This document shows positions 1 to 56,815 of a stretch of 56,815 bases of DNA, piece by piece. This DNA is from Microcaldota archaeon (GTDB lineage Archaea; Micrarchaeota; Micrarchaeia; Micrarchaeales; CABMGC01): NCBI GenBank assembly GCA_028867145.1, contig JAGWGX010000004.1, positions 1 through 56,815 on the forward strand. The letters run 5' to 3'. The translations under genes and the position numbers were made by a program. How positions within the stretch are numbered: position 1 is the stretch's first letter; the number at the start of each line of letters is the position of its first letter. The notes under the pieces were generated by a model. That model did no database searches. It was not told the origin of the DNA and was given only the letters and a program-made list of their open reading frames with translations.

Positions 1-1
1 C

Positions 2-85
2 GTCAAGGACGGAAAGCTAAAGCTCGGATACACCTCAGTTGTCGCTGTGAACGACTTCATCGTTGTGGATAGGAAGGCCCTCTAA
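2..85 (+). CDS. C-terminal tail of an unidentified protein (partial)
   Basis: Only the last 27 codons and a TAA stop are in the window. The reading frame is open from base 2 and ends in the residues NDFIVVDRKAL. I do not recognise the family from this fragment. It runs directly into the damaged RNase HII gene: the only canonical in-frame start of the rnhB frame (TTG at 63) lies inside this tail, so the two genes were probably co-transcribed. Confidence 0.5.
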   Translation, partial: VKDGKLKLGYTSVVAVNDFIVVDRKAL

Positions 86-765
86 GGGTGATTCTATCAT
101 CATAGCTGGCGGAGACGAAGCTGGCCGTGGAGCCGTTCTGGGACCACTAGTAATTGGAGTTGTTAGCATGAGCTCCGCAAAGGCGGCAAAGCTCTCGAAG
201 ATTGGCGTTCGCGACTCGAAGCTGCTAACGCCTAGGAAGCGAGAGTTCCTCTTTGAGGAGATCCACGCTATGGCAAGCGAGGATAAACAACGCGAGGCGA
301 AGCAACATCTCATTAAACGAGCTTGAGGCAATCTGCGTCTCAAGGCTAATCGACTCCCTTGAGGAGGTGGACGCAGTTTATCTTGACTCCCCTGATGTTA
401 TCCAGGAGAGGTTTGGCGCAAGGATTTCAATCCTCTCGAAAAAGCCAATGAAGGGTCTTGGAATCAAGAAGAGCGCAAAGAAGGAGGGGACAATTAAGAT
501 GATTTCAGAGCACAAGGCGGACCTAAAGTACCCTGTGGTCTCTGCAGCAAGCATAATCGCAAAGGTCACAAGGGACAGGGAGATAGAGAACATCTCCCAG
601 GCACTGGGCTTTGACATCGGATCTGGATATGCCTCGGATGACCAGACAATTGAGGTCATCAAGGACAATCTAAACAACCCAAGCTTCATGCCATATGTCC
701 GCGAGTACTGGAAGACGATGACTGACATCCGCCAGCTGAAGATGACCGAATTTTTGAAGAAGTAG
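63..765 (+). pseudogene. rnhB: Ribonuclease HII, disrupted by a frameshift and short deletion
   Basis: RNase HII cleaves the RNA strand of RNA/DNA hybrids and starts ribonucleotide excision repair. Both halves are clearly the family. One frame carries the GGDEAGRG active-site motif and DSKLLTPRKRE. A second frame, one base out of register and picked up near 290-300, carries SLNELEA, LDSPD, SEHKAD and KYPVVSAASIIAKVTRD. Compared with my memory of the M. jannaschii protein, about 8 residues are missing at the junction. A single indel cannot therefore restore a full protein. The 5' end is also odd: the only canonical in-frame start is TTG at 63, inside the upstream gene, while GTG at 88 is out of frame. 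This is either a real pseudogene or an assembly error. No second rnhB is in the window. Confidence 0.8.
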
Positions 766-870
766 CGACGACAAAATTGATAGTTTTGGAATTTGTGGAA
801 CTGCCTTTGTTCCGGTAATGTTTACCTAAGTATACACTTGCACTATTCACGTTAAATTGCAGGTCAAAAT

Positions 871-880
871 GATTTAAATA
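871..880 (+). promoter_or_regulatory. TATA element of the nrdR-nrdJ operon
   Basis: The AT-rich box GATTTAAATA is preceded by A-rich sequence resembling a BRE. It predicts transcription start near 900-905, giving a leader of about 55 bases before the nrdR start codon at 959. The two NrdR-box-like palindromes lie just downstream of this predicted start. Confidence 0.5.
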
Positions 881-905
881 ACTAATTGTTTAAGTAGTTC
901 CGGCT

Positions 906-953
906 GTACTATATCTTGTATGTTCTACGAGAGTGGTATACCATATGTTGTGG
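906..953 (+). promoter_or_regulatory. Tandem NrdR-box-like operator
   Basis: Two 16-base elements, GTACTATATCTTGTAT (906-921) and ATACCATATGTTGTGG (938-953), each match about 11 of 16 positions of the published bacterial NrdR-box consensus (core CwATATnTwGT). Their starts are 32 bases apart, which is the three-helical-turn spacing typical of paired NrdR boxes. They sit between the predicted transcription start and the nrdR start codon. Binding of NrdR there would repress nrdR-nrdJ when dATP is high. The match was made by eye. Confidence 0.55.
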
Positions 954-958
954 TTTTG

Positions 959-1429
959 ATGCGTTGTCCGTACTGTCTTTCGACTGACATTCGTGTTCTT
1001 GATTCAAGAGACGTCGAGGAGGAAAACAGCGTGCGTCGAAGGAGGCTGTGCAACGCCTGCACCAAGCGATTTACCACCTATGAGAAGGCTGAGCTAATCG
1101 ACCTTGTGGTCATCAAGAAGGACGGCACCCACCAGCCATACGACGCCGCAAAGATACTAAACGGTATCACAAGGTCCTGCGAGAAGCGCCCTGTCAACCA
1201 AGATGCAATAATTGAGGTAGCAAACAAGATTGACCGAAAGATTAGGGCAAAGGGAGTCAAGGAAATCACCACCAAGAAGATCGGGGAGATGGTGATTAGG
1301 GAGCTGGTCAAGCTAGATCCAGTAGCATACGTGCGATTTGCGAGCGTTTACAACCAGTTCAACTCAACAAAGGAGTTCACAAGGATCATCTCGATGTTCA
1401 ACAAGAAGCGAGAGCAGCTCGAGAAATGA
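959..1429 (+). CDS. nrdR: NrdR, ATP/dATP-sensing repressor of ribonucleotide reductase genes
   Basis: NrdR represses ribonucleotide reductase genes when its ATP-cone domain binds dATP. The protein from ATG 959 is 156 residues, close to the usual 150. It opens with MRCPYC and has a zinc ribbon with Cys 3, 6, 31 and 34, followed by an ATP-cone of about 90 residues starting at VVIKKDG. An in-frame ATG at 920 would add 13 residues. I prefer 959 because the family begins exactly at MxCPxC and because the operator overlaps codons of the longer form. The gene lies 23 bases upstream of nrdJ, so the pair forms an autoregulated operon. NrdR is mainly a bacterial regulator and much less usual in archaea. 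Confidence 0.93.
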   Translation: MRCPYCLSTDIRVLDSRDVEEENSVRRRRLCNACTKRFTTYEKAELIDLVVIKKDGTHQPYDAAKILNGITRSCEKRPVNQDAIIEVANKIDRKIRAKGVKEITTKKIGEMVIRELVKLDPVAYVRFASVYNQFNSTKEFTRIISMFNKKREQLEK

Positions 1430-1452
1430 GATTATACTAATTTGGGGATAAA

Positions 1453-3774
1453 ATGGAAGAGCAAAAAACGGAACAAGTTCAGATTCCAAGTGAAACATTA
1501 GATTTCTTTGACCGAGACGAGCTTAGGGCAAGGGTATTTTACGAAAAGTACACCCTAAGGGACGTGAACGGCATAAAGATGGAGAAGACCCCTCCAGAAA
1601 TGTGGAGAAGGGTCGCAAACGCAATGGCAAGCGCGGAGGAGACGGATGAGACAAGGAAGGAGTGGGAGGCAAAGTTCTACTGGCTGCTTGAGAACTTCAA
1701 GTTCGTTCCAGGAGGAAGGATCATGTTCGGCGCAGGGCAGGCAAAGAAGACCACCCTGCTTAACTGCTATGTAATTCCAGTTAAGGAGGACTCGATAGAG
1801 GCCATCTTTGATTGGTGTAAGGAGGCAGCAAGGACTTACAGCTTCGGCGGAGGAGTGGGGGGCGACATCAGCGCGCTAAGGCCAAGGGGCGCAAGGGTGA
1901 ACAACTCAGCATTATACTCAACCGGATCGGTCTCGTTCATGAACATAATGAGCGAAACGACCGGAACAATTGGTCAGGCAGGAAGAAGGGGAGCGCTAAT
2001 GATAACAATCAGGGTGGACCATCCTGACGTGCTTGACTTCATTAGGGTAAAGAGAAACCTAAGGAACGTCAGGTTCGCAAACATCTCGCTTAGAATAACC
2101 GATGCATTCATGCACGCAGTTGAGAAGGACACAGACTTCACGCTCTGGTATGACACGCCAAAATCAGGAAGGATAGAGAGGACAGTTAGGGCAAGGGAGC
2201 TCTGGAATGAGATAATTGACAGCGCAAGAAACTGGGCAGAGCCTGGACTCATCTTTTGGGACAACGTTGTGCGCGGATCACCAAGCGAGTACAACGGGAT
2301 GAATGTGATCACGACAAACCCATGCGCAGAGCAGCCGCTTCAGGCATACGGAGCATGCGACCTTGGTCACGTAAACCTGCCAATGTTTGTAACAAACAGC
2401 TTCAATGACAACGCCACAATTGACTGGGCAACTCTTGAGACCGCAATTAGGTACGGAGTGCGTTTCCTAGACAACGTCCTGACATACAACATGGACAAGC
2501 ACCCGCTAAAGGAGCAGGCACAGGCGAGCAGGGAGTCAAGAAGAATCGGGCTTGGATTCACTGGCCTAGCTGACATGCTAATTAGACTCAAGATAAAGTA
2601 CGACTCGCAGGAGGCTCTGGAATTTGTCGACAACCTGATGAACAGGATGAAGACAATCGCCTACGATGAGAGCACGATGCTTGCAAAGGAGAAGGGCTCA
2701 TTTGGCCTCTTCGATGCGGAAAAGCACCTCACAATGCCATTCGTTGAGGGTCTCGCCCCAGAGATAAGGGAGAAGATAAAGAGCAATGGCCTTAGGAACG
2801 TCGCAATACTCACAATCGCGCCTGTCGGAAGCGGATCAGCATTACTGGGCACCTCTAGCGGCATCGAGCCAATCTTCGCGTTCAGCTACACAAGAAGGTC
2901 GGAGTCACTTTCACAGGAGTTCTTCAAGGTTTACCACCCTCTTGTCGCACAGTACATGGCGCAGTACAGACTTGAGAGCGAGGCTGATTTGCCAGAGTTC
3001 TTCGTGCCGGCGCACAAGATCAAGGCAGACTTCAGGGTAACGATGCAATCAGTTGTGCAAAAGCACATTGACTCATCAATCTCATCAACTGTCAACCTTC
3101 CGGAGAACGTAACCTCAGAGGAAGTGGCAAAGATTTACATGCAGGGATGGAAGTCGGGCTGCAAGGGAATAACCGTCTACAGGGAAGGATCAAGAGAGGG
3201 AATTCTAATCACCGATGAGAAGCAAAAGGAGAACAATAAGGCAAAGGGAATTGTTGAGGAGACAAAGGAGTGGTCAAGGCCAAAGGTAATGGTCGGCGAC
3301 ACGGTCACCTTCAGGCTTCCAAACGGCGCAATCTATGTTACAATTAACAGCGATGATAGGGGACCAAAGGAGGTCTTTGCTAACATGGGAAGGAGCGGAA
3401 GCGATGACAAGAGCTACACGGAGGCGATTGGAAGGCTCGCCAGCATGTACCTTCAGTCTGGAGGGGATGTGAAGGAGGTGATCAAGAGCCTCAAGGGAAT
3501 CCAGGGAAGAAATGCAACGTGGGACCACGGGGTGCAGCTGCTCAGCGTCCCTGATGCGATTGCAAAGGCGCTTGAGCTGGTCGTAAACAAGTCACATCAG
3601 GCGGTCATCGACCAGAATGTGGTCAAGGTGGCGGAGGTCACAAAGCTTCAAACCACCGCGAAGGTGGAAAAGCAGGTTGGGGTAATGGATTGCCCTAAGT
3701 GCTCCGAACGCGCGCTCGTGAGCGAGAACGGATGCGACCACTGCCAGAGCTGCGGCTACAGCAGGTGCGGTTAA
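1453..3774 (+). CDS. nrdJ: Adenosylcobalamin-dependent (class II) ribonucleoside reductase
   Basis: This enzyme reduces ribonucleotides to deoxyribonucleotides using a B12-derived radical and needs no oxygen or second radical-generating subunit. The 773-residue protein has the redox-active Cys 105 in LLNCYVIP, and the finger-loop triad N289, C291 and E293 in NPCAEQ. The C-terminal tail (CPKCSERA...CDHCQSCGYSRCG) is a Cys-rich zinc-ribbon type end that in this family carries the external redox thiols. There is no N-terminal ATP-cone. It is co-transcribed with nrdR. The enzyme requires cobalamin, but no cobalamin genes are seen here, so uptake or salvage elsewhere is implied. Confidence 0.95.
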   Translation: MEEQKTEQVQIPSETLDFFDRDELRARVFYEKYTLRDVNGIKMEKTPPEMWRRVANAMASAEETDETRKEWEAKFYWLLENFKFVPGGRIMFGAGQAKKTTLLNCYVIPVKEDSIEAIFDWCKEAARTYSFGGGVGGDISALRPRGARVNNSALYSTGSVSFMNIMSETTGTIGQAGRRGALMITIRVDHPDVLDFIRVKRNLRNVRFANISLRITDAFMHAVEKDTDFTLWYDTPKSGRIERTVRARELWNEIIDSARNWAEPGLIFWDNVVRGSPSEYNGMNVITTNPCAEQPLQAYGACDLGHVNLPMFVTNSFNDNATIDWATLETAIRYGVRFLDNVLTYNMDKHPLKEQAQASRESRRIGLGFTGLADMLIRLKIKYDSQEALEFVDNLMNRMKTIAYDESTMLAKEKGSFGLFDAEKHLTMPFVEGLAPEIREKIKSNGLRNVAILTIAPVGSGSALLGTSSGIEPIFAFSYTRRSESLSQEFFKVYHPLVAQYMAQYRLESEADLPEFFVPAHKIKADFRVTMQSVVQKHIDSSISSTVNLPENVTSEEVAKIYMQGWKSGCKGITVYREGSREGILITDEKQKENNKAKGIVEETKEWSRPKVMVGDTVTFRLPNGAIYVTINSDDRGPKEVFANMGRSGSDDKSYTEAIGRLASMYLQSGGDVKEVIKSLKGIQGRNATWDHGVQLLSVPDAIAKALELVVNKSHQAVIDQNVVKVAEVTKLQTTAKVEKQVGVMDCPKCSERALVSENGCDHCQSCGYSRCG

Positions 3775-3784
3775 TTGGTGAAAA

Positions 3785-4036
3785 ATGGAAACCTATCGTT
3801 TTAGGGTCGTTGCTCGTACTGAGACTGGTCTTCTGAAGTTAACCGAGAGCATAAAGTCTCGAGATGGTTTCAGCGGTGTAATAAGACCAAGTGAAGAAAA
3901 TCTAGCCTTATGGTTAAAACTACGCGGAAAAAATTACGAGCAGGTTACCCAGCAATTTACAGAGTTTCATCATTCGAATTTGCGAGATATCGATAAAGTA
4001 ATGGTCTTCGACGAACCCATTCCTAATTCAAAGTAA
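3785..4036 (+). CDS. Small hypothetical protein downstream of nrdJ
   Basis: An 83-residue soluble protein starts 8 bases after the nrdJ stop, so it is probably the third gene of the nrdR operon. It begins METYRFRVVARTETG and ends FDEPIPNSK. No motif, membrane segment or zinc ligands are visible. The codon use is more AT-rich than in nrdJ (GTAATAAG, AAAAATTACG), which may mark a recently acquired or fast-evolving gene. I do not recognise the family. Confidence 0.6.
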   Translation: METYRFRVVARTETGLLKLTESIKSRDGFSGVIRPSEENLALWLKLRGKNYEQVTQQFTEFHHSNLRDIDKVMVFDEPIPNSK

Positions 4037-4039
4037 ATA

Positions 4040-4933
4040 TCATTTTGTAATTATTTTGCATCCGTCTTTTTCCACAACCACACTCTTTTCAAATTGTGTA
4101 ACCGTGCCCTTCTTTCTTTCGACAAGTGCAGGGAATGACTCAAGGGCATCCTGCCTTGATAGCTCATTTAGCGCCGCCCTAACTTTGAACTCTGATTTGA
4201 AATTCTCGACTAGCCACCTGAGCGCAAAAGGATAGGTGCTGTAGCTTGTGTCAATATAGTCTGCTATTGCCCTCATCTCGTTTGACCTTGTGAAGACTCC
4301 CGGGAACTTCCTGAATATCTGGTTGTAATCGCCATTCACAACTCTACCCTCTCCATCGGTGAAGAAAACCTCAACAGCAATCAGATCTCCCTCTTGCAAC
4401 TCTGTTTCGTCTCCGTTGTCATAGTTTGGAATGTAATAATTTGCGTGAAGCTCCCCCTCTCCTATTCCGTGCCCTCCCAGATTCTTTATTGGCTGCACTC
4501 CATACTTCTTTGCAACTTCCCCTACTGCCCTACCTATCTCCCCCACTTTTCTTCCATCCCTTACTGTTGCTATTGCTGCATCAAGCGCCTCCTGTGTTGC
4601 CTGATTTAGCTTAGAATAATTTCCAGAGAGGTCTACAGTTACTGCCGAATCAGTTAGCACATCGCCACTTCTAAGGCCAACATCTACCTTGACCACATCT
4701 TTCTCACCGAACACAGCATCGTCATTAAATGAGGGGGTGCAGTGAGCAGCATTCTCGTTTATTGAAAGATTCATTGGGAATGCAAACTGCAGGTCCTTCT
4801 TTCTTACAAGCTCCTCAACCTTCTTTGCAACATCAAGCATCCTAACTCCTGGCTTTACCATCTCCTTCGCTTGATGTAGTATTGTGAAAGTCTCTTTTCC
4901 AAGATCTTCTAGAATTTTTTGATCATCAACCAT
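4040..4933 (-). CDS. map: Methionine aminopeptidase, type II
   Basis: It removes the initiator methionine from nascent proteins. The 297-residue length fits the archaeal type II enzyme. The di-metal ligands can be placed at D84 (VKVDVG), D95 (LTDSAV), H155 (GGHGIGEG), E188 (AVEVFFTDG) and E282 (TQFEKS). H64 is the conserved substrate-binding histidine in NENAAHCTP. The segment around 210-270 corresponds to the type II insertion. The gene is transcribed in the same direction as polB, 9 bases downstream of it, so the two probably share a transcript. Confidence 0.95.
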   Translation of the reverse strand: MVDDQKILEDLGKETFTILHQAKEMVKPGVRMLDVAKKVEELVRKKDLQFAFPMNLSINENAAHCTPSFNDDAVFGEKDVVKVDVGLRSGDVLTDSAVTVDLSGNYSKLNQATQEALDAAIATVRDGRKVGEIGRAVGEVAKKYGVQPIKNLGGHGIGEGELHANYYIPNYDNGDETELQEGDLIAVEVFFTDGEGRVVNGDYNQIFRKFPGVFTRSNEMRAIADYIDTSYSTYPFALRWLVENFKSEFKVRAALNELSRQDALESFPALVERKKGTVTQFEKSVVVEKDGCKIITK

Positions 4934-4942
4934 CTTATCATC

Positions 4943-7366
4943 TCATAGCTTCTTTTGGGAGCCCTTGTTCCTTAGCTCCTCCGCATTGTAACCTAGCTCC
5001 TTTAGTATTTTAAGCGTTGCAGGAATTATCTGGTGCTCAATGTAATAGTCCGCATCGTAGTCCTGCGCAAGCTCCCAGACCTCTGCCTTCTCCGAGATGC
5101 TGCTCCCGTGCTTTGTTATTACGTATCCAATCGAGGCCCCCACAAGGTCCTCCTTCTTTCTCACTCCCTTCTCCACCGCCTTCTTTGCCGCGGCAAGCTC
5201 CGGAGACTTGATGTCATAGCTGCCAATTCCCTTCCTTAGCTGCGTGTTCATCACAAGCTCCTTAATGTCAACCGTTCCGGACCTTAGCCTCTCAACCACC
5301 TCCTTTACGATGTTTACCGCCTTCTCCTTGCTGCCCTCCTTTAGTATCGCCTCAAGCACGGCTAGCTGCGTGTCCCTTGAAATCTTTGCCCAGTCCCTTC
5401 GCACCAGCTCGAATCCCTTAATCTTTATTCGTCCCGACTCGGACATGAGCGCATACTTCTTCTTGGCCCCTGCGGTTCCCTCCCCTCCTCTCTTTCCCAC
5501 AAAGACTCCCCTTGTGTAGAAGTCCTCGAGCTCTAGCTCCATCGTGTTTGGCAGCGAGGCGTTCACCTTCTTTAGGAAGCCATTCACGTCCTCCTTTGTC
5601 TTGTCCGCGATTATTATGAAAATCGAATCGGTGTCGCTGTATAGGACCTTGAACCCTGTCTGCTCAGCCTCCTCGATTGTCTTTGTGATGAAAAGCCTTG
5701 CGTATGCAGTGACGCTAGATGCGCACTCCCTTGAGTACCACCTTGACCTTGCGTACCCAAGATATCCGTAAAATGCATTTGCAATAATCTTAAGTGAGGT
5801 TGACCTTGCACCAAGCGACTTGTTGTCAGGGTCCTTCTTGTAGAGCTTCTTGACCTCAGACCTCTCATCAATGAGCAGCTTGAGCAGCATCGGCATTATG
5901 CCCGTCCTGTCCTTCCTGAACTTTATACCATCAGGAGATTCAAAGTAGTCAGTGCAATCTGTGCAGAGAGTTGCAGGGTCAATGTTGTGCGCAATGATTA
6001 TCGAAGGGTAAAGCCCCTTGAAGTCAAACACCACGATGTTCTCGTAGATTCCAGCCTCGGGGGTCTTGACATACGCCCCCTCATAGGGATTTGCCATTCT
6101 CTCCTGGATCATTCCATCGCTTGGCTTGTTTGGAATCATCTCGCGGAATTTCTGAGCATATCTCATCAGCATGAACTCAACAAGCTGGCTTGTGGTCGAG
6201 ACGCACGCCTCCCCGAGAACTGTTCCTGCAACCGTTGCAACTTCAACCTCAAGGGGCAAGAAGAACTCGTAGAGTTCCCTGAGCGATTGCGAGTCCCCAA
6301 GCGAGTACTCTGCAAGATTGTCAAGATCCTCGCCTCCCCTGTCCCATTGCTGCCAGATTTCTCCCTTCTCGACCATCTTCTTTTCCTTCCCAGTGATTGC
6401 CTTGTAGACCTCGTATAGCTTGAAGTTGTTAACTTTGATCACTTTTTCCGACGCGCCGACCACCGAGACGAACTTTGCCACATTGTATGCGTCAAAATTT
6501 ATCCTTCCCGGAATTCTAACCGCATCCACCAGGCCATGGTGTTCCTTCTTTACTTCCTCACCCTCATACCTTGCGATTTCAAAGGCAATTTTATTCACAG
6601 CCGCCCTCTCCATAAGATACGGAAGGTCGAAGTTGGAGGAGTTGTACCCGACTACTATGTCTGGGTCAAGCCTCTTTATCACTTTAATGAATTCGCTGAT
6701 CATCTCCTTTTCAGTTTCGAAGTATTTTATGAAGGGTCTCTCTATCTTCTTGGTTGTGAGCACATGCTCTTCTCCCTTGCAGGAGTAGCTGATCATTATC
6801 ACCGGGTCCTTGTCAAGCCTTGGGGCGCCTAGCGGATTGTAAGTCTCGATATCAAAGCAGATTCCAGTGAGCTCCTCTGTCGCATTTCCTGCTACGTTCT
6901 CTATTGAATCCACAACAAACTTGCCCTCCTCCTCATGGAACTGGACCTTGATGGGCGCGAGAGGTGAAATCTGCTTGTCGATTAGGTATCTCTTCCAAAA
7001 TAGTATGTCGTTTTCAAAGCAGGTCCCGAACTCCCCAAACGCCTTGCTCATCTTTGGCACAAAGCCGGGCTTGTCAAGGAAGATCTTGAATACCTTTCTC
7101 TCCTTTCCCCTAACAAGCCGCGTCTCCGTTTCAATTGAGGTTGCCTTTATCTCCTCTTGGTACTCTGACATTATCTTTAGCTCCAAAAGGGAGCTTGCCT
7201 CCAGCTTCTCGTTGCTTGGCAAGAGGTAGAAATAGGGCCTGAAGTTTGGGTCGGTTAGGAAGTAAATCTTCCCGCTAGACTTGAAGGTGAGCCTAATCAT
7301 TCCCTTGTTTGCGACGTTCGAGTAATCTGCATCGAGGATAATCCCCGTGAGCTGCGTTCCCCCCAT
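4943..7366 (-). CDS. polB: DNA polymerase family B (archaeal replicative type)
   Basis: This is a replicative and repair DNA polymerase with a proofreading exonuclease. The protein is 807 residues. Exo motifs: FDIE at 171-174, YNSSNFD at 241-247 and YSLGD at 354-358. Polymerase motifs: DFKGLYPS at 448-455, the KxxxNxxYG helix at 526-535 and YSDTDS at 576-581. All catalytic carboxylates are present. No PCNA-binding PIP box is obvious at the C-terminus (NKGSQKKL). The gene is followed by map and preceded by the SecB-like gene, all on the minus strand. No PolD gene is in the window. Confidence 0.96.
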   Translation of the reverse strand: MGGTQLTGIILDADYSNVANKGMIRLTFKSSGKIYFLTDPNFRPYFYLLPSNEKLEASSLLELKIMSEYQEEIKATSIETETRLVRGKERKVFKIFLDKPGFVPKMSKAFGEFGTCFENDILFWKRYLIDKQISPLAPIKVQFHEEEGKFVVDSIENVAGNATEELTGICFDIETYNPLGAPRLDKDPVIMISYSCKGEEHVLTTKKIERPFIKYFETEKEMISEFIKVIKRLDPDIVVGYNSSNFDLPYLMERAAVNKIAFEIARYEGEEVKKEHHGLVDAVRIPGRINFDAYNVAKFVSVVGASEKVIKVNNFKLYEVYKAITGKEKKMVEKGEIWQQWDRGGEDLDNLAEYSLGDSQSLRELYEFFLPLEVEVATVAGTVLGEACVSTTSQLVEFMLMRYAQKFREMIPNKPSDGMIQERMANPYEGAYVKTPEAGIYENIVVFDFKGLYPSIIIAHNIDPATLCTDCTDYFESPDGIKFRKDRTGIMPMLLKLLIDERSEVKKLYKKDPDNKSLGARSTSLKIIANAFYGYLGYARSRWYSRECASSVTAYARLFITKTIEEAEQTGFKVLYSDTDSIFIIIADKTKEDVNGFLKKVNASLPNTMELELEDFYTRGVFVGKRGGEGTAGAKKKYALMSESGRIKIKGFELVRRDWAKISRDTQLAVLEAILKEGSKEKAVNIVKEVVERLRSGTVDIKELVMNTQLRKGIGSYDIKSPELAAAKKAVEKGVRKKEDLVGASIGYVITKHGSSISEKAEVWELAQDYDADYYIEHQIIPATLKILKELGYNAEELRNKGSQKKL

Positions 7367-7419
7367 TTGACCAGTAAGTTACACTAAGGATTGGATTGAA
7401 AATAAATAAAAGAGCGGTT

Positions 7420-7839
7420 TTACGCGCTCTTTCCTGGCTGCTCCGAAAGCTTTGCCCTTGAAAGTGGCAGTGGAGCGAGCAGTCCGATTGAGGATGCAAG
7501 AAGCGTTCCCCTTGCGCCGCACTCGAAGTTTAGCAGGTTGATTACGTCCTCTGCGAACTTGAGAGGAAGGGTCTTCTTTGTCTTCCAGACATTCATAATC
7601 TCATCAGCGTCCTTTCTTGTCTCCTTTGACATAACCACTCCGACAATCTTAAGCATTCCAACATCCTTTCCCTTTCCTGGCTCTCCATCGTAGTTTGCGA
7701 CGAATGTGAAGGTCACGTGAACCGCCTCTCCGCCCTCTACCTTTAGGTCATCGAAGTTAATATTGAACTTCATGTTGGAGATCATGTCCTCTGTTTCCCT
7801 TGTTGCCTCTACGTGGTTTATTTTGAGTCCTGTTATCAT
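7420..7839 (-). CDS. SecB-like archaeal conserved protein
   Basis: A 139-residue protein rich in beta strands: alternating hydrophobic strands such as MKFNINFDDLKV and AVHVTFTFVANYDG, then a helix and a C-terminal LLAPLPLSR tail. The pattern resembles the SecB-like chaperone fold reported for archaeal MJ0357-type proteins. That link is from memory and needs a profile search. No catalytic motif is visible. Its own promoter (TATATAAAAT on the minus strand, about 7879-7888) lies about 45 bases before the start codon. It is upstream of polB with a 53-base gap. Confidence 0.55.
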   Translation of the reverse strand: MITGLKINHVEATRETEDMISNMKFNINFDDLKVEGGEAVHVTFTFVANYDGEPGKGKDVGMLKIVGVVMSKETRKDADEIMNVWKTKKTLPLKFAEDVINLLNFECGARGTLLASSIGLLAPLPLSRAKLSEQPGKSA

Positions 7840-7989
7840 ACTATCACTTCAAAAAGTTAAGATTATATTGTCGGGTTTATTTTATATACCTTCCTTTGGC
7901 TCCATCAATCTCCATAATTCTGGAACTTCACGAGGGAAAAACTGGCCAAAACCCTCTTCGCAAAACAGGGTTAAGTGATATTTAAGCCT

Positions 7990-8017
7990 AACTGTGCGCT
8001 TCGTATTTAGCGCAGTT
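7990..8017. repeat. Imperfect inverted repeat
   Basis: AACTGTGCGCT (7990-8000) faces AGCGCAGTT (8009-8017). This gives nine base pairs with a two-base bulge and an eight-base loop. It lies between the divergent SecB-like and KaiC-like genes, upstream of the TATA box at 8028-8037. It could be an operator or the terminator of a small transcript; nothing in the sequence decides which. Confidence 0.4.
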
Positions 8018-8027
8018 CCATAATTCC

Positions 8028-8037
8028 TTTTTATATG
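8028..8037 (+). promoter_or_regulatory. TATA element before a structured RNA or leader
   Basis: TTTTTATATG matches an archaeal TATA box and predicts transcription start near 8055-8062. That is just before the stable stem-loop element at 8069-8141 and about 130 bases before the KaiC-like start codon. Confidence 0.45.
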
Positions 8038-8059
8038 AAGTACGCACTTAAGAGATAGG

Positions 8060-8145
8060 GGAGTGGGGTTTAGGACTAGAGGGGCTAGAGCAGGCGCTCT
8101 ATCCCATCTGGCTAACGTCTCATCCTCTAAGAATGCCTAAATACG
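8060..8145 (+). ncRNA. Candidate structured RNA or cis-regulatory 5' leader
   Basis: The segment folds into a rod. TTTAGG (8069-8074) pairs with CCTAAA (8136-8141), TAGAGG (8077-8082) with CCTCTA (8124-8129), and TAGAGC (8086-8091) with GCTCTA (8096-8101) around an AGGC loop, supported by flanking GGG/CCC. The two TAGAG copies can each pair with either CTCTA copy, so alternative folds are possible. The minus strand reads GATAGAGCGCCTGCTC, like a tRNA D-arm plus anticodon stem, but there is no T-arm or closing acceptor, so it is not a tRNA. It may be a small RNA or the leader of the KaiC-like gene. Confidence 0.4.
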
Positions 8146-8188
8146 CATACGTTTTATGGTAATTGGGCTTGCGCTTCAGGGAGATTGT

Positions 8189-8995
8189 ATGGTGGATTAC
8201 AAAATAGAAAGGGCTGCAACTGGGATTGAGGGCTTTGACGCCTTGGTGGAGGGAGGGCTGCCAAGAGGGACAAACGTACTGCTGACCGGCGCCCCGGGTA
8301 CCGGAAAATCGATCTTCGTGCTGGAGTACCTCTATCAGGGAGCCCTAAATGGGGAGAACGGCCTTTACATCTCGGTTGACTCATCCCTTCCGATGATAAG
8401 GCAGCAGGCAAAGCTCTTTGGATGGGATATCGAGAAGCTAGAGCAGGAGGGCAAGCTCTTCTTCCTCCAGGTTCCGCTAGACAAGATGAAGTTCAACCTC
8501 TTTGAGATGATCGAGAGCGTAAAAAAGCAGATTGGCGCAAAGAGGGTGGTGTTCGACAGCCTTGCGACGTTTGCGATCAACCTTGATCTTTTCACAATAC
8601 CTCTGGGTTATGCGGGCAGCATAGCATCTAGCGTCTCGGTCGACAGCGCAAGGGACAACTCGACAATAACCGACAAGGGAGACAAGATCTTCTACACCGG
8701 AAACTCCGAGAAGAGGATGATCTTCCTCATTCTTGCGGAGCTAAGGAATCTCGGGACAACTAACTTGGTGATAACTTACGGGGATTTAAGCGGAAATCAG
8801 CTAACTGTTGACGGGGTAAGCGAATTCGAGTGCGACGGGATCATACAGATGCACAATGAGCTAATCGGCGCAAAGCGCATGAGGTCAATGGAAATCGTCA
8901 AGATGAGGGACACGAATAACAGCCCGTACATCCACGATGTGCAGCTCTCAAGCGCCGGCTTTGTGATAAAGCCTGCGGAGGAGCTGAAGCTCTGA
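8189..8995 (+). CDS. KaiC/RadA-like P-loop ATPase
   Basis: A single-domain RecA-fold ATPase of the archaeal KaiC-like group, usually tied to signalling rather than recombination. The start at ATG 8189 is chosen over 8156 because GGGAG lies 8 bases upstream and the family begins near the ATGIEGFD motif. That gives 268 residues. Walker A is GAPGTGKS, Walker B is RVVFDSLA, and a TTNLVITYG strand follows. An apparent insertion between Walker B and the sensor strand (about residues 135-170, rich in Ser/Asp) is longer than I expect for the family. It is followed 5-20 bases later by a V4R-domain gene, which suggests a two-gene sensory module. Confidence 0.85.
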   Translation: MVDYKIERAATGIEGFDALVEGGLPRGTNVLLTGAPGTGKSIFVLEYLYQGALNGENGLYISVDSSLPMIRQQAKLFGWDIEKLEQEGKLFFLQVPLDKMKFNLFEMIESVKKQIGAKRVVFDSLATFAINLDLFTIPLGYAGSIASSVSVDSARDNSTITDKGDKIFYTGNSEKRMIFLILAELRNLGTTNLVITYGDLSGNQLTVDGVSEFECDGIIQMHNELIGAKRMRSMEIVKMRDTNNSPYIHDVQLSSAGFVIKPAEELKL

Positions 8996-9012
8996 AATCA
9001 TTGGTGAATCAA

Positions 9013-9549
9013 GTGAGTTTGCTAGAAACTTTTATGATGGCCCGTTCGATTAGCTTTAAGGATGGAAGCATCTCTCTTTTTAGCAACAGGATAGTCATGG
9101 CCCCGGCGCCCTTCTTCTTTGAGTTCACCAAGGCGATAGAGAACAGCCCTGAGGAGACGCACAGCCTTTATGAATCCGCAAAGACCAGCTTCAAGGACGT
9201 GGTTGCCAAGGATGTTAGGACATACAAGTTCAGCGTTAACGATTACATAAAATGGCTCTTTGACATTGCAATCTTCTCCGGATGGGGGCTTTTGAAGCTT
9301 GAATCGCTAGACAAGGAGAAAATGCAGGGAATAATCACCATGACTAATTCCCCAGTCTCTGAGGGCCTGGTCGGGAAGGTGAAAATGCCCGTGGACCACA
9401 TAGTCAGGGGATTCATAGCCGGTGCGCTCTCCATTGCGTTTAAGAAGGACCTTGACGTGGCTGAAACAGAATGCGTGGCGCTCGGGGCGCAAAGCTGCAA
9501 GTTTATTTTCAAGCTCGCCCAGGAGTTTAAGGAAGGGGAGGTAAAGTAA
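9013..9549 (+). CDS. V4R (4-vinyl reductase) domain protein
   Basis: V4R is a small-ligand-binding or sensory domain related to the Bet v1/heme-NO-binding folds. The C-terminal half shows its hallmark: repeated GFIAGALSIAF, then AETECVALGAQSCKFIF with the conserved EC...G...C.F pattern. The ORF opens at TTG 9001. GTG 9013 has GGTG spaced correctly upstream, and ATG 9034 is a third option, so the exact start is uncertain. The gene follows the KaiC-like ATPase directly on the same strand. Ligand and output are unknown. Confidence 0.75.
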   Translation: MSLLETFMMARSISFKDGSISLFSNRIVMAPAPFFFEFTKAIENSPEETHSLYESAKTSFKDVVAKDVRTYKFSVNDYIKWLFDIAIFSGWGLLKLESLDKEKMQGIITMTNSPVSEGLVGKVKMPVDHIVRGFIAGALSIAFKKDLDVAETECVALGAQSCKFIFKLAQEFKEGEVK

Positions 9550-9552
9550 TTT

Positions 9553-10413
9553 CTAGACAAGGAAATAGAGCGCCAGGATCACCATCACCAATAGCGCGTT
9601 TGTCCTAATTATGTTACTCGCATTTGAGTATGCGGACCTACTCTTCGGCGAAATCACGAGCCTCATTGCGTACATTGCTATCAAATAGGGAATTATCAGC
9701 AGCAGGGAAAGCTTCCAGTTTAGCTTCACCAAAGCAAAATAAAGCATCGCTCCAAACACAGCCGTTATGACCACAAACTGGTACACTAACGTGTTCTCCT
9801 TTCCGATCACCACCGGCAGCGTCATCTTGCGCTCTGCCTTGTCTCCCTCGATGTCCCCGTAATCCTTAATCACCGCAAATCCCATGTTGAAGCAGAATAT
9901 GAATATAGGCATCCAAAGCAGCGATTCAAAAAGGGCCAAGTTTGACGACGAAAAGAAAAACCCGATTGCGAAAGCCACCGGCCCGTAGAAAAGCGCGATG
10001 AACGCATAATTTAGGAATAGGACATCCTTTGCCTTAATTAAGAAGTTGTAATTTATCAGCATAAAGTAAGCGATTATTATTGCAGCCTTGAGGTAAACGT
10101 TCCCATACACAAAGAAAGGAATCGTTCCCAATATTAGCACGCCCGCGATAAGAGGAAGGGCCTCCCTTTTGTAATGCTTGTGCATCATCTCGCGCTTTTT
10201 GTTTATGCGATCTATCTCCCAGTCAGCGTAATTGTTGAGCACATTTGGGGTAACCTGAAGTATTCCGATCAAAAACATGCTTCCAAGAAGCGTCAATGCA
10301 CTGATTTCACCAGAGGCAACCACGCCCAAAAGCGCCGTGGGTATGACCACTACAAGTATCATGCCTATGAAAACCTCGCTGAATAGCAGAGATATTTTTT
10401 GGGACAGCTCCAT
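9553..10413 (-). CDS. UbiA-family prenyltransferase
   Basis: An integral membrane prenyltransferase of 286 residues with about eight to nine hydrophobic helices. The two Asp-rich Mg/diphosphate sites are NNYADWEID (loop 2-3) and DYGDIEGDK (loop 6-7). In archaea such enzymes include digeranylgeranylglyceryl phosphate synthase for membrane lipids and quinone or heme prenyltransferases; the sequence alone does not choose. I take ATG 10413 as the start, because the open frame upstream (to 10731) adds non-family residues across the promoter. The gene ends 3 bases from the V4R gene, so the two are convergent. Confidence 0.85.
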   Translation of the reverse strand: MELSQKISLLFSEVFIGMILVVVIPTALLGVVASGEISALTLLGSMFLIGILQVTPNVLNNYADWEIDRINKKREMMHKHYKREALPLIAGVLILGTIPFFVYGNVYLKAAIIIAYFMLINYNFLIKAKDVLFLNYAFIALFYGPVAFAIGFFFSSSNLALFESLLWMPIFIFCFNMGFAVIKDYGDIEGDKAERKMTLPVVIGKENTLVYQFVVITAVFGAMLYFALVKLNWKLSLLLIIPYLIAMYAMRLVISPKSRSAYSNASNIIRTNALLVMVILALYFLV

Positions 10414-10429
10414 TTTTACGCCATTTATC

Positions 10430-10490
10430 GGTGCCCAAAAGAAGGCACCCCTACAACCACTTATACCCCTTAGCAAGCTTTTAAAAGCTT
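10430..10490 (-). promoter_or_regulatory. Palindrome and hairpin upstream of the UbiA gene
   Basis: A perfect 16-base palindrome, AAGCTTTTAAAAGCTT (10475-10490), contains the likely TATA box (TTTTAAAA) for the minus-strand UbiA gene. Between it and the start codon is an inverted repeat, GGTGCC (10430-10435) facing GGCACC (10444-10449), with an eight-base loop. Together they look like a regulated promoter, but no regulator is identified. Confidence 0.45.
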
Positions 10491-10551
10491 CGTTTTTCTC
10501 TCTGTAAATGTATATATATGAGAAAATGCAAATTAAAATACAGGGGGGAGT

Positions 10552-11424
10552 GTGGGGAAAATTAATACACGTGAGCGAAGCTTCGGCAAGTCGGGCGACG
10601 TACCGGAGCTCATTAAATTGAAGAATAAGATAGAGCGCGAGGGCCTGGGCAAGGTGCCGCACTTTAAGCATTTTCCAGGGGGCCTTGTCATACCACCTGA
10701 AATTTCCGCAAGGAGGCTCCAGGAAATCCATAAAATAGAGGTTCCTGGGCAGGCGGACGCGGTTTTGAAGCGGCTTGAGAGGCTGAATTCTTCATGGGCG
10801 ATAAAGGAGAAGGATCTAAGCTATGACGAGCGGAAGGTATGGATGCCAAACAAGGAGATGAGACTTTGGCAGATTCCAAGGAGGACCGGCCTTTTTCTGT
10901 ACTGGATTACAAACCAGACCAAGTCCACTGAGATACTTGAGTTGGGCACCTCCGCAGGCTACTCAGCGATGTGGCAGGCGCTTGGCGCAAAGCCAAACAA
11001 CGGCGTGGTCTACACCGCGGATATGTCGATGCTAAAAATCGGGATGGCAAGCAAGAATTTCAGGGCCGCTGGGGTTGACAACATAGTGCAGCTGCATGGC
11101 ACCATAGCGGAGGTCTTGTCCTCTTGGCACAGGCCCGTCGATCTAATATTCTTGGACGCAGACAAGAAAAATTACGCAAGCTATCTTGAAATGGCGCTGC
11201 CGAAGCTTAAGGTCGGCGGGTACGTTGTGGCCGACAACGCCGTAGATTTCATGGAGCTCATGTCAAGCCTGATAGGGGCCCTAAGGGACGGCGCAATAAA
11301 CGGCTTCAAGCTGCATAGCTATGTGCTTGGCCTTGATAATGGGATTTATATCATAAGGAAAGGGGAGCCAATAGATAATAAAATGATTACTTCCTTCTTC
11401 AATGCGCAGATGGACTCCTTCTAA
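10552..11424 (+). CDS. SAM-dependent O-methyltransferase (COMT-like)
   Basis: A class I methyltransferase of 290 residues. The SAM-binding motif is LELGTSAGYSAMW, the acidic motif follows at VVYTADMS, and DLIFLDADKKNYASY plus VADNA match the metal-dependent catechol O-methyltransferase type group. The first ~110 residues are charged and not part of the usual fold. They may be a lineage extension. The GTG start at 10552 has a strong GGGGGG purine run 4-9 bases upstream. The gene diverges from UbiA across the palindromic promoter, hinting at linked lipid or quinone modification, which is inference. Confidence 0.85.
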   Translation: MGKINTRERSFGKSGDVPELIKLKNKIEREGLGKVPHFKHFPGGLVIPPEISARRLQEIHKIEVPGQADAVLKRLERLNSSWAIKEKDLSYDERKVWMPNKEMRLWQIPRRTGLFLYWITNQTKSTEILELGTSAGYSAMWQALGAKPNNGVVYTADMSMLKIGMASKNFRAAGVDNIVQLHGTIAEVLSSWHRPVDLIFLDADKKNYASYLEMALPKLKVGGYVVADNAVDFMELMSSLIGALRDGAINGFKLHSYVLGLDNGIYIIRKGEPIDNKMITSFFNAQMDSF

Positions 11425-11504
11425 CTCAATTATTAATTCCAAAGCGACTTTGTCTAGCAATACCCTTAAAAATAGTAGTTGAGGAATAGACTACTGGGGT
11501 TGTT

Positions 11505-12278
11505 ATGGTAAGGTTTGGGTTTCCTATTCTCTTGCTGCTCGCCTTTGCGACGCTCAGCGTGAACGCCAACTTCAACGTGACCTCCCTCAACACGACCCTC
11601 ATACTAAACACGAACGGGAGCGCGCACGTGGTCGAGGCGCTGACGCTCTACATCTCCAACAGCTCAATCGCCCAGTACCAGCAGGACAGGCAGGCGATAA
11701 ACTTCACCCTCACCAACTGGCAGGCGGCGCTAAACACCAACCTGCTGGTTGAGCACATACTAAACTCCAAGTCTTCTGTCTATGGCTTCACCTTCCTCCC
11801 GGGGCCTGTTGCCTACTCCGGAACAAGCGGTAACGCTCAGCTCACGCTCAGCTACTTTGTGAACAATGTGACCTCGGTCAAGACAATCGCCCCAAGAAAG
11901 TTCCTATACACATTCAATGATGCGGTCTTCAACTTCGTGCACACCGCAAGCGGGCAGAGCCTGCCGCAGATAGGCAAGATGAACATCATCGTGCCAAAGG
12001 GCTCGCAGATAGTATCCATCTACCCGGTCCCTGACTTCCCTGCCCTCTCGTTCATCTCAAACTACACTGGCTCAACCACATTCACCTGGATCAGCCAGAC
12101 GCCGCTCTCCGCATTTAGCTTCTCATACATCATAACCGAGTCTCCGGGCCAGGAGGTCGCCGCCTTCTTTGGCACCCTGTACACCAACTACAGCGCGCTC
12201 CTCTTTTTGCTTGTCGCGATAGTCCTGCTTGCGCTCGTGGCGTACCTTTACCTGCGAGTCTCCAACACCCAGGTGTAA
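11505..12278 (+). CDS. Exported membrane-anchored glycoprotein
   Basis: 257 residues with an N-terminal signal peptide (VRFGFPILLLLAFATLSVNA), an extracellular beta-rich region and a C-terminal transmembrane helix (LLFLLVAIVLLALVAYLYL). At least nine N-x-S/T sequons (NVTS, NTTL, NGSA, NSSI, NFTL, NVTS, NYTG, NYSA) predict heavy N-glycosylation. The arrangement recalls archaeal surface proteins with an N-terminal extracellular domain and a short cytosolic tail. No enzyme motif is visible. It ends 2 bases before pheS and may be in the same transcript. Function is unknown. Confidence 0.75.
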   Translation: MVRFGFPILLLLAFATLSVNANFNVTSLNTTLILNTNGSAHVVEALTLYISNSSIAQYQQDRQAINFTLTNWQAALNTNLLVEHILNSKSSVYGFTFLPGPVAYSGTSGNAQLTLSYFVNNVTSVKTIAPRKFLYTFNDAVFNFVHTASGQSLPQIGKMNIIVPKGSQIVSIYPVPDFPALSFISNYTGSTTFTWISQTPLSAFSFSYIITESPGQEVAAFFGTLYTNYSALLFLLVAIVLLALVAYLYLRVSNTQV

Positions 12279-12280
12279 AT

Positions 12281-13756
12281 TTGCTAAGTCCTCTCGAGTT
12301 TAGGATAATCTCCCAGCTGCAAAAGGCGAAGGGAGGAATCAGCGCGGAGCAACTTGCTTCAGAGCTGCAAATCAGCAAGGACACCCTCTATTCCACCGCG
12401 GAAAACCTCTCCGTGCTTGGATACGTTGAGCTCAAAAAATCCAGTTCAAAGGAGGCGCAAATAACCGATGAGGGCAAAAGCTACGCAAATGCGGGACTTC
12501 CCGAAACGCAGCTCCTAAGGAAGATCTCAAGGAAATCAATGAAGGTCCAGGAACTCTCGGATCCCGTCTCTAGAATTGGCCTGCAGTGGGGAAAGAGCAA
12601 CGGACTTCTCACAATAGACGGGGGTATGCTAAACATAACCGCAAAGGGCAAAGAGGCGCTCTCAGGCGGAATCGCGGAGGAAAAAGTGCTCACAGAGCTT
12701 GGCTCAAGCCCGCAAATTTCCGGCCAATTTGAGTCAAAGCACAAGAGGGAGCTTGAGAATCTGCTAAAAAGAAAACTGATCACAATAAAGGAGAGGAGCT
12801 CTCTTGAGATCTCCCTCACTGCGACGGGAAGCGAGGCGGCGAGCAAGGGACACCTCCCATCAAGCCAGATAAACTCGCTGAATAGGAGCATAATTGCGAG
12901 CAAGGGATGGAAGGGAAAAGAGTTCGAGAAGTACAATGTCAACCTTGAGGTTGCAAAGGAGATTCCTGCAAAGGCGCACCCGCTCAGGAGAATGATCAAC
13001 CAGATCAAGGGCTCGTATGTGAGCATGGGCTTCAAGGAGATCTCGGGCCCGATTGTTATTCCAGCATTCTGGAACTTCGACACCCTTTTCACTCCGCAGG
13101 ACCACCCAGCAAGGGAAACCCAGGACACATTTTACCTCTCAAATCCGCAGCTCCTTGAGATAACAAACAAGGGAGTGGTCGCAAAGGTGAAGGCCGCGCA
13201 CGAGGAGGCTTGGCACAGTGAGTGGGTCGAGAACATCGCAAAGCAAGGTGTGCTAAGGACCCAGATGACAAGCGTCTCGATCCAGGAGCTCTACAACATC
13301 GCAAAGTACAAGGAGTACAAGCTTCCGCTCAAGCTCTTCTCCACGGGGAGGGTGTTTAGGAACGAGAACATCGACTACAAGCACCTAACCGACTTCTACC
13401 AAAGCGACGGGATAATAATCGGCGAGAACCTCACGATGGCAAACCTGTTCGACACGCTCACAAAGATCTACGGCGCCATCGGGATAAAGATAAAGTTCAA
13501 GCCCGCTTACTTCCCGTTCGTGGAGCCAGGCGCCGAGGTGTACGGCTACCACGAGCAGAGAAAGGAGTGGCTTGAGATCGCAGGATGCGGAATACTTAGG
13601 AGGGAGATAACCGGAATTGCGAGAAAGAGCGTTACGGTGCTCGCGTGGGGCTCGAGCGTCGAGAGGCTGCTGCTGATAAAGGACCCCGAGATAGAGAGGC
13701 TCTCGGATCTTTACAACAACGGGGTAGGGTGGCTTAGGTCAAAGAGGCTGGTGTAG
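12281..13756 (+). CDS. pheS: Phenylalanyl-tRNA synthetase alpha subunit
   Basis: The catalytic subunit of PheRS, a class II synthetase acting as an alpha2-beta2 tetramer. It is 491 residues, the long archaeal/eukaryotic form. Residues 1-200 hold winged-helix modules, starting MLSPLEFRIISQLQKAKGGISAEQLA. The catalytic core follows: motif 1 around GSYVSMGFKEISGP, motif 2 around FSTGRVFRNENIDYKHL and motif 3 with a GWGSSVERL-type segment (AWGSSVERLLL). The start is TTG 12281, two bases after the previous stop. It is followed by pheT with a 3-base gap. Confidence 0.95.
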   Translation: MLSPLEFRIISQLQKAKGGISAEQLASELQISKDTLYSTAENLSVLGYVELKKSSSKEAQITDEGKSYANAGLPETQLLRKISRKSMKVQELSDPVSRIGLQWGKSNGLLTIDGGMLNITAKGKEALSGGIAEEKVLTELGSSPQISGQFESKHKRELENLLKRKLITIKERSSLEISLTATGSEAASKGHLPSSQINSLNRSIIASKGWKGKEFEKYNVNLEVAKEIPAKAHPLRRMINQIKGSYVSMGFKEISGPIVIPAFWNFDTLFTPQDHPARETQDTFYLSNPQLLEITNKGVVAKVKAAHEEAWHSEWVENIAKQGVLRTQMTSVSIQELYNIAKYKEYKLPLKLFSTGRVFRNENIDYKHLTDFYQSDGIIIGENLTMANLFDTLTKIYGAIGIKIKFKPAYFPFVEPGAEVYGYHEQRKEWLEIAGCGILRREITGIARKSVTVLAWGSSVERLLLIKDPEIERLSDLYNNGVGWLRSKRLV

Positions 13757-13759
13757 TTT

Positions 13760-15385
13760 ATGGTAAACGTTCTATTCAACAAAAAATACCTCTTCAGCCT
13801 GCTTGGCTTCAAGCTAGATGACAAGAAGCTCGAGTCATACATCGCCAAGATGGGCTTTGAGATGGAGAGCGCCTCCGCAACCGAGATTGGGATAGAGCTT
13901 CCCGCAAACAGGCCTGACATTGTGGACATTGTCGGATTTGCAAGGGCGCTTAGGAACTTCTTGCACAAAGGAAAGAAGACCAAATACGAGATTAAAAATT
14001 CCAAGCCGCTCCTTCAGATAGATGTGAGCAAGGAGGTTTCGCAGTTAAGGCCTTTCATTGCCGCTCTTGCAGTTGAGGAGATGAAGTTCAGCGAGGAGAG
14101 CCTAAAGCACCTGCTCAATTTCACCGAGAAGTTCACATCAAACTACGGCAGGCAAAGAAAGAAGCTCGCCATTGGCCTTCACGACCTTGACAAGATAATC
14201 CCGCCCCTTGAATACGGCGCGATAAAGGACCAAGAGTTTGCAGCGCTTGGGACATCAAAGAAGATGAAGTTCAGCGAGATACTCAAAAAGCACGAGAAGG
14301 GAATATCATACGCTCACACAATCTCACACCCCTCCCTTTATCCAGTTGTCAAGGACTCGGATGGGGTGATATCCCTTGTGCCTATAATAAATTCAGCGCG
14401 CACAAAGGTGACTGCGGCAACGAGGAACCTTCTCATAGAGATAACGGGCATCTCAAAGTACGATGTTGAGAGATCCGCGGACCTTTTCGCTGCGATGTTC
14501 ATCGACCTCGGCGCGACCATAAAGAAGGTCAAGATAAATTATTCTGGCAGCAGCGTGATCCTTCCAAAGATGGAGTCGCAAAAAATAGAGATTCCGCTCC
14601 TAAAAATAGAAGGGCAAATCGGAGTGATCATCGGATTCAACAATGTGATCTCGCTTGCAAACAAGATGGGCTATTTGGCAGCGCTTGTTGGAAGGAACAT
14701 CAGGTTCTGGATCCCAACCTACAGGCTTGACGTCCTAAACGAGCAGGACATAATCGAGGACATTGCAATAGCGTACGGCTACGACTACATCCAGCCTGTT
14801 CCGCTCTTCTCCGAGCAGATAGGGGAGCTTGGGGAGTCAACAAAGAATTCAATGAAGGTCTCCGAAATTATGGTCGGGATGGGCTTTTCTGAGATGATGA
14901 ACTCATTCCTCACAAGTGATGATATTAACTTCAAGAAGATGCGCCAGGAGGTCGACAAGGAGGGCTCAATTAGGGTTAAGGCCGCGAAGGTGCAGCAGCT
15001 AACAATGCTGAGGACCTCCCTCCTCCCATCCCTTCTTAGGAACTTAGGCATGTCGGTTCATGAGAAGATGCCACAGAAGATTTTCGAGCTCGACTATGCA
15101 TTTGGCCTTGACAAGCAGGTGAATGAGAGGCGCTGCGTTGCGGCCCTGTTTGCAGATCCAAAGGCGAACTTCAACCAGGCAAAGGCAATAGTTGAAGGGA
15201 TGCTGCAGAGCATGGGGATTGAGTACAAAATCAGGGAAACCTTGCACAATAGTTTTATAGAGGGAAGGTCGGCAAACATTATTCTTGACGGGAAAGTGGC
15301 GGGTGTATTTGGCGAGATCCACCCCGAGGTGCTAAGCAACTTCGGGATTGAGGAGCCGACTGTCGCCTTCGAAATTTCCCTTTGA
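13760..15385 (+). CDS. pheT: Phenylalanyl-tRNA synthetase beta subunit
   Basis: The structural and editing subunit of PheRS. It is 541 residues, matching the archaeal type. The N-terminal LGFKLDDKKLESYIAKMGFE segment, the B3/B4 editing region around residues 90-260 and the B5/catalytic-like fold (IPTYRLDVLNEQDIIEDIAIAYG) are all seen. Together with pheS it forms the tetramer, and the two genes are adjacent and co-oriented. Confidence 0.95.
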   Translation: MVNVLFNKKYLFSLLGFKLDDKKLESYIAKMGFEMESASATEIGIELPANRPDIVDIVGFARALRNFLHKGKKTKYEIKNSKPLLQIDVSKEVSQLRPFIAALAVEEMKFSEESLKHLLNFTEKFTSNYGRQRKKLAIGLHDLDKIIPPLEYGAIKDQEFAALGTSKKMKFSEILKKHEKGISYAHTISHPSLYPVVKDSDGVISLVPIINSARTKVTAATRNLLIEITGISKYDVERSADLFAAMFIDLGATIKKVKINYSGSSVILPKMESQKIEIPLLKIEGQIGVIIGFNNVISLANKMGYLAALVGRNIRFWIPTYRLDVLNEQDIIEDIAIAYGYDYIQPVPLFSEQIGELGESTKNSMKVSEIMVGMGFSEMMNSFLTSDDINFKKMRQEVDKEGSIRVKAAKVQQLTMLRTSLLPSLLRNLGMSVHEKMPQKIFELDYAFGLDKQVNERRCVAALFADPKANFNQAKAIVEGMLQSMGIEYKIRETLHNSFIEGRSANIILDGKVAGVFGEIHPEVLSNFGIEEPTVAFEISL

Positions 15386-15394
15386 GAAAATGTT

Positions 15395-15841
15395 GTGATA
15401 ATCTTTCGCGATGCGGCAATCCTCCAGGCCCCAATTGAAAGTGGCGCCAAGGTAGTCTACTCCTCTGAGGCGACCCTTATCAACAAATCCTTTGACATCC
15501 GGGTGAGCAACGATTCCCCAAAGAGGAAGGGTTCTGATAAGCGCTTCATGGAGATGGGATTCTTTGAGATAAAATCTATCTCCTCCCTAAAGCGCGGCGA
15601 CAAGATGGAGATAAACAAGGAGCTCTACAAGAGGCAGGCTCAAAGAAACATACTCAACATGAGCGTCTGGAACGGCCCAAACCTGCTAGATCAGGTGATT
15701 GCATTTCCAAAGCTAATTGCGCAGCTCTACGAGATTGATCACAACACAACTGTTGCGCTCCTATCCGAACCTTTCAAGAACGCCTGGGCTTTGAAGGATT
15801 TGCTTAAGTCGCCTAGGCGTGATCCGCAGTTCTACGCGTAG
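15395..15841 (+). CDS. Conserved-looking hypothetical protein after pheT
   Basis: A 148-residue basic protein starting at GTG 15395, 9 bases after pheT and probably in its operon. It begins with VIIFRDAAILQAPIESGAKVVY and contains charged stretches (SPKRKGSDKRFMEMG, MEINKELYKRQAQRN). No transmembrane helix, zinc site or catalytic motif is evident. The last ten bases overlap the end of the convergent rfcL gene. I do not recognise the family. Confidence 0.6.
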   Translation: MIIFRDAAILQAPIESGAKVVYSSEATLINKSFDIRVSNDSPKRKGSDKRFMEMGFFEIKSISSLKRGDKMEINKELYKRQAQRNILNMSVWNGPNLLDQVIAFPKLIAQLYEIDHNTTVALLSEPFKNAWALKDLLKSPRRDPQFYA

Positions 15842-17049
15842 TTTAGTATAGCATCAACGTCCGCCTTGTCCAGGTTGTAGCTCCTTTGGAAGAAGGCGTA
15901 GGTCTTCTCCTCGCCCTCCTGCTCGGTTCCCTCCTTTATCATCAGCTTTAGCATCTGGAGGTAGCTGTTGAAGATGTCCTTCTTGTGCACGTGAAGAACG
16001 TAGATCAGCTTGACCAGCGCGGTCGAGAGCGCATTCCTCCCAGCCTTGCTCTTGCTTAGCTGCCTTATGTTGTTTGGGAACTGGTAGCTCTTCATGAAGA
16101 CCACATCCCCGTTCACGGCAAGCGAGACGCCGCTTGACATGAGGATGCTAGAGTAGCGCATGTATCCGTAGTAGCTCTTGCGGCTTGCCTGGCCATGGAA
16201 GAAGCTCGCCCGCGCAAGCTGCGAGTATGCGCTCACAAGGTCCGACTTCCACGAGTACCTGTTCGGTATGTTCTCATCGATCCAGTTTAGGAGCATGTCC
16301 CCGTCAAGGTCGGTGTTCATGTACGCCATCCTTGCCATGTCAAAGTTCTTTGTTGTGAAGATCTTGTCAAGCACCCCGTAGACCTCAAGCTTTCGATCCC
16401 TTGTCCCGATGTTGTCCATGAGCTCCGGGAGCGCTCCAAGCATTAACTCAAGGTCGTTTAGCCCGCCTCGTATGTCCCCGTTGGATCGCATCGCAAGCTC
16501 CTCAATTACCCCCTCGTCTAGCTCCATCCTCTCCTTGGAGAGCACAGATTTCATCAGCTTCTTCATCTCCTCCTTCGGGACTCGCTTGAACTCGATTTTG
16601 TCCACCGATTCCCTGAGGAAGGTTATCTTGCGGTCCCAGAAATCGTTTGCGATAAAAATCACAGGGTGCCTAGATTCCCTGACGAGCTGCCCGATTATCT
16701 TCTCCGATCCAGAGTCGAACTTGTCGGAGCGCTCGTCTATCTCGTCCATTATTATCAAAAGCTTCCTTGAGAAGAGCCCTGATGAGGTGCTTGCGGGAAG
16801 AAGCGTCTTGTTTAGCGTATCCGCGTCCCTGTAGTCGCTTGCGTTGAACTCCAATATCTCAAATCCGTTTGAGTAGGCAAGCGCATGCGCCGCCGCTGTC
16901 TTCCCAGTTCCAGAAGGGCCATAAAGAAGGATCGGCCTGTGCCTTCCTTTGTGCGCCTCCTCCCCAAATTTCATGAGCTTGCCGATGGCATCATCGTTCC
17001 CGCTCACCTGGTTTAGGGTGGTTGGCGCGTACTTTTCGGCTAGGGGCAT
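15832..17049 (-). CDS. rfcL: Replication factor C large subunit (clamp loader)
   Basis: RfcL with RfcS loads the PCNA clamp on primed DNA. The 405-residue AAA+ protein has Walker A GPSGTGKT (44-51) and Walker B LLIIMDEIDE (97-106). A sensor-1 segment (VIFIANDFWD) is followed by SNGDIRGGLNDLE, the sensor-2 region. The C-terminal collar domain is short and there is no PIP box at the end (DADAILNYA-like). Its upstream region (17050-17100) is AT-rich with a TATA-like GGTATAATAAAT on the minus-side approach. It is not next to rfcS or PCNA here. Confidence 0.93.
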   Translation of the reverse strand: MPLAEKYAPTTLNQVSGNDDAIGKLMKFGEEAHKGRHRPILLYGPSGTGKTAAAHALAYSNGFEILEFNASDYRDADTLNKTLLPASTSSGLFSRKLLIIMDEIDERSDKFDSGSEKIIGQLVRESRHPVIFIANDFWDRKITFLRESVDKIEFKRVPKEEMKKLMKSVLSKERMELDEGVIEELAMRSNGDIRGGLNDLELMLGALPELMDNIGTRDRKLEVYGVLDKIFTTKNFDMARMAYMNTDLDGDMLLNWIDENIPNRYSWKSDLVSAYSQLARASFFHGQASRKSYYGYMRYSSILMSSGVSLAVNGDVVFMKSYQFPNNIRQLSKSKAGRNALSTALVKLIYVLHVHKKDIFNSYLQMLKLMIKEGTEQEGEEKTYAFFQRSYNLDKADVDAILNYA

Positions 17050-17114
17050 TGCATCACAAAAAGGTATAATAAATAGCTAAACTAATATTATCTCCAAAGC
17101 AATAAAGCACTTAT

Positions 17115-17189
17115 GCTCCTGTCGTCTAGTCCGGTCAAGGACGCTAGCCTCTCACGCTAGCGACCCGGGTTCAAATCCCGGCGGGAGCA
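17115..17189 (+). tRNA. tRNA-Glu (CTC anticodon)
   Basis: A 75-base cloverleaf. The acceptor GCTCCTG pairs with CGGGAGC (one G-T pair) and the discriminator is A. The anticodon stem CTAGC/GCTAG closes the loop CTCTCAC, giving anticodon CTC. The T-arm is CCGGGTTCAAATCCCGG. CCA is not encoded. It is transcribed towards the S51 peptidase gene 23 bases later. Confidence 0.95.
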
Positions 17190-17214
17190 TATAATATAAT
17201 AAAATAGGCCTTTG

Positions 17215-17886
17215 ATGAAAAGACTCCTTTTGACATCGCACGCGCTGGGAAACAGACATTCTCGCAAGCTATTCTCAAAATTCTTAGAAGAGTTTCCACC
17301 TAGACCAATTGTGGGTTATATACCAAACGCACAACCCAACCCAAATGGTGCAAGGTTAAGGCAAAAATTCTCAACGCTAAAACGCATGGGCTGCAACCCA
17401 GTTCTCATAGACCTAAGATTCTTGAAAGGTGCCAAGCTCAAGAAGAAATTGGACGAAGTTGACATATTATTTGTGGGGGGCGGCAACACATTTTATCTTT
17501 TGGACATGCTAAGGAAAAGCGGTTTCACCAAGATTTTACCCAAGCTTATTAAGCAGGGCAAGGGTTACATAGGCTCGAGCGCGGGTAGCTATGTTGCCTG
17601 TCCAACAATCGAGGCTGGTACATGGAAGCCGAATCACAGCGACAGGAATTTTGTGGGATTAAAAAACCTCAAAGCTCTAAACCTAGTTCCATTCCTAATA
17701 ACTGCCCATTTTCAAGAAAAATATCGTCCCATTATAACTGATGCATCTTCAAGAACAAAATATCCGATTGCAGCCCTTTATGACACACAGGCAGTTTACG
17801 TAAGAGGCAACAAATACAAGGTTCTTGGAGTTGGAAGGAAGGAATACTTTAATAAGTTTAAATCCCCAGGAAGCACTCAAAGATAA
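17215..17886 (+). CDS. Peptidase S51 (PepE/cyanophycinase-like) family protein
   Basis: A class I glutamine-amidotransferase-like fold hydrolase. The nucleophile elbow GSSAGSY sits near residue 122, matching GxSAG of dipeptidase E, and VGGGNTFYLL gives the conserved glycine loop. Family members cleave Asp-X dipeptides or cyanophycin-type polymers; the substrate here is unknown. Length (223 residues from ATG 17215) is typical. The codon use is more AT-rich than flanking genes. A histidine in ITAHFQ, after the elbow, is the likely dyad partner. Confidence 0.8.
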   Translation: MKRLLLTSHALGNRHSRKLFSKFLEEFPPRPIVGYIPNAQPNPNGARLRQKFSTLKRMGCNPVLIDLRFLKGAKLKKKLDEVDILFVGGGNTFYLLDMLRKSGFTKILPKLIKQGKGYIGSSAGSYVACPTIEAGTWKPNHSDRNFVGLKNLKALNLVPFLITAHFQEKYRPIITDASSRTKYPIAALYDTQAVYVRGNKYKVLGVGRKEYFNKFKSPGSTQR

Positions 17887-17901
17887 GAATAGGTTGTTGA
17901 A

Positions 17902-18315
17902 ATGACAATGCAAATACCAAAGGTTCCTGTAAAGATTCCTGGAGCGCTCCAGGACTTCAAGGATTTCGTCTCAAAGGGCAATGTGGCAGGCCTTGCGGCC
18001 GCTGTAGTGTTCGGAGTCGCATTCAACGCAATAATAACCTCATTCATAACCAACATCATAACCCCAATCCTTGGAATCCCCGGACATGCGGATGTATCCA
18101 GCCTTGCGTTCACGATAAACGGGAGTACGATAACCTACGGACTCTTCATCAACGCAATAATAAACTTTCTTGTGATTGCAGCGGTGCTATTCTTCTTCAT
18201 AATTAGGCCCCTCTCCAAAGGCGCGCCTGCAACCACAAAGGCATGTCCTTACTGCTACTCCACAATTCCTATCAAGGCAACAAGGTGCCCTAACTGCACC
18301 TCTGCTGTAAAGTGA
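17902..18315 (+). CDS. mscL: Large-conductance mechanosensitive channel with C-terminal zinc ribbon
   Basis: MscL opens under membrane tension to release solutes. The pore helix shows the expected FKDFVSKGNVAGLAAAVVFG opening and VAFNAIITSFITNIITP, then a second helix (FINAIINFLVIAAVLFFFI). The 137-residue protein ends with a four-Cys ribbon, CPYCYST followed by CPNC, in place of the usual charged helical bundle. Such ribbons occur in some other MscL proteins as I recall. It sits between the S51 peptidase and aroD genes. Confidence 0.93.
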   Translation: MTMQIPKVPVKIPGALQDFKDFVSKGNVAGLAAAVVFGVAFNAIITSFITNIITPILGIPGHADVSSLAFTINGSTITYGLFINAIINFLVIAAVLFFFIIRPLSKGAPATTKACPYCYSTIPIKATRCPNCTSAVK

Positions 18316-18317
18316 AA

Positions 18318-18980
18318 TCAGTCCCTTGAGAGTTTCTCAAGTATCTTCTGCAGCTCGGCCCTGCCGTACTGCCCTGGCGCAACCGGCGCTCCAAGCGAAG
18401 AGTAGGCAAAAGGCGCCCCGTAAATATCAGTGACGCTTAGCACCCTTGAGATTTTTCCAATCTCCCCCATCGCAAAGGCAATTAGCCTCCCCTTTTCTGC
18501 GCGCGAATAAAGCTTCATGACATTTACTATGTCAATTGCGTTTTTTGCTGTGGTTGCAATCTTAACAATGTCCCCCAGCTTTTCCATCTCCTTGTATTTT
18601 TTGAGCAACTCCTCAAATGGAGGGGTGCTGTTAAAGTCATGCCAGGAGACTATCTTCCTAAAGCTGCTCTCCTTGAATTTGTGCGCTACCTTATGCTCAA
18701 CGTCCACAAACCTAGGCTCAATCTCCTCCCCTATGCTCTTTAGCATCCCAACCCTCAAGTTTTCATCTCCCCTGAAATTGCCTCCCTCCCACTGTGGCCT
18801 GATTGTCAGTATTGACCTGTGAGCAATTTTGCTAAGCAGCTTTGTAGTCTGCTCGCTAAGTTCACGCCTTCCCGCAAAGTCCGCCCTGACCTCCACAATT
18901 TCCCTCTTTACCCTAGCCACGTCCCTTGCAAACTGCAACTCATTTTTGAGCGGCACTACGACCGCGATGCTGCCCACCAT
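18318..18980 (-). CDS. aroD: 3-dehydroquinate dehydratase, type I
   Basis: It catalyses the third step of the shikimate pathway through a Schiff base. The 220-residue TIM-barrel has the catalytic pair H114 (SWHDF) and K140 (VKIATTAKN). The active-site lid GAPFAYSSLG and the APGQYG loop are intact. No other shikimate gene is in the window, so whether the full pathway exists in this organism cannot be said. It ends 2 bases from the convergent mscL gene. Confidence 0.93.
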   Translation of the reverse strand: MVGSIAVVVPLKNELQFARDVARVKREIVEVRADFAGRRELSEQTTKLLSKIAHRSILTIRPQWEGGNFRGDENLRVGMLKSIGEEIEPRFVDVEHKVAHKFKESSFRKIVSWHDFNSTPPFEELLKKYKEMEKLGDIVKIATTAKNAIDIVNVMKLYSRAEKGRLIAFAMGEIGKISRVLSVTDIYGAPFAYSSLGAPVAPGQYGRAELQKILEKLSRD

Positions 18981-19056
18981 TAAACCATACCTAGATTGCT
19001 CTTTGCTTATTTAGAGATTTTCTACAACCCAAAAGCGGGACTCCCAAGAAAGTGTT

Positions 19057-19389
19057 TTAGACATGCTCTGAGTACCTCTTGCGTGCGTATATGATTGCCC
19101 GATTTTTGCCCGCTCTTGCAATCTCACTTCTGCTACTCTCTTTACCACTCATCGCTGCAGGCAGCGATATAATCTCCACCTTTTTCCCTACAAAAACTCT
19201 CTTCCCCTTTCCAACCTCAAGCTCGCAAATCACCACAATATCCTCCTCGCTCTCCCAGTTCCTTTCGCAGTACCCAATTGTCGCCAAATTCCTAGGATCT
19301 TCCTTTAACCCAAGGGCGATCGGATCAGCCTCAGAATCAAAGAGCACCGTGATCTTGCCCTCTTCATCTGGACAAAGAGCAAACGGCAC
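19057..19389 (-). CDS. Hypothetical acidic/basic small protein
   Basis: A 110-residue protein from GTG 19389. The first 80 residues are rich in beta strands and acidic (KITVLFDSEADPIALGL, DIVVICELEVGKGKRVFVGKKVEII). The tail is basic (SRSEIARAGKNRAIIYARKRYSEHV). No zinc site, membrane helix or catalytic motif is visible. It is on the same strand as aroD, 76 bases upstream of it, so a shared transcript is possible. I do not recognise the family. Confidence 0.5.
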   Translation of the reverse strand: MPFALCPDEEGKITVLFDSEADPIALGLKEDPRNLATIGYCERNWESEEDIVVICELEVGKGKRVFVGKKVEIISLPAAMSGKESSRSEIARAGKNRAIIYARKRYSEHV

Positions 19390-19474
19390 AACTCCTGCCC
19401 CCTCAAGCTCTGTTAATCCAAAGTAGCATTTCCACCCTGGGAACCTCTAAATACCTTTTATTCGAAGTAAAACC

Positions 19475-22063
19475 ATGCCAAGCGGCAAGCTCATTGGAAG
19501 CGCAATCGCGGTAGTGCTGCTAACCGCAATCTACTTCGTGTTTCTCTATCCTCAATCAAACGCCTCCCTTAGTTCGAATTTAACCAGCAAGCTCCAGCAA
19601 AGCCAGCTGGCGATACAGCTGACTGACCCGCCGCAGGTTCCCGCGGGGACGCAGGCGCTCATCATCACCTATTCCGGAGTGCAGGTGCACGCGCCTAGCG
19701 TTACCGGGTCGGGGTGGCTCTCGGGCTCAGGAAGCGGCAGCCTAGATTTGCTCTCCCTTGTAAACCTCACCCAGACAATAGCCTCCGCAAACGTTCCCGC
19801 AAATGTGAGCGTGGACATGGTCAGGTTCAATGTCACCTCTGCCGTCATAAAGATAAACAACACAATCTCAAACGTGACCCTTAGTGCAAAAATGCTAACC
19901 GCCAAGGTTTACGGCTCCAAATCAGTCAACGGCTCCACATCAAGCGTGGTGATACAGCTCTCCCCAACGGTTGCGACCATCTTCACTAACACCTCCACGG
20001 TATTTGTGATGGTGCCTTCCCTAAAGGCAGTGGTGGTCCCTCGCGCGAACTCCACCTCGCTGCGCGTTGGGGTGAACGTAAAGCTTGACTCCGTCGTGAA
20101 GCAGCAGTTTATACAGATCGTGCCAAACATCTCCATCACCTCCGCATCCCTGAAGGTGGCCCCTTCTGGCGTTACCCACCTCTCCCTTACCGTCCAAAAT
20201 AACTACAACAAGAGCGTCTTCTTGCAGCGCATCGGGGTCTTTGGAAACGAGAGCGTACAGCTCAACTCTACCGCGGTCCAAAACCAGGTGCAGCTTTTGC
20301 TAAACAACATCACCTCCCACATCCAGAGCAGCGGCTACTGCACGCAGGCTGCATCTACCCAGAGCGTGAACGTCTGCCCTGGAGGGAGCTCCTTTAATTC
20401 CACCACAAACGGATGCTCCTGCCCAAGTGGCCAGCAGTTCAACTCTCACCACGTCTGCCAGCAACTTCAGATCACTACGGGAACCTGCCCTGGAGGAAGC
20501 GTTTTCAATCCCCAGACAAACAGCTGCTCATGCCCAGTGGGCTTCCTCTTTGACTCAAGGAATGTCTGCGTGTACTCCGGAATTCCCTCCCTTAACTCAA
20601 GCTCGCAAAGGTCTGTGAATCCGCCAAACACGATTGTCACAACAACCATCCCCAAGACCAGCTCTACAACAACCGTGCCGCAAAATGCAATAACAACAAC
20701 CATTCCGTCAAATACAATCACAACCACAATTCCGACAAACTCTTCAGCCATCCTCTACATCTCGGCAAACCCCTCAAACGGGTTCGCTGCAATTTCCCCA
20801 GCCCCAGGCCCTCACTATTTCCCCTCAAACACCCAGGTCACTTTGTCTGAGAGCGCATCTAGTGGGTACGTCTTTACCGGGTGGATCGGAAGCGGCAGCG
20901 GCAGCTACACTGGAAACCTGCCTTCGGTGACCATAACCGTCTCCGGCCAAGTGGGAGAGGCTGCAAACTATGCCCCTGCAAACAGCCCGTCCACAGCTGG
21001 CGGCTCGCAAAACACCTCCACCACTTCAATCATACAGTATCCTGTCTCGATTTCAGTAAGCCCTGCAGGTTCAGGTGCAACCTCGCCTTCAGGAACGCAC
21101 TACTACAGCTCCGGACTCTCGCTCACAATGGGAGAGGCGGCGATAGGCAACTACGTATTTGTCGGATGGATAGGATCAGGAAGCGGGAGCTACACCGGGA
21201 ACACTCCAACCCCAACCATAACCGTCTCAAACGCAATAAGTGAGGTAGCGTACTTTGCGCTTCCATCCTCCGCGGGCACGCATGTGCCGCCAATACAGCA
21301 GCAGGCGGCAACCGGAACGCAGTTCCAGTGCACCTCCTCATCCGACTCGCTTTCATGCACGACACAGTTTAGCGGCGGGCAGGGGAAGTGCGTATACTCA
21401 TTTGCGAGCGGGATATTCTCATGCACCTCCTCCTTTGGCCAGAGCATACAGTCTAAGTGCACGTTTAGCAACAATCTTCTGAGCTGCCAGGACAGCGGGT
21501 TCAACTGCAACTACCAGCAGAGCACCGGCACGCTATCGTGCCTCTCCGCATACGCCTCAGCCTCAGGTGTCACCTCCACTGCTTCGGGTTCAACATCCAC
21601 ACCAAGTGCAGGAACATCAACTACCCAGTTTGGCTCTGACCTTGCATCAGCAGTCAAGTCCGCTGCCTCTTCAGGCAGATTCTCCACTGGGACCACAATC
21701 CAGATTAACAGCACGCTTTGCACCCCTGCTGGAATCTCCGCTTTCAGGCAGCAGCTTACAAACCAGATGCAGTCCGCGGCAGCGCGCACAAGGGACGAGC
21801 AGGGGCACCAGGGCCTTCTCATGTTCTCCATAAATGCTGATCAGACGCTTTCAATACCAAGGAGCCAGGCGCAGTTTACAAGCTCCGGAATTACCCTGCA
21901 GCCTGGCCAGTCAATCACGCTTTCATACGATGGGCTTTTCTCAATCTCGCAGGCGGGCTTCACATTCAGCCCGATTGCAGGGACAATCTACAAGGTGGGA
22001 GCAGAGAGCCAGGAGGGTGCAAGGGGATTCTTGAATGTGACCGCAGCCTCCTCTTCCAGCTAA
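19475..22063 (+). CDS. Large modular cell-surface glycoprotein
   Basis: 862 residues. An N-terminal membrane anchor (residues 5-25) is followed by a DUF4382-like segment (QLAIQLTDPPQVPAGTQALII onward). Next come two Cys-rich EGF-like modules near 300-365 (CPGGSSFN..CSCPSGQ and CPGGSVFN..CSCPVGF) and a Thr/Pro stalk with TTTIP repeats (about 385-425). Two InlB/Flg_new-type repeats (about 430-600) share the string GWIGSGSGSYTG. A second Cys-rich block (about 615-690) and a Ser-rich C-terminal domain without a membrane helix complete it. More than 20 N-x-S/T sequons predict glycosylation. It looks like an adhesin or an envelope stalk protein, possibly for host contact. Confidence 0.8.
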   Translation: MPSGKLIGSAIAVVLLTAIYFVFLYPQSNASLSSNLTSKLQQSQLAIQLTDPPQVPAGTQALIITYSGVQVHAPSVTGSGWLSGSGSGSLDLLSLVNLTQTIASANVPANVSVDMVRFNVTSAVIKINNTISNVTLSAKMLTAKVYGSKSVNGSTSSVVIQLSPTVATIFTNTSTVFVMVPSLKAVVVPRANSTSLRVGVNVKLDSVVKQQFIQIVPNISITSASLKVAPSGVTHLSLTVQNNYNKSVFLQRIGVFGNESVQLNSTAVQNQVQLLLNNITSHIQSSGYCTQAASTQSVNVCPGGSSFNSTTNGCSCPSGQQFNSHHVCQQLQITTGTCPGGSVFNPQTNSCSCPVGFLFDSRNVCVYSGIPSLNSSSQRSVNPPNTIVTTTIPKTSSTTTVPQNAITTTIPSNTITTTIPTNSSAILYISANPSNGFAAISPAPGPHYFPSNTQVTLSESASSGYVFTGWIGSGSGSYTGNLPSVTITVSGQVGEAANYAPANSPSTAGGSQNTSTTSIIQYPVSISVSPAGSGATSPSGTHYYSSGLSLTMGEAAIGNYVFVGWIGSGSGSYTGNTPTPTITVSNAISEVAYFALPSSAGTHVPPIQQQAATGTQFQCTSSSDSLSCTTQFSGGQGKCVYSFASGIFSCTSSFGQSIQSKCTFSNNLLSCQDSGFNCNYQQSTGTLSCLSAYASASGVTSTASGSTSTPSAGTSTTQFGSDLASAVKSAASSGRFSTGTTIQINSTLCTPAGISAFRQQLTNQMQSAAARTRDEQGHQGLLMFSINADQTLSIPRSQAQFTSSGITLQPGQSITLSYDGLFSISQAGFTFSPIAGTIYKVGAESQEGARGFLNVTAASSSS
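20880..21205 (+). repeat. Paired coding repeat in the surface protein gene
   Basis: Two segments, about 20880-20925 and 21168-21205, both encode GWIGSGSGSYTGN inside tandem domains of about 75-90 residues. At the DNA level they differ at many third-codon positions, so they are old duplications kept at the protein level. Confidence 0.65.
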
Positions 22064-22135
22064 TTTGAGGGCTCTCGCAACCTAGGGCTTCACCAATAAT
22101 CAATATAAATATAAACAAACACAAGTAGTAGGCAT

Positions 22136-22261
22136 GCCAGGGTGGCAGAATCCGGTAACGCGCCGGTCTTGAGATAATTTTCAAGAGCTGATCTTCGGAG
22201 ATGATGCGACAAGCAAACCGGTGCCCTCACGGGCTTTAGGGTTCAAATCCCTACCCTGGCG
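22136..22261 (+). tRNA. tRNA-Ser (TGA anticodon) with a 42-base intron
   Basis: A class II tRNA. The acceptor GCCAGGG pairs with CCCTGGC and the discriminator is G, a serine identity element. The long variable arm is GCCC...GGGC and the T-arm AGGGTTCAAATCCCT. The anticodon stem CCGGT/ACCGG is interrupted by an intron at the canonical 37/38 site, 22174-22215. A four-pair helix, CTTG with CAAG, flanked by three-base bulges AGA and CAA, forms the bulge-helix-bulge cut by the splicing endonuclease. The spliced loop is CTTGAGA, anticodon TGA. The intron carries an ATCT-TCGG-AGAT hairpin. Confidence 0.93.
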
Positions 22262-22334
22262 AACCTACTGAAAAAAGAGACGTTCACTGATGAGCGTATA
22301 AATAACCCGAGCCGCGAAGCGCATAGTGGATTAT

Positions 22335-23090
22335 ATGATTTACAAGGAGCAGTTCGTCTTAATTGCCAAGGAGGCAGGAATAAATCTGCGCGAGATGTTT
22401 CGAAACGGTGAGGACACCGCGGCTGTAAAGAAAAAGGAGGGAATGAGCCCTGCGATCGCAGCAGACATCAAGACCGAGAGGTTCATACTAGACGCCATAA
22501 GGAAAACAGGATTCTCCGGCACCGTGCTAAGCGAGGAGGCGGGCTTGGTGAGGTTTGGAAACGGGACGATGGTGATTCACCTAGATCCTGTGGACGGCAG
22601 CCGCAACTACATGCACGGGATACCACACTACTGCATCTCAATTGGAGTTACAGAAGAGGGTAAACTCGTTTTAGGTGTGGTCTACAATCCAAACACTGAT
22701 GAGCTCTTCGTTGCAGATGGCGAGACAAGCTTCACAATAAACGGCAAAAGGGCTCCAATTTATCCAAATAAGGAGGTGCTGATCGTATCAGCGACCGACA
22801 AGGAAGAGCTCCACAAGCTGACATCAAATGCGGCAAATCGCGACATAAAGGTGAGGTTCGGCGGCTCCGCAGCCCTGGACCTGTGCTACGTCGCTGCAAG
22901 AAGATTCGACGCCGCAGTAATCACAAAGATATCGCCCCACGATATAGCAGCAGGGCTACTAATTGCAAAAAGGTCCGGAGCCATAATAAGAGATATTGAC
23001 TCTAGAGAGGAGGCGACAATAAACAGCAGGAACCTGATAGCAGCGTCGAGCGAAAAGCTGCTTCAAAGAATTATTGAAATAATAAGGTAA
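22335..23090 (+). CDS. Inositol-monophosphatase-family phosphatase
   Basis: A Mg-dependent sugar phosphatase of the IMPase/archaeal FBPase group. The metal site is VLSEEAG and LDPVDGSRNYMHG, followed by GGSAALDLCYVAARRFDA and SPHDIAAGLLIAKRSGA. The conserved Trp before the last Asp is replaced by His. In archaea these enzymes hydrolyse inositol-1-phosphate and often fructose-1,6-bisphosphate, for lipid headgroups or gluconeogenesis. ATG 22335 is preferred; GTG 22326 would add three residues. It lies at the head of the thymidylate cluster. Confidence 0.87.
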   Translation: MIYKEQFVLIAKEAGINLREMFRNGEDTAAVKKKEGMSPAIAADIKTERFILDAIRKTGFSGTVLSEEAGLVRFGNGTMVIHLDPVDGSRNYMHGIPHYCISIGVTEEGKLVLGVVYNPNTDELFVADGETSFTINGKRAPIYPNKEVLIVSATDKEELHKLTSNAANRDIKVRFGGSAALDLCYVAARRFDAAVITKISPHDIAAGLLIAKRSGAIIRDIDSREEATINSRNLIAASSEKLLQRIIEIIR

Positions 23091-23140
23091 GCTTGCGGTG
23101 GTATTAAATCCCTTAGCTGGGAATATTCTCTGGGGGCATC

Positions 23141-24856
23141 ATGGGGGCAGATTACATCCTTCCCTTTCACGAAGGTGACAAGGGATCGGTTGTGGAGCAG
23201 TTTAGCGATGAAGAGGTAGCGCTGCTTGGAAACAACGTCACGAATTTTGACAGCAATATTTTTGCATGGCGAATATCGGATGAGTTCACCCCTGAACAGG
23301 CGGGAGCGCTTCTCTCAAGGTACAGCAGGACGGCGCTCACAAGCAGGAGGCTCTACCTAAAGGAGTTCTATCCCAACAAGAGCAGGGGCAGGGAGTTCTT
23401 TGACGCATGGCTCGTCGACTACGGGGACGACTCAATACAGGAGATGGTGGGCGGCCTTCCGGTCTCGTGCGAGTACGTCTCAAATCTTGCTGTGAAGGAG
23501 ATTGAGGACTGCAGGCTTGGATCCTACATAGAAAAATCAACAAGGTACGTTGCATTTGACAGGAAGCTCCCAAATAATGAGTTCATGTTCTACAAGGACC
23601 CTGACATTTTGGGATCAAAGCACGCAGATAGGTATCTTGCTCTAATGAACGGACTCTTCGGCTCTTACTCGGGCCACATGGAGAAGATGATGAAGTACAT
23701 CAGCGACACAAACAGGATTGATGAGATTGGATTTAGGATCGGAAGCAAGGTCGTAAGGATTACCGAGTTCAACAAGGCGCTTGAGGACGAGTCAGGAATA
23801 ACCGAGCAGGACCTTCGAAACTCCTACAACAATGCAATCAAGGCAAACGCGCTTGACTTCTTGCGAGATTACCTTCCGATGTCAACGCTCACCCATGTTG
23901 GGTGCAGCATGGACGCAAGGTCGTACGAGAACATGCTAAACAAGATGATGGCCTCGCCGCTTAGCGAGTCGAGATTCATCGCATCAAGGCTCTCAGGGGA
24001 ATTAAAGAAAGTGGTTCCATCACTTGTGAAAAGAGTTCACGACCAAAATGGCGCGGCTCTCCAATCACTTTACAAAGAAAGGATGGGAAATGCGCTCCAC
24101 CTTGTCTCGCAGCTCTCAAAGGGGCTTGTCTCAAACGAGGAGAGTGTCTCCCTTATCGAGTACACAGGCGAAAATGCAAAGAATTCTGAGGAGGCGCTTC
24201 AAATCAAGCTCGCCTCAATTATCATCTACAAGTTTGCGCGCGGAACAAGCATGAGGCAGGCGATAGAAAAGGCGACTACGATGAGTGAGACGGACAGGAA
24301 GGTGCTAATCAGCGCATATGTGGGGAAGAGAACAAACAGGAGGCACAAGCCAGGGCGCGCATTTGAGAATATCGATTACACATTTGACCTAAACGGAAGG
24401 ATTGGAATCTACAGGGACATACAAAGGCACAGAATCGGTACGCAGGAGAGGCAGAACTTCGGCGTTGAGCTTGGCTATGACATAAGGCAGGCGTACAAGG
24501 ATGTCGGGATAGACGATGATTACAAGGCGAAGATGGGCGAGGTTATTGACCTTTACAATGCACTCCTACCTACCCATCCGTACCAGGCGCAGTACTGCGT
24601 CACCTTCGGATTCAACATCCGCTGGTACTACAAGCTAAATGCAAGGCAGCTCTATCACCTATGCGAATTGAGGTCGACGCACCAGGGGCACCCCGACTAT
24701 CGCAAGCTCGTGCAGGACATGGCTATGAAGGTAAAGGCAGTCCACCCTACGATAATCGAGCACATGAACTACCTTGACATGAGCGAGAAGACGCTTGGCA
24801 GGCTCGACTCGGAAATCAGGATGGCGGTGAAGAAAAGCCAGCTGCCCAAACTATAA
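23141..24856 (+). CDS. Double-length ThyX-like flavin-dependent thymidylate synthase
   Basis: ThyX makes dTMP from dUMP using FAD, NADPH and methylene-tetrahydrofolate. This protein has 571 residues against the usual 220-250 and looks like two ThyX folds in tandem. The first half keeps the end of the signature (GSYIEKSTRY, residues 127-136) but not RHR. The second half keeps RHRIGTQERQNFGVELGY (429-446) and the downstream LCELRSTHQGHPDYRKL helix but has lost SxRY. Long ThyX-like proteins are known; whether this one is active is uncertain. Neighbours glyA, tmk and mazG support a dTMP role. Confidence 0.75.
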   Translation: MGADYILPFHEGDKGSVVEQFSDEEVALLGNNVTNFDSNIFAWRISDEFTPEQAGALLSRYSRTALTSRRLYLKEFYPNKSRGREFFDAWLVDYGDDSIQEMVGGLPVSCEYVSNLAVKEIEDCRLGSYIEKSTRYVAFDRKLPNNEFMFYKDPDILGSKHADRYLALMNGLFGSYSGHMEKMMKYISDTNRIDEIGFRIGSKVVRITEFNKALEDESGITEQDLRNSYNNAIKANALDFLRDYLPMSTLTHVGCSMDARSYENMLNKMMASPLSESRFIASRLSGELKKVVPSLVKRVHDQNGAALQSLYKERMGNALHLVSQLSKGLVSNEESVSLIEYTGENAKNSEEALQIKLASIIIYKFARGTSMRQAIEKATTMSETDRKVLISAYVGKRTNRRHKPGRAFENIDYTFDLNGRIGIYRDIQRHRIGTQERQNFGVELGYDIRQAYKDVGIDDDYKAKMGEVIDLYNALLPTHPYQAQYCVTFGFNIRWYYKLNARQLYHLCELRSTHQGHPDYRKLVQDMAMKVKAVHPTIIEHMNYLDMSEKTLGRLDSEIRMAVKKSQLPKL

Positions 24857-26200
24857 AGACATCTCGGGATAAAGTGGAAATCTTGAGCAAAGATCAAGCA
24901 CCTTAAGATTTATTTCCTTTATCCTAAGATTATTTTTCATCTCCTCCCTGAACTCTGCAACTGCCTCCGCGCGCTTTTCCTTTTCTACCGGTAGTTCTCT
25001 ATCTACTATTAAGTTAATTGCCTCGAATATATACTGTGCGATAAGTCTCATCTCATCCTGTTTCATTCCCCTTGAGGTTATTGCAGGCGTTCCTATCCTA
25101 ATCCCGCTTGGATAGAACGGGCTCGCTGGCTCCGCCGGCACTGTGTTCTTGTTGCAAACTATCCCTGCAAGGTCAAGTGCGTCCTGCGCAAACGCGCCCT
25201 TGCCCGGCCCGTATTTTTTGGAGAGGTCGATTAGTATCAGATGGTTGTCAGTTCCACCTGTGACGATGCTAAGTCCCCTCTTTACGAGCTCATCGCTAAG
25301 CGTCTTTGCGTTCTTCACGACCTGCGCTGCGTACTCCTTGAACTCAGGCTGGGATGCCTCAAGGAGAGCGACTGCAAGCGCAGCCGTTGTGTTATCATGA
25401 GGTCCACCCTGGAGCCCTGGGAAGACCGTCTTATCAATCATGTTTCCAAGATCCGGATTTTTCCTTAGCCCCTTCTCTGTGACCATTATCATCGCGCCCC
25501 GCGGACCCCTTAGCGTCTTGTGAGTTGTTGTAGTCACAATGTGGACATAATTTACCGGACTCTCATGCGCTCCGCCTGCAACAAGCCCTGCAATATGCGC
25601 GATGTCAGAGACGAGATATGCTCCTACTTCATCTGCGATCTGCGCGAATTCGGCAAAAGGAAGTGCTCTTGCATATGCGGTTGCGCCAATCCAGATAAGT
25701 TTTGGCTTGTGCTCATGCGCAAGTCTCCTTACCTCCTCAATATCGATGTATCCGTCAGGCTTTACATGGTACGCAACGCTGTTGAAGAATTGGCCCGTCA
25801 CGCTCGCCTTGAATCCATGTGTAAGATGCCCTCCATCTTGTAGATTCAGCCCCATTATCGTATCGCCAGGGCTGCAGATGGTTGCGTAAACAGCAAAATT
25901 GGCGGGAGAGCCCGAGTATGGCTGGACGTTTGCATGCGGAACCTTGAAGAGTGCCTTTGCCCTCTCTATTGCAAGATTCTCAACAACATCGATGAACTGG
26001 TTGCCACCATAGTATCTCTTTCCAGGATAGCCCTCTGAATACTTGTTTGTGAGGACTGAGCCAAGCGCCCTTATCACATTTATGCTCGCAAAATTCTCCG
26101 AGGGAATCATCTCAAGCGTGTCCCTTTGCCTCTTTAGCTCATTTTTCATTGCTTCCGCAAGCGCAGGATCTACTCTCTCTAAGAAATCAAACTCCCGCAT
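24851..26200 (-). CDS. glyA: Serine hydroxymethyltransferase
   Basis: A PLP enzyme that turns serine into glycine and makes methylene-tetrahydrofolate or -pterin, the one-carbon donor for thymidylate synthase. It is 449 residues. The PLP lysine is K228 in TTTTHKTLRGPRG. IPSENFAS, NKYSEGYPGKRYYGG and VSDIAHIAGLVAGG are all present. It is convergent with the ThyX-like gene and overlaps its end by 6 bases. Confidence 0.96.
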   Translation of the reverse strand: MREFDFLERVDPALAEAMKNELKRQRDTLEMIPSENFASINVIRALGSVLTNKYSEGYPGKRYYGGNQFIDVVENLAIERAKALFKVPHANVQPYSGSPANFAVYATICSPGDTIMGLNLQDGGHLTHGFKASVTGQFFNSVAYHVKPDGYIDIEEVRRLAHEHKPKLIWIGATAYARALPFAEFAQIADEVGAYLVSDIAHIAGLVAGGAHESPVNYVHIVTTTTHKTLRGPRGAMIMVTEKGLRKNPDLGNMIDKTVFPGLQGGPHDNTTAALAVALLEASQPEFKEYAAQVVKNAKTLSDELVKRGLSIVTGGTDNHLILIDLSKKYGPGKGAFAQDALDLAGIVCNKNTVPAEPASPFYPSGIRIGTPAITSRGMKQDEMRLIAQYIFEAINLIVDRELPVEKEKRAEAVAEFREEMKNNLRIKEINLKVLDLCSRFPLYPEMSL

Positions 26201-26299
26201 TTCTTCCCCCTACTAGATGTGCACGTCAAAGAATAAATTGGTTTCCAAAGTGGCAAAACCTTTATATTTTGCAAAAGGAATACTACGCTAGGGGGTTAG

Positions 26300-26932
26300 T
26301 TGTCATCGCAGAAAGTTAAGTCTGGCAAGTACGTGGTAGTTGAGGGGCTTGAAGGCTCGGGAAAGAGCACGCAGATAAAGCTGCTTCAAGATGAGCTAAG
26401 AAAGAAGGGCGAAGATTGCATTTTCATAAAGGAGCCAGACTATGAGAACCGGATAGGGAGCTTCATCAAGCAGGAGCTAACAAACAAGCAGAACCCGCTT
26501 GACATCATTGCACTTCAGTTCACCTTTGTGGCGGCAAGGTTCGAGCAGTTTGCAAAGGTGACCGCACCTGCGCTAAGCGACGGAAAAAGCGTCATAAGCG
26601 ATAGGAACTGGTTCTCGACCGCGACGCACGTGGCGGCATTTGCCCCAAAGCCCTACTCCGATCTTATCTGGATTGCAAATGTGCACAGCAAGCTCCCGCT
26701 TCCCGATGCCGTTTTCTACATAGGTGTTCCACCGGAGGTGGCAAGCCAGAGAATAAACTCAAGGGGTGACCAGAAGAGGAGATTCGACAGCCTAGATGGC
26801 TTAATTGCCCTTGAAAATGCCTACATTGAGCTCTCAAAGCTCTATCCGAAAATCTGGCACAGGCTAAATGGCAATCAGAGTGCGGAGAAGGTTCACGCTG
26901 AGCTCCTTGCAGGCTGGGAGAGGATAAGATAA
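26300..26932 (+). CDS. tmk: Thymidylate kinase
   Basis: It phosphorylates dTMP to dTDP. The 210-residue protein has a P-loop GLEGSGKS (16-23), the DRNWFSTATH substrate-binding segment in place of the common DRY, and a C-terminal lid with SRGDQKRRFD. The start is TTG 26300 with a purine-rich GGGGG upstream. It lies 12 bases before mazG and opposite glyA. Confidence 0.88.
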   Translation: MSSQKVKSGKYVVVEGLEGSGKSTQIKLLQDELRKKGEDCIFIKEPDYENRIGSFIKQELTNKQNPLDIIALQFTFVAARFEQFAKVTAPALSDGKSVISDRNWFSTATHVAAFAPKPYSDLIWIANVHSKLPLPDAVFYIGVPPEVASQRINSRGDQKRRFDSLDGLIALENAYIELSKLYPKIWHRLNGNQSAEKVHAELLAGWERIR

Positions 26933-26944
26933 AATAGGGATTAA

Positions 26945-27259
26945 ATGAACTTTGAAGAATACCAAAACGAGGCAAAGAAGACGGCGATATACAAGCAGGA
27001 GTACAAGGTCACATATCCAGTTCTTGGGCTGTGCGGGGAGGCCGGCGAGCTTGCAAACAAGCACAAGAAGACGATAAGGGATGGCAAGGAGATAAACATC
27101 GAGGACGCAGAAGGGGAGCTTGGCGACATTCTCTGGTACGTTTCGCAAGTCGCAACAGACATGGGCATCTCTCTTGATAAGGTGGCGCAAAAGAACATCG
27201 CAAAGCTAAGGAGCAGGCAGGAGAGGGGAGTTTTGCAGGGAAGCGGCGACAACAGGTAA
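26945..27259 (+). CDS. MazG-type nucleotide pyrophosphohydrolase
   Basis: An all-alpha NTP pyrophosphatase that hydrolyses non-canonical or excess dNTPs to NMP. The 104-residue protein has the metal-binding GLCGEAGELANKHKK and GELGDILWYVSQVA helices typical of single-domain MazG enzymes. It follows tmk with a 12-base gap, so kinase and pyrophosphatase are co-expressed, balancing dTTP supply and cleansing. Confidence 0.87.
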   Translation: MNFEEYQNEAKKTAIYKQEYKVTYPVLGLCGEAGELANKHKKTIRDGKEINIEDAEGELGDILWYVSQVATDMGISLDKVAQKNIAKLRSRQERGVLQGSGDNR

Positions 27260-27281
27260 TAAGGGAAACTCGGCTGATCGG

Positions 27282-28151
27282 ATGCTAGGTTACGGCATAA
27301 TTGCTGCGCTGCTCAGCCTATTCTTCTTCTCAATTGGGGACACGCTCTCCAAGCATGTCTCGGAAAAGCTTGGCAACAAGGCATCTGCTACGATAATAGT
27401 GGGGGCCGGAATAATCCCTCTGGGCCTCTCTATTTTTCTAATCCAGCCAAATGTTCTTGACCTAAATGTCCTGCTCCTCTCCACGCTTGCAGGGGCATTT
27501 ACCGCAATCGGATTCCTCTTGGTCTTTAAGTCCCTTGAGACCCAGCAGGTAACAAACACCCTTGCGCTTGTCAATTTGCAGTACGCGGTCATAATACTCT
27601 TCGGGATTCTCGCGCTTTCCGAGTCAGTTAGCGCCTCGCAGTATCTGGGACTCATCCTGATCTTCCTGGGCGCCCTTCTTGTCACGCTGACCAGGGGCTT
27701 TAGGCTAAACCTGATGCTGGTTCCTGCAATTCTTGGGATGATCTTCTGGGGTCTTGACATAATAGTCGTGGTCTACGGGCTCACCATTTATCACAACTCA
27801 ACAACGATCCTCTTTTTCTTTGCAAGGGCAACAGGCGCCGCCTTCCTTCTTGCATATCTGCTGTATTCCTTAAGGGGAGCAGGCACAAGCGGAGTAGCTC
27901 AGAGGCCCAAAGTTTCCACCAGGTATTTTTTCATAGGGCTTGCGGCGGGCATAGCTGACGGTATTGCGATACTGCTAATCACCTTTGTTACCCTCTACAA
28001 TACAGTGGCGCTGGGCGGGGCAATACTAGCACTTGAGCCGATACTGATCACCATCTACGGATACCTCTTTTACAAGGACAGGCTCCTCCCTCTTCAGCTT
28101 GTCGGCGTTGCAATAGCGGTTGTGGGGGGAATACTGCTAAATCTCGCCTAA
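27282..28151 (+). CDS. EamA/DMT-family membrane transporter
   Basis: A 289-residue protein with about ten hydrophobic helices arranged as two five-helix halves, typical of drug/metabolite transporters (EamA). The first half is around GYGIIAALLSLFFFSIG, the second around LMLVPAILGMIFWGLDII. The C-terminal LEPILITIYGYLFYKDRL is a common EamA ending. Substrate cannot be told. It is transcribed 22 bases after mazG and may belong to the same operon. Confidence 0.82.
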   Translation: MLGYGIIAALLSLFFFSIGDTLSKHVSEKLGNKASATIIVGAGIIPLGLSIFLIQPNVLDLNVLLLSTLAGAFTAIGFLLVFKSLETQQVTNTLALVNLQYAVIILFGILALSESVSASQYLGLILIFLGALLVTLTRGFRLNLMLVPAILGMIFWGLDIIVVVYGLTIYHNSTTILFFFARATGAAFLLAYLLYSLRGAGTSGVAQRPKVSTRYFFIGLAAGIADGIAILLITFVTLYNTVALGGAILALEPILITIYGYLFYKDRLLPLQLVGVAIAVVGGILLNLA

Positions 28152-28202
28152 GGGTGCGAAAGGCTTTAATTGTAGAATGTGCAATAACACTATAGTGGTA
28201 TT

Positions 28203-28820
28203 ATGGACATCGTCTGGACAATCGGGGGCATTATAGTAATAGTAATTTTGGCGGTAATCGCAATCTTCAACGGCTTCATCTCAAAGAGGAACCGCGTCCA
28301 GGACGCATGGGCCCAAATTGATGTCCAGCTAAAGAGGAGATACGACCTGATTCCAAACCTTGTCGCAACAGTCAAGGGCTACAAGAAGTACGAGGCGAGC
28401 GTGCTAACGCAGGTCACAAAGCTAAGGAGCTCGATAGTCTCAGGCTCGGTCGAGGACAAGGCAGCGGCGAACAACAAGCTCAGCCAGGCGCTAAAGAGCA
28501 TCTTCGCGGTTGCGGAGAACTATCCAGACCTAAAAGCCTCGGAGAACTTCAAGGCGCTTCAGGACCAGCTTGAGACAACAGAGGACAAGATCTCATTTGT
28601 CAGGACCTCATACAACGACTATGTGCTTGACTACAACAACGCGCTTCAGCAGTTCCCGGGAAACTTCCTTGCAGGAATCTTCAACTTCACCAAGGCAGCA
28701 TTCTTCCAAACTCCGGATGAGGAGAGAAAGCCAGTTAAGGTAGATTTTGACGATGAAGAGACTCCAAAACCTTCAAGGGCCTCAAAGACTGCAAAGAACA
28801 CCAAGAAGGGAAGAAAGTAA
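28203..28820 (+). CDS. LemA family membrane protein
   Basis: A single N-terminal transmembrane helix (residues 4-24) precedes a long helical cytosolic or external domain with the signature RNRVQDAWAQIDVQLKRRYD. The C-terminus is Lys-rich (SKTAKNTKKGRK). LemA proteins often occur with HtpX, and here htpX follows 10 bases later. The role of LemA is unclear; the pairing suggests membrane quality control. Confidence 0.9.
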   Translation: MDIVWTIGGIIVIVILAVIAIFNGFISKRNRVQDAWAQIDVQLKRRYDLIPNLVATVKGYKKYEASVLTQVTKLRSSIVSGSVEDKAAANNKLSQALKSIFAVAENYPDLKASENFKALQDQLETTEDKISFVRTSYNDYVLDYNNALQQFPGNFLAGIFNFTKAAFFQTPDEERKPVKVDFDDEETPKPSRASKTAKNTKKGRK

Positions 28821-28830
28821 GTTGAGTTAA

Positions 28831-29727
28831 ATGGCAAGCTTCTTTGACGAAATAGCTAGGAACAGCCTAAAGTCAGTGCTGCTAATGGCGCTCTTTTCCG
28901 CGTTCTTCGTTGCAGTAATCTACCTATTCGTGGTTTTCCTTGGTGGCGGGGTTTTCTCATTCACATTCGCGATTGCGCTTGTCGCAATCTACGGGCTGAT
29001 AACCTACTACACTGGCGATAAGCTCGTGCTTGCGGTATCAGGTGCAAAGGAGGCAGACCCCAAGAAATACAGGCAGCTATATGGGATAATTGAGGGGCTT
29101 GCAGCGGCGACTCAGATCAGGATGCCAAAAGTTTACATAATTGAGGATCCGACCCCGAACGCATTCGCAACGGGCAGGAGCAAGAACCTCTCCTCGGTTG
29201 CGGTCACCACTGGAATACTCTCGATAATGGGCAAGAATGAGCTCACTGGGGTTCTCGCGCACGAGATGTCGCACGTCGCCGATAACGACGTTCAATTCAT
29301 GACAATAGCAATTGTGTTCGCAGGCGCAATAGGGATAATATCCGCCTTCATGAGGAACATGCTTTTCTTCGGCGGAGCAAACGGGGAGCGAAACAACGGA
29401 GGCGCCCTGCTGCTGATTGCATTAGTCCTTGGTCTTTTAGCCCCGTTCTTTGCGCTGCTAATTAGGCTTGCAATCTCAAGGAAGCGGGAGTACATGGCTG
29501 ATGCCAACGGCGCAAGGCTCACAAGGGACCCTCACTCTCTTGCGGACGCACTAAAGAAGATCCAGGCATTTGAGAAGAACCCTGATACTCCTCAGATGCA
29601 AAACGTGAACGAGGTCACAGCAAACCTTTACTTCTCAAGCCCATTCAAGGCAGGGAGCTTCGCTAACCTGTTTTCAACGCACCCCCCCATTGCGGAGAGG
29701 ATAAAGAAACTGGAGGCAATGTACTAA
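28831..29727 (+). CDS. htpX: HtpX-type membrane zinc metalloprotease
   Basis: A membrane-bound M48 peptidase that degrades misfolded membrane proteins. It has 298 residues, with two N-terminal helices and two in the middle. The zinc site is HEMSH (H144 and H148) with E220 in EYMADANGARL as the third ligand. The SSPFKAGSFANLFSTHPPI ending is the usual family tail. It forms a two-gene unit with LemA. Confidence 0.93.
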   Translation: MASFFDEIARNSLKSVLLMALFSAFFVAVIYLFVVFLGGGVFSFTFAIALVAIYGLITYYTGDKLVLAVSGAKEADPKKYRQLYGIIEGLAAATQIRMPKVYIIEDPTPNAFATGRSKNLSSVAVTTGILSIMGKNELTGVLAHEMSHVADNDVQFMTIAIVFAGAIGIISAFMRNMLFFGGANGERNNGGALLLIALVLGLLAPFFALLIRLAISRKREYMADANGARLTRDPHSLADALKKIQAFEKNPDTPQMQNVNEVTANLYFSSPFKAGSFANLFSTHPPIAERIKKLEAMY

Positions 29728-29728
29728 T

Positions 29729-30496
29729 CTAGCCCTTTATCTTTTTTTTAGCCTCAATCACATTTGTGACTTTTCCCGATTCAACCAAAAAGACCTGCAG
29801 TTGGCCGAGCCCAAGTTTTGCCTTAAACTCGGTTATCGCATTCAGCATCTTCTTTTGCTCTACGGAATTTGTCTCGGTAATGTAAATTTTGGCCAGCTTC
29901 AGCCCATTTGCCGCCGTTGCGAGCTTTACCGATGCCATCGAATCCTCTATGTCTGCCTGTATGCAGTAAGAGTGATTCATCTCAGTCAAGAAAGTGTTTG
30001 AGTATTTAGCGGTTGACGGCGACATCAGCACTATCACATTATCTGTGCTGCTTTGATGAGCAGTAGGCTGTAGCTCAACTAGTTTTACGCTTATTCCTAC
30101 AACCTTTTCATCATACTTTGGGAGCTCATTTCCTATGCTCTTCATCTCCTCTAAGCACTGTCTTGGATTCTCCTCAAATTCAAGTTGCTTCCTTGTATGC
30201 AAGAATTTTCCCTCAAAGTTCTTTACCAACTTTTCAGTCACTTCAGCATCAAACTTCTCCCCTTCCTTCATACACTTGAAAACCGCCCCCATTGCGCCGC
30301 AATCGGTGTGCGGAAGTATGACTATCTCCTTTACCTCATTCTCCTCCATGAGTCTCTTCAGCGTATTCTTTGCGCCTGAAGGACATCCTCCCGCGTTCCT
30401 CACAAAAATCGTATTTCCGTCATTGTACTCTTGTTCAAGCTTCTGATTCAGCCTTCTATCCATGCAACTTATTACTATTCTATCAGACATACTCAC
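29729..30496 (-). CDS. Beta-carbonic-anhydrase-like protein with C-terminal extension
   Basis: The first 100 residues match beta-carbonic anhydrase: CMDRR with zinc ligand C11 and the Asp13-Arg15 dyad, RNAGG, and HTDCGAMG with ligands H63 and C66. This fold hydrates CO2. The remaining residues (about 110-255) differ from the usual family tail: AHQSSTDNVIVLMSP, then a region of alternating strands and helices ending VIEAKKKIKG. The length of 255 exceeds the common 170-220. Activity is likely but not proven by sequence. The start may be ATG 30496 or two codons later. Confidence 0.75.
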   Translation of the reverse strand: MSMSDRIVISCMDRRLNQKLEQEYNDGNTIFVRNAGGCPSGAKNTLKRLMEENEVKEIVILPHTDCGAMGAVFKCMKEGEKFDAEVTEKLVKNFEGKFLHTRKQLEFEENPRQCLEEMKSIGNELPKYDEKVVGISVKLVELQPTAHQSSTDNVIVLMSPSTAKYSNTFLTEMNHSYCIQADIEDSMASVKLATAANGLKLAKIYITETNSVEQKKMLNAITEFKAKLGLGQLQVFLVESGKVTNVIEAKKKIKG

Positions 30497-30609
30497 ATCT
30501 CAATTTTTCAAACGTAGATTGTCGTTAGAAGAAATAATCTCTTATCCCTTTCTAGACCATACTTGTTAAATGAGAGGCAATATTTAAATCTAACTCATTG
30601 GTTGTTTTC

Positions 30610-31188
30610 ATGGAAGGAGATGAACTGCAAAGAAAGTACAACCAGATTTATCTAGAGATCATTCTGCGATACAAGGATTACATTGAGCAAAATGAGAACC
30701 TAAATGTCGCAGAGCTCCCAAAGCTGATAACCCCCACAAATGAGAACGTCATCACTGCGACAAACAAGGTCAAGTCTACTTTTGACAACTACTCCTACAA
30801 CTCAAACTTTCTTTCCGCGGCAAAATTGGCGTATGAATTTGTAACCGTGCATATTTCGCACGTAAGTTTGCCTATTGAGTTCTGGCTCTATCCCTCAGAC
30901 ACGATAAAGTGTGAGGCTGGCGACATATTTGACAAGGCGACGCTGCTTTGCAGCATGATGATTGCTCTGGGCAATCCATCAACTAGAGTCATCAGCTCTG
31001 TAAAGCCAAATGATAGGCGATTCATCGTATACTGCGAGTTTGACGATGCGGTCTTCGCATTTGATTTGGACCGCGGGCTAATAAGATTTGATACTAAGGA
31101 GAAGCTGATCGGAAGCCTGGTCCTAAAAGAGAATGATGACACAACGGCTTACGAGTTCAATGACAAGATGTACGAGAGCCTAGTCTGA
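30610..31188 (+). CDS. Transglutaminase-like protein, apparently without the catalytic cysteine
   Basis: Residues around CEAGDIFDKATLLCSMMIALG resemble the GDCxDxAxLL...LxAxGI block of transglutaminase-like cysteine proteases, but the nucleophile position reads Ile. The later (H)xWxEx element is CEFDDAVFAFD without a histidine. I take it as a pseudo-enzyme of this fold with moderate confidence. A TATA box at about 30581-30590 predicts transcription start near 30610, so ATG 30610 is leaderless. TTG 30598 would start before the transcript. Confidence 0.55.
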   Translation: MEGDELQRKYNQIYLEIILRYKDYIEQNENLNVAELPKLITPTNENVITATNKVKSTFDNYSYNSNFLSAAKLAYEFVTVHISHVSLPIEFWLYPSDTIKCEAGDIFDKATLLCSMMIALGNPSTRVISSVKPNDRRFIVYCEFDDAVFAFDLDRGLIRFDTKEKLIGSLVLKENDDTTAYEFNDKMYESLV

Positions 31189-31308
31189 CTACTTTCTCTT
31201 TCTATTCGCCTTCATCTTCTTTCTTGCTTCCTTCTTTAGCCTAACGAGCTTCTTGTGCCTGTAGCTCTTCCCGACCTTTCTGTGTTTCTTTTTTACGTTT
31301 ATCTGCAT
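31189..31308 (-). CDS. 39-residue highly basic protein
   Basis: An ORF on the minus strand starts MQINVKKKHRKVGKSYRHKK and ends KMKANRKRK. Some 21 of 39 residues are Lys, Arg or His and only one is acidic. It starts 9 bases after the Hsp20 stop and stops immediately beyond the transglutaminase-like gene, filling the gap exactly. Size and charge recall tiny archaeal ribosomal proteins such as L41e or L39e, but it matches neither as I know them. It may bind rRNA or DNA. Confidence 0.6.
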   Translation of the reverse strand: MQINVKKKHRKVGKSYRHKKLVRLKKEARKKMKANRKRK

Positions 31309-31317
31309 AGAAAAACC

Positions 31318-31821
31318 TTACTCTATTCTTATGTCATTATCCTTATTTATCTTCTTCCCTTTGGTGAGTATCACCTCAAGAATGCCGTTTGTGTACTTTG
31401 CCTTTATGTTTCTTGAGCCAAGATGCTGGGGCAGCGCAATTTGCCTGAAGTATTTCTTTTCAGCGCCCTCGCCTGATGAAATCTCAAGCGCGGCGGGCGT
31501 ATAGCTTAGCTTTATGTCCACCTTTTTGACTCCAGGAACCTCCGCTATCACCGCAATCTGCTTCTCATTTGAGATCACCTCAACAAGCGGCTCAATCTCA
31601 ATTTCTTTGTCTGGCGTTTGGGCGACCTTGTGCGCCATTTCCTCGTTTCCGTTTTTTATCGTTACTTCCCTGAATACAAACTCTGCTGGCGTTCCATCCC
31701 TTTCCATCTTGTTTGCAAGCTCTCTTACTAGCACGTTGAAGAGGTTGATCATGTTAGGGTCTGAGGTGAAGAAATTTTCAAGGTAGGAAAAAGGATCTTC
31801 GATTCTTTTTTTCTTCGCCAT
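31318..31821 (-). CDS. Hsp20/alpha-crystallin small heat shock protein
   Basis: A 167-residue holdase chaperone. The alpha-crystallin domain runs from about residue 85 (VEVISNEKQIAVIAEVPGVKK) to the end, with the conserved late segment AKYTNGILEVILTKGKK. The N-terminal arm (SYLENFFTSDPNMINLFN) is helix-rich. The terminal IxI-type motif is not typical (DIRIE carries I-R-I). It lies between FEN1 and the 39-residue gene, all on the minus strand. Confidence 0.9.
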   Translation of the reverse strand: MAKKKRIEDPFSYLENFFTSDPNMINLFNVLVRELANKMERDGTPAEFVFREVTIKNGNEEMAHKVAQTPDKEIEIEPLVEVISNEKQIAVIAEVPGVKKVDIKLSYTPAALEISSGEGAEKKYFRQIALPQHLGSRNIKAKYTNGILEVILTKGKKINKDNDIRIE

Positions 31822-31832
31822 GAGCTTCCTTG

Positions 31833-32891
31833 TTATAGCCAGCTATTTATGCCTTTTTGTCCGCTGCTTTGCCTAAGCGCAACAAGCCTCTCAGCTCCCT
31901 TTGTGATTCTGTCGACTGAGAATTCGTGCTCGTCGCACATGAACTTTAGTATTGCCTCCTTGCTTGGCACAAACTTTGCGATCTTTTCGTTTAGTGCATC
32001 CGCGCCGATCTCAAGCGCCTCGGGCTTCATGAAGATTGCCTCAACCTCCTCTGGGTCCACCTCAAACTCCTTGTTGTACTTTTCCTTGACGTACTTCTCA
32101 ATTGCGCCAAGGCTCTTGTGCTCATTTACGATCTTGAGTGCAGTCTTTGGCCCAACCTTCTCTATCCCCTCGTTGAAGTCGGTGCCGATCAGCATCCCCA
32201 TCCAGATTAGCTGCTCCCTTGTGAGCTTTAGGCTCTCAAGAAGTTTCTTTAGGTAGATACGCTCTGGCTCTACGTTGATGTAAATTCCTTTTCCGGGAAG
32301 CTTCCTCTTCCCAGTTATTGTGAGATTCCTAACTATCACGTCTGCCCCAAACAAGAAAAGGTCGTAGTCCTGGCTTGCCGCGGCGTAGACTATCTTCTCC
32401 CTCACCATCATCGCAGCCTGCGCCTCACCCTCGCTTGGCGCCTGGATGTAGGGGACTCCCATGTGGGTTAGAAGCTCCTTTGAGCTGTCTATCATCCACT
32501 TGTTTATCTTGCTGCTAGCTACTGCAAACGCCCTCGCCTCCTCGAGCTGCCCCTTCGCCCTTGCCTTCTCCCACTCCGCTTGCGCCTCAACCCTCTTGTT
32601 TGCCCTTGCCTCAAGGGTCCTCTGCTTTAGGACCGGCGGGGCTCCGTCAAAGACATAAATCGGGATCACTCCCTGCTCAAGCAGGCTCGTGGTCCTATAA
32701 AATAGTCCGGAGAGGTGGCTTGTCACCCTTCCCTTTGAGTCAGTGAGGGGCGTGCCGTCAGGCCCCCTAATTATGGAGATGAACTGGTAAATCGTGTTGA
32801 ACGCGTCTATCGCGACCCTTCTCCTGTCAAGCTCGCCGATCGAGATGTTCTCCTTCACCTCCGCAACAAGCTTCCCCAGATCTACTGCCAT
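31833..32891 (-). CDS. fen: Flap endonuclease 1
   Basis: FEN1 removes 5' flaps during Okazaki fragment maturation and repair. The 352-residue enzyme has the N and I nuclease blocks: AIDAFNTIYQF, VFDGAPP, EGEAQAAMM and SQDYDLFLFG. The helix-hairpin-helix segment is GTDFNEGIEKVGPKTALKIV. The C-terminus QKGINSWL is a degenerate PCNA-interacting peptide (Q..I..WL). Its start codon shares a base with the MBF1 stop. Confidence 0.95.
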   Translation of the reverse strand: MAVDLGKLVAEVKENISIGELDRRRVAIDAFNTIYQFISIIRGPDGTPLTDSKGRVTSHLSGLFYRTTSLLEQGVIPIYVFDGAPPVLKQRTLEARANKRVEAQAEWEKARAKGQLEEARAFAVASSKINKWMIDSSKELLTHMGVPYIQAPSEGEAQAAMMVREKIVYAAASQDYDLFLFGADVIVRNLTITGKRKLPGKGIYINVEPERIYLKKLLESLKLTREQLIWMGMLIGTDFNEGIEKVGPKTALKIVNEHKSLGAIEKYVKEKYNKEFEVDPEEVEAIFMKPEALEIGADALNEKIAKFVPSKEAILKFMCDEHEFSVDRITKGAERLVALRQSSGQKGINSWL

Positions 32892-33364
32892 TACTCCTCC
32901 TCCCTGTCAGTATCTTCTTTCTTGAATGCAACGTCCCCAAGCGTGAATGCCTGCTTCCTGCCAAATTTTTCCATAGACTCATTGCCGATCCTCTTCTCGG
33001 CAAGCTTTATCCCAAGCTCCTTCTCAAGCTTTTTCCTCAGCACATCGGTAGGAAGGCCCCTTCCCTGCTCGACCCTTCTAAGCGTGCTCTCCTGCTCTGA
33101 GATTCTCTCCGCGAGGACCTTTAATGGGAACCCCAGCTTCTCCCTTGCCTTGCGTATCTGCTCCCCGAAGTGGTCGACTATCTCGTCTTCCTCCTCCATC
33201 TTCTTCTTTGAGTAGGCGTTTCCCCTCTCGACCTCCTCAAGGCCCATTCCCTTCAGGATCGTCTTTCCCTTCGAGCAAGAGGTGCAAACCCACATCTGCG
33301 CCTCCTCGATTCTTGCAAGGTATATCCTCTCGGTCGACTTTCCGCAAATTTCGCAAGTTTCCAT
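32891..33364 (-). CDS. MBF1-like transcription co-activator (zinc ribbon plus HTH)
   Basis: Archaeal multiprotein bridging factor 1. Residues 1-40 hold a four-Cys zinc ribbon (METCEICGKS and CTSCSKGK), and residues 60-115 an XRE-type helix-turn-helix (GEQIRKAREKLGFPLKVLAE...QESTLRRVEQGRGLP). I choose ATG 33364 (157 residues) over the longer frame to 33391, because the TATA-like TATATATTATTT lies just upstream. It is the first gene of the MBF1-FEN1-Hsp20 unit. Confidence 0.88.
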   Translation of the reverse strand: METCEICGKSTERIYLARIEEAQMWVCTSCSKGKTILKGMGLEEVERGNAYSKKKMEEEDEIVDHFGEQIRKAREKLGFPLKVLAERISEQESTLRRVEQGRGLPTDVLRKKLEKELGIKLAEKRIGNESMEKFGRKQAFTLGDVAFKKEDTDREEE

Positions 33365-33430
33365 ACTATCCCCAAGAGTATAATCGGGCAAGAAGCTATA
33401 TATTATTTATACGATTATTAGCCGCTAAGC

Positions 33431-34894
33431 ATGCCTAAAATAAAATCGCTCAAGGGCAGGCCCGAGAGCGGCATTGTCACAGTTCTCTCCCTTCTCTTTA
33501 GCGTTGTCGCTCTCTACTACCTAATTGCGGTGAGCTCGCTTGCGCCCCTTGCAAGGGGAGTGCTCGCGATCGCAGCGCTGCTCGTCTCTAGCAGGGCTAT
33601 CATAATCTACAATGGTCTAAGGCAGCTCTTTGGCGCATATTTGCTTGGGGGCAAGGCGGGGGTTAACTTTGTCGACGCCCTCTCAAGGTGGCGCCCGGGC
33701 TTTTGGACCGCGTTTGCGGACTGGGGGCTCGTGCTCTCATTTGGTCTCGCCTCATATTTCCTCTTCAAAAAGCAGCTCTCGAAAATGATGCTCCTCTTTG
33801 GGCTGCTCTCGATCTTTGTGATAGTCTACGCGGTCCTTCCCTCATCCTCGATCGCATTCCAGTTCATCAACCTTCCGCAGATAACCTCGCAGATAAACAG
33901 CGCAGCCCCGCACCAGCCAACGCTCATCTCGACAGTTAGCATGTACCTGCTCAACTTGCTTTTGCTTGTGGGCGGATTCTCCCTTTTCATTCTTGCAACC
34001 CTGGTCTACTCCGCGCTTAGCATAATCTACGGAATACTTGCCTTCTCGCAAAGCGTAATAAACAATGCGCCAAACTACGGCATCATCTCATCGCAGGTGC
34101 CAGGCGTCGCTCCGATACTTCCCGGGATAACAATGCCGCTCTTTGCGGGAATTGTTACGCTTGCAATAATCCTGATTGTGCACGAGTTCTCTCACGGAAT
34201 ACTCGCCCGGGTCGCAAAGGTTAAGCTCAAGGAGATTGGTCTGCTTGTGCTGGGCGTCATTCCAATAGGCGCATACGTGGAGCCAGACGAGCGAGCCGTA
34301 AAGAGGTTAAATAAAGAAAAGCAGAGCAGGATCCTAATAGCCGGAATCTCAGCGAATCTTGGGCTCTCAATACTCACATTCGCACTTCTAGTGCTGGTTG
34401 CGACGTACCTGCTACCTGGCTTTGTCACAACAAAGGTGTTCATCACCGCGACCGCGCCGAACTCTCCAGCCTTCAATGTGATTCCCGCAGGAGCGCAGGT
34501 GCTTGCCTGGAATGGGCACATTGTGACAAACCTGACCAGCCTTGCAGCGGCTGCCTCCTCAATTCCATTCACCGGAGTTTTAGTCCAAACCGACAAGGGA
34601 AACTACTCGCTTATCTCAAACGCAACCGGAAAAATAGGCGTCTCGCTCTCGCAAACGCGAGGCCCAATTGCTACTCTTTCAGGAAGCATCGTCTACTTCA
34701 TCTACACCGTGCTCTCACTCTCATTCCTTCTCAATTTCCTAGTAGGGGTTGTTAACCTCCTCCCGATCCCAAGCTTTGATGGCTGGCAGATCTACCAACT
34801 GCTCACAAAGAACAAGAAGGTGCTCGGCACGCTTGCCTGGCTTGCAGTCCTTTCCATTCTCGCAAACGTGCTCCCGTGGATCTGGGCCCACTAA
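33431..34894 (+). CDS. Site-2 protease family (M50) membrane metalloprotease
   Basis: An intramembrane zinc protease that cuts membrane-tethered substrates, such as anti-sigma-like or signalling proteins. The 487-residue protein has the HExxH site at 251-255 (HEFSHG) and the third-ligand loop NLLPIPSFDGW with D450. A PDZ-like region (about residues 335-400) lies between them. Five to six hydrophobic N-terminal helices precede the catalytic core, which is more than in the shortest family members. It diverges from MBF1 across a 66-base gap. Confidence 0.87.
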   Translation: MPKIKSLKGRPESGIVTVLSLLFSVVALYYLIAVSSLAPLARGVLAIAALLVSSRAIIIYNGLRQLFGAYLLGGKAGVNFVDALSRWRPGFWTAFADWGLVLSFGLASYFLFKKQLSKMMLLFGLLSIFVIVYAVLPSSSIAFQFINLPQITSQINSAAPHQPTLISTVSMYLLNLLLLVGGFSLFILATLVYSALSIIYGILAFSQSVINNAPNYGIISSQVPGVAPILPGITMPLFAGIVTLAIILIVHEFSHGILARVAKVKLKEIGLLVLGVIPIGAYVEPDERAVKRLNKEKQSRILIAGISANLGLSILTFALLVLVATYLLPGFVTTKVFITATAPNSPAFNVIPAGAQVLAWNGHIVTNLTSLAAAASSIPFTGVLVQTDKGNYSLISNATGKIGVSLSQTRGPIATLSGSIVYFIYTVLSLSFLLNFLVGVVNLLPIPSFDGWQIYQLLTKNKKVLGTLAWLAVLSILANVLPWIWAH

Positions 34895-35392
34895 TTACCA
34901 GGGCACCGACTTTAGCTTCCATCGGTGCGCCACGGAGTTTGTGAAAAGATGCAATCCCCCTGTTATCAATAGGATGAAAATTATCCCATAGATGTCAGGC
35001 AGATTTCCAAAGGGCGCCGCGAAGAGAAGCGCAAAAAAGACAAACAGGTACTGGTCCATAAGTCCCCCTCTATGCCCTGGTGATGTGCCTCCCCTCCTTT
35101 TTATCAGGCTGCCAAGAAGGTCCCCGAAGTGAGCGCCAAGCGCCTGCGCCACTCCGACCACAAGCATGTATGGCAAAAAGAAAGACTCCCCAAATCCTAT
35201 CAGGGTTCCCGCAAGCACTCCTGCAATTAGCCCCCTCCAGGTCTTGTTGTCCCCGAAAATCCTGTTTCTCCTTATTCTCCTGCCTCCGTCAATTGGCCTT
35301 CCGCCCCCGAATAAAACAGGCGCCCCGTTTGCAACGTATCCTGGCAGAATGTAGATTATCGGGTAAATGATCAGCGAGTAAAGGTCAACCAT
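34895..35392 (-). CDS. carS: CDP-archaeol synthase (CarS)
   Basis: It transfers CMP from CTP to digeranylgeranylglycerol phosphate, activating archaeal lipids for headgroup attachment. The 165-residue membrane protein has FGDNKTWRG, GDLLGSLIKRR and GLMDQ, the conserved CarS sites, with about five helices. The start ATG 35392 is just after the alaS end (8-base gap). It is convergent with and abuts the S2P gene. Confidence 0.87.
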   Translation of the reverse strand: MVDLYSLIIYPIIYILPGYVANGAPVLFGGGRPIDGGRRIRRNRIFGDNKTWRGLIAGVLAGTLIGFGESFFLPYMLVVGVAQALGAHFGDLLGSLIKRRGGTSPGHRGGLMDQYLFVFFALLFAAPFGNLPDIYGIIFILLITGGLHLFTNSVAHRWKLKSVPW

Positions 35393-35399
35393 CAAATCC

Positions 35400-38075
35400 C
35401 TAAGCCTGCAACTTCCCTTCTGCCACCTTGTTTGAGCCTCCTCCCTTAAAGCCCCTCTTTGCAAGCTTCTCCTTCGCGAACTCTATTGCGCTTTTTCCAG
35501 AGTGCACTCCGCATGCGCAGACGACATCCCCCGCCGAGTTAGTTAGGAGCACCGCCGCCTTTGCATTCTTCTCAACAATTGCCCCGGAAAGTTTTCTGAG
35601 CAGCTCCCTTGGCGCCTTGCCGAGATCCATCTCGACTAAATTCTGCCCTGAAAGCTGGTCTGCCATTATGGTGCTAATCACCTCGTTTGACTGGGCGAGC
35701 TTCTTGTACATCTCGCTGTAGTCCTCCCTTGCGGATCTGACCGCGCCAAGGCTCTTCATCTTCTCAACATTCATCTCATGCGCAATGCCGGTCAGCTCCC
35801 TGTCCTCCTTTTGGAAGTAGTCGAGCGCCGCAGGTCCCGCAGTGAACTCGACCCTGTCAATTCCGTCAGAGATCCTCGCGGTCTCAATTATCTTCACCAT
35901 TCCCATCCTGCTCTCCCTGTTCACAAGGTGGAGCCCTCCGCACGCCTGGGCGTCAAACACCTTTCCGTGCTTGTCTGCAATCGTTACAATCCTCATCTTC
36001 TTTGCGGGAACTCCATGTCCCTGGTATATCACAAAACCGTACTTTGATTCGGCCTCGCCTCTGTCCAGCCAGTTCACCTCAATCTTCATCCCGTCCGCGA
36101 TGTGCTCGTTTGCAATTCTCTCGATCGCATCTACGTCCTCATCGCTTAGCTTATCGTAGTGCGTCAGGTCGATTCTCGCCTTTGCATAGTCCTTGAGCGT
36201 TCCCTCCTGCCAGATGTGCTTTCCAAGAGCGCTTCTCGCGGATGAGTTCATCAGGTGCGTTGCGCTGTGGTGTATCATAAGCCTGTTTCTCCTGTCCTTG
36301 TCAACCTGTGCGTCAACCACTGATCCAATTGCAAGCCCCTTCTCCTTGCTAACATCCTTTTCCATTGTGTGCACAATCACATCGCCAAGCTTTTGCGCGT
36401 CAGTCACCTTCACATTATTTATCCTTCCGTGGTCCGCAAGCTGCCCTCCCCCCTCTGGATAGAAAGGCGACTTGTCTAGCACCACAAAATTCTTTTGCAC
36501 AAAGAGAACCTTTGACTTTGACTCTGTCGCATAGTCATAGTATAGCTGCTCCGTCCGTGGGAGCTTTGGAAGCTCGACCTCCGCCTTCGCGCCCTTCACC
36601 TTCTTTGCAAAGTCCCCCTGCAAAATGTCCTCGTACCAGTTCTCCGGCATCTCAATCTTCATCCCCTTTTGGTGCGCTACGTCGCTGAGCAGCTCTGGCG
36701 TGACTCCATAGCTCTCGTAGAGGAGCTTGAGCTCTTTTGCCCCGAACTTGTTTGTCTTTGCGACCATCTGCTCGATTATCTTCGCGGAGTTTTGCTTGCT
36801 CTTCTCGTATCTCTCTTTTTCTATCGCGACAATCTTCTCAAGGGTGTCAAGCGATCCCATTAGCTCCGGGTAGAGCTCCTGGAGTGCCTGCGCGTCAGCA
36901 CTTGCAACATCTAGGATTGTAAACTTGAAGTTGTATCTCTCAATGAAGCTAAGCGCCCTTCGCAGGATTATCCTCAGGTTATAGCCTCCGCCAATGTTTG
37001 AGGGGAGCCCTCCGTCCGCTATCGCAAAGAGGAGGCTTCTTGTGTGGTCTAGTATCGCGTAGAACGCATGCAGAGGCTTGAGTTTTTTCTCATAATCTTC
37101 TACCGTAATTCCAACTCCCTTTAGCAGCTGCGCAAGGCGTGTCTTTGCCTCCTTCGCCTCTGTAACATCGAGCTCTCCTGAAATCGCAGCAAACTTCCTA
37201 AACAAAACATCATCAAAGTCAAGGCTAAGCTCCTTGCTCATCTTCTTTATCGTGCCCTCAAATGCGGCCCTGTAAGCGTTGTCGTATCCTGTGTAGAACC
37301 AGAGAAGCCTCTCAAAGCCCCATCCGACATCGATAACCTTATCGTCCAGCTCCCTTATCTTCCCATTGATGCACTCAAACTCTGTAAAGACGCTGTTGAC
37401 AAGCTCGATCCCGTTCGCAAAGCTCTCAAGGCTCGGGCCGAACTCGGAGAAGTCTCCCATCGCCCAAACATCCTCATGGTAAATCAGGTCATCCTTCTTC
37501 ACTCCCAAGACTTCAGTTAGGAATTTGTAGTTTAGCTCAATGCACTTGTCTTTCCAGTAACCCTTCTTTGGATACTCAAAGGAGTGCTGCCCAGCCATCA
37601 TGAATCCTGTGAAGTGCCTTCCGGTCACCCCGACATTTTCTATGTCGCTAAACCTCAGGCACAGCTGCGGGACAACCAGCGGGTTTGCGGGATACTCAAA
37701 CCCCATCGCCCCGTTCTCTACCCTCTGGAAATCCTGGATGCTCGCAATCGTAAAGTAAAGATCAGGCCTCCATCTGCTAACCACAGGGTATCTCTGGATC
37801 TCCTTGTGTCCGTTCTTCTCAAAAAACTCCGCAAACTTCTTCCAGAACTCAACGTACCCAATTTTCACTGGCTTTTCCTTAAAAAATGAATAAGGCTCGT
37901 GCTCTCCGCACGCCTTTCTTTCCTTTGTGCTCCAAAAGTACCTTCCGCACTCCTCGCAGTTATATCTCTTGTATCCCTTTTCATCAAATATCTTGACAAG
38001 GTAGTACTCCTTGTAGTTCTTGCTGAACTCCGCCCCTAGTGTCTTTTTGCTTAGTTCGCTTACTTGCGGTATCAT
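35400..38075 (-). CDS. alaS: Alanyl-tRNA synthetase (archaeal type)
   Basis: A class II synthetase that charges tRNA-Ala and edits mis-charged Ser and Gly. It is 891 residues from ATG 38075. The archaeal N-terminal zinc-binding insertion YNCEECGRYFWSTKERKACGEH precedes the catalytic domain. The editing site is HHSATHLMN with a later CGGLHLVN, and the C-Ala domain follows. The start overlaps the Exo5 stop as ATGA, a sign of coupled translation. tRNA-Ala(CGC) is encoded at 53.9 kb. Confidence 0.96.
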   Translation of the reverse strand: MIPQVSELSKKTLGAEFSKNYKEYYLVKIFDEKGYKRYNCEECGRYFWSTKERKACGEHEPYSFFKEKPVKIGYVEFWKKFAEFFEKNGHKEIQRYPVVSRWRPDLYFTIASIQDFQRVENGAMGFEYPANPLVVPQLCLRFSDIENVGVTGRHFTGFMMAGQHSFEYPKKGYWKDKCIELNYKFLTEVLGVKKDDLIYHEDVWAMGDFSEFGPSLESFANGIELVNSVFTEFECINGKIRELDDKVIDVGWGFERLLWFYTGYDNAYRAAFEGTIKKMSKELSLDFDDVLFRKFAAISGELDVTEAKEAKTRLAQLLKGVGITVEDYEKKLKPLHAFYAILDHTRSLLFAIADGGLPSNIGGGYNLRIILRRALSFIERYNFKFTILDVASADAQALQELYPELMGSLDTLEKIVAIEKERYEKSKQNSAKIIEQMVAKTNKFGAKELKLLYESYGVTPELLSDVAHQKGMKIEMPENWYEDILQGDFAKKVKGAKAEVELPKLPRTEQLYYDYATESKSKVLFVQKNFVVLDKSPFYPEGGGQLADHGRINNVKVTDAQKLGDVIVHTMEKDVSKEKGLAIGSVVDAQVDKDRRNRLMIHHSATHLMNSSARSALGKHIWQEGTLKDYAKARIDLTHYDKLSDEDVDAIERIANEHIADGMKIEVNWLDRGEAESKYGFVIYQGHGVPAKKMRIVTIADKHGKVFDAQACGGLHLVNRESRMGMVKIIETARISDGIDRVEFTAGPAALDYFQKEDRELTGIAHEMNVEKMKSLGAVRSAREDYSEMYKKLAQSNEVISTIMADQLSGQNLVEMDLGKAPRELLRKLSGAIVEKNAKAAVLLTNSAGDVVCACGVHSGKSAIEFAKEKLAKRGFKGGGSNKVAEGKLQA

Positions 38076-38962
38076 GTTGACCAAACCTTGCACTCATTGC
38101 CAAAGAACTTGCACCAGTTGCATTTCCAGTTCTCCTCCCTTGTGACCGGACGCGCGGTGCGTTCTCCTAGCCAGTAACCCATAATGTCCTTTAGTGTCTT
38201 ATCAAAATCATCTTTATTATACTCTACGGCAACCGATGCAAACTCTTCCCCCGTTGCCCTGTCAACGTAAGAGATGATTAGCGTGTCGCTCACTTGAGGT
38301 ATTTTGTAGAGCTGCTCAAACATCAGCCCATAGATTGCATTCAAGTTTCGCATCTCCTCGGGTATGCTCAGCAGCTCAAGCTGCTTTAGGAATTTTTCCG
38401 AAAGAAGCATCTTTCCTATGCCGTAAGATGTGTAGAAGTTTTGGTAAGTATACTCCCTTTTCCAAAGGTCCTCAAGAAGCTTCTTGTAGACCATGATCTG
38501 CACCTTGTGCGTGCGCATCGTTGTCTCCTTTATCTCTTTCACGTTGCTGCCATCGAGCTTTGCGTTGAGCGATTTTGTCTTTGTCTCAACTATCACTACC
38601 TTCCCGTCCTTAACTTTGAGCTCGTCGATTTTTCCCGAGACCTTGAACCCGTTTATCGAGCCGTACACCTTGATCTCCCTGCCTATCCCCTTCTCGTTTA
38701 GGGACTTGTACGCAAGGTAGTTCTCGTACGCCTCCTTGTACAAAAAATCAGCATAGCCCTGCGGCTCAGCCTCGATTGCAACATGCGCCTCCTTCTCCAG
38801 CGCCTTGTGCACCTTCGCGCCGCCCGCCATCGCCTTGGTGTACTCCTTTCCGTGGATGTAGTTTAGCTCCATCTGGAGCTCGCACCAGAACTGGCTTGCT
38901 ATGTCGGTTGCGAGAATGCTGTTTTTTTTGAGCTTCTCAAGCACGCCAATTTTGCCCTCCAC
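38072..38962 (-). CDS. Exo5/Cas4-like PD-(D/E)XK nuclease with Fe-S cluster
   Basis: A single-strand DNA exonuclease candidate of the RecB superfamily. Motifs: H in KVHKALEKE (H52), D113 (GKIDEL), E126 and K128 (VETKTK) and the QIMVY helix. The iron-sulfur ligands are predicted at C27 and C281, C284, C291 (WKCNWCKFFGNEC), as in Exo5, AddB and Cas4. No CRISPR or cas genes are near, so a repair role as in Exo5 fits better. The start is GTG 38962. It is upstream of alaS with ATGA overlap. Confidence 0.8.
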   Translation of the reverse strand: MEGKIGVLEKLKKNSILATDIASQFWCELQMELNYIHGKEYTKAMAGGAKVHKALEKEAHVAIEAEPQGYADFLYKEAYENYLAYKSLNEKGIGREIKVYGSINGFKVSGKIDELKVKDGKVVIVETKTKSLNAKLDGSNVKEIKETTMRTHKVQIMVYKKLLEDLWKREYTYQNFYTSYGIGKMLLSEKFLKQLELLSIPEEMRNLNAIYGLMFEQLYKIPQVSDTLIISYVDRATGEEFASVAVEYNKDDFDKTLKDIMGYWLGERTARPVTREENWKCNWCKFFGNECKVWST

Positions 38963-39066
38963 GAAAAAACCTTGTCAGACCGCCTATCAATCGTCACAGC
39001 AAAAAGCTCAGCGATTACCTCTGTCATCACTCGTATTTTTATTTGTTGGCAAGGTTAATAGCCCTT

Positions 39067-39708
39067 ATGAACCCGCTCCTTAGAGATTACGATCTCTTCA
39101 TCTTCGACTGGGACGGAACCCTCTCCACCTCCACGATGCTGGTGAGGATCAGCCACTTCTTCAAGAGGCGCTACAACCCGGACTACATTCGGGCGCATGC
39201 TGACAAATACAGCCAACCAAGCAGGGCGAACATGCGCTTTAGGTCAAGCGAGGCGCATGCGGTGGACTTCCTATACGAGATCTATAGCCTCTTCACAAGG
39301 CCAAAGCTGCGCAGCGGCTCAATTGAGCTGCTAGACGCGCTAAGAAAGAGCAACAAGAGGATCGCGCTCTTTTCAGACGGCGCCCAGCACAGGGTGCACA
39401 GTGAGGTAAGGCGCCTTGGGCTCGAGAAGTACTTTGAGGTGATACTCAGCGCTGAGACAATTCACGCATACAAGCCAAACCCGACAGGGATAACTCTGAT
39501 TGCGCACGAACTCGGCACCAAGAAGTCGCGCTGCCTATACGTTGGTGATATGTCGATTGACATTTTCACCGCAAGGTTCGCGGGAATTGATGTCTGCTCG
39601 GTCGGAAACGGGCTGGATCCCTACCCTACCCTGGTCGCAACAAAGCCCGACTATTTGTTTGAGAGCACCGAGGCTCTTGCGCGAAAAATCGAGGGAAAAC
39701 GACGATAA
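39067..39708 (+). CDS. HAD-superfamily phosphatase (phosphoglycolate phosphatase-like)
   Basis: A 213-residue HAD hydrolase. Motif I is FDWDGTL, motif II LFSDGA, motif III a Lys in AYKPNP and motif IV VGDMSIDI. The cap is helical (type C1). Such enzymes remove phosphate from glycolate, sugars or nucleotides; the substrate is not decided. A TATA-like TATTTTTATTTG just before 39043 favours ATG 39067. Confidence 0.85.
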   Translation: MNPLLRDYDLFIFDWDGTLSTSTMLVRISHFFKRRYNPDYIRAHADKYSQPSRANMRFRSSEAHAVDFLYEIYSLFTRPKLRSGSIELLDALRKSNKRIALFSDGAQHRVHSEVRRLGLEKYFEVILSAETIHAYKPNPTGITLIAHELGTKKSRCLYVGDMSIDIFTARFAGIDVCSVGNGLDPYPTLVATKPDYLFESTEALARKIEGKRR

Positions 39709-39714
39709 GCGATA

Positions 39715-39726
39715 CATTTATAAATG
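39715..39726 (+). promoter_or_regulatory. TATA palindrome of the TRAM gene
   Basis: CATTTATAAATG is a perfect 12-base palindrome carrying a TATA box. It predicts transcription start near 39745 and a leader of about 45 bases before the TRAM gene. Confidence 0.5.
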
Positions 39727-39790
39727 ACAAATCCCATAACCTACTTACGTAGTAAAGCGCTGTTAAAGGTGCAAATTCTACAGAGAAAAG

Positions 39791-40153
39791 ATGAACATGG
39801 AAAGAGACAGATTTGAAAGAAGGCCAATGGGTGGCGACAGAAATGGAGGAGACAGGAGAGGAGGCGGAATGGGAATGAAACCAAACTACTTCCTACCAAA
39901 GCCTGTGAAGGTCGGTGACGTAGTCGATGTAACAATCGAGGCAGTTGCGTCCAAGGGCGACGGCATCGCAAAGAAGGACGGTTTCGTTATCTTTGTAGCT
40001 GGCGCGAAGCAGGGTGAGACAGTGTCTGTGAAGATAACTGACGTGAAGGCAAGGTTCGCAATTGGCGAAATGGCCGGAGCGGCATCCGCTGCGCCTGCAG
40101 CACCATCGGATGAGTCGGAAGAGTCATCTGAGGAATCAGAAGCGGAGGAGTAA
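39791..40153 (+). CDS. TRAM-domain RNA-binding protein with Gly/Arg N-tail and acidic C-tail
   Basis: The TRAM fold (KPVKVGDVVDVTIEAVASKGDGIAKK, about residues 37-90) binds RNA. In archaea stand-alone TRAM proteins act as cold-shock-like RNA chaperones. The N-terminus is Gly/Arg-rich (DRFERRPMGGDRNGGDRRGGG), like an RGG box. The C-terminus is very acidic (DESEESSEESEAEE). Both tails are unusual for single TRAM proteins, which are often near 70 residues. A T-rich terminator follows directly. Confidence 0.85.
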   Translation: MNMERDRFERRPMGGDRNGGDRRGGGMGMKPNYFLPKPVKVGDVVDVTIEAVASKGDGIAKKDGFVIFVAGAKQGETVSVKITDVKARFAIGEMAGAASAAPAAPSDESEESSEESEAEE

Positions 40154-40160
40154 TCCTCTC

Positions 40161-40200
40161 TTCTTTTTATTTTTTTATTTTTATCTTCTATTTCTTGTTT
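40161..40200 (+). terminator. Oligo-T terminator after the TRAM gene
   Basis: A run of T-rich sequence with several T5-T7 tracts and no hairpin, starting a few bases after the TRAM stop. This is the normal archaeal factor-independent termination signal. Confidence 0.6.
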
Positions 40201-40267
40201 TCAACTTCGCTTAGCTTAGGCCAAGGCTAAGGCTTAAAGAGATTATCCCCCATATCTAACACGTTTC

Positions 40268-40903
40268 GTGTTTGAAATGGAGTTCAACAAGACACTGGCA
40301 CTTGTCACAATAGGCCTTCTTGCGGTAGCAGGCATATTGTTTATAACAATACCTATCTTCCTTGCATCATCTTTGGTCTCAATAAACGGGAAAAACACCT
40401 CCGCGAGCCTTGCAACGGTGATAGGGGAGTTCAAGAACACCACCCAGACCGTCCTGGTGCACATAATTCCTGAGAGGAACACGGTCCTATTCAACAGCCA
40501 CACGGCAAATCTGGTCTTTTTGAGTGTTAACGCCAAGCAGGCGCAAAATCTCACCTCGCAAAGCGCTGACGGAAGCCCCGTAACCCTAATCGCGGGGGGC
40601 CTAATCTTCCCAACCGTTGACGTGCAGCGCAACGCCTCTGTCAAGATAATCTTCGTGAACATGGTTCCTGACCAGAGCTGCAACCTTGTGATAACAACAA
40701 TAAACCCGGCTACAGTCGCAAGCTCTGGCGTCCAAATCTCATCCCAGCTTGGTGCGGTCCTCTCGACCCCTTCGCTTTTGCCCGCAAACCTAATCACTGG
40801 GAAGGTTTACCAGTACACCGCCTCACTGCCCACGGTCAGCAGCGATCTTTGGTACTCGAGCAGCTGCACACCCTCCGCCTCGGGGGTCATCACAACTGAG
40901 TGA
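40268..40903 (+). CDS. Exported membrane-anchored glycoprotein
   Basis: 211 residues: a single N-terminal transmembrane helix (TLALVTIGLLAVAGILFITIPIFLA) followed by an extracellular domain with N-x-S/T sequons (NKT, NTS, NTT, NLT, NAS) and two Cys near 139 and 200. The sequence after the helix is beta-rich. Start at GTG 40268 or ATG 40277; both are compatible. It is followed by a similar small exported gene, suggesting a pair. Function is not recognised. Confidence 0.65.
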   Translation: MFEMEFNKTLALVTIGLLAVAGILFITIPIFLASSLVSINGKNTSASLATVIGEFKNTTQTVLVHIIPERNTVLFNSHTANLVFLSVNAKQAQNLTSQSADGSPVTLIAGGLIFPTVDVQRNASVKIIFVNMVPDQSCNLVITTINPATVASSGVQISSQLGAVLSTPSLLPANLITGKVYQYTASLPTVSSDLWYSSSCTPSASGVITTE

Positions 40904-40961
40904 TGATAGTCGTCCCCACAGCAAGAGTTATAAACCCTAAGATTGTTCTCTAATTGATTTC

Positions 40962-41468
40962 ATGGACAATATGCATTATCTCCTAGTGGGATTGGTACTA
41001 GTAGCCATAATCCTGAGCGGGCTTAGCTACATGAAGCTGACCGCAGCGGCGCCAAACACGCAGAACCAGAGCACCTCGCTCTCATCGATCGACACGGTGC
41101 TCTTGCAGGGACAGACGATTCCTGCGGGTAGTTACATCCACCTAATGGACATCTCCCCTGAGCAGGTCGTGATTGGTCACCTTGCATTCAAGCTGCCTTG
41201 CGCGCTCAACGGAACCTCTCCGTTTGTGCTTCTCCTAGGTTCTGCGCCATCATTTAGCGCGCTACACCTAAACCAGAGCGAGGAGCTAACAAAGATCTCG
41301 ACAGGCGGACAGCTTTGCATCTACCACTTCTATGTGGGAAAGGGCTATGCAAACCCAGCCACCTTGGAGCTAACTGACGTTGCTCTGCTCAACCCGACAA
41401 ACCAGTCTATAACCCTGCCAGCAACCACAACAGCGGTCATCTCGCTGAACAAGGTAATTCCAGCGTAA
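40962..41468 (+). CDS. Small exported membrane-anchored protein
   Basis: 168 residues with an N-terminal helix (YLLVGLVLVAIILSGLSYM), then an external domain with sequons (NQST, NGTS, NQSE, NQSI) and two Cys (LPCALNG and QLCIYHF) likely to form a disulfide. A TATA box (GTTATAAACC) about 30 bases upstream makes ATG 40962 nearly leaderless. Its stop codon lies in the loop of the hairpin terminator. No family is recognised. It may be an envelope partner of the preceding gene. Confidence 0.65.
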   Translation: MDNMHYLLVGLVLVAIILSGLSYMKLTAAAPNTQNQSTSLSSIDTVLLQGQTIPAGSYIHLMDISPEQVVIGHLAFKLPCALNGTSPFVLLLGSAPSFSALHLNQSEELTKISTGGQLCIYHFYVGKGYANPATLELTDVALLNPTNQSITLPATTTAVISLNKVIPA

Positions 41469-41510
41469 CTGCTGGAATTTTTTTATTTTTCTTTTTCTGT
41501 TTTATTTTTA
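41456..41510 (+). terminator. Hairpin plus T-tract terminator (intrinsic-like)
   Basis: AATTCCAGC (41456-41464) pairs perfectly with GCTGGAATT (41471-41479) around a six-base loop, and a T-rich tract with T5-T7 runs follows to 41510. This is the layout of a bacterial intrinsic terminator, unusual in archaea, which mostly use T-tracts alone. It also separates two convergent genes. Confidence 0.7.
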
Positions 41511-41522
41511 GGATTGGTAGCT

Positions 41523-42215
41523 TCAGCTCTGCCTGAGCATCTCTGAAACCAGTTTGTTGAACGACTCCTGCTTGCTGTTGAACTGGTTCATGAGCTCCCT
41601 TGCATGGTGGTCGTTTTCCGCCTTGAACTCCTCGCCTGTTATCCCGATTGCCGGCATCTCGGTGAGCAGCGTAGGCTCGGTTGCAATGAATGAGTGGAGC
41701 TCTCCCTTCCTGATCAGCTTTCTCTCTCCTGCCTTTTGCTCCTCAATGCTCGCCTTGGCCTCTCCTTCCCTGAAGATTATCCAGATTCCCCTGCCGTAAA
41801 TTATGTGGAACTCTATGTCGTAAGGGTGAGAGTGCGCCCCCCTCATGAAGAAAGGATTGGTCGCATTGAGGTTGTATATCTCCTTTCCCTTGAAGAGCAC
41901 AGGGTGTATGCTGCCCCTTGAATCATTGCTGACCGTTATTATCTTCAGCAACGGGGCCGTGTCGTCAATCTCCTTAAGCGCCCCTATGTGGTAATCGTAG
42001 TTGTAACATGCAACATTCCTCTCTGGCACGCCTTGTGCCTCTGCCCTGATTCCCTTAATCCTGTCTGCAGTTAGTTTGAAGAGCTCTTTGCCCAAAAAGT
42101 TGATCTGTGCCTGCTTTCCATCTGCTTCGAGCGAGATTCCAATCTCTGCCTTCCTGAGCATCTGGGAGTATCCCTGCTTGTCAGTAGGGTAGTTAATTTT
42201 CGCCTGCAAACTCAT
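41523..42215 (-). CDS. Cupin-like protein
   Basis: A 230-residue protein with a cupin pattern: GAHSHPYDIEFHIIYGRGIWIIF (H-x-H...E...G) and a second strand set GELHSFIATEPTLLTEM. The His and Glu could bind a metal as in cupin isomerases and dioxygenases. The last 50 residues are helical and charged (QFNSKQESFNKLVSEML). Substrate is unknown. It is convergent with the exported gene at 40962. Confidence 0.65.
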   Translation of the reverse strand: MSLQAKINYPTDKQGYSQMLRKAEIGISLEADGKQAQINFLGKELFKLTADRIKGIRAEAQGVPERNVACYNYDYHIGALKEIDDTAPLLKIITVSNDSRGSIHPVLFKGKEIYNLNATNPFFMRGAHSHPYDIEFHIIYGRGIWIIFREGEAKASIEEQKAGERKLIRKGELHSFIATEPTLLTEMPAIGITGEEFKAENDHHARELMNQFNSKQESFNKLVSEMLRQS

Positions 42216-42279
42216 TTAATCGAATTTACTCTCGCCTGGGCATTTAAATAGTCTGTTCACTTTTTCGTTTAAATCCTCC

Positions 42280-42681
42280 TTAACGCCATCCTTCATTGAT
42301 GTGCTCTGCCTCAACCCTAATTATAACCCGTCTCTCCCCCGGCTGCCTCATCGGGTACTTTTCCTTACCAAGGTACTTTTGCGCGAGCTTGTCAATGTGT
42401 GCATCAGCTCCCTCTTCTGTGATCTCCACAACCTTTCCCCTTATCCAGATTTCGCTGTAGGGATTTGTCGCATCTGCAATGCTTAGCGCAATCCGCTTGT
42501 CCTTCACCAGATTTCTGTATTTAGCTCTTCCAACTGCGGTGTTGAAAACAATCAGATCTACTTCCCTATCTATCCATACCGCGCTCACCTGCGGCGAGCC
42601 ATCTGGCATCAGGGTTGCCACATGCGCAAAGTTCTTGCCATCGAGCATCTTGATCACCTTTTCTGATAGCTTTTTTCCCAT
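42280..42681 (-). CDS. PPOX-family split-barrel flavin/F420-binding protein
   Basis: A 133-residue split beta-barrel of the pyridoxamine-phosphate-oxidase-like superfamily, which binds FMN or F420. The typical FAHVATLMPDGSPQVSAVWIDRE opening and the strand FNTAVGRAKYRNLVKDKRIALSI are present. The tail is PGERRVIIRVEAEHI. The cofactor is not decided by sequence alone. Confidence 0.8.
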   Translation of the reverse strand: MGKKLSEKVIKMLDGKNFAHVATLMPDGSPQVSAVWIDREVDLIVFNTAVGRAKYRNLVKDKRIALSIADATNPYSEIWIRGKVVEITEEGADAHIDKLAQKYLGKEKYPMRQPGERRVIIRVEAEHINEGWR

Positions 42682-42706
42682 TCAATCACAAACTAAGAAG
42701 CGTAAG

Positions 42707-42790
42707 CGCCCAGAGTGAGAGTCGAACTCACGAAGGTATTTCTACCAAACAGCTTAGCGGGCTGCCGCCCTACCACTAGGCGACCTGGGC
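42707..42790 (-). tRNA. tRNA-Ser (GCT anticodon), with C33
   Basis: A class II tRNA with acceptor GCCCAGG/TCTGGGC, discriminator G, long variable arm GGTA-GAAA-TACC and T-arm GTGAGTTCGACTCTCAC. The anticodon stem GCAGC/GCTGT encloses the loop CCGCTAA, giving anticodon GCT for AGC/AGT codons. Position 33 is C instead of the nearly universal T (U33), which is rare. No intron or CCA is encoded. Confidence 0.92.
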
Positions 42791-42817
42791 ACACAACTTA
42801 TATGCCGAATTTAATAC

Positions 42818-43315
42818 TTAAAGCTTACTTCCCGAATGTTTTTTCCTCAGTTTTATAAGATGTTTATACTGCCAGGCCCTCTCCTTAGCTATTGCCCTAT
42901 CCATGTCCTCATGTTTTGTTGCTCTGTAGATTGCCTGAAGTGCATATACCGAGGCTCCGAGTGAGTGGGTTGATACATGAGCTGTCGCAACTGCCTGCCC
43001 CGCAGACCTTGCCGCAGAGCGAGCAGGCCTATCCTCCCCGACTTCGCGCGCAGCCGCATGCGAATCAAGAGATGCCTTGCGTATAACTGCCATGCTGAAG
43101 ATTCCAGTGCGCCTCCATTTTTGGAGCACCTTAAGTGCGGTTTGGGGTCTAGTGTCGTTTGGAAATTCTTTTTGAAAATACGGAAGAACTCTTCTAGCGC
43201 AATCAATTGCCCAAAGCGCCAAGATTTTCTTGTCTGTTTTTGCAACGAGTGCCCTAAGCGATGGATCTATTTGTGCAATGGTAAACTTTGATTTCTTGGT
43301 TGCCACTGTTTTCAT
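42818..43315 (-). CDS. Putative immunity protein (Imm-5-like, bacterial style)
   Basis: 165 residues. The sequence matches, from memory, a bacterial 'putative immunity protein' family: CARRVLPYFQKEFPNDTRPQTAL, then HAAAREV, ARSAARSAGQAVATAHVSTHSLGASVYALQAI. It is alpha-helical, with no signal peptide or membrane segment. It sits next to tRNA-Ser and is flanked by archaeal genes. That is a common place for horizontal gain. No partner toxin is visible. Confidence 0.65.
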   Translation of the reverse strand: MKTVATKKSKFTIAQIDPSLRALVAKTDKKILALWAIDCARRVLPYFQKEFPNDTRPQTALKVLQKWRRTGIFSMAVIRKASLDSHAAAREVGEDRPARSAARSAGQAVATAHVSTHSLGASVYALQAIYRATKHEDMDRAIAKERAWQYKHLIKLRKKHSGSKL

Positions 43316-43318
43316 TTG

Positions 43319-44071
43319 CTAACCAACCAAGTAATCGGTCATTGAAGTCAAGTCCTCAAAAATAAGGTCGGGCTTTTCCTCTTCAAGATTCTTTCTCGCC
43401 CCCATTCCTGTCAAAAGTGCAATTGATTTGCACTTTGCGTCCTTCGCGGCAATAATGTCTGTTGGCGCATCCCCAACATAATAGGTGCTTTCAAGCGGCA
43501 ACTTGAGTAAATAGTGGATTTTTATTATTCCCTCTCCTGAAGGCTTTTTCTTAAGCACATCCTCCTCTCCCAGTACTGCAGAGAAATTGTCAAGACCCAA
43601 AGGGCCAATGTCTCTTTTTACTGAGGACTTTGCTGCATTGGTAAAAATAGCAAGCGCATACCCTCCCTCTCTTAGTCTCCTAATAGAGTTCTTTGCATCA
43701 GGAAAAATTCGCATTTTGTCTCCCGCCGCATCTGAGTTGAAGAACTCCCTGTAAATCTTTCCTATCTTCTCTACTTTTGTGAGGTCTTCATAGCCAACAT
43801 TCTCCTCAACTATTTTATCTATCAACTCCTCTGAGTTCTTTGCCTTTAGTATCTCGTCCATCTTCTTTCCCGATTTGGAGATCGCAAAGAGCGCCTTTGC
43901 CCCAAGAACTCCGTTGTTGTACTTGCCAATTCCCCTAAGTTTCCAAACCTGCTTCTCGGTGAAGTTAAATTTTAGCCCAAGAACCTCAAAGCCGCGTTTG
44001 TATCCCTCCCACAAAACAAGCGAGGAGTCCCTTAGCACCCCACCAACATCGAATATCACAAGCCCCTTCAC
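43319..44071 (-). CDS. HAD-superfamily hydrolase
   Basis: A 250-residue HAD phosphatase from GTG 44071. Motif I is VIFDVGGVL (the second Asp replaced by Gly, as in some subfamilies), motif II IFTNAA, motif III KKKPSG and motif IV YVGDAPTDI. The open frame continues upstream to 44131, but that part overlaps the SRP RNA 3' end, so GTG 44071 is preferred. The first base of the gene is 11 bases from the RNA 3' end. Substrate unknown. Confidence 0.8.
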   Translation of the reverse strand: MKGLVIFDVGGVLRDSSLVLWEGYKRGFEVLGLKFNFTEKQVWKLRGIGKYNNGVLGAKALFAISKSGKKMDEILKAKNSEELIDKIVEENVGYEDLTKVEKIGKIYREFFNSDAAGDKMRIFPDAKNSIRRLREGGYALAIFTNAAKSSVKRDIGPLGLDNFSAVLGEEDVLKKKPSGEGIIKIHYLLKLPLESTYYVGDAPTDIIAAKDAKCKSIALLTGMGARKNLEEEKPDLIFEDLTSMTDYLVG

Positions 44072-44081
44072 AAAATCACAA

Positions 44082-44342
44082 GTGGCAGCACCGGCCTTGC
44101 TATACAAAGCGATGCAAGGTGATCTAGACATCTGCTCAGCCCCGTATCTCTAGAGCATAGTAAACATAGACTTAGGGTTGCTCCTTCCGGCCTGGCCCGG
44201 TTCGAATATGCAACTACCACTAGAGGCGAAACCTCAACGCTTCCGCCTAGGCCTTGCACAACTTTGTAACACGCAGCCGGTATTGGCCCGCCTGAAGGGG
44301 ATTTGCGGATGGGAGACCCCTAGCCTCCCGCCTTGCTGCCAA
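44082..44342 (-). ncRNA. ffs: Signal recognition particle RNA (7S RNA)
   Basis: The RNA scaffold that binds SRP54 and SRP19 for protein targeting. The minus strand contains the invariant helix-8 core GGCCAGGCCGGAAGGAGCAACC with its asymmetric loop and GGAA tetraloop. The ends pair as helix 1: TGGCAGCA (44341-44334) with TGCTGCCA (44090-44083). The 5' domain CTAGGGGTCTCCC and a helix-6 hairpin (AGGCGGAAGCGTTGAGG) are also present. Length is about 260, shorter than the usual 300. A TATA-like TTCTTAAAGG lies about 24 bases upstream. Confidence 0.93.
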
Positions 44343-44389
44343 TACTACTTGGTGATTAATCCTTTAAGAAGTGTCGGTTTTAGGGGAAT

Positions 44390-46543
44390 TCAGGCCTGCT
44401 TTGCAGCGGCCAGCGCGCCGACCATCTCGGGGCTTTTCACAAGGTCTAGGTAGTAGCCCTCCGTTCTTTTCCTTGTCTCAAATCCCTTCGCAAGTGCCCT
44501 CAGGTTCACGCCCACCTTCATTGTAGGCAGCCCCTTGCTTTCAACATGCTGGGCAAATTCTTTGGCGGTCAGGTTTATTCCAGCCTTGCTAAATATCACC
44601 CTGTCCACTCCCAGCTCCTTTGACCTCTCCACAATGTCATCGTATATTATCGCAAACATCTCCTTCTTCTCGCGCACCACCCTGTGGCCCTCGACAGAAT
44701 CGACAATTAATGTGCGCCCGCTTATGTAGCACAGGGCGCTCCCCACCTTCTCCGCCCCAATCTCGTAGAGAAGCGGCATCACATTCTTGTCCGTGCAGTA
44801 GTTGAAGATCTGCTTTCCGTTCGGCAAATAGACGCAGGCTGTCTGCACCCTTCCGTCGTAGTCAAGTGGATTTCGCGATAGGCTTGCCTTCACAAAATTG
44901 TATCTGCCCGCTTTTATGTCCCTATACTCTGCAGCGTTTAGGACATCCCCCACAAATTCGTCTCCGAGCGCCGCAAGCGTTTGGTATATCTGCTCGTAAT
45001 TAGGCTTTCCGTTTGATGACCTAAAGATTTCGTGCTTTGTCTGCCTATATTTTGTATTCAAGGCAAGCTTTGCCTTGTTTATTGCCCCAATCTCGACAAT
45101 TTGGCCTATGGTCCTCACTGCCCTGAGCTCTTCCTGCCTGTTCCTTGAGCCTAGAATTGAGATTACCGAAAGCCGCACAAGCTCCTCCCTTCCAAGGTTT
45201 AGCGCGGTGAAGTTGCCCTGGCTGAACGGGTAGAACTTGACACTCTCCTGTTTTCCCTCATTCAATAATTTCAGCATTCCCTGCATGCTCAACTTCCCTG
45301 ACTTCTCCCAGTATTTTGAGATGCTGTGGAGCTCCTCCATGCTCATCTCTTTTGTGAAGGAATATTTCTCCCTTAAATGCGAGAAGACCTCTTCCCCATA
45401 GCGTTTGATATTCTCCTTTGTCGGTTTTGGAAGAGCGCCGCCCGAGTTAATGAATATCATAGCGGACCTTAGGTCGTCATGGCTCTTTACGATCAGATCA
45501 AGGTTCAAGTGGAGTATCGTAGCGGCTATTTGCGATGTTATCATCTGCTCTGGGTTTGGCCCTATTACATCGACCAAATCAAGTATCCTGTGCACCCTTC
45601 CTATATCCCTCTTGAAGTCCACCGCAGCATAGCTTGCACACTCCGCGGCGTATTTTGCCTGCATCCCGACATAGCCCTCAAGCCTATTCCTTATTGTCTG
45701 GTCGTAAAATAGCCTCATCGTATCCTCGAATTCGAGCTCGTTGAAGTCTTTCTCCTTCACGAATGTGGAGGCAATCGAAAAGGAGATGGCAAACTCAAAG
45801 AGCAGGTGCGGATTTTTGGTGTACTCTTTGAGGAAGGAAAGCATCTGTCCTCCAAGTTTAGGATGGTCCTGTGTGTTATTTTTAATTATCATGATGTTCC
45901 TAAGGAAAAGAAACGCATCCTCGCTTTGTACAAGCGCATTCAGCGAGTCCTTGAACCACTCCTCGCGCAAAAATGCAAATTTTTCAGCAACTGCCACCGC
46001 ATTTTTGGAAGCAAAAATGCCATCCATCATGTACATGACAAGATGTTGCCTAGCGCCCTCGACATATCCCTCCGTGAGCGATCTGAGCTCCGGCGACCTG
46101 AAAATTTCAAGCAGCTCTGCAATTGTTTCGGCTTCCCTGCCTAGCTCTATGTTTAGAGACAAGTTCTGCCCAAACCTGTCCATGGCCGTTGAGGTCACCG
46201 TATCCATTATACGCTGTGCAGTTTCCTCTCCCCAAAAATGCACTGCATCAACGCACTCCTTTGACAAAACGCACTTTGCCACAATCTCAAAGTCCTCGGG
46301 CCTGTAGAGCGCTGTGGTGAGAAGCTCCTTGAACGCAGCCGCCTTCACCTCTTTGCTGCACTCCCTCAAAAACTCAAATGCCCCTGCCTCCCTCAGCTTT
46401 TTGATCGCTGAGAGCCTCAACGATCTGTTAAAAAGCTCCGGGGCGCTCTCGACTATCTCTTTCCTCAGCTCTCTGAGCGGGGTTTTACCATGTGCAGGGC
46501 GAGGGCTAGAGCCATCAGAAACAAGCTTCACCGCCTCCGCCAT
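44390..46543 (-). CDS. 717-residue orphan helical protein
   Basis: A large cytosolic protein with no recognised family. The first 480 residues are almost all helical and charged, with HEAT-like character (repeated helix pairs of about 40 residues). The last 180 residues switch to mixed alpha/beta: DGRVQTACVYLPNGKQIFNYCTDK, GSALCYISGRTLIVDSVEGH and AIIYDDIVERSKELGVDRVIFS. The last part resembles a GNAT-like or deaminase-like alpha/beta layer, but no conserved catalytic set is visible. It lies alone between SRP RNA and aIF2-beta. A few residue strings (KLRE, RKEI, KKLRE) suggest nucleic-acid or protein contact. Role unknown. Confidence 0.55.
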   Translation of the reverse strand: MAEAVKLVSDGSSPRPAHGKTPLRELRKEIVESAPELFNRSLRLSAIKKLREAGAFEFLRECSKEVKAAAFKELLTTALYRPEDFEIVAKCVLSKECVDAVHFWGEETAQRIMDTVTSTAMDRFGQNLSLNIELGREAETIAELLEIFRSPELRSLTEGYVEGARQHLVMYMMDGIFASKNAVAVAEKFAFLREEWFKDSLNALVQSEDAFLFLRNIMIIKNNTQDHPKLGGQMLSFLKEYTKNPHLLFEFAISFSIASTFVKEKDFNELEFEDTMRLFYDQTIRNRLEGYVGMQAKYAAECASYAAVDFKRDIGRVHRILDLVDVIGPNPEQMITSQIAATILHLNLDLIVKSHDDLRSAMIFINSGGALPKPTKENIKRYGEEVFSHLREKYSFTKEMSMEELHSISKYWEKSGKLSMQGMLKLLNEGKQESVKFYPFSQGNFTALNLGREELVRLSVISILGSRNRQEELRAVRTIGQIVEIGAINKAKLALNTKYRQTKHEIFRSSNGKPNYEQIYQTLAALGDEFVGDVLNAAEYRDIKAGRYNFVKASLSRNPLDYDGRVQTACVYLPNGKQIFNYCTDKNVMPLLYEIGAEKVGSALCYISGRTLIVDSVEGHRVVREKKEMFAIIYDDIVERSKELGVDRVIFSKAGINLTAKEFAQHVESKGLPTMKVGVNLRALAKGFETRKRTEGYYLDLVKSPEMVGALAAAKQA

Positions 46544-46646
46544 TTTATCTAGTCTACTTTTGCTGGGGCATTTATAGGTCTTATCCAGTTTTTGTTTTGG
46601 CCGCTTACGAATGGTTTATTAAGGTTGAAAGCGATATTATTATCAG

Positions 46647-47069
46647 GTGTTTTTGCTGGATACCAATTATGAGAAGCTACTGGACAGGGCGTTCGAGAAG
46701 TTGCCTAGCTTGTCCGCTGAAAACGTGGACTTCAAGATTCCAGCTCCAGATTCAATGATCCAGGGTGCAAAGACGATACTCAAGAACTTCGGGCAGATCG
46801 TGGATGTGGCAAGGCGAGACAAGGCTGAGGTCGCAAAATACATGACCAAGGAGCTTGCGGCCCCGGTTAGCATCGAGGACCAGAGGCTGCTGATTTCAGC
46901 AAAGGTCCACTCTGACGTGATAAACCAGAAGATCAAGAAGTACTTTGACACTTATGTGATTTGCAGGGAGTGCCACAAGCCAGACACGCACGTGGAGTCT
47001 GCAGCACGGGGCTTCATCACGATTGTGTGCGAGGCATGCGGAGCAAGGTACTCAATCAAGCACTATTAG
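46647..47069 (+). CDS. Translation initiation factor aIF2 subunit beta
   Basis: Part of the aIF2 heterotrimer that delivers initiator tRNA. The 140-residue protein has the N-terminal helix YEKLLDRAFEKLP, a central alpha/beta domain with KTILKNFGQIVDVARRDKAEVAKYMTKEL and a C-terminal four-Cys ribbon (ICRECHKPDT, CEACGARY). The GTG start at 46647 sits about 30 bases after TTTATTAA, so it is likely leaderless. It is in an operon with aIF1A, 7 bases downstream. Confidence 0.93.
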   Translation: MFLLDTNYEKLLDRAFEKLPSLSAENVDFKIPAPDSMIQGAKTILKNFGQIVDVARRDKAEVAKYMTKELAAPVSIEDQRLLISAKVHSDVINQKIKKYFDTYVICRECHKPDTHVESAARGFITIVCEACGARYSIKHY

Positions 47070-47076
47070 GGTTTAA

Positions 47077-47373
47077 ATGAAATACCAAAAGCAAAATGTT
47101 GTCCAGAGCACGCCTATGCCAAGGCCAGATGAGGTCGTGGGCACCGTTAGGAGGGCTCTTGGAGCATCAAAGTTTGAGGTTCAATGCTCAGACCAAAATG
47201 TGAGGGTCTGCTCAATTCCAGGAAGGCTAAAGAGAAGGTTCTGGGTCAAGGAGGGTGACGTCGTTCTCGTAAAGCCTTGGGTGGTCCAGTCAAACGAAAG
47301 AGGCGACATAACATGGAGGTACAGCATAATGGACAAGGACAAGCTCAAGGCTAAGGGCGTGATGATACCTTAA
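47077..47373 (+). CDS. Translation initiation factor aIF1A
   Basis: A 98-residue OB-fold protein of the eIF1A family that helps bind the ribosomal A site during initiation. The core is EVVGTVRRALGASKFEVQCSD, CSIPGRLKRRFWVKEGDVVLVKPW and the DITWRYSIMDKDKL segment. Its C-terminal 23 bases overlap the convergent nuclease-like gene on the other strand. Confidence 0.92.
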   Translation: MKYQKQNVVQSTPMPRPDEVVGTVRRALGASKFEVQCSDQNVRVCSIPGRLKRRFWVKEGDVVLVKPWVVQSNERGDITWRYSIMDKDKLKAKGVMIP

Positions 47374-48094
47374 AGACTGTGGTGTGGAGCTCTTTTTTCA
47401 TGCTTTCTATAAGCCTCATTTTCTCTAGTTCCTTTTCAACCAATTTTGCAAGATCCCCGTTCCAGATTTTCTGATTTCGCTCAATTCTAACATCTTCCCT
47501 TTTCAATAAACCGTTAAAGATTTTTACAAATTCATCAGTTCCTTGAGAAAGTACATCCACAAAACGGTAATCGTCGGATATGTTGGATATTTTGGTTTTA
47601 AAAGTCGCCTCAAGTACTTGTGGTTTAATATTAGAAATGAACATGAAAAAAACTTCTGGATACATCGCTTTTATCCTCTCCACCTTTGTTATGTACCTCT
47701 CAGTGTCATTAATCACCCTTTGATCTTTCGCATTCTGAATCCACTCAAGCCCGTGTACCTCTATTGCCAGCATCCTGCCATTGATGTAGACGTTTGTGAA
47801 GAAATCCGGTTTGAATGCACTCCTTATTTCTGGGACAAAGAAGCAAACCTTCTCATACGCAACCCTTATGTCAAGCTTCTTGAGGAGTGTTGTCGCAAGG
47901 CCTCTTTCTGAATCATGTAGCCTCACTCTTACATTGTCAACATAGAACTTATCATCGGGTCTTAGCTCCAACTCCCCTCTCCTTGCAATCTTCGCAGCCG
48001 CTAACTCACTATCCTTGGACGAAAAAACGAGACCAGAAAATGTATTTGGGTTCTGGGGACCCTTATATACCTCCACAAGACTGCGGACGAGCAT
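47351..48094 (-). CDS. DUF559-like PD-(D/E)XK nuclease candidate
   Basis: 247 residues. Around residues 90-135 the pattern is FKPDFFTN, about 12 residues, LAIEVHGLEW and DTERYITKVERI, like the DUF559/very-short-patch-repair type nuclease core (PD...ExhG...D.eR). It may cut DNA or RNA. The DNA is more AT-rich than the neighbours, and it overlaps aIF1A tail-to-tail. A transferred or selfish origin is possible but not shown. Confidence 0.5.
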   Translation of the reverse strand: MLVRSLVEVYKGPQNPNTFSGLVFSSKDSELAAAKIARRGELELRPDDKFYVDNVRVRLHDSERGLATTLLKKLDIRVAYEKVCFFVPEIRSAFKPDFFTNVYINGRMLAIEVHGLEWIQNAKDQRVINDTERYITKVERIKAMYPEVFFMFISNIKPQVLEATFKTKISNISDDYRFVDVLSQGTDEFVKIFNGLLKREDVRIERNQKIWNGDLAKLVEKELEKMRLIESMKKELHTTVFKVSSRP

Positions 48095-48117
48095 AGGTTA
48101 TATCCTGTGTAAAGTAT

Positions 48118-48915
48118 TTATACTTTGTAGTTTTTTTCTTTACCCATTACGTAACCAAAAACCTCTTCGCTATCTACTTCTAGCCTGTATTTTCTGTTGA
48201 AGTACCTTGTTATGTTGTAGATGTCCCTTTGCAAGAACATCATTGCGTTGGGATGCTTGTTGATGACTCCCTGGCCGAAGTCGATAATGTAGGGCATTCC
48301 GTCATGCATCAGTATGTTGTACTCACTTATGTCCGCATGGATTAGCTCATTGTCATAGAGTTTTTTAAGGTCGGCAATTATTGTTTTATAAACTTTTTTC
48401 GGATCTTCAAGTACCACATCCTTTAGCTGCGGTGCGACGTTGTTCCCATCACCGATGAACTCCATTCCTATCACATTTCCCGAGAAATAGTAGGGCTTTG
48501 GGCAGTGCACCTTGGCGGAGGTAGCAATCTTCAGGTTTCCAAACTCCTTCTTGCACCACTCGTTTACTATCCAAGAAATCTCCCTCCTGATTTTTGGGAA
48601 TCTCGGGTCTCCTATCATATAGTCCGTCCTCGCGTAGAAGCTTGAGGTCTCAATTCGAAAGATCTTCACCGCGGCGAGCTGCTCCTTTATCGCCTCGCCG
48701 CTCTCTGCTACATAGACGTTCGCCTCCTTTCCCTTTGAAATAAGGAAGAGCAGCCTTGAGATGATGCCGTGGCTAAAGAACTTCTCGAGCCTCATCATTG
48801 TCCTGTTGTCAAAGACGCCCTCCTCGATCTTTAGCTGCTCGTGGAGCATGTGCTTGTCCCGCTCTGGCCTCTTCTTTTTGCTAACTAACGCCACTTGCTC
48901 ACTTATGATAGGCAT
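48118..48915 (-). CDS. RIO1-type atypical serine kinase
   Basis: RIO1 acts in the maturation of the small ribosomal subunit. The 265-residue protein has the ATP-binding SKGKEANVYVAE, the catalytic loop HADISEYNIL and the metal-binding IIDFGQGV. The N-terminal SKKKRPERDKHMLHEQLK region is basic. It is divergent from the XPF-type gene with a 21-base gap that holds overlapping TATA-like boxes. Confidence 0.95.
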   Translation of the reverse strand: MPIISEQVALVSKKKRPERDKHMLHEQLKIEEGVFDNRTMMRLEKFFSHGIISRLLFLISKGKEANVYVAESGEAIKEQLAAVKIFRIETSSFYARTDYMIGDPRFPKIRREISWIVNEWCKKEFGNLKIATSAKVHCPKPYYFSGNVIGMEFIGDGNNVAPQLKDVVLEDPKKVYKTIIADLKKLYDNELIHADISEYNILMHDGMPYIIDFGQGVINKHPNAMMFLQRDIYNITRYFNRKYRLEVDSEEVFGYVMGKEKNYKV

Positions 48916-48939
48916 TTATCTTTTAGGATAATAAATATG
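48913..48939. promoter_or_regulatory. Overlapping divergent promoters of RIO1 and XPF genes
   Basis: The 21 bases between the two start codons are AT-rich. CATTTATCTT (read right) overlaps the RIO1 start codon, and CATATTTATT (read left, on the minus strand) overlaps the XPF start region. Each AT-rich box lies near the other gene's start, so both transcripts should be almost leaderless and could compete for TBP. TATA-to-start distances are about 20 bases. Confidence 0.35.
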
Positions 48940-49578
48940 CGTATGGACTCCCCAAAGGTTATAGTGGACAACAGGGAGCGAAACCTCGAGATCATCGAGG
49001 GCCTTGAGAACAACGGAATGGCTCTGAGCTTCGCGCAACTTCCCGTGGGCGACTACATCTTGTCCGATCGCATCTGCGTGGAGCGAAAGACCTCCTCAGA
49101 CCTCGAGGGCTCTGTGATGAGCGGAAGGCTCTTTGAGCAGCTAGATAGGCTCAGGTCAAGCTTTGAGAAGCCGATGCTAGTGATAGAAGGCAACGGGTTT
49201 AGGCTTGGAAGCAGTGTGATCCTTGGAACGGCGCTTAAGATATACATAGAATATGGGATCCCAATACTCTGGTCTGAGTCTGCAATGGAGACGGCAGACA
49301 TCCTTTCCGCTATTTCAAAACGAGAGCAGGAGCACAAATCTCATGAGCCAAGGATGCAAGGTCTAAAGAAGGCGTATACTGAAGATCAGTGGCAGCTGTT
49401 GATACTTAGCTCAATTCCCGGAGTTGGGACGAAGCTTGCAAAGAATCTGCTAGAGCATTTCAAGAGCATAAAGAACATAGTGATGGCAGACACAGAGGAG
49501 CTGACAAAAATTGAAAAAATAGGAAAGAAAAAAGCCCAGAGAATTTATGAAATTTTAAATTCTGAGTACAAGCAGTGA
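48937..49578 (+). CDS. XPF/Mus81-type structure-specific endonuclease
   Basis: The ERCC4 nuclease core (VIVDNRERN, VGDYILSDRICVERKTSSD) has the ERKxxxD active site, and a tandem helix-hairpin-helix follows (SSIPGVGTKLAKNLLEHF, KIEKIGKKKAQRIYEIL). At about 214 residues it lacks the Hef helicase, like the stand-alone crenarchaeal XPF that works with PCNA. ATG 48937 is used; ATG 48943 two codons on is possible. Confidence 0.88.
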   Translation: MRMDSPKVIVDNRERNLEIIEGLENNGMALSFAQLPVGDYILSDRICVERKTSSDLEGSVMSGRLFEQLDRLRSSFEKPMLVIEGNGFRLGSSVILGTALKIYIEYGIPILWSESAMETADILSAISKREQEHKSHEPRMQGLKKAYTEDQWQLLILSSIPGVGTKLAKNLLEHFKSIKNIVMADTEELTKIEKIGKKKAQRIYEILNSEYKQ

Positions 49579-50034
49579 TTACTGCTTAAAACCATTCTTT
49601 TTCTTCAAATTTGCAATCCAAGAATTTGCCAGACTCTCCCTTTGTTTCGAATCAAAAAAGCGATCCAAGCCCTTAAGCTGAACCTTGCTAAGCCTATCAA
49701 GTAATGTTTTTGATCTGAAATCCTTCTCTTCAAAAGATTCAATTTGGAGTTCCGTTCTTTTTAGGTTTGTAAAAACTGCGACTATCCCGCCGTCCTTTAG
49801 TCTTAGCCTTTCCGCGAGTTCAGGTTTTATCGGTATGCTGCCAAAATCTGGATAGATTGTAAAAACCTCTGGGGGTCTTACTAGTCCAATCTCGTTTCCA
49901 TCAAAGTGCATAATCGCCTTATGGTCGAATCCACCTTTGTCAACACTCAAAAATGCCAAAAATCTAGAGCCCTTTGTGGGAGTATCCTCTATCATTCTAT
50001 TCTCAAGCAGGTAAGATTTTGTAAACTTCTCCAT
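49579..50034 (-). CDS. Hypothetical protein
   Basis: A 151-residue soluble protein that abuts the XPF gene tail-to-tail with no gap. It begins MEKFTKSYLLENRMIEDTP, has a beta-rich middle (FLAFLSVDKGGFDHKAIMHFDG, VRPPEVFTIYP) and a basic helical C-terminus (LANSWIANLKKKNGFKQ). No cysteines in pairs, no membrane helix and no catalytic motif are visible. I do not recognise the family. Confidence 0.55.
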   Translation of the reverse strand: MEKFTKSYLLENRMIEDTPTKGSRFLAFLSVDKGGFDHKAIMHFDGNEIGLVRPPEVFTIYPDFGSIPIKPELAERLRLKDGGIVAVFTNLKRTELQIESFEEKDFRSKTLLDRLSKVQLKGLDRFFDSKQRESLANSWIANLKKKNGFKQ

Positions 50035-50088
50035 GCTTCACTTCAGGCATAATGGAATTTAAGTATGATTGTATGAGCGTTTTCAAGG

Positions 50089-50577
50089 CTATCTTTCACT
50101 TATTGGGGTTATTGAAACATCTCCAGATTCTCCCAAATCCATCTTAAGTGATATCCTCTCCATTTTGTCAATCATCAACTTTAGCCTTGCATCTTTTGCA
50201 ATTTTCTCCTCACTTACAAAAAGAATGAACTTCTCTGCTGACTTTATCCCTGATTTTCCTATCGCCTTGCCCACATTCATCTCCCCTGAAACAAGGCAGA
50301 GCATCTCATTTCCAACCTCATTGCTTTTCATAAGGCCGTCCTCCTGCCTGAGTAGTGCATTGAAGTAGGCCGGCAAAATCCTTGCTAATATTTCAGGGCC
50401 GTGATCAAAAAGCTGCAAAAACCCACTTTTTGGCTTAAATTCCACCTTTTTTCCAAGCAATTCAGCCACGCTAAGCGAAGATGAGCACAGATACGCCACA
50501 GGAGCAAGCCCCTCAAGATCCATCAAATAACGCCTCTTTTTCGCCACAAGCAAATGGTTAAATTCCTTTCCCGACAT
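50089..50577 (-). CDS. Cgi121-like KEOPS subunit
   Basis: KEOPS makes the t6A modification on ANN-decoding tRNAs, and Cgi121 binds tRNA and Bud32. The C-terminal region SNEVGNEMLCLVSGEMNVGKAIGKSGIKSAEKFILFV matches the typical helix-strand ending of Cgi121 (EiLl.isG...I..Ai...Gi), preceded by HGPEILARILPAYFNALLRQEDGL. Length 162 is normal. No other KEOPS gene is near, so the call rests on this motif. Confidence 0.6.
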   Translation of the reverse strand: MSGKEFNHLLVAKKRRYLMDLEGLAPVAYLCSSSLSVAELLGKKVEFKPKSGFLQLFDHGPEILARILPAYFNALLRQEDGLMKSNEVGNEMLCLVSGEMNVGKAIGKSGIKSAEKFILFVSEEKIAKDARLKLMIDKMERISLKMDLGESGDVSITPISER

Positions 50578-50621
50578 ATAATAAGTGGCTTGTTATTTAA
50601 AGCCTATTTTTAAGTGATTAG

Positions 50622-51014
50622 ATGAGTCAGTTTGGAGTACAAATGCACAAGAAGTCCGCAAGGAAGCAGTCGGGCAGCGGAAAGCAGAAGATAAAGGGCA
50701 GGGACAAGAAGAGATTCGAGGTCGGGGGATACTTCATCGCAACTAAGCTTGGCGACAAGAACGTGGTCAAGAAGGTAAGGATCAGGGGCGGGGCAATGAA
50801 GGCAAAGCTCCAGCACGCCGCATTTGCGAACATACTCACCAAATCAGGCTACAAGAAGGTTGCAATCAAGGGAATCTCTGAGTCGAAGGATAACAGGAAC
50901 TTCGCGAGGCTCACAATCATAACAAAGGGGACGATAATCGACACCGAGCTTGGAAAGGCAATCGTCACAAACAGGGCAGGCAGGGAAGGGAGCGTCAACG
51001 CGAAGCTAGTTTAA
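50622..51014 (+). CDS. Ribosomal protein S8e
   Basis: A small-subunit protein found only in archaea and eukaryotes. 130 residues with the diagnostic KQSGSGKQKIKGRDKKRFEVGG opening, TKLGDKNVVKKVRIRGGAMKAKL, and the C-terminal ARLTIITKGTIIDTELGKAIVTNRAGREGSVNA. ATG 50622 or 50643 (MHKKSARK) are both possible starts. It is followed after 8 bases by the next gene. Confidence 0.92.
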   Translation: MSQFGVQMHKKSARKQSGSGKQKIKGRDKKRFEVGGYFIATKLGDKNVVKKVRIRGGAMKAKLQHAAFANILTKSGYKKVAIKGISESKDNRNFARLTIITKGTIIDTELGKAIVTNRAGREGSVNAKLV

Positions 51015-51022
51015 GTGAGAAA

Positions 51023-51397
51023 ATGCCTGCAAGAGTGTACGTCGCAAGCATCTCAAAGCTCCAGGACCTAAAGAAGCTAATCAACTACGATCCGTACCTT
51101 GACAATGCAATCAAGGAGGAGGACCTTGCAAAGGTGCGCGCGGATGAGATGGCAAACATAATCTTTGCAAGGCAGGACTGCCAGGTGAAGGAAGGAGCAG
51201 CGCTAAATCTCGACAGGGAAAAGGCCTATTTATACATTAACGCAAGCGAGGAGTTCCTCGAGAAGGCGGACAAGAAGATAAAGCTGCAGATCGAGGGCGC
51301 GCAGCGCGCAGATTCTGAGACGGAGCAGAACATTATCTCACAGATAAACGAGGAGCTCTCAAAGGCGGAGACCGGATTCGGATCATTGTTTGGTTAA
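51023..51397 (+). CDS. Conserved-looking hypothetical protein after S8e
   Basis: A 124-residue soluble protein starting PARVYVASISKLQDLKKLINYDPYLD. It is mostly helical with acidic and basic residues mixed, and carries YLYINASEEFLEKADKKI. The end (SKAETGFGSLFG) is Gly/Phe-rich. It is co-oriented with S8e and precedes the carbamoyltransferase. I recall similar archaeal uncharacterised proteins but cannot name the family. Confidence 0.55.
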   Translation: MPARVYVASISKLQDLKKLINYDPYLDNAIKEEDLAKVRADEMANIIFARQDCQVKEGAALNLDREKAYLYINASEEFLEKADKKIKLQIEGAQRADSETEQNIISQINEELSKAETGFGSLFG

Positions 51398-51401
51398 TTC
51401 T

Positions 51402-52307
51402 ATGATGCACTTCCTTAGCGTTGAGGATTTTTCCAAGGCGCAGATAGAGGAAATCTTCGACATTGCAGACGATTTGAAGAAAAACAAGGCCCCGATCTCG
51501 CTAAAACAAGGCTCTATTGCAGTACTGCTTTTTGAAAAGCCCTCCACCAGAACAAGAATATCATTCGAGGTTGCCATGGCGCAGCTTGGTGGGCACTATA
51601 TCTATGTGGATCCAAGAACCACTCAACTCTCGCGTGGGGAGAACTGGGCGGATACGGCAAAGGTGCTAAGCAGCTACGTAGATTTCATAATCGCAAGGCT
51701 CTACAGCCACAAGGACCTAAACGAGATGGCAAAGAACTCTTCGGTCCCTGTGATCAATGCGCTAACTGAGGACGAGCATCCGACCCAGGCGCTAGCTGAC
51801 CTGTACACCATACGCGAGAAAAAGGGAAAGCTAAAGGGGCTCAAGATCGCGATGTTTGGCGACACCGCAAACAACACGTTTAACTCGCTGATGATTGCAT
51901 GCACGATGATGGGAATGGAGGTCGCGCTCATCGGACCGAAGGGCTATCTTCCCAGCACAAGGTTTGTGGCAAAGGCAAAGGAGTACGGGATAGTGAAAGT
52001 TTACGATGACATTGAGGAAGGTGTGGAGGGCGCAGATGTCATATACACGGACACGTTTGTTAGCATGGGCGAGGAGCACGACAGCGAGCTTAGGAAAAAG
52101 CTCTTCATGCCATACCAGGTGAACGGGACGGTCCTAAAGATGGCAAGCCCAAGGGCAATAGTGATGCATCCTCTTCCAGCGCACAGGGGCGAGGAGATAA
52201 CAGGTGAGGTGCTAGATGGAAAGCAGAGTGTCGCGTTCGATCAGGCAAAGCTTAAGCTTCTAATAGAAAAGGCGATCATCCTCTACATCGCCGGAAAGGA
52301 AATCTAA
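51402..52307 (+). CDS. Ornithine carbamoyltransferase-like enzyme (HPLP variant)
   Basis: A carbamoyltransferase of 301 residues. The carbamoyl-phosphate loop FEKPSTRTRISFE and HPTQALADL are intact. The ornithine-side loop DTFVSMGEE and the end MHPLPAHRGEEITGEV decide for the OTC family, since PyrB has other residues. The HCLP motif, whose Cys contacts ornithine, is HPLP here (P257), which resembles PyrB. So the substrate needs testing. ATG 51402 is chosen over TTG 51390, which lies inside the previous gene. Arginine biosynthesis neighbours are absent. Confidence 0.85.
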   Translation: MMHFLSVEDFSKAQIEEIFDIADDLKKNKAPISLKQGSIAVLLFEKPSTRTRISFEVAMAQLGGHYIYVDPRTTQLSRGENWADTAKVLSSYVDFIIARLYSHKDLNEMAKNSSVPVINALTEDEHPTQALADLYTIREKKGKLKGLKIAMFGDTANNTFNSLMIACTMMGMEVALIGPKGYLPSTRFVAKAKEYGIVKVYDDIEEGVEGADVIYTDTFVSMGEEHDSELRKKLFMPYQVNGTVLKMASPRAIVMHPLPAHRGEEITGEVLDGKQSVAFDQAKLKLLIEKAIILYIAGKEI

Positions 52308-52365
52308 TCCTATACAAAAACTGAGTTTCTTATTTAAAACGTCAAACAAGAGTTTCTTTGTTTAA

Positions 52366-53058
52366 ATGTCAGAAGCAAAAGTGGACCAAGTGTGGAAGAG
52401 AAACCGCATGGTTATATTAAACAGGCTTTGGAAAAAAGAGCCCGAAATGGTTAGAACAGCGTCCATTGCAGACTTTTTAGATGGAAAGCCGCCAAGATCA
52501 ATGACTCTTGACATGGGGTGTGGAGACACAGGCAAGATAAATATAAAACTAAATCATCTCTACCACGGTATTGATGTCTCTTTAGTTGCAATAAGAGCCG
52601 CCAAGAGAAAGAGTCCTAATGCAAATTTCTTAGTTGCAGATGCCTCATATTTGCCCTTCAGGGATAACTCCTTTGATAGGGTCGCATCATACTCGGTGAT
52701 AGAGTCGCTGGGGGTCGAGTTTCGCGAAGCATTCAGAGAGCTCGTTAGGGTAACAAACAATGAGATAAGCTTCACCACAATGCATGTCGATGCAATATAC
52801 AAGCCAAACACTTCGGCAGAGAATCAATACCTTAAATTGAGTTATGCTACCATTCATATAGAAACTGGTCTTGTTGGTACTACTCCCGAGCAGATGATGG
52901 GAATGCTAAGGGACTCTGAAATAGAGATAGACTTCAGGGTTATCGATAATACAGGAAAAGAGACCGGAATCAATGCAGTTGATTATCTAAACGGCCTTGA
53001 CGACCAGTCAAAGAAGCACATAGTGCTCAATGCAAAGAAAACAATTGAGCAAAAATAA
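52366..53058 (+). CDS. SAM-dependent methyltransferase
   Basis: A class I methyltransferase of 230 residues. Motif I is TLDMGCGDTG, and VADASYLPFRDNSFDRVASYSVIE gives motifs II and III, as in UbiE-type small-molecule methyltransferases. The substrate is unknown. The DNA is more AT-rich than neighbours (repeated ATA/ATAA), hinting at a different origin. It ends next to the oxidoreductase, tail to tail, with no gap. Confidence 0.82.
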   Translation: MSEAKVDQVWKRNRMVILNRLWKKEPEMVRTASIADFLDGKPPRSMTLDMGCGDTGKINIKLNHLYHGIDVSLVAIRAAKRKSPNANFLVADASYLPFRDNSFDRVASYSVIESLGVEFREAFRELVRVTNNEISFTTMHVDAIYKPNTSAENQYLKLSYATIHIETGLVGTTPEQMMGMLRDSEIEIDFRVIDNTGKETGINAVDYLNGLDDQSKKHIVLNAKKTIEQK

Positions 53059-53775
53059 CTACTCTCCCCATACGTCCGCCTTTATGTTTGCCTTGTCAAC
53101 TCCAAGAGAGATTAGCGCCGCCTCTATTGCCTTCGTGAACTTTAGCGGGCCGCACACATAGCAGGTCCTCTCCTTTGGATCTACCACATGCCTTGAGATC
53201 ATGGCGGCATCGATGTGGCCGTACTCACCGTCCCATCCAGGAACGTTTTGCTCCCTTGTTACGCTCCTTGTCATCTCAAACTTGAGGCTCTTCTTGTAGC
53301 CCTCAAGCTCGTCCTTGCATATCGTCTCTGCCGAAAATCGCATGCTGTAGATCAGCTTTATGTCCGTGTCAAGCTTCTTCTCCTCAATTAGCCTGAGCAT
53401 TGAGAGGAATGGCGCAAGACCCGTGCCCCCGGCCACAAACAGGACCTTCTTGTTCTGGTTTGGGTCGTACTTGAACTGCCCGTGCGGGCCAGAAACATAG
53501 TAAACGTCGCCCACCTGCGCGGTGTCGAGCTTTGAGGTGAACCTTCCGTGTATCATGCTGATCGCAAAGTCGAGCGTCTCATCATCGGGCTTTGAGGCAA
53601 GCGAGAACGCCCTTGCTATCTCCTCCCCGGTCTGGGGGTTCTTGTACGCAAGCATGATGAACATTCCCGCATCAAAGCTCAGCCTTGATCCGTCCTGCGC
53701 CTTGAACTTGAAGATGTTCACCTCAGGGGTCTCCTTTATGATCTCCGATATGACGTAAGGCTTTTTTATAATCAT
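53059..53775 (-). CDS. Ferredoxin-NAD(P)+ reductase-like FAD oxidoreductase
   Basis: 238 residues with an FAD-binding beta-barrel (ARAFSLASKP, like RxYS/T; then SGPHGQF) and an NAD(P)-binding domain (LFVAGGTGLAPFLSML, CYVCGPLKF). The C-terminal KADVWGE takes the place of the usual aromatic-terminated tail. It can pass electrons between NAD(P)H and a protein partner. ATG 53775 is chosen, with a TATA-like TATTATATTTTACC about 30 bases upstream; the longer frame to 53823 reads through it. Confidence 0.87.
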   Translation of the reverse strand: MIIKKPYVISEIIKETPEVNIFKFKAQDGSRLSFDAGMFIMLAYKNPQTGEEIARAFSLASKPDDETLDFAISMIHGRFTSKLDTAQVGDVYYVSGPHGQFKYDPNQNKKVLFVAGGTGLAPFLSMLRLIEEKKLDTDIKLIYSMRFSAETICKDELEGYKKSLKFEMTRSVTREQNVPGWDGEYGHIDAAMISRHVVDPKERTCYVCGPLKFTKAIEAALISLGVDKANIKADVWGE

Positions 53776-53892
53776 AAAAACCAAATCATTTGAGCGGGTA
53801 AAATATAATACCCTATCCCTCAATCCTTCTTGCCCAATTCCATAATTTTATATAGCGGAATGTACCAATAGGATCATCCGACTTTAGCGTAG

Positions 53893-53964
53893 GGGCTCTT
53901 GGCTCAGTAGTAGAGCGTTCCGTTCGCAACGGAAAGGTCGCGGGTGCGATTCCCGCAGAGTCCA
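53893..53964 (+). tRNA. tRNA-Ala (CGC anticodon)
   Basis: A 72-base cloverleaf. The acceptor GGGCTCT/AGAGTCC has the identity pair G3-T70 (G3:U70 in RNA), and the discriminator is A. The anticodon stem TTCCG/CGGAA holds the loop TTCGCAA, anticodon CGC. The T-arm is GCGGGTGCGATTCCCGC. CCA is not encoded. A TATA-like TTTTATATAG lies about 40 bases upstream. Confidence 0.95.
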
Positions 53965-53998
53965 TAAACCTACAAAATCTGATCAAAAAGGTGGATGC

Positions 53999-54919
53999 AT
54001 GGTTGAAATAGAGGGCAAGCAGATAATTGTGACGGGCGGGGCAGGGTTCATAGGAAGCAACTTAGTTGAAAGACTCGCCAAGGCAAATAAGGTAGTGGTC
54101 ATCGACAATCTCCATACAGGCTCTGCAGTTAACCTTGCAAAGGCCATAGAGAGCGGGAACGTGACCGTGATTGAGGACAACGCCAAAAGTATTGGGGATC
54201 ACAATCTCAAGGCAGACATCGTATTTCATCTTGGTTTTCCTTCCTCAACTCCGATGTATAGGGAAAATCCCCATCTGGTTGACGAAGTCGTCGCAGGAAT
54301 GATAAGCGTTCTTGAGTACGCTAAGAAAAATTCCTCAAAGCTTGTCTGGAGTTCCTCTTCCTCCATCTACAACGGGATAAAGCCCCCCCATCGAGAGGAT
54401 GCGATCCCGCTTGTCACCGATTACTACACAGAGGCAAGAATAGCCTGCGAGCGCCTTGCCGAGCTTTACTCAAAGTTCTACAGCGTCAACTCCGTTGCGC
54501 TTAGGTTCTTTGCTGTGTACGGAAGGCATGAAGAGTTCAAGAAAACTTATGCGAATTTGGTGACTCAGTTTTTGTGGGCGATGAAAAATGGCGAGCAGCC
54601 TGTTGTGTATGGTGACGGGACGCAAAGGCGCGACTTCACGAGCGTTGACGACCTTGTTGAGGCACTGATAAGATCCACGGGACTTGACTCATTTGAGATA
54701 ATAAACGTGGGGACCCAGAAAAACTACACGATCAACGAGCTAATTGAAAAGCTAAATGCGGCGCTGAAGACAAATATCAAGCCAAAGTACGTTCCAATCC
54801 CGTTCAAGGGCTATGTGATGGAAACGCTTGCGGACACGAGCAAATGCGAGCGCCTTCTCAAATTCCATGCGAACATAACGCTTGACGAGGGAATAAGGCG
54901 CCTGATCGGAGATGAATGA
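53999..54919 (+). CDS. NAD-dependent epimerase/dehydratase (extended SDR)
   Basis: 306 residues, similar to UDP-sugar 4-epimerases or dTDP-glucose dehydratases. The Rossmann motif is TGGAGFIGSNL, with VVIDNLHTGS after it and SSSSIYNG as the catalytic Ser strand. The catalytic YxxxK reads YTEAR, so the Lys is Arg. GDGTQRRDFTSVDDLVEA is the typical late motif. Likely in nucleotide-sugar supply for surface glycoproteins; this is inference. Confidence 0.85.
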   Translation: MVEIEGKQIIVTGGAGFIGSNLVERLAKANKVVVIDNLHTGSAVNLAKAIESGNVTVIEDNAKSIGDHNLKADIVFHLGFPSSTPMYRENPHLVDEVVAGMISVLEYAKKNSSKLVWSSSSSIYNGIKPPHREDAIPLVTDYYTEARIACERLAELYSKFYSVNSVALRFFAVYGRHEEFKKTYANLVTQFLWAMKNGEQPVVYGDGTQRRDFTSVDDLVEALIRSTGLDSFEIINVGTQKNYTINELIEKLNAALKTNIKPKYVPIPFKGYVMETLADTSKCERLLKFHANITLDEGIRRLIGDE

Positions 54920-54921
54920 CC

Positions 54922-55620
54922 CTAGAACATCCCGAACTTCCTTTTCTTCGAGTCTGGACTCTCCCTCTTTAGGTTCTCAACCTTTACCCTGAACTTTTCA
55001 GTGACAAGGTTCTTGCCTGCACCCCTGCAGATTTTGCAGAGCTGCTCGAACGTCTTTCCCCTCCCCCCGCACCTGTTGCACATAACTGCCATCTGGATCC
55101 TTCCAAGAATGGTGTTTTGCTGCACCATCCTCCTTCCCGTTCCATCGCAAGTTGAGCACTTCACCTGCTTTGATCCGGGTTCGCCCCCGCTTCCCTTGCA
55201 GTGCTCGCATCTCTTATTGTGCTGAACCGTGAACTCCTTGTCCATTCCGCCTTCGATCTCCTCAAATGAGAGGGTGAGATTGACGCTCTGCGGCTCCCCC
55301 TGGGAAAACATCTCCTCAAACGAGCCGAAGTTGTTGAAGATGCTCCTAAACATCTCATCCTGCGTGAAGCCCGCTCCCTCTTGCCCAGAGAAACCGCCCT
55401 GGCCAAAGTCCGCCGAGCCGTAGGAGTCGTACTGCCTTCTCTTCTCCGGCTCCCCAAGCACAGAGTACGCCTCGTTTATCCCCTTGAATTTCTCCTCAGC
55501 GCCCTTCTCCTTGTTCCTGTCAGGGTGGTACTTGAGCGCAAGCTCCCTGTACGCCTTCTTGATCTGCTCTTCGCTAGCGTTTTTTGGCACTCCGAGAATT
55601 TCGTAGTAATCCTTTGCCAT
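54922..55620 (-). CDS. dnaJ: DnaJ-family co-chaperone lacking the C-terminal domain
   Basis: A 232-residue J-protein that stimulates DnaK. The J domain (1-70) has the HPD motif in YHPDRN, followed by a short Gly/Phe region and four zinc-finger repeats ([32 protein letters not shown]). The usual beta-sandwich C-terminal domain and dimerisation part (about 130-140 residues) are missing; the protein ends after [17 protein letters not shown]. The next gene follows after 2 bases, so there is no room for it. Its ATG overlaps the dnaK stop (TAATG). Confidence 0.9.
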
Positions 55621-56813
55621 TATTTCTCTACCTTTGAATCAGGATTCTCCGGGCCTCCCTTGTTTTCCGGATTTTCATCGGCGCCGCCTTTTGCATCCTC
55701 TGGGCCTTCTTTGGCTTCTCCTTCTGCTGAGCCCTGCGCATACATGTCGCTTCCCATCTTCTGCATAACTTCCTTCAGGATCTCATACTTTTGGGAGATT
55801 AGCTGCGCGTCCTCCTTTTGTATCGCCTCCTTGGTCTCTGCGATCGCCTTCTCGACCTTCTCCTTGTTTTCCGCGGAGATCTTTGCAGCATTTTCCTTGA
55901 GGAGCTTCTCGCCTGTGTATATCATTCCCTCCGCGTTGTTCTTTGTCTCGATGTACTCCCTTATCTTCTTGTCCTCCTCGGAGTACTGCTCAGCCTCCTT
56001 CATCCTCTTATCAATCTCGTCCTTGCTCATCTTGTGCGGGGCCACGACCTGCATGCTCTGCTCCTTGTTTGTCGCCTTGTCCTTTGCGGAGACATGGAGG
56101 ATTCCGTTTGCGTCAATGTCGAATGTGACCTCGATCTGCGGCATTCCCCTTGGCGCCGGTGGGATCCCAGTAAGCATGAATCTTCCAAGCTCGATGTTGT
56201 CCTTTGACATCGCCCTCTCTCCCTGCAGTATGTGGATGTCAACGCTTGTCTGCGAGTCATCTGCCGTTGAGAAAACCTGCGTCTTCTTGATTGGGATTGT
56301 GGTGTTCTTCTCAATGAGCTTTGTCATGACTCCTCCATACGTCTCAAGCCCGAGTGAGAGCGGTGTAACGTCCAGCAGCACAATGTCCTTCACCTCTCCA
56401 GTTAGGACTCCTGCCTGGATTGCTGCTCCAAATGCGACGGCTTCCATTGGGTCAACTCCCCTCTCGATCTTCTTTCCAAGAAGTTGCTCAACATATCTTT
56501 GAACAATCGGCATCCTTGTAGGCCCTCCCACAAGAATCACCTTGTCAATGTTGACTGGCTCTAGCTTTGCGTCCTTTAGCGCGTTGATAACCGGCTTTGT
56601 TGTTCTCTCCACAATTGGGACAATAATCTCCTCAAGCTTTGCCCTTGTTAGCTGGTATGTGAAGTGCACTGGCGCATTTCCAGGGCCCATTCCAAGGAAC
56701 GGAAGGTTAATGTCGCTTGTTAGTGTTGTTGAAAGCTCAATTTTTGCCTTCTCTCCCGCTTCCCTGATTCTCTGGAGCGCCTGCCTGTCATTTGCGACAT
56801 CTATTCCCGCACT
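55620..56813 (-). CDS. dnaK: DnaK (Hsp70) C-terminal half, cut by the window end
   Basis: Hsp70 folding chaperone, here from the second half of the nucleotide-binding domain to its end. The frame is open to the last bases of the window, so ATG 56690 is not the real start. Seen are [38 protein letters not shown]-like segment ([12 protein letters not shown]), the linker with [15 protein letters not shown] and the substrate-binding domain [20 protein letters not shown]. The tail is Gly/Glu/Lys rich. Its stop overlaps the dnaJ start (TAATG), so they are one operon. Confidence 0.95.
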
Positions 56814-56815
56814 CT

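Follow-up and report, generated by a model that had tools for sequence, protein, structure and literature searches.

Positions 906-953 of the analyzed DNA very probably represent a genuine two-box operator for the repressor NrdR, situated in the archaeal TATA-type promoter of an nrdR-nrdJ operon; the transcription start, the binding of NrdR with its dependence on nucleotides, and the resulting repression are deduced from the sequence and its context. The window, i.e., the whole stretch of DNA analyzed here, comprises 56,815 nt on the forward strand of contig JAGWGX010000004.1 from the Microcaldota archaeon assembly GCA_028867145.1. The gene order in this region is rnhB, operator, nrdR, nrdJ, and the following features were assigned:

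873..880, + strand: TATA-like element TTTAAATA, 8/8 to TTTAWATA, 33 bp before box 1
906..921, + strand: predicted NrdR box 1, GTACTATATCTTGTAT, joint top NrdR-consensus score in the window, kept in relatives
922..937, + strand: spacer of 16 bp, conserved within the genus only; as RNA it can pair with box 1
938..953, + strand: predicted NrdR box 2, ATACCATATGTTGTGG, joint top NrdR-consensus score in the window, kept in relatives
959..1429, + strand: nrdR, 156 aa, Zn-ribbon and ATP-cone repressor beginning with MRCPYC (TIGR00244, PF22811, PF03477)
1453..3774, + strand: nrdJ, 773 aa, adenosylcobalamin-dependent class II ribonucleotide reductase (RNR) directly behind nrdR (TIGR02504, PF02867, PF00317, TSCPD)

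The upstream gene rnhB, encoding RNase HII (63-765), shows an apparent frameshift around 253-326, with its N- and C-terminal parts in different frames. It is one intact frame in the congeners, and the break in the window could be a sequencing error.

Sequence and Rarity of the Operator Boxes

The initial annotation had described two NrdR-box-like sites of 16 bases, standing 32 bases apart, and both the coordinates and the spacing were confirmed (32 bp from start to start, equal to a gap of 16 bp). It had counted about 11 of 16 matches per site by eye; the near-match as such holds, and the strict count is slightly higher, each box agreeing with the published bacterial consensus acaCwAtATaTwGtgt at 12 of 16 positions (W = A or T). 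Both boxes retain the conserved G-C pairs (C4 and G13). Weighted scoring against the background bore out the likeness. With the case-weighted published consensus each box reached 18/22, and the two are the sole positions with this score, hence the top two, among the 56,800 of the window. Their paired score of 36 at a distance of 30-33 bp is the highest in the window, where the best pair using neither box reached 29, a value equal to the average top pair of the window shuffles. The score of 36 was obtained in none of 5,000 shuffles of positions 766-958 and in none of 100 shuffles of the whole window. A strict consensus search (ACACTATATATAGTGT, up to three mismatches) gave no match in the window, because both boxes are imperfect and differ from ACACTATATATAGTGT at more than three bases. 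The looser published regular expression is expected to find about 2.4 pairs per 57 kb, which is background level by itself, and due to this lack of specificity it was excluded from the evidence.

The ranking of sites over the whole genome was carried out with profiles built from relatives. Profile R1 combines the operators of 11 relatives, with the own genome left out, and gave a single match at E<=10 in the 681-kb assembly, namely 905-956 with E=1.2e-11, a score which is inflated because four congeners of the window archaeon are included in R1. Profile R2, composed of 31 operators and likewise built without the own genome, again returned the 906-953 site alone, matched on both strands as expected of a palindrome. 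The operator of nrdR-nrdJ is thus the only one seen in the genome to which the window belongs.

Promoter Architecture and Adjacent Genes

The position of the boxes downstream of a TATA element and between the predicted start site and the nrdR start codon, as previously annotated, was corroborated. From the archaeal spacing to TTTAAATA, transcription is predicted to start at about position 903, just 5' of box 1, and the ATG of nrdR follows at 959. Given this predicted start, both boxes would lie within the first 50 transcribed bases. An upstream in-frame ATG at 920 was rejected as the NrdR start, because the proteins of the family begin with MRCPYC, here at 959, and some congeners lack the upstream frame. 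Among 35 homologous operators, 29 have a TTTAWAW element no more than 50 bp upstream of box 1 and two have it downstream, and the distance from TATA to box 1 ranges from about 5 to 44 bp. Since TATA lies upstream of box 1, the boxes would cover the predicted start or the early transcript.

The gene right after the operator encodes a true NrdR, as had been anticipated, and is followed by class II nrdJ. The NrdR protein matches TIGR00244 over its full length with 178.6 bits, 54 bits above the cut-off of 124.65, and solved NrdR chains match it at E ~1e-39. It comprises a Zn-ribbon with two CxxC motifs (PF22811) and one ATP-cone (PF03477), and cysteines 3, 6, 31, and 34 are invariant in the archaeal NrdR relatives. 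In the NrdR of Streptomyces coelicolor, which requires two boxes about three turns apart, D15, R17 and a set of arginines touch the DNA (PMC9110341). All of these DNA-contact residues (D15, R17, R26-29, and R37) are found in the NrdR of the window; among 26 archaeal relatives, D15, R17, and R27-29 do not vary, and R26 and R37 hardly do. NrdJ matches TIGR02504 with 553.8 bits (cut-off 399.95).

Distribution of the Operator in Related Archaea

For the comparison with relatives, draft metagenome assemblies were sampled, comprising 37 genomes of the family and 295 of the phylum. TIGR00244 was found above cut-off in 29 of the family genomes and in 133 of the phylum genomes. Homologous promoters examined for boxes at the same spacing do carry them: wherever nrdR is directly followed by nrdJ in the family, the operator is present (11/11 loci), the boxes being spaced by 31-32 bp and the first base of box 1 lying 52-54 bp upstream of the nrdR start codon. 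At loci with other nrdR gene orders it was detected in only 1 of 18 cases (G025), and in these genomes the operator stands instead before nrdJ or before the class III gene nrdD (G030, G033). The 35 distinct operators are spaced by 32 bp in 21 cases, by 31 bp in 13 and by 29 bp in one, so that the gap is 15-16 bp in 34 of them. Positions C4, A6, T11, and G13 occur in all 70 boxes of this set, an invariance which is partly built in because the scoring chose those boxes. In a MAFFT alignment of the 12 nrdR-adjacent operators the same four positions are prominent, C4 and G13 being invariant, and across genera the spacers diverge while the box cores stay.

The operator co-occurs with the repressor. 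Among 30 nrdJ loci, an operator was located near nrdJ in 22 of 22 NrdR-positive and in one of eight NrdR-negative genomes (Fisher p=3.9e-6), and such p-values are too small because related genomes are not independent. In the 295 phylum genomes, NrdR and operator were found together in 95, NrdR only in 38, the operator only in seven and neither in 155, with losses spread over several genera. The 38 of 133 NrdR-positive genomes with no operator at E<=0.01 may reflect strict filters, incompleteness or real divergence. Operators accompanied by no detected NrdR (e.g., G067:C6:2747-2793, G081:C4:20790 and those in G251, G283, and G286) would be explained either by missing contigs or by recent NrdR loss.

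In the sister family f2 (e.g., G055:C40, L030) NrdR is missing from most genomes. Weak matches to the NrdR model are here ATP-cone-like stretches within frames of about 760-800 aa that seem to encode RNR enzymes, and L030 matches NrdJ at 37%; these stretches might replace transcriptional control. A further peculiarity was observed in G008:C66, G009:C45, and G032:C1 and also in G071 and G077, where the nrdJ match is split by about 1 kb within one frame of about 1,150-1,200 aa, a pattern expected of an intein.

Alternative Explanations

Three other readings of the element were weighed against an NrdR operator. The boxes could be a relic of bacterial nrdR-nrdJ DNA which was transferred to the archaeon together with its operator and in which the boxes have lost their function. 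In favor of this, NrdR occurs typically in bacteria and has been described as rare in archaea, and the haloarchaeal nrdR was acquired along with class I RNR genes by transfer (PMC3019208). In our NrdR tree, however, the archaeal proteins stand on one side of a branch with 99/93 support against 71 bacterial NrdRs, the family itself being supported with 100/100, and we therefore regard NrdR as a resident archaeal lineage rather than a recent one-off transfer. Moreover, the box cores persist across genera while the spacers diverge, and the operators move with nrdJ when the gene order changes and are absent in seven of the eight NrdR-less genomes, which makes a relic very improbable. It is even harder to credit that the palindromes serve a regulator other than NrdR. 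Operator matches also precede a DJ-1/PfpI gene and one gene for which no assignment was obtained, but the elements fit the NrdR consensus and spacing, RNR genes are the main targets and the operator co-occurs with NrdR.

The element could also act mainly as a structured 5' leader RNA of nrdR, mediating attenuation or translational control, with the likeness to NrdR boxes being secondary. Positions 903-958 fold at -15.9 kcal/mol (z=-2.96), the genus mean is z -2.5 with boxes fixed and spacers shuffled, and the spacer is conserved within the genus and pairs with box 1 (window 903-958; L003, L004, L008, L024). In other genera, however, z averages -0.55 and the spacer sequence varies, yet boxes and spacing are kept. 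The same boxes precede different genes at varied distances from the TATA box, and paired palindromes spaced by 31-32 bp are the arrangement known for NrdR. As its support is confined to the genus, leader RNA was rejected as the main explanation, and we consider it extremely unlikely.

Proposed Mode of Action

The earlier proposal that NrdR controls class II RNR in this archaeon gains support from the rarity of the box pair, its conserved spacing, the adjacent genes for NrdR and NrdJ and the co-occurrence with NrdR. NrdR would bind here and repress its own gene together with class II nrdJ. In the proposed model, the dATP/ATP-loaded repressor would sit over the start region and bend the operator DNA, and thereby the assembly of TBP, TFB and RNA polymerase, initiation or escape would be blocked. 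A block of this complex is proposed because the boxes overlie the predicted start and the early transcript. When dATP drops, the ATP form of NrdR would release the DNA and nrdJ would be transcribed. The variation of the TATA-box distance suggests that NrdR may cover the start in some relatives and act as a roadblock in others.

Comparison with Known NrdR Systems

Bacterial NrdRs bind box pairs with gaps of 14-17 bp (PMC12051234), a range which includes the 16-bp gap at 906-953; this gap sets the two boxes apart by full turns of the helix. The closest parallel is nrdRJ of S. coelicolor (PMC9110341), where a protein of the same family is combined with two boxes about three turns apart before an nrdR-nrdJ class II operon; D15, R17 and the RRRR motif of that protein are kept in the archaeon. 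In contrast to the bacterial sigma-factor promoter of S. coelicolor (PMC9110341), the promoter described here is of the archaeal TATA type with both boxes downstream of TATA, and compared with the S. coelicolor boxes the archaeal ones drift to the form ayACwAyATrTwGTrk. As in the regulons of E. coli, Listeria, and Streptococcus (PMC12176259, PMC12051234), the gaps measure 15-16 bp and several RNR classes, including class III nrdD, are placed under one repressor. These bacterial NrdRs control class I operons, whereas in the archaeal family the operators precede class II and some class III genes. Furthermore, the bacterial regulons are described for RNR genes, while some archaeal relatives also have operators before B12 genes.

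Within archaea, nrdR of haloarchaea likewise stands beside RNR genes, namely class I nrdAB (PMC3019208). The class I genes of that system were acquired by transfer, and an operator has not been described for them (PMC3019208), whereas in the present case class II RNR is combined with an operator that is conserved and with an NrdR forming a clade of its own. According to a review from 2014, archaea lack the NrdR box (PMC4009431), later papers describe NrdR as rare in archaea, and within the accessible literature NrdR-box surveys covered bacterial genomes. Since the boxes were called absent in archaea (PMC4009431), the operator would be new to a domain in which it was thought to be missing. NrdR has been treated as bacterial, and here operator and NrdR clade span an archaeal class. 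The findings suggest that NrdR acts as a switch at eukaryote-like TATA/TFB promoters, or did so in the past, and they would provide a clean system to study the way in which a repressor of bacterial type blocks transcription initiation in archaea.

Operators before Cobalamin-Related and Other Genes

In some relatives, operators were also identified before genes related to cobalamin. Two-box operators with a TATA element directly precede a gene encoding a large Peripla_BP_2 binding protein at L152/L285 (G034:C40:18295-18342) and L269/L286 (G026:C16:122696-122740). In both genomes this gene is divergent from an ABC ATPase and a permease, the latter matching BtuC best among the NCBIfam models, though below the cut-off, so that the locus resembles an ABC transporter of the B12 type, and in G034 the next gene after the Peripla_BP_2 gene encodes a PduO cobalamin adenosyltransferase. 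Seven further genomes from three genera carry the operator before a gene for a protein with a B12-binding domain (G035, G010, G170, G027, G073, G081, and G075, corresponding to L274, L268, L270, L294, L296, L298, and L300). These proteins have 700-1300 aa with a central B12-binding domain, a repeat-like N-terminal part and an unrecognized C-terminal part. Among the homologs of the B12-binding protein in the sampled set, six of 13 are preceded by the operator, and for the homolog in the NrdR-less G011 the operator was not found. The operators before B12 genes suggest that NrdR links class II RNR to the provision of its cofactor, and we are inclined to favor the view that in this archaeal family it couples the enzyme to cobalamin by controlling B12 genes besides nrdR, nrdJ, and nrdD. 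A link between NrdR and B12 import was not found in the open-access literature. If real, it would constitute a new regulatory logic, in which a single dATP sensor adjusts an enzyme together with the availability of its cofactor.

Single operator matches were detected before other genes. A strong palindromic two-box operator in G020 (L146, G020:C26:9421-9473; R2 E=2e-6, both strands) is followed by a gene to which no Pfam or NCBIfam model matches, and one match precedes the DJ-1/PfpI gene mentioned above. In G024 an NrdR-type operator (L141, G024:C13:19057-19110) stands before a gene encoding a uridine-kinase-like/CYTH fusion, which is a possible nucleotide-salvage target.
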